Shown in pieces: positions 1-9,605 of a DNA stretch of 9,605 bases. Within the stretch, counting starts at the first letter, position 1. Each line of letters begins with the position of its first letter. The notes under the pieces are model-generated. The model worked only from the letters and a program-made list of their open reading frames with translations. It was not told the origin of the DNA and ran no database searches. Source of the stretch: Candidatus Woesearchaeota archaeon (GTDB lineage Archaea; Nanobdellota; Nanobdellia; Woesearchaeales; GW2011-AR15). The translations under genes and the position numbers were made by a program. The stretch spans positions 1 to 9,605 of the forward strand of contig JAMPXQ010000047.1 of NCBI GenBank assembly GCA_023701075.1. The letters run 5' to 3'.

Positions 1-307
1 GTTCGAATTCACATCCCCCTTTGCCGCAGCCTACAGAATATTTATATTGGGTGCATGTGCCGCATGATCCACCGCAACCATCACCGCCGCATTCTTTGCC
101 AGAGCAATCCGGTACGCATGGCGGCGGTCCATCATCATCATCATCTCCTTTTCCCCCACCTGGACAATTACTGCAACAGCAAGGACTACAGCTAGAGGGA
201 CACGATGAAGGAGTACATGGCCCATAACCACCGGCTAACGATTCTGGAAGGATAGATATGAACGTAACTAGTAACACGAAATATAAAAATAAGTTAGAAT
301 ATTTCAT
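1..307 (-). CDS. Secreted cysteine-rich protein, 3'-truncated by the window edge
   Basis: An open frame starts at ATG 307 and reads leftward to base 1 without a stop, giving 102 residues of a longer protein. Residues 1-25 form a Sec signal peptide: Lys2, a hydrophobic run (about 6-20), then a signal peptidase I site after S-L-A25. The remaining 77 residues hold 15 cysteines (31, 36, 40, 43-45, 48, 64, 68, 73, 78, 82, 85, 94, 99), a five-Asp run encoded by (GAT)5, and the segment GKECGGDGCGGSCGTC at 70-85. From memory, similar GKxCGxDGCGGxCGxC repeats occur in secreted proteins of deltaproteobacteria and some DPANN archaea; this is unverified. The ATG overlaps the stop of the upstream gene (ATGA) and a GGTG-rich stretch lies 5 nt before it, so translation is probably coupled. 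A disulfide-stabilised surface protein is likely. Function is unknown; metal binding is possible but unsupported. Confidence 0.8.
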   Translation of the reverse strand, partial: MKYSNLFLYFVLLVTFISILPESLAGGYGPCTPSSCPSSCSPCCCSNCPGGGKGDDDDDGPPPCVPDCSGKECGGDGCGGSCGTCTQYKYSVGCGKGGCEFE

Positions 308-1398
308 TTTGGCACCACCATTTTTACTTCAGGTCTTGTAATTAAATATATCTGATAGGCATTGTCTGATAAGAAAAAATCACCAGACCCATCACCATAT
401 TTATTTCTAATAGCAAATTTAGTATCCCTTGAACAGCTTGAATCTGTTTGTATTGTATCATCCAAATAAAGGGAATTGTACTCATTGAATTTAGAGAGCA
501 ATGCTTCATTTCTTCTCTCTTGATATAAATCTAACATCACTTCCATACAGGGGTGTAATGAATTTGCAGTCATTAATTCATTATTTTCAACCTTGTCAAG
601 AAAACTATTACTAAGAAGTGTTGCTTCATAGGCAGATGTATCTTTCCCTAATGCCTTGTCATAATTATAGTCTGACCAAATTAGCCAACATTGGACACCA
701 AACTTATGTCCATTGTTTGTTTGAGCAATTTCAAAAGCTCTTTTGCCAATTTGTTCGCCGACCGTTAGGATTTTATTGATTTTTGACTGGTCTTCTCCAT
801 TTTCTTTAAATAAAGGAATAGAATCATAAAAAGCAACTGACATCATTGCTGTGTCTTGTACATATGCGTACTTTGTACGATTGGATATTTCCTTTATCCA
901 ATCATAATCCACATAATTCAAAACTATTTCTCTTACATCTTTCTTAAGTCTTGATTCATCCGCAAGGACATTTTTACCCTTGAGCATATTGAATGCCCTT
1001 AACAAAGGATGAACCATAGTAACCAGTTCCCTATGAGGATCATCATATATTACTCGAGATTCTATGTCAAGATATATTTGATTTTCAAGTTCTCTTATCT
1101 CTTTGATTAATTTCTCATCCTGAGTCAAATCATAGATAGATGCTTTAGCCAAAAGTGCCCATATTCTAGTTGATATCCCTATTGTGCCTTTTTTAGTACC
1201 ATCACAATTCATAACTCCATAGTAACCTTTGCCATCATCATTTGCTGACATTTTATCAATAAGATTAATGCTTCTTTCTGCCAAATCAGCATTTGACAGG
1301 TTAGATGTACTTGTAAAATTAAAGAAAAGCCATCCAACAGCAAATAGTGAAACTACAACTAGACTTACAATTAACCATCTTTTTTCCATAAAACCCAC
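304..1398 (-). CDS. Signal-anchored all-helical protein, possible alpha/alpha-toroid fold
   Basis: Not recognised as a named family. The 364-residue protein has a basic N-terminus and one hydrophobic segment (about 8-27) with no obvious cleavage site, so it is probably an N-terminal anchor with the rest outside the cell. The remainder looks all-helical. Segments such as the one around W77 (TRIWALLAKASIYDLTQDEK) and the end (SDNAYQIYLI) align by eye with the two lipoproteins encoded divergently at 1502 and 2687, suggesting a distant third paralog. Start choice: GTG at 1398 lies 26.5 nt from the centre of the TATA box at 1421-1428, matching the other leaderless genes here; an in-frame ATG at 1389 is the alternative and would shorten the protein by three residues. 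It is the first gene of a unit with the cysteine-rich gene. It could be an (alpha/alpha) barrel carbohydrate-active or scaffold protein, but no catalytic motif is evident. Confidence 0.8.
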   Translation of the reverse strand: MGFMEKRWLIVSLVVVSLFAVGWLFFNFTSTSNLSNADLAERSINLIDKMSANDDGKGYYGVMNCDGTKKGTIGISTRIWALLAKASIYDLTQDEKLIKEIRELENQIYLDIESRVIYDDPHRELVTMVHPLLRAFNMLKGKNVLADESRLKKDVREIVLNYVDYDWIKEISNRTKYAYVQDTAMMSVAFYDSIPLFKENGEDQSKINKILTVGEQIGKRAFEIAQTNNGHKFGVQCWLIWSDYNYDKALGKDTSAYEATLLSNSFLDKVENNELMTANSLHPCMEVMLDLYQERRNEALLSKFNEYNSLYLDDTIQTDSSCSRDTKFAIRNKYGDGSGDFFLSDNAYQIYLITRPEVKMVVPK

Positions 1399-1420
1399 AT
1401 AGATAATAGAAATTACACGC

Positions 1421-1428
1421 TTTAAATA
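1421..1428 (-). promoter_or_regulatory. Archaeal TATA box for the leftward unit
   Basis: On the minus strand the sequence reads TATTTAAA. Its centre is 26.5 nt upstream of the GTG at 1398 and 35.5 nt upstream of the ATG at 1389. The archaeal TATA box normally sits about 26-27 nt before the transcription start, so transcription should begin at or next to the GTG, giving a leaderless message or a 9-nt leader. Confidence 0.65.
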
Positions 1429-1470
1429 CTTTTCTAAAGGTCAATACGAAAAGCAAGCCCATTGCAAAGT

Positions 1471-1478
1471 TATTTATA
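1471..1478 (+). promoter_or_regulatory. Archaeal TATA box for the rightward lipoprotein unit
   Basis: TATTTATA is centred 27.5 nt before the ATG at 1502. No Shine-Dalgarno sequence lies between the box and the ATG, so a leaderless mRNA is expected. It shares a 103-bp intergenic region with the opposing TATA box at 1421-1428; the two boxes are about 50 bp apart and could be co-regulated. Confidence 0.65.
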
Positions 1479-1501
1479 GCATTTCTAGATATCCAAATTA
1501 G

Positions 1502-2662
1502 ATGTGGAAAGCATTAGTTCTTATATTATTGGTGTCATGTGCACCATTGAAAGAAATGATTGAGACAGAGATAATTGAGACATATGACAAAAATCATATA
1601 ATCAGATTGGATGAATCCATATCTCTAGCCACCAGATACCTCATAGTCAATCAAAAAAAGGAAGGCAACTTCAATTATGAATATGATTATATCTCAAGCC
1701 AGTTCTCTGTTCAAGACAACGGAGTGAGGCAGGCAGGTGCCCTTTGGGGATTGGTACTTGCATATTCTTATACGAAGGATGACACGCTTGTTGTACCGAT
1801 AAAAAAAGGGCTAGATTATTTTCAGGATAGGTCTTATGGAAAAGAGGGTCGAAGATGGATTATCTATAGCAATGAGACAGAAGCAAGTACAGGCATGCTT
1901 TCATTGTACATACTTTCAGTCAATGAGTTTCTAAAGACATATGAATCTGATGATGGTTATGAAGAGATTCTGCATGATGACCTAAAGGAATACATCGCTC
2001 AGCTCATCTATCTGAAAACGACAGAGAACCTATTTTATTCCAGATACTCACTGGAGGGCGAAGGATACGGAGATCCATCACCTTACTTTGATGGTGAATC
2101 ACTTCTGGCTCTTTCCAAGATTGATGATCAAGAGCTTGTATCAAAAGAATTGCTAATAAGTATCGCTGACGCAACATACAATAAATATGTTGAAGATGCT
2201 TTGGAGAATAATCCAGATTCTGACAAGACAAAAGGGTTTTTCCAGTGGGGTATCATGTCTTATTATGAGTTGACTATTAGGGGATATGCAGATTATAGTG
2301 ACAGGATCTTTTTGCTTGCTGACTGGATGATAGATGTTCATAAGACATTAGGTAGACAGAAAAACACGGGATATGCTATTGAAGGCCTCTCTTATGCATA
2401 TAGGTTAGCGAAAAAGATGGAAGATAAGAGGTATCAAAAGTATAAATTGGTAATTAGTGAAACTCTAAAAAAACTTATGTCATGGCAGATTGGAAGTCCA
2501 CTTGCAAACTGGTTCATCACAGCAAATCCACCTACCGATGAATATGCTGTTGGTGGGATAATGAACGCTGAAAATGACCCGGTCTTGAGGATAGATGTCA
2601 CTCAGCACCAGCTGCATGCAATGCTTCTTGCAAAAGAATATGTTTTTAATGATGAGAAATAA
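1502..2662 (+). CDS. Putative lipoprotein with alpha/alpha-toroid-like helical repeats, copy 1
   Basis: A 386-residue protein of unrecognised family. The N-terminus MWKALVLILLVSC ends in a lipobox-like L-V-S-C13, so lipid attachment at Cys13 after cleavage is plausible. The mature part is a chain of helical segments with conserved small and aromatic residues: NYEYD near 57-61, VRQAGALWGL near 75-84, YTKDD near 90-94, FDGESLLAL near 196-204, and TQHQLHAMLL near 366-375. This periodicity resembles (alpha/alpha)-toroid or six-hairpin folds such as glycoside hydrolases, epimerases and terpene-cyclase-like barrels, but no catalytic signature can be assigned. It is paralogous to the next gene over its whole length: both share N-Q near the start, Y-x-Y-D, R-x-x-GAL-[WY], SYTKD/GYTKD, and QH near the end. 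It leads its unit from a leaderless promoter, with 24 nt to the next gene. A surface glycan-processing or binding role is a guess. Confidence 0.85.
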   Translation: MWKALVLILLVSCAPLKEMIETEIIETYDKNHIIRLDESISLATRYLIVNQKKEGNFNYEYDYISSQFSVQDNGVRQAGALWGLVLAYSYTKDDTLVVPIKKGLDYFQDRSYGKEGRRWIIYSNETEASTGMLSLYILSVNEFLKTYESDDGYEEILHDDLKEYIAQLIYLKTTENLFYSRYSLEGEGYGDPSPYFDGESLLALSKIDDQELVSKELLISIADATYNKYVEDALENNPDSDKTKGFFQWGIMSYYELTIRGYADYSDRIFLLADWMIDVHKTLGRQKNTGYAIEGLSYAYRLAKKMEDKRYQKYKLVISETLKKLMSWQIGSPLANWFITANPPTDEYAVGGIMNAENDPVLRIDVTQHQLHAMLLAKEYVFNDEK

Positions 2663-2686
2663 ACTGAGTTTAGGGCTGGATGCAGA

Positions 2687-3790
2687 ATGAAAGATAAACG
2701 ATTGAGTTTTAGGGTAGTTATAGTTTTGATGTTCATAGTCTTGATGAGTTCTTGTAAGAATAAACAAGAAGAGATTGATACGGTAATTATGTCTAAAGCT
2801 AGTCAGGATAAATATGGCAATGCCATAAGGCTAGGTGGAGAGTGGTTTTTAGCAAATCAGGATGAACAATTTTTGCATTACATATATGACACAAAAACAA
2901 AAGGACATCCTGCCTCAACTCACCCCTTGAGAGAGATGGGTGCACTTTATGCAATAAATGACCTTTATGGATATACAAAAGATCAAAGATATCTGAATCT
3001 ATCCTACAAAGGTTATGCCTATTTCAGCCAATATTTCACAAAGTCCGAAAATTATCTACTAGTGAACATAACACCTGATGCTACCAAGCTTGGTTATAAT
3101 GCATTCATGATACTTAATATTATTCCTATAAATATAAAGGATAAAGAAAATGAGCTGGATTATCTTGCAGAGGGCATACTCTCAATGCAAAAGGATTCAG
3201 GTGAATACAGAACTTTCTTCTTTATTGAAAGGGAGACAGGAGTTGATTATTACCCTGGCCAATCTATACTGGCATTGATGAGATTATATAGCTATGACAA
3301 ACAAGAAAAGTATATCGAATCAGTCAAGAAATCTCTTGGATATTATCCTTTGAGATGGAACCAGGACCCTTCGTTTACTTTCGTTCCATGGTATACAAAA
3401 GGATACTATGAGTATTATCAGCAGACTAATGATGATTTTGTCAGGGAATTCATATTTGAGATGAACGATTTTCTTGTATCAGGATTCAGCGCAGATGGGA
3501 CATGCAATGGGCCAATAGTGAATAGGGATATCTCGATTGCGGCATATGCTGAATCTGTTGTTAAGGCTTATAAATTAGCAAAATTCAATAATGATACCTA
3601 TCGGCAAGAATGCTACTCAAGATTTATTAATAATGCCGCAGATATTGTTGTGGATATCCAGATCCAGAATACGACTGATGTATTAGAATTAGGTGGATTC
3701 CCAAACAGCTTGGGAGAGATAAGGGTTGACAATAACCAGCATGCAGTGATGATGCTGATAGATGCAAAGAGAGAAGGCATCATAGATTGA
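2687..3790 (+). CDS. Putative lipoprotein with alpha/alpha-toroid-like helical repeats, copy 2
   Basis: A 367-residue paralog of the preceding gene. The N-terminus has basic residues, a hydrophobic stretch (about 9-20), then M-S-S-C23, a lipobox-like site. Matching segments include FLANQ near 46-50, YIYD near 58-61, LREMGALYAI near 74-83, GYTKDQRYL near 89-97, YPGQSILALMRLYSYDK near 189-205, and NNQHAVMML near 350-358. The invariant R-x-x-GAL-[WY] and QH positions are kept, so both copies probably retain the same fold and perhaps related substrates. It lies 24 nt downstream of copy 1 with no TATA box between, so it is probably cotranscribed; the ribosome site is weak. Its stop lies only 14 bp from the stop of the convergent pilin operon. 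Function is unknown. Confidence 0.85.
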   Translation: MKDKRLSFRVVIVLMFIVLMSSCKNKQEEIDTVIMSKASQDKYGNAIRLGGEWFLANQDEQFLHYIYDTKTKGHPASTHPLREMGALYAINDLYGYTKDQRYLNLSYKGYAYFSQYFTKSENYLLVNITPDATKLGYNAFMILNIIPINIKDKENELDYLAEGILSMQKDSGEYRTFFFIERETGVDYYPGQSILALMRLYSYDKQEKYIESVKKSLGYYPLRWNQDPSFTFVPWYTKGYYEYYQQTNDDFVREFIFEMNDFLVSGFSADGTCNGPIVNRDISIAAYAESVVKAYKLAKFNNDTYRQECYSRFINNAADIVVDIQIQNTTDVLELGGFPNSLGEIRVDNNQHAVMMLIDAKREGIID

Positions 3791-3804
3791 TGCCAAAACA
3801 AAGA

Positions 3805-4698
3805 TTAGATGATTTCGATCCTGGCATTGTTTTTTGAATCCGGCAGTGCATCTATTGTATTCCTATCAGTATAACAGTCCAGGATGTTGATGTTCTCGGC
3901 GACATCTTCATCAAATGTGATTTCAGTCATGCCTTTTGCTGCTGCCGCATTCACCTTGAATATAACCTTGGCGAAATTCCCGCTTCCTGAGACGCAGTTC
4001 TTCCCGAGGTAACCGAAAGAGAACCTTCCTGGATAGACCATGTCTGACTGGAAATTATACTGTATGAACATCTTGTCGAAAAGAGGGTTCTTGTATCTGT
4101 ATTGAGGTTTGTCAAAGACAACTGCTTCAGAACTCTTGTATGTCAATTTCTCAGGATCGTATTTCAAGGTGAACCTTGCACTCTTTGTGTCTTTCACACA
4201 GTGCAGGCTGACAAAGACTTCGAACTGTCCGTTGAGTCCGATCTTGGTGACATTTGGGTCAATGCTTGCCTGTGTCCTTGATATCCTCACCCCGTCATAG
4301 TTCCTCGAGACGCAGTGCTGCGTCGTATTATAATTAATGTTCTGTATGAAGCTCCCTTTGACTGGTATTGGGAACGCAGTGAAGTATTCCAGATAGGTCT
4401 TGTTGTTCTCTAGGACTGTTATGGTGAGTTCAGAGTCATCTATCCTCATCTTATAGTTTTTCCCGAAGATTTTGGGAGGGATGTCAAATTTCCTGACATA
4501 GTTGTTGTTCATTGAATTTGCGATTGAGACTTCATTGACAATGCTGTCTGCAAGCTGCTTGAGTTCAAGCACCTCCTGCTTCTTGCTTAATTCAAAAAGC
4601 CTCTGGTTTATGATATAGATGAACCCGCTCAAAGATAGGAATACCAGGCTGAATATCAGGATGAATTCAAAAGACACTTGCGCCTTAGTCTGTCTCAC
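3805..4698 (-). CDS. Class III pilin-like protein with C-terminal cohesin-like domain
   Basis: A 297-residue protein with two parts. The N-terminus KAQVSFEFILIFSLVFLSL (5-23) matches the archaeal class III prepilin pattern: a basic leader, Q7 at the cleavage position, S9, E11 (the equivalent of pilin Glu5), then a hydrophobic helix. A coiled helix (30-65) and a small beta region (to about 125) follow. From about 140 to 285 the pattern fits a cohesin-like beta sandwich: FEVFVSL (159-165), ARFTLKYDPEKL (174-185), FSFGYLG (226-232), GNFAKVIFKV (240-249) and ITFDEDV (260-266). Four cysteines (129, 167, 235, 275) could form two disulfides. GTG 4698 is chosen because GGAGG lies 8 nt upstream and it overlaps the preceding gene by 14 nt. 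As the last gene of the pilin operon it probably encodes the display or adhesive subunit. The cohesin call rests on pattern, not on a profile search. Confidence 0.8.
   Translation of the reverse strand: MRQTKAQVSFEFILIFSLVFLSLSGFIYIINQRLFELSKKQEVLELKQLADSIVNEVSIANSMNNNYVRKFDIPPKIFGKNYKMRIDDSELTITVLENNKTYLEYFTAFPIPVKGSFIQNINYNTTQHCVSRNYDGVRISRTQASIDPNVTKIGLNGQFEVFVSLHCVKDTKSARFTLKYDPEKLTYKSSEAVVFDKPQYRYKNPLFDKMFIQYNFQSDMVYPGRFSFGYLGKNCVSGSGNFAKVIFKVNAAAAKGMTEITFDEDVAENINILDCYTDRNTIDALPDSKNNARIEII
3830..3835 (+). terminator. Possible oligo-T termination site for the lipoprotein unit
   Basis: A run of six T on the plus strand lies 40 nt past the stop at 3790, inside the 3' end of the convergent gene. 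Archaeal RNA polymerase can terminate at oligo-T tracts without a hairpin. The convergent gap is only 14 bp, so termination must occur inside the opposing gene. The evidence is weak. Confidence 0.3.
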
Positions 4699-5596
4699 AG
4701 GTCTTGCCTCCTACATTGAAATCTGGGGAACATATCCCTCTGCCGAGATATCCCGCACCATGGTCATGGGTGCTCATCTTATTGACTATTGAAGGCTCTG
4801 TCCTGCTCCCTTTATCTTCTTTCCATGCTGTTGTTATGACCCCGAAATTCCCCTTGCTTCCGCTCTCATAATCAAAGGCATATAATCCGTACACAGGGAT
4901 ATCTACTATCCTAGGAGAAATGCTTTTCCAGGAGATTATCCTCTCCTTGTCTTCAAAGAAATAGCTCACGTCAGCCTTTATCTCTATTGTCCAGGGATCT
5001 TTCTGGCTGACATCGGTTATATTCACTTTGAATTCATGCACATTCATCCCGAGGTCTGAAAACACTGTCTCTATCTCAGGCTTGAGGTCTGCCATGACAT
5101 ACTTTTTAGTTATGCATGGTGAACCCATGCAGTTTATTTTTTTTAGGTCTATCATGTTTCCGTTGGATTCCATGATGGTCCCGTTTTGTATGAGGTTTTG
5201 CAGGTTGTTTATCAAAGGCCTTTTGAGGACTGTGTTCAAATAGCTGTCTTTCCTATAATATTTTGATAGGCCGATGAGCGCATTCTTCGAGCTTACATAT
5301 ATTATCTTATCGAAATAATTGTTCTCCATCTCCTGCACTATGGAATTCATCGCTTTAACTTTCGCCCTTGTCACATCAAGGTCATTTTCTTTGAGGGTGG
5401 TATTGGAGAACATGTTGGATATGGCTATGAATAATATGACGATGAGAAGGCTTGTTATAGAGAAAAAAATCCCTATCTTTTTCATTTTTTGGGTCGGAGA
5501 CATGCCCCGTATTATTTTTCGTATGCATTCTTGGTATGGGAAAACTCTTATTTTTCCAATACCTTTACTGTTTTGGAGGAGTCTCATTTTTCCCAT
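4685..5596 (-). CDS. Single-pass membrane protein of the pilin operon
   Basis: A 303-residue protein, not recognised by name. About 40 basic, mostly cytoplasmic residues precede one transmembrane helix (about 42-60: FFSITSLLIVILFIAIS region). A helical stretch rich in N, K and Y (75-140) follows, then a beta-rich ectodomain (165-240) and a Gly/Cys-containing tail. Extracytoplasmic cysteines are at 156, 161, 289 and 300. It lacks a pilin-type cleavage motif, but its layout of N-terminal helix plus globular ectodomain resembles minor-pilin partners. Start: ATG 5596 has GAGGT 6 nt upstream; ATG 5587 would give an ATGA overlap with the upstream stop but has a poorer site; starts at residues 32 or 38 would give a more usual short leader. 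It overlaps the neighbours on both sides, so it is almost certainly cotranslated with the pilins. A membrane anchor or assembly factor for the pilin complex is inferred. Confidence 0.8.
   Translation of the reverse strand: MGKMRLLQNSKGIGKIRVFPYQECIRKIIRGMSPTQKMKKIGIFFSITSLLIVILFIAISNMFSNTTLKENDLDVTRAKVKAMNSIVQEMENNYFDKIIYVSSKNALIGLSKYYRKDSYLNTVLKRPLINNLQNLIQNGTIMESNGNMIDLKKINCMGSPCITKKYVMADLKPEIETVFSDLGMNVHEFKVNITDVSQKDPWTIEIKADVSYFFEDKERIISWKSISPRIVDIPVYGLYAFDYESGSKGNFGVITTAWKEDKGSRTEPSIVNKMSTHDHGAGYLGRGICSPDFNVGGKTCETD
4707..4711 (-). promoter_or_regulatory. Strong Shine-Dalgarno for the cohesin-like pilin gene
   Basis: Minus-strand GGAGG lies 8 nt before the GTG at 4698, inside the coding end of the preceding gene. 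It supports this GTG as the start and indicates translation initiation within the polycistronic mRNA. Confidence 0.75.
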
Positions 5597-6111
5597 AGGT
5601 TAACCTCTATCAGGTATGGCCCAAAATAAGTCACTGCACCTGTGGCCGGTGTCTCGATGTATCCGAAAGATATTTTTTTTCTGGATATCAATGCATTGGT
5701 CTTCTCTTGTCCTGTATCAGAATATATCTGGACATTGTTTATCCTTAGTTCTACGCCATATAGGTCTTGTCTTATCAAAGGCAGGAAGCTTATGAAGAGC
5801 TCTCTTGCTTTGTCCTGTCTGTTCAATACATATAGTTCAGTCATATGGTCAAGGATTGTCTGTTCATAATTCTTTGTGAGTGCGCATGTCTCCTGGAGTT
5901 TTGCTTGCGTGCAGACACATTGGTTGCATAGATCGCTAATTTTGGTTCTTGAAATTATATCCAGCAGGTTGTCTGCAACTACTGGAAGCGGGGTCTCATC
6001 CCTTGGTTTGCTTCCTGATGATATTATCATGAATCCTATAGATAATATGATTGCTGCAAAGATTGCATCGATTATGAAAAAATATCCTTTTCTGCTATTG
6101 ATACGGCTCAT
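5584..6111 (-). CDS. Pilin-like protein with atypical prepilin motif
   Basis: A 175-residue protein. The N-terminus SRINSRKGYFFIIDAIFAA has a basic leader ending K-G, then aromatic and hydrophobic residues with an Asp at +6 after the glycine, and a single hydrophobic helix to about residue 31. This is pilin-like, but it lacks the class III Gln and has Asp where Glu5 is usual, so processing by a prepilin peptidase is likely but unproved. The ectodomain has an early cysteine cluster (62, 65, 67, 76; C-x2-C-x-C) and no other cysteines, then a mixed alpha/beta region ending NLWEK. Start: ATG 6111 gives an ATGA overlap with the upstream gene; an in-frame TTG at 6117 has AGGTG 7 nt upstream and is a real alternative. 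Probably a minor pilin of the five-gene complex. Confidence 0.75.
   Translation of the reverse strand: MSRINSRKGYFFIIDAIFAAIILSIGFMIISSGSKPRDETPLPVVADNLLDIISRTKISDLCNQCVCTQAKLQETCALTKNYEQTILDHMTELYVLNRQDKARELFISFLPLIRQDLYGVELRINNVQIYSDTGQEKTNALISRKKISFGYIETPATGAVTYFGPYLIEVNLWEK
5603..5607 (-). promoter_or_regulatory. Shine-Dalgarno for the membrane-protein gene
   Basis: Minus-strand GAGGT lies 6 nt before the ATG at 5596, within the last codons of the upstream pilin gene. It favours ATG 5596 over the in-frame ATG at 5587. Confidence 0.55.
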
Positions 6112-6539
6112 TTGCAAAGTAATACACCTAAGTTGACTATCTGCCGGTTATAGATGACTGGTTTTGTGAGAAGTATGGAATTTTTCGATTGGCAGTGCGG
6201 CTGGACATTGAAGACCGGTCCGCTCTCGCATGGCTGATTGCCGAAATATGCTTGGTTGGTCTTTTCAAATGTTGAGAACTGTGCAAATATCTGGTTTCCA
6301 TTGCTTAGATATATGCAGGCATCTGCCCCAAGGTCCTTATACATCTCTTTTTTTATCAGGCTGTCTACCTTTATCCCTTTCACATAATGTTGGCTCACCT
6401 TGTCCATTATGAGCTCGCTATCTACATCAAAAGTCTTCTGTTCTATACTGTCTTTCATCCCAAAGAAGAATATTGATAGTGCAAAGAGATATATGACAAA
6501 AGTCATGATGAAATCCATGCTTATGGCTTGGCCCTTCAC
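6108..6539 (-). CDS. Small class III-like pilin
   Basis: A 143-residue protein. The N-terminus MKGQAISMDFIMTFVIYLF has the K-G-Q leader of class III prepilins followed by a hydrophobic helix (about 8-27). The acidic residue is Asp, one position later than usual (Q4 as +1, D9 as +6). The rest is a short ectodomain with four cysteines (75, 104, 116, 142). The GTG start at 6539 is well supported: GGTGAT lies 5 nt upstream and GTG overlaps the preceding TGA by 4 nt. It shares the D+6 variant with the next gene, which sets these two apart from the E+5 pilins at the two ends of the operon. Probably a minor pilin; archaellin is less likely given the size, the cysteines and the absence of other archaellum genes. 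Confidence 0.78.
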   Translation of the reverse strand: MKGQAISMDFIMTFVIYLFALSIFFFGMKDSIEQKTFDVDSELIMDKVSQHYVKGIKVDSLIKKEMYKDLGADACIYLSNGNQIFAQFSTFEKTNQAYFGNQPCESGPVFNVQPHCQSKNSILLTKPVIYNRQIVNLGVLLCK

Positions 6540-7036
6540 GCCTTATCACCGACCAACAGGACAAAGAACTCATTATTGTTCTTGAAAGATCGCACCTGGA
6601 AATTCTTCGTCCCCCTGGAGAACATATGTTCTGAGAAGCATCTGCATTCAGCTCCGTCAAGACACTCGAAGTTGCATTCTATGATTGTCTCCGGAAGGAG
6701 CGGGACATCTGATTCTATAAGGAGTTCCTCTTCACCGTTGGCGCCTAGGAACTTGAACGCCAGATAATGCTCATTGCTCTTATTCAGTATATACATGTTC
6801 CCTATCCCTGGAGGCATATCGACACTGAAGAGCATCTTTGATGGCGGCCCATAATAATGGACTTTGTTTGCTTTGAGGAGTATTAGGCTAGAGACTTCAT
6901 TGATGCGGTTCTTCATCAGCTTATCGCTGGATTCAAAGACAAAGCTCCTGAACAATAAAGATGCAGGGATTATTATCATCAGAGAAACTGCGATTATCAT
7001 CATGTACTCTACAGAAATCTGCCCTCTCTTTCCCAT
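6536..7036 (-). CDS. Class III pilin-like protein, first gene of the pilin operon
   Basis: A 166-residue protein. KRGQISVEYMMIIAVSLMIII (3-23) is a textbook class III prepilin signal: basic leader, Gly5, Gln6 as mature residue 1, S8, E10 at +5, Y11, then a hydrophobic helix. After the helix comes a coiled stretch (30-60), then a beta-rich head ending with a cysteine cluster C121-x3-C125-x5-C131-x-C133. Start: ATG 7036 is chosen because the TATA box at 7059-7066 is centred 26.5 nt upstream, which predicts a leaderless mRNA. The frame stays open much further upstream, but that extension would run antisense through the TRAM gene and is not credible. Its stop overlaps the next start (GTGA). Pilins of this class are membrane-inserted, cleaved before Gln and assembled by type IV pilus ATPase and platform proteins, none of which are in the window. 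Confidence 0.87.
   Translation of the reverse strand: MGKRGQISVEYMMIIAVSLMIIIPASLLFRSFVFESSDKLMKNRINEVSSLILLKANKVHYYGPPSKMLFSVDMPPGIGNMYILNKSNEHYLAFKFLGANGEEELLIESDVPLLPETIIECNFECLDGAECRCFSEHMFSRGTKNFQVRSFKNNNEFFVLLVGDKA
6545..6550 (-). promoter_or_regulatory. Shine-Dalgarno for the small pilin gene
   Basis: Minus-strand GGTGAT, complementary to the 3' end usual for archaeal 16S rRNA, lies 5 nt before GTG 6539 and inside the final codons of the upstream gene. It fixes the GTG start and points to coupled translation. Confidence 0.7.
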
Positions 7037-7058
7037 CCGAAAGATTAGGCGAATTTTC

Positions 7059-7066
7059 TTTAAATA
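7059..7066 (-). promoter_or_regulatory. Archaeal TATA box for the pilin operon
   Basis: Minus-strand TATTTAAA is centred 26.5 nt upstream of ATG 7036. No other TATA-like element at a sensible distance was seen between the five genes, so this probably drives the whole operon as a leaderless transcript. Confidence 0.7.
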
Positions 7067-7174
7067 GTTTTTCGTATTTACGGCTCTGAAAGAATCCTGC
7101 AAGAATAATGTTTCTGCCTTGCATGCTGCTGGATATCTGCTGTGCGATGAATGGGATGAAGGACACACTTCTAC

Positions 7175-7188
7175 CATATATTTAAATA
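7175..7188 (+). promoter_or_regulatory. Strong TATA box for the TRAM-ThpR operon
   Basis: The AT-only stretch ATATATTTAAATA contains the same TTTAAATA core seen elsewhere here. Transcription should start near 7211, giving a leader of about 28 nt. Unlike the other operon-leading genes, this one has a Shine-Dalgarno-like AGGTG at 7225-7229, 9 nt before ATG 7239. The box lies about 140 bp from the divergent pilin operon start. Confidence 0.65.
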
Positions 7189-7238
7189 CTATTGGGGTAT
7201 CCTTTTCCTTAAAATAAATTAGATAGGTGTAAAAATAT

Positions 7239-7595
7239 ATGTACGGAAATAACCCAACACCTCCTGTCAAAGAAGGAGAAGAATTAGACGTGAAGATTGA
7301 AGCCATTGGAGACAAGGGCGACGGCATTGCCAAGAAGAACGGTTTCGTTTTGGTGATTCCAAATACCCAGGTCAACGATGAGGTCAAGGTCAGAGTGACA
7401 AAAGTCCTAAGGAAAGTAGGATTTGCAGAAGTCATCGGAAAAGCTGAGGCAAAGCCAGCAGATGATGATGCAAAAGAAGCTCCAAAACCAAAAGCATCAA
7501 AGAAAAAATCCAAGAAAGTGGAAGAAGAGATGCCAGAGGAAGAAGAGCAGGTCGAGGAGCTGTCTGATTCCGAAGATTTCGGAGATGAGCAGTGA
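7239..7595 (+). CDS. TRAM-domain RNA-binding protein with long charged tail
   Basis: A 118-residue protein. Residues 9-68 form a TRAM domain, an OB-like beta barrel: VKEGEELDVKIEAIGDKGDG, then GFVLVIPNTQVNDEVKVRV and VGFAEVIG. Small TRAM proteins are widespread in archaea, bind RNA, and in methanogens have been described as cold-responsive RNA chaperones; stand-alone forms are usually only about 60-75 residues. Here an extra 50 residues (69-118) follow: a Lys/Ala/Pro section, then a strongly acidic end rich in Glu and Asp. The tail is probably disordered and could modulate RNA binding or contact partners. The start is set by the AGGTG at 7225-7229 and a strong TATA box. The stop overlaps the ThpR start (GTGA), coupling this protein to an RNA-end-processing enzyme. 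Confidence 0.92.
   Translation: MYGNNPTPPVKEGEELDVKIEAIGDKGDGIAKKNGFVLVIPNTQVNDEVKVRVTKVLRKVGFAEVIGKAEAKPADDDAKEAPKPKASKKKSKKVEEEMPEEEEQVEELSDSEDFGDEQ
7581..7588 (+). promoter_or_regulatory. Shine-Dalgarno-like site for thpR
   Basis: GGAGATGA, close to the archaeal consensus GGAGGTGA, lies in the last codons of the TRAM gene just before the GTG at 7592. It supports the GTG start with a 4-nt overlap. Confidence 0.55.
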
Positions 7596-8077
7596 GACTG
7601 TTTGTCGCGATTGACGCTTCAAAGGAAGCGGTTTCTTATTTTTTTTCTTTAGGCTCGTTGTTTCCTCATCCAGTAGATTCATTTCATCTGACATTAAAAT
7701 TCTTGGGCGAAGCAGATCCTGATAATACCATTCAGATATTAGAGAAAATAAGATCTGATAGTTTTGAACTGGAGTTGGATTCGTTAGGCGCTTTTCCAAC
7801 TGAAGGTGAAATCAAAGTTGTCTGGATAGGCCTAAAGAAAGAAGAGAAGCTGATGGCTCTTCAAAAGAAGATAGATGATGCATTGCCTTCATTTAGGAAG
7901 GATTTTGATTTCCATCCGCATATCACTCTTGCAAGGCCTAATACCGATATTGTCTTGCCAGATATCAAGATAAAACCATTGATGTTCAAGGTAGTTTCAT
8001 TCAAGCTGTATCAGAGCACATTGACAGATAAAGGCCCTAAATATTCTGAGATAAGATCATTTAGTTTGGATAAATAA
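7592..8077 (+). CDS. thpR: RNA 2',3'-cyclic phosphodiesterase (LigT/2H family)
   Basis: A 161-residue member of the 2H phosphoesterase superfamily, known for opening 2',3'-cyclic phosphates at RNA ends to 2'-phosphates and for reversible 2'-5' ligation of tRNA halves in vitro. Both catalytic H-x-T-x motifs are present: HLTLKFLGE (H32, T34) and HPHITLARP (H110, T112). The N-terminus RLFVAIDAS is typical of the family. The length is slightly below the usual 175-190 residues, with no core motif missing. The GTG start overlaps the TRAM stop by 4 nt. Cotranscription with a TRAM protein suggests a joint role in RNA processing or repair; that functional link is inferred. The 84-bp gap to the convergent gene holds a weak hairpin (8114-8129) and oligo-A tracts. 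Confidence 0.93.
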   Translation: MRLFVAIDASKEAVSYFFSLGSLFPHPVDSFHLTLKFLGEADPDNTIQILEKIRSDSFELELDSLGAFPTEGEIKVVWIGLKKEEKLMALQKKIDDALPSFRKDFDFHPHITLARPNTDIVLPDIKIKPLMFKVVSFKLYQSTLTDKGPKYSEIRSFSLDK

Positions 8078-8135
8078 AAAGTATTTGAAAATTTGTCCTT
8101 AAATTTGTCATTATATGCTTGACTGCATAAACTAG

Positions 8136-8156
8136 AAAAAAGAGGTAGAAAAAAAA
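8136..8156 (-). terminator. Oligo-T terminator for the tandem-paralog unit
   Basis: Read on the minus strand, the bases just past the stop at 8162 contain T8 (8149-8156) and then T6 (8136-8141), separated by a short mixed stretch. Consecutive oligo-T tracts without a strong hairpin are the usual archaeal intrinsic terminator. Confidence 0.6.
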
Positions 8157-8161
8157 GGTAA

Positions 8162-8851
8162 TTATAGTATCTTTAGAAGTTCAAAGACAAGCCGTTCTGA
8201 TGCCCTGAGCAGCTCATCCGGGTTTGTCCCTTCGACGACAATGCAGCCCATCTCTTCTTTTATAGCAGTCTCATTCCCAAGCCTTAGGAGGAGTACTTTT
8301 GATGTGCTTGTCACATTTGCACAGGTGATTATGGGTGCATCTGTCTTGTTGTTCGCCCTGGTTATTGAGGCTTTTAGAGGTATCCTATATATCCTTCCTA
8401 TAATCTTTGCAATCTCAACACCAGAGATTGCGACGCTTGAAGGGTCTTGAGGATCCATGGTGAGATACACTCTTCTTGCGCCGTTCACTAGTATCTTTGG
8501 TGCCACTGATTCATTCCTTGAATTTTTAGGAGAGGATATGTTCATCACTTCATATGGTGTGTGGTGGAAAGAGATGTTATATACTGCGCTCTCGCCGCTC
8601 ATCTGGTTCTTTATGACAACAAGGCTCTGCCAATAGTTCCCTGCCTTGAAGAAGACATATTGATTATAAGTCACAGTATCAGCCGGGAGAGATTCTGGAG
8701 CAGGTTTTGCATTCAGCATCACAAGCCAGATTATCCCAAAGACTCCTAAGATGGCAAGGATGAATATTATGAGCACTTTGCTGTCATTCTTCGATTCAGG
8801 CTTTTCTGTAGTCTGGGTCCTTTTCTTTGGTGCTGTCTTTTTCTTTGCCAT
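8162..8851 (-). CDS. Single-pass membrane protein with conserved two-cysteine domain, copy 2
   Basis: A 229-residue protein: a Lys-rich cytoplasmic tail (1-25), one transmembrane helix (about 26-46) and a large outer domain with six N-x-S/T sequons (N92, N104, N113, N168, N179, N193). The C-terminal block ITCANVTSTSK (175-185), VLLLRLGNET (186-195), MGCIVVEGTN (201-210) and DELLRASERL (212-221) resembles a family of hypothetical DPANN proteins as I remember it; this was not searched, and no function is known to me. C177 and C203 are exactly 26 residues apart, as in the upstream paralog, and probably form a disulfide. Start ATG 8851 is preceded by AGGTTGAT, which overlaps the upstream stop; the gap between the genes is 11 nt, so they are cotranscribed. 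A surface or secretion-related role is inferred from topology only. Confidence 0.83.
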   Translation of the reverse strand: MAKKKTAPKKRTQTTEKPESKNDSKVLIIFILAILGVFGIIWLVMLNAKPAPESLPADTVTYNQYVFFKAGNYWQSLVVIKNQMSGESAVYNISFHHTPYEVMNISSPKNSRNESVAPKILVNGARRVYLTMDPQDPSSVAISGVEIAKIIGRIYRIPLKASITRANNKTDAPIITCANVTSTSKVLLLRLGNETAIKEEMGCIVVEGTNPDELLRASERLVFELLKIL

Positions 8852-8862
8852 CTGAAATCAAC

Positions 8863-9459
8863 CTAGTTTATATCTATGCCATATGTGAGATACACTATTG
8901 AATCTCTTATCCTGATTATGTCATTTTGAGCATAGTTTATTGTCACACAGCTGCCTTCTGAAGAGACGCTGGTTGCCGTGGAATTCCTCAATATGACGAC
9001 TGGGACAGTAGCTGTTGCATTCCTGCAGTCAGCGACAGGAAGGACAGTATATCCTTCTTTTTGTGACGTCACGGATTCATAGAAGAACTTGCTCTTTGCA
9101 ATGTTTGTCCTGATGTCAAACCTAAGGAAATCAATCATGCTCAAGTCTCCGTTCGGATCAAAAGACAGGTAGAAATAAGGCGCATTCATTATTGTGTCCT
9201 TTGACTGCTTGTCCATGTTCAAAAAAAGCGTGTCTGGAAGATAATACGCAGTGAACTTGTCTTTTCCGCTCACTTCAAAATACTGGTTGCCGAAAGTGTC
9301 TGTCTTTGGCTCGAACTTGAATTTGCCTGAAGGGTATGTCTTTGTGATTGCGCTTGAGTTTCCTCCGTAATAGACAACTACGCTTCCTACAGTAGAAAGG
9401 ACAAAGATGACGAGTATCAAAATGACGAATGTCTTGTTCTGCTTGCGTTTCTTTTTCAT
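8863..9459 (-). CDS. Single-pass membrane protein with conserved two-cysteine domain, copy 1
   Basis: A 198-residue protein: basic tail (1-9), transmembrane helix (about 10-31), and an outer domain. It is a diverged paralog of the next gene: APYFYLSFDP (93-102) parallels ARRVYLTMDP, and DCRNATATVPVVILRNSTA (144-162) parallels the downstream CANVTSTSK/LRLGNETA region. C145 and C171 keep the same 26-residue spacing, with 27 residues after the last cysteine versus 26 downstream. Sequons are at N34, N147 and N159, two of them in the shared region. The leucine- and acid-rich end of copy 2 is replaced here by an isoleucine- and arginine-rich segment. The ATG at 9459 sits 26.5 nt from a TATA-like box, so the message is probably leaderless. 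Function is unknown. Confidence 0.83.
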   Translation of the reverse strand: MKKKRKQNKTFVILILVIFVLSTVGSVVVYYGGNSSAITKTYPSGKFKFEPKTDTFGNQYFEVSGKDKFTAYYLPDTLFLNMDKQSKDTIMNAPYFYLSFDPNGDLSMIDFLRFDIRTNIAKSKFFYESVTSQKEGYTVLPVADCRNATATVPVVILRNSTATSVSSEGSCVTINYAQNDIIRIRDSIVYLTYGIDIN

Positions 9460-9481
9460 AAGGATGATGAAAAGATGACCC

Positions 9482-9489
9482 TTTAAAAA
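9482..9489 (-). promoter_or_regulatory. TATA-like box for the tandem-paralog unit
   Basis: Minus-strand TTTTTAAA is centred 26.5 nt upstream of ATG 9459, the same spacing as at 1398 and 7036. It is a weaker match than TATTTAAA but predicts a leaderless transcript. Confidence 0.5.
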
Positions 9490-9513
9490 AGTTTTGGGAA
9501 AACAGGCTCTTTA

Positions 9514-9534
9514 GGAAATCTTTTGTTAATTTCC
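9514..9534. repeat. Short inverted repeat in the right intergenic region
   Basis: GGAAAT (9514-9519) and ATTTCC (9529-9534) form a perfect 6-bp inverted repeat with a 9-nt loop. It lies between the paralog promoter and the terminal tandem repeat. It could be a weak hairpin or a dimeric operator, or chance in AT-rich DNA. Apart from this, the paralog TATA box and the terminal repeat, the 146-bp right end shows no gene that can be called with confidence. Confidence 0.25.
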
Positions 9535-9540
9535 ATCACA

Positions 9541-9548
9541 TATAAATA
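9541..9548 (+). promoter_or_regulatory. Candidate TATA box pointing out of the window
   Basis: TATAAATA in an AT-rich context is centred 29.5 nt before an ATG at 9574 that lies in the first copy of the terminal repeat. If real, a leaderless plus-strand gene starts with repeated M-A-S-C-H-N. The spacing is slightly longer than for the other promoters here, and only about 30 nt of reading frame is visible. Confidence 0.3.
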
Positions 9549-9569
9549 TTAATTTAGATTTTTCAGGTC

Positions 9570-9605
9570 CAATATGGCAAGTTGCCACAATATGGCAAGT
9601 TGCCA
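9570..9605. repeat. Two perfect 18-bp tandem repeats with palindromic core
   Basis: The unit CAATATGGCAAGTTGCCA occurs twice head to tail (9570-9587, 9588-9605) and stops exactly at the window edge, so more copies may follow. Each contains a perfect 13-bp palindrome, TGGCAA-G-TTGCCA (9575-9587, 9593-9605). The unit length is a multiple of three, and frames are open on both strands: plus reads M-A-S-C-H-N repeated from ATG 9574; minus reads W-Q-L-A-I-L twice and then stops at TAA about 20 nt further on. It could be a protein-binding iteron-like site, a repeated start region, the 3' end of a leftward gene, or a contig-end repeat. Confidence 0.75.

Follow-up and report, generated by a model that had tools for sequence, protein, structure and literature searches.

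Organization of the Operon

The stretch analyzed here (the window, 9,605 nucleotides in all), from a relative of Woesearchaeota, carries five genes, P1 to P5, which form an overlapping pilin-like operon, as the preliminary description had it (Table 1). Consecutive genes overlap by 4 (P1/P2), 4 (P2/P3), 13 (P3/P4), and 14 nucleotides (P4/P5), so that each start does overlap the preceding stop; were P4 to begin at 5485 instead of 5596, a gap to P3 would take the place of the overlap. The proposal that internal starts use Shine-Dalgarno sequences embedded in the upstream gene agrees with stretches found by eye, namely GGTGAT 5' of P2 (within P1), GAGGT 5' of P4, GGAGG 5' of P5, and, for P3, AGGTG lying 7 nucleotides from the TTG and 13 nucleotides from the ATG. 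Upstream of P1 a TATA-like box, TATTTAAA, begins at -30 and no Shine-Dalgarno sequence was seen by eye in the upstream sequence, a combination consistent with a leaderless start and with the single leaderless promoter proposed earlier.

Table 1. Coordinates of the genes and of the P5 cohesin domain in the window.
Feature	Coordinates	Strand	Start	Length (aa)	Remarks
P1	6536-7036	minus	ATG	166	First gene of five
P2	6108-6539	minus	GTG	143	
P3	5584-6111	minus	ATG	175	TTG at 6117 a possible alternative start
P4	4685-5596	minus	ATG	303	Start uncertain, 5596 or 5485
P5	3805-4698	minus	GTG	297	Last gene of five
Cohesin domain of P5	3901-4230	minus			Pfam residues 157-266; fold match ~141-297
364 aa protein	304-1398	minus		364	Hydrophobic N-terminal stretch; blastp relative in genome G009
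Cys-rich protein	2-307	minus			Start of gene, cut by contig end

Pilin Features of P1 to P4

P1 carries a class III signal (KRG/QISVE) with E at +5 and matches PF04021 at 25 bits, above the Pfam cut-off; its profile is present in 162 of 279 genomes of the phylum, including the genome of the window. P2 and P3 are prepilin-like, with sites KG/QAISMD and KG/YFFIID, respectively, and D at +6. This residue is found in 14 of the 15 members of the P2 alignment (A7), and D15 is invariant in the P3 alignment (A6; 9/9). With P5 sharing the E at +5 of P1, the reported division into two proteins with E at +5 and two with D at +6 is borne out. P3 is a short form of its family, many relatives having ~600-1400 residues, and a vWA domain scores above the cut-off in three of seven long relatives scanned.

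P4 had been described as non-pilin. It has a class-III-like site without an acidic residue at +5; beyond this, residues 34-117 are predicted to form a helix, and an alpha/beta part follows. Across 27 aligned P4 sequences, the window's included, the residue at -1 is G, A, or S in every case and that at -2 is K or R in 26, the sole exception being the I of the window's own P4 (K-I-G). The label is therefore too strong, and the alignment does not support a non-pilin P4. The start at 5596 is plausible, but the first ~37 residues are badly conserved and of low confidence in the P4 model, whose pLDDT is 78.9. A class III site, defined by K or R followed by G, A, or S ahead of a hydrophobic helix and cut by peptidases of the PibD/FlaK type, is visible in the alignments of P1, P2, P4, and P5 and in P3.

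Profile searches of the PDB with P1 to P4 gave no match at E ≤ 0.01 and the P4 fold gave no Foldseek match at E ≤ 0.001, so that no relation to GspH-K appeared at these thresholds. When N-terminal parts of P3, short P5 proteins, and one P4 were scanned against Pfam, the matches were confined to weak DUF hits. Scans of P1 to P5 against Pfam and NCBIfam found no archaellin or Fla families at E ≤ 1; an archaellum was ruled out, since no archaellin, FlaF-, or FlaG-type family is among those matches. The view that the set matches nothing recognized is not supported: P5 has a cohesin domain (below), and relatives of P2 and P5 match DUF7287 and DUF7266, respectively. We take these two families, together with DUF7262 and DUF7288, to be haloarchaeal and pilin-like. 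DUF7287 is matched by 4 of the 15 P2 members (best 5.7e-9), DUF7266 by P5 relatives (best 3.2e-5), and DUF7262 (0.013) and DUF7288 (0.097), both weakly, by P3 relatives; none of the four is matched by P2, P3, or P4 of the window itself. No literature was found on DUF7287.

The Cohesin Domain of P5

P5 comprises a class III signal, a long helix (5-62), a beta part, and a C-terminal cohesin. The signal scores 19.1 bits in Pfam (cut-off 23.7), whereas the cohesin domain (PF00963) reaches 42.7 bits against a cut-off of 24.1. The AF2 model of P5 has a pLDDT of 84.5. The first 48 of the 50 matches listed for P5 are cohesins, ranked above other folds, and the C-terminal part has a predicted cohesin fold. 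The domain had been missed in the first reading of the sequence. Cohesin is detected by Pfam at E ≤ 1 in eight of nine members of the P5 alignment (A9). Of 352 genomes of the order, 10 encode a full-length P5, and Pfam sees the cohesin in eight of these; the most divergent, G359 and G374, give no Pfam cohesin even at E ≤ 1, and for this reason their assignment is drawn from the P5 profile alone.

Conservation and Pilus Machinery

The complete five-gene set recurs in 33 of 60 loci from relatives, a count in which P1 and P5, whose profiles merged on iteration, are pooled as one class. A type IV pilus ATPase is present in 24 of the 33, TadC often accompanies it, and 25 of the 60 loci carry PilA-like genes, in keeping with the earlier suggestion of a minor-pilin-type set encoded together. 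An ATPase and platform gene are often nearby among relatives but not in the window, where neither was found within the 9,605 nucleotides; in the same genome both are on contigs other than that of the operon, with a PilA-like gene adjoining them on C117. The AR15 genome, a single contig, likewise has its ATPases far from the operon. An assignment of the cassette to ATPase clade 4F, as the source of the pilins missing there, was dropped, as a weak Pfam match to PilB3_C points toward a PilB3-type clade instead.

Dockerin-Bearing Candidate Partners

At E ≤ 0.001 the genome of the window, which is 76% complete, has a single match to cohesin (P5) and a single match to dockerin. The latter lies on a different contig, C86, in a protein of 1079 residues; its domain (residues 1025-1070; Pfam 28.9 bits, above cut-off) shows both calcium loops. 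In six of the ten genomes with full-length P5, a dockerin-type gene lies no more than 14 kb from P5. The other four are one with broken halves, one whose contig ends early, that of the window with its dockerin elsewhere, and one without a dockerin. Pfam dockerins were found in 19 genomes, two of which (G040 and G057), having given no P5 in the search, did not enter the distance test.

A dockerin loop motif is present in 5 of 9 cohesin-P5 loci and in none of 53 control loci, when G009 is represented by a region reaching further along its contig (L169); with the first-fetched region (L035), which has no motif, the contrast is 4/9 vs. 0/53 (p 2e-4). The window's genome is left out of these nine; added as a miss, it gives 5/10 (p 4e-5) or 4/10 (p 4e-4). 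The motif was relaxed to admit two more letters after G009 had been seen, and the unwidened form matched the same five loci. In AR15 the dockerin, part of a 1447-residue protein, escapes the motif but is picked up by Pfam, with 17.4 bits (20.1 in G005) against a cut-off of 22.9 for whole proteins and a score above cut-off by another scoring. Whole-protein matches are also weak in G001 (E 0.1) and G009 (E 0.035 and 1); a first result that G001 lacks a dockerin (PF00404, E ≤ 0.001) was overturned by the loop motif in the gene after P5. G374, a new test locus taken after the pattern had been seen, was negative: a PilA-like gene, P1, and full-length P5 adjoin the ATPase there, with no motif in 19.9 kb. 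On the basis of genomic co-occurrence, P5 and the dockerin proteins are candidate partners. The latter begin with signal-peptide-like stretches (judged by eye), are Cys-rich, and in some cases bear lectin-like or protease domains; no glycoside hydrolase domain was found among those scanned, a part of each genome's dockerin proteins.

Relation to Known Systems

Makarova, Koonin and Albers (2016; PMC4858521) surveyed the type IV pilus loci of archaea. As here, the loci in the parts of that survey consulted combine several class III signal proteins with a VirB11-type ATPase and TadC, and place minor pilins near large adhesin- or S-layer-like proteins. Its abstract, selected passages, and sections 11 and 12 do not describe the five-gene set and say little of nanoarchaeal pilin sets, and the word "cohesin" is absent from its main text. 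Archaeoglobus fulgidus has a non-cellulosomal cohesin (PDB 2xdh), from which P5 differs in that its cohesin is joined to a class III signal protein within a pilin operon. With cellulosomes (types I and II) the system shares a cohesin domain and a dockerin with duplicated calcium loops; a cellulosome scaffoldin was rejected, as the 76% complete genome has a single cohesin match at E ≤ 0.001 and no multi-cohesin scaffoldin was seen. No cohesin-bearing pilin was found in the literature searched, outside which most subscription journals lay, and the joining of type IV pili with cohesin-dockerin coupling was in no paper that the search found.

Proposed Role and Alternatives

The reading that we favor, and consider somewhat probable, is that P1 to P5 are a pilin-like set whose P5 cohesin holds dockerin-tagged giant, predicted-secreted proteins on a pilus. 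A prepilin peptidase would remove the class III signals, and the type IV pilus ATPase and TadC platform would assemble P1 to P5 as a minor-pilin complex on a PilA-type filament, probably at the tip or in priming. P5 would display its cohesin outside the cell, where secreted dockerin proteins may attach to it in a calcium-dependent way and serve as adhesins that can be exchanged. An A24 peptidase is present in the window's genome. Against this reading count the G374 locus, the P5 proteins of G359 and G374 without a Pfam cohesin, the location of the window genome's dockerin on another contig, the several dockerins below the Pfam cut-off, an A24 peptidase found in seven of eight genomes but not in G005, and, in the window's own genus, machinery not adjacent to the operon. 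In this order of archaea, pili are considered to mediate cell-cell contact (PMC9938205). A broader version, plausible yet a little short of probable, is a universal socket, in which a minor pilin has acquired a cohesin and one conserved five-protein tip can take up giant adhesins, lectins, or proteases of any kind that bear a dockerin. If true, attachment to hosts or partners in DPANN archaea would be swapped by gene exchange and not by pilin evolution. The comparison defines a pilin cassette across an order whose members are small archaea, most of them uncultivated, and the central claim, that P5 may bind one named dockerin, would be approachable with two domains.

The set might instead be an ordinary minor-pilin set, with the cohesin-fold beta-sandwich of P5 serving a structural or sugar-binding role without dockerin, and the nearby dockerin-like loops being calcium-stabilized parts of large surface proteins with another role. 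A fold by itself reveals no function, and the negative G374 locus, the P5 proteins of G359 and G374 that lack a Pfam cohesin, and the several dockerins below the Pfam cut-off all fit such a set. It is nevertheless rather unlikely, given the ranking of cohesins above other folds in the P5 matches listed, the motif contrast of five (or four) of nine loci vs. none of 53, and the single cohesin and single dockerin match at E ≤ 0.001 in the window's genome.

A type II-like pseudopilus, in which P5 would help to capture and export dockerin-tagged cargo without display on a pilus, is improbable. GspK, the tip pseudopilin of type II systems, lacks an acid at +5, as does P4, and no PilA-like gene is seen at L031 and L032, both from the window's own genus; opposed to this are the PilA-like genes of other loci and of C117, where one adjoins the ATPase and TadC genes, and the signal-peptide-like starts of the cargo. 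Hardly credible is a filament-free receptor complex that stays in the membrane and tethers dockerin proteins at the surface: P5 does have a single predicted helix anchor, and archaeal non-cellulosomal cohesin-dockerin pairs are reported (PMC9012536), but its E at +5, class III site, and co-occurrence with the ATPase and TadC point to polymer assembly.

Flanking Genes

The Cys-rich protein at the contig end gave no blast pair (low-complexity filter on, 50-bit floor); its N-terminus, compared by eye, suggests a paralogue of the Cys-rich gene that stands two genes ahead of the dockerin gene on C86. The 364-residue protein has a relative in G009, encoded immediately behind the cohesin pilin there (27.7% across 314 aa by blastp, E 2e-28).

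Organization and Signals of the Five-Gene Operon

The window corresponds to contig C105 in a 76% complete genome assembly of 1.26 Mb and 157 contigs. It carries five genes on the minus strand, here termed P1 to P5, the last of which encodes a prepilin with a cohesin domain. The preliminary description had proposed an overlapping operon of four pilin-like proteins and one non-pilin membrane protein. The overlaps are confirmed, with P1/P2, P2/P3, P3/P4, and P4/P5 sharing 4, 4, 13, and 14 nt, respectively, although the start of P4 is uncertain because conservation is poor over its first ~37 residues, which are also modeled with low confidence. Shine-Dalgarno-like stretches are found within the preceding gene in the upstream sequences of P2, P4, and P5, and also for P3 if its alternative TTG is the start. 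None was seen by eye upstream of P1, where TATTTAAA begins at -30.

The class III signal family of Pfam is matched by P1 above the cut-off and by P5 below it. In alignments that include the window, the +5 residue is E or D in 20/20 P1 rows and E in 16/17 P5 rows (the 16 with a letter there), and +6 is D in 14/15 P2 rows. The aspartate at residue 15 (+6) of P3 is invariant (9/9). The composition of the operon requires one revision, as P4, formerly taken for the non-pilin member, is by its sequence a pilin-like protein without an acid at +5: position -1 is G, A, or S in 27/27 aligned rows, window included, and -2 is K or R in 26/27, the sole exception being the window's own P4 (K-I-G). DUF7287 and DUF7266, which we take to be haloarchaeal families, are matched by 4/15 P2 rows (best 5.7e-9) and 5/9 P5 rows (best 3.2e-5), respectively.

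Features of the window, with positions in nucleotides
Feature	Position	Strand	Remark
Lipoprotein-like protein, 386 aa	1502-2662	+	No convincing Pfam match
Lipoprotein-like protein, 367 aa	2687-3790	+	No convincing Pfam match
P5	3805-4698	minus	
P4	4685-5596	minus	Start uncertain
P3	5584-6111	minus	Alternative TTG start at 6117
P2	6108-6539	minus	
P1	6536-7036	minus	
TRAM-domain RNA chaperone-like gene	7239-7595	+	Below NCBIfam cut-off
RNA 2',3'-cyclic phosphodiesterase gene	7592-8077	+	Above NCBIfam cut-off
Tandem protein with N-terminal hydrophobic stretch	8162-8851	minus	No convincing family match
Tandem protein with N-terminal hydrophobic stretch	8863-9459	minus	No convincing family match
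17-base direct repeat	9571-9605		Copies at 9571 and 9589

Conservation of the Cassette

Counting the window's own genome, P5 is matched in 44/60 relatives, and profiles detect P5 in 211/352 genomes of the order and P1 in 162/279 genomes of the phylum. The named relatives recovered with P5 are archaeon GW2011_AR15, the MAG archaeon SI047_bin43, and MAGs designated Candidatus Woesearchaeota. Sixty external loci were picked by P1 or P5 matches (20 from the P5 search of the 60 relatives and 40 from the P1 phylum search), six of them from outside the order; the presence of P1 and P5 in these loci is by selection, and that of P2 to P4 is not. With iterated profiles, the full set (two P1/P5-type pilins, P2, P3, and P4 on the same strand) was found in 33/60 loci, among them two of the six that lie outside the order (L165 and L168); several of the other loci stop at a contig end. 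Of the 33 full sets, 24 are ordered pilin-pilin-P2-P3-P4; two more have this order with a duplication, two have it with P3 and P4 swapped, and one reads P2-P3-P4-pilin-pilin. The five genes recur in related genomes as a complete set, and in the remaining four loci the order is that of the window, pilin-P2-P3-P4-pilin. Neighboring gene pairs in full sets overlap or lie <=5 nt apart in 107/135 cases, a count made with longest-ORF starts and so biased towards overlap. One cassette (L156, 5901-16908, plus strand) includes three P3-type proteins in tandem (1363, 1402, and 906 aa). A second, partial set in the own genome (P1-like, short P5-like, and P2-like, without P3 and P4; contig C87, L055, 8440-9658) adjoins another VirB11-type ATPase gene.

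Pilus Machinery

An ATPase gene is present in 29/60 loci and in 24/33 full-set loci, and PilA-like genes, a label given from the start of the protein, are present in 25/60. The ATPases of AR15 lie far away from the operon. In the own genome, an ATPase and a PilA-like gene occur together with two TadC genes on contig C117, the PilA-like protein having no class III match in Pfam, and a further ATPase plus a pair of TadC genes lies on C140. Peptidase A24, on C153 of this genome, is present in seven of the eight genomes searched and was not found in the remaining one, G005. The ATPases of C117 and of loci L098 and L185 show good matches to T2SSE and weak ones to PilB3_C.

Candidate Dockerin Partners of Full-Length P5

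A dockerin-type gene lies nearby in 6/10 genomes with full-length P5. Pfam dockerins are encoded 1.4, 5.6, 2.1, and 1.0 kb from P5 in G002 (AR15), G003, G005, and G055, respectively, the last genome having seven matches overall. G001 has a dockerin motif (Pfam E 0.1) in the gene next to P5, 1.6 kb away. In G009, two dockerin-like genes lie along the contig at 12.7 and 13.6 kb (Pfam E 1 and 0.035). In G004 the contig stops within a large gene, two genes past P5. G359 (L098/L186) has half loops only, at both ends of a large subtilase frame, and G374 has no dockerin motif within 19.9 kb; these two genomes, which lack an intact dockerin over the region covered, are also the only two without a Pfam cohesin, a post hoc remark. 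At E<=0.001, a threshold that would miss weaker dockerins such as those in G001 and G009, the own genome yields a single cohesin match and a single dockerin match. Its dockerin is C-terminal (residues 1025-1070) in a 1079 aa Cys-rich protein on C86, a different contig from P5.

Among genomes that have a Pfam dockerin, it is close to P5 in 4/5 with full-length P5 vs. 0/12 with short P5 (p 0.002), most of those 12 having P5 and dockerin on separate contigs, which may hide proximity. The dockerin loop motif is found in 5/9 full-length-P5 loci vs. 0/53 short-P5 loci (812,568 bases; p 2e-5), or in 4/9 with the G009 region fetched first (p 2e-4), all these p values being optimistic because the loci are not independent lineages. 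Off the cassette, cohesin or dockerin matches occur elsewhere in the order (G023:C125, G045:C7, and G057:C140), and in G023 and G057 the two kinds share a contig, separated by a few kb or less.

The dockerin is kept while the rest of the protein varies from genome to genome, including PD40/DPP-IV-like repeats (G055), LamG and Kazal domains (G003), and MopE motifs (AR15). The cargo of G009 has PQQ-like repeats and that of G359 a subtilase. In G001, four DUF4215 stretches and a LamG domain follow the cohesin within P5 itself. Outside the cohesin clade, long P3 proteins carry vWA in cis (above cut-off in 3/7 scanned), and in L042 and L044 the long protein that occupies the P5 position contains LamG. 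The G009 dockerin cluster (L169) also encodes a subtilase- and vWA-domain protein of 2227 aa (3377-10060, minus strand), and a 1311 aa Cys-rich neighbor has a Hint/intein-like stretch, noted by eye.

A Proposed Cohesin Socket on a Minor-Pilin-Type Set

The minor-pilin reading of the operon is supported. The prepilin-like proteins P1 to P5 would be co-produced, with the A24 peptidase probably processing them and the ATPase/TadC machine probably building them into a minor-pilin complex. In some relatives, adhesive domains are grafted directly onto cassette subunits; in the cohesin clade this was likely replaced by a cohesin holding separately secreted dockerin proteins, which fits the variable cargo and the neighboring genes. 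Assembly into a filament, a place at its tip, binding, and adhesion are inferred. What is new is the proposed cohesin socket on a minor-pilin-type set; even a cohesin without a binding partner would leave the cassette a conserved set of that type.

Archaeal pilin sets have been described, with nanoarchaeal ATPases placed in two clades, and no cognate nanoarchaeal pilins could be assigned to clade 4F (Makarova et al., 2016; PMC4858521); the main text of that paper does not contain the word cohesin. Archaeal cohesin-dockerin proteins are reviewed in a paper on methanotrophic archaea, according to which binding of such pairs has been verified, and the word pilin is absent from it (PMC9012536). 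No report of a cohesin-bearing pilin came up in the literature searched on cohesins together with pilins or type IV pili, or on dockerins in DPANN. Other work reports that ultra-small cells from groundwater have genes and transcripts for pili (PMC9938205) and that PilB1-C1 and PilB3-C3 have roles in adhesion in Haloferax (PMC6491452).

Other Genes in the Window

The two lipoprotein-like genes sit between P5 and a 364 aa gene on the opposite strand, and the TRAM-domain and phosphodiesterase genes overlap. The direct repeat lies at the contig end and is possibly the reason for the assembly break there.
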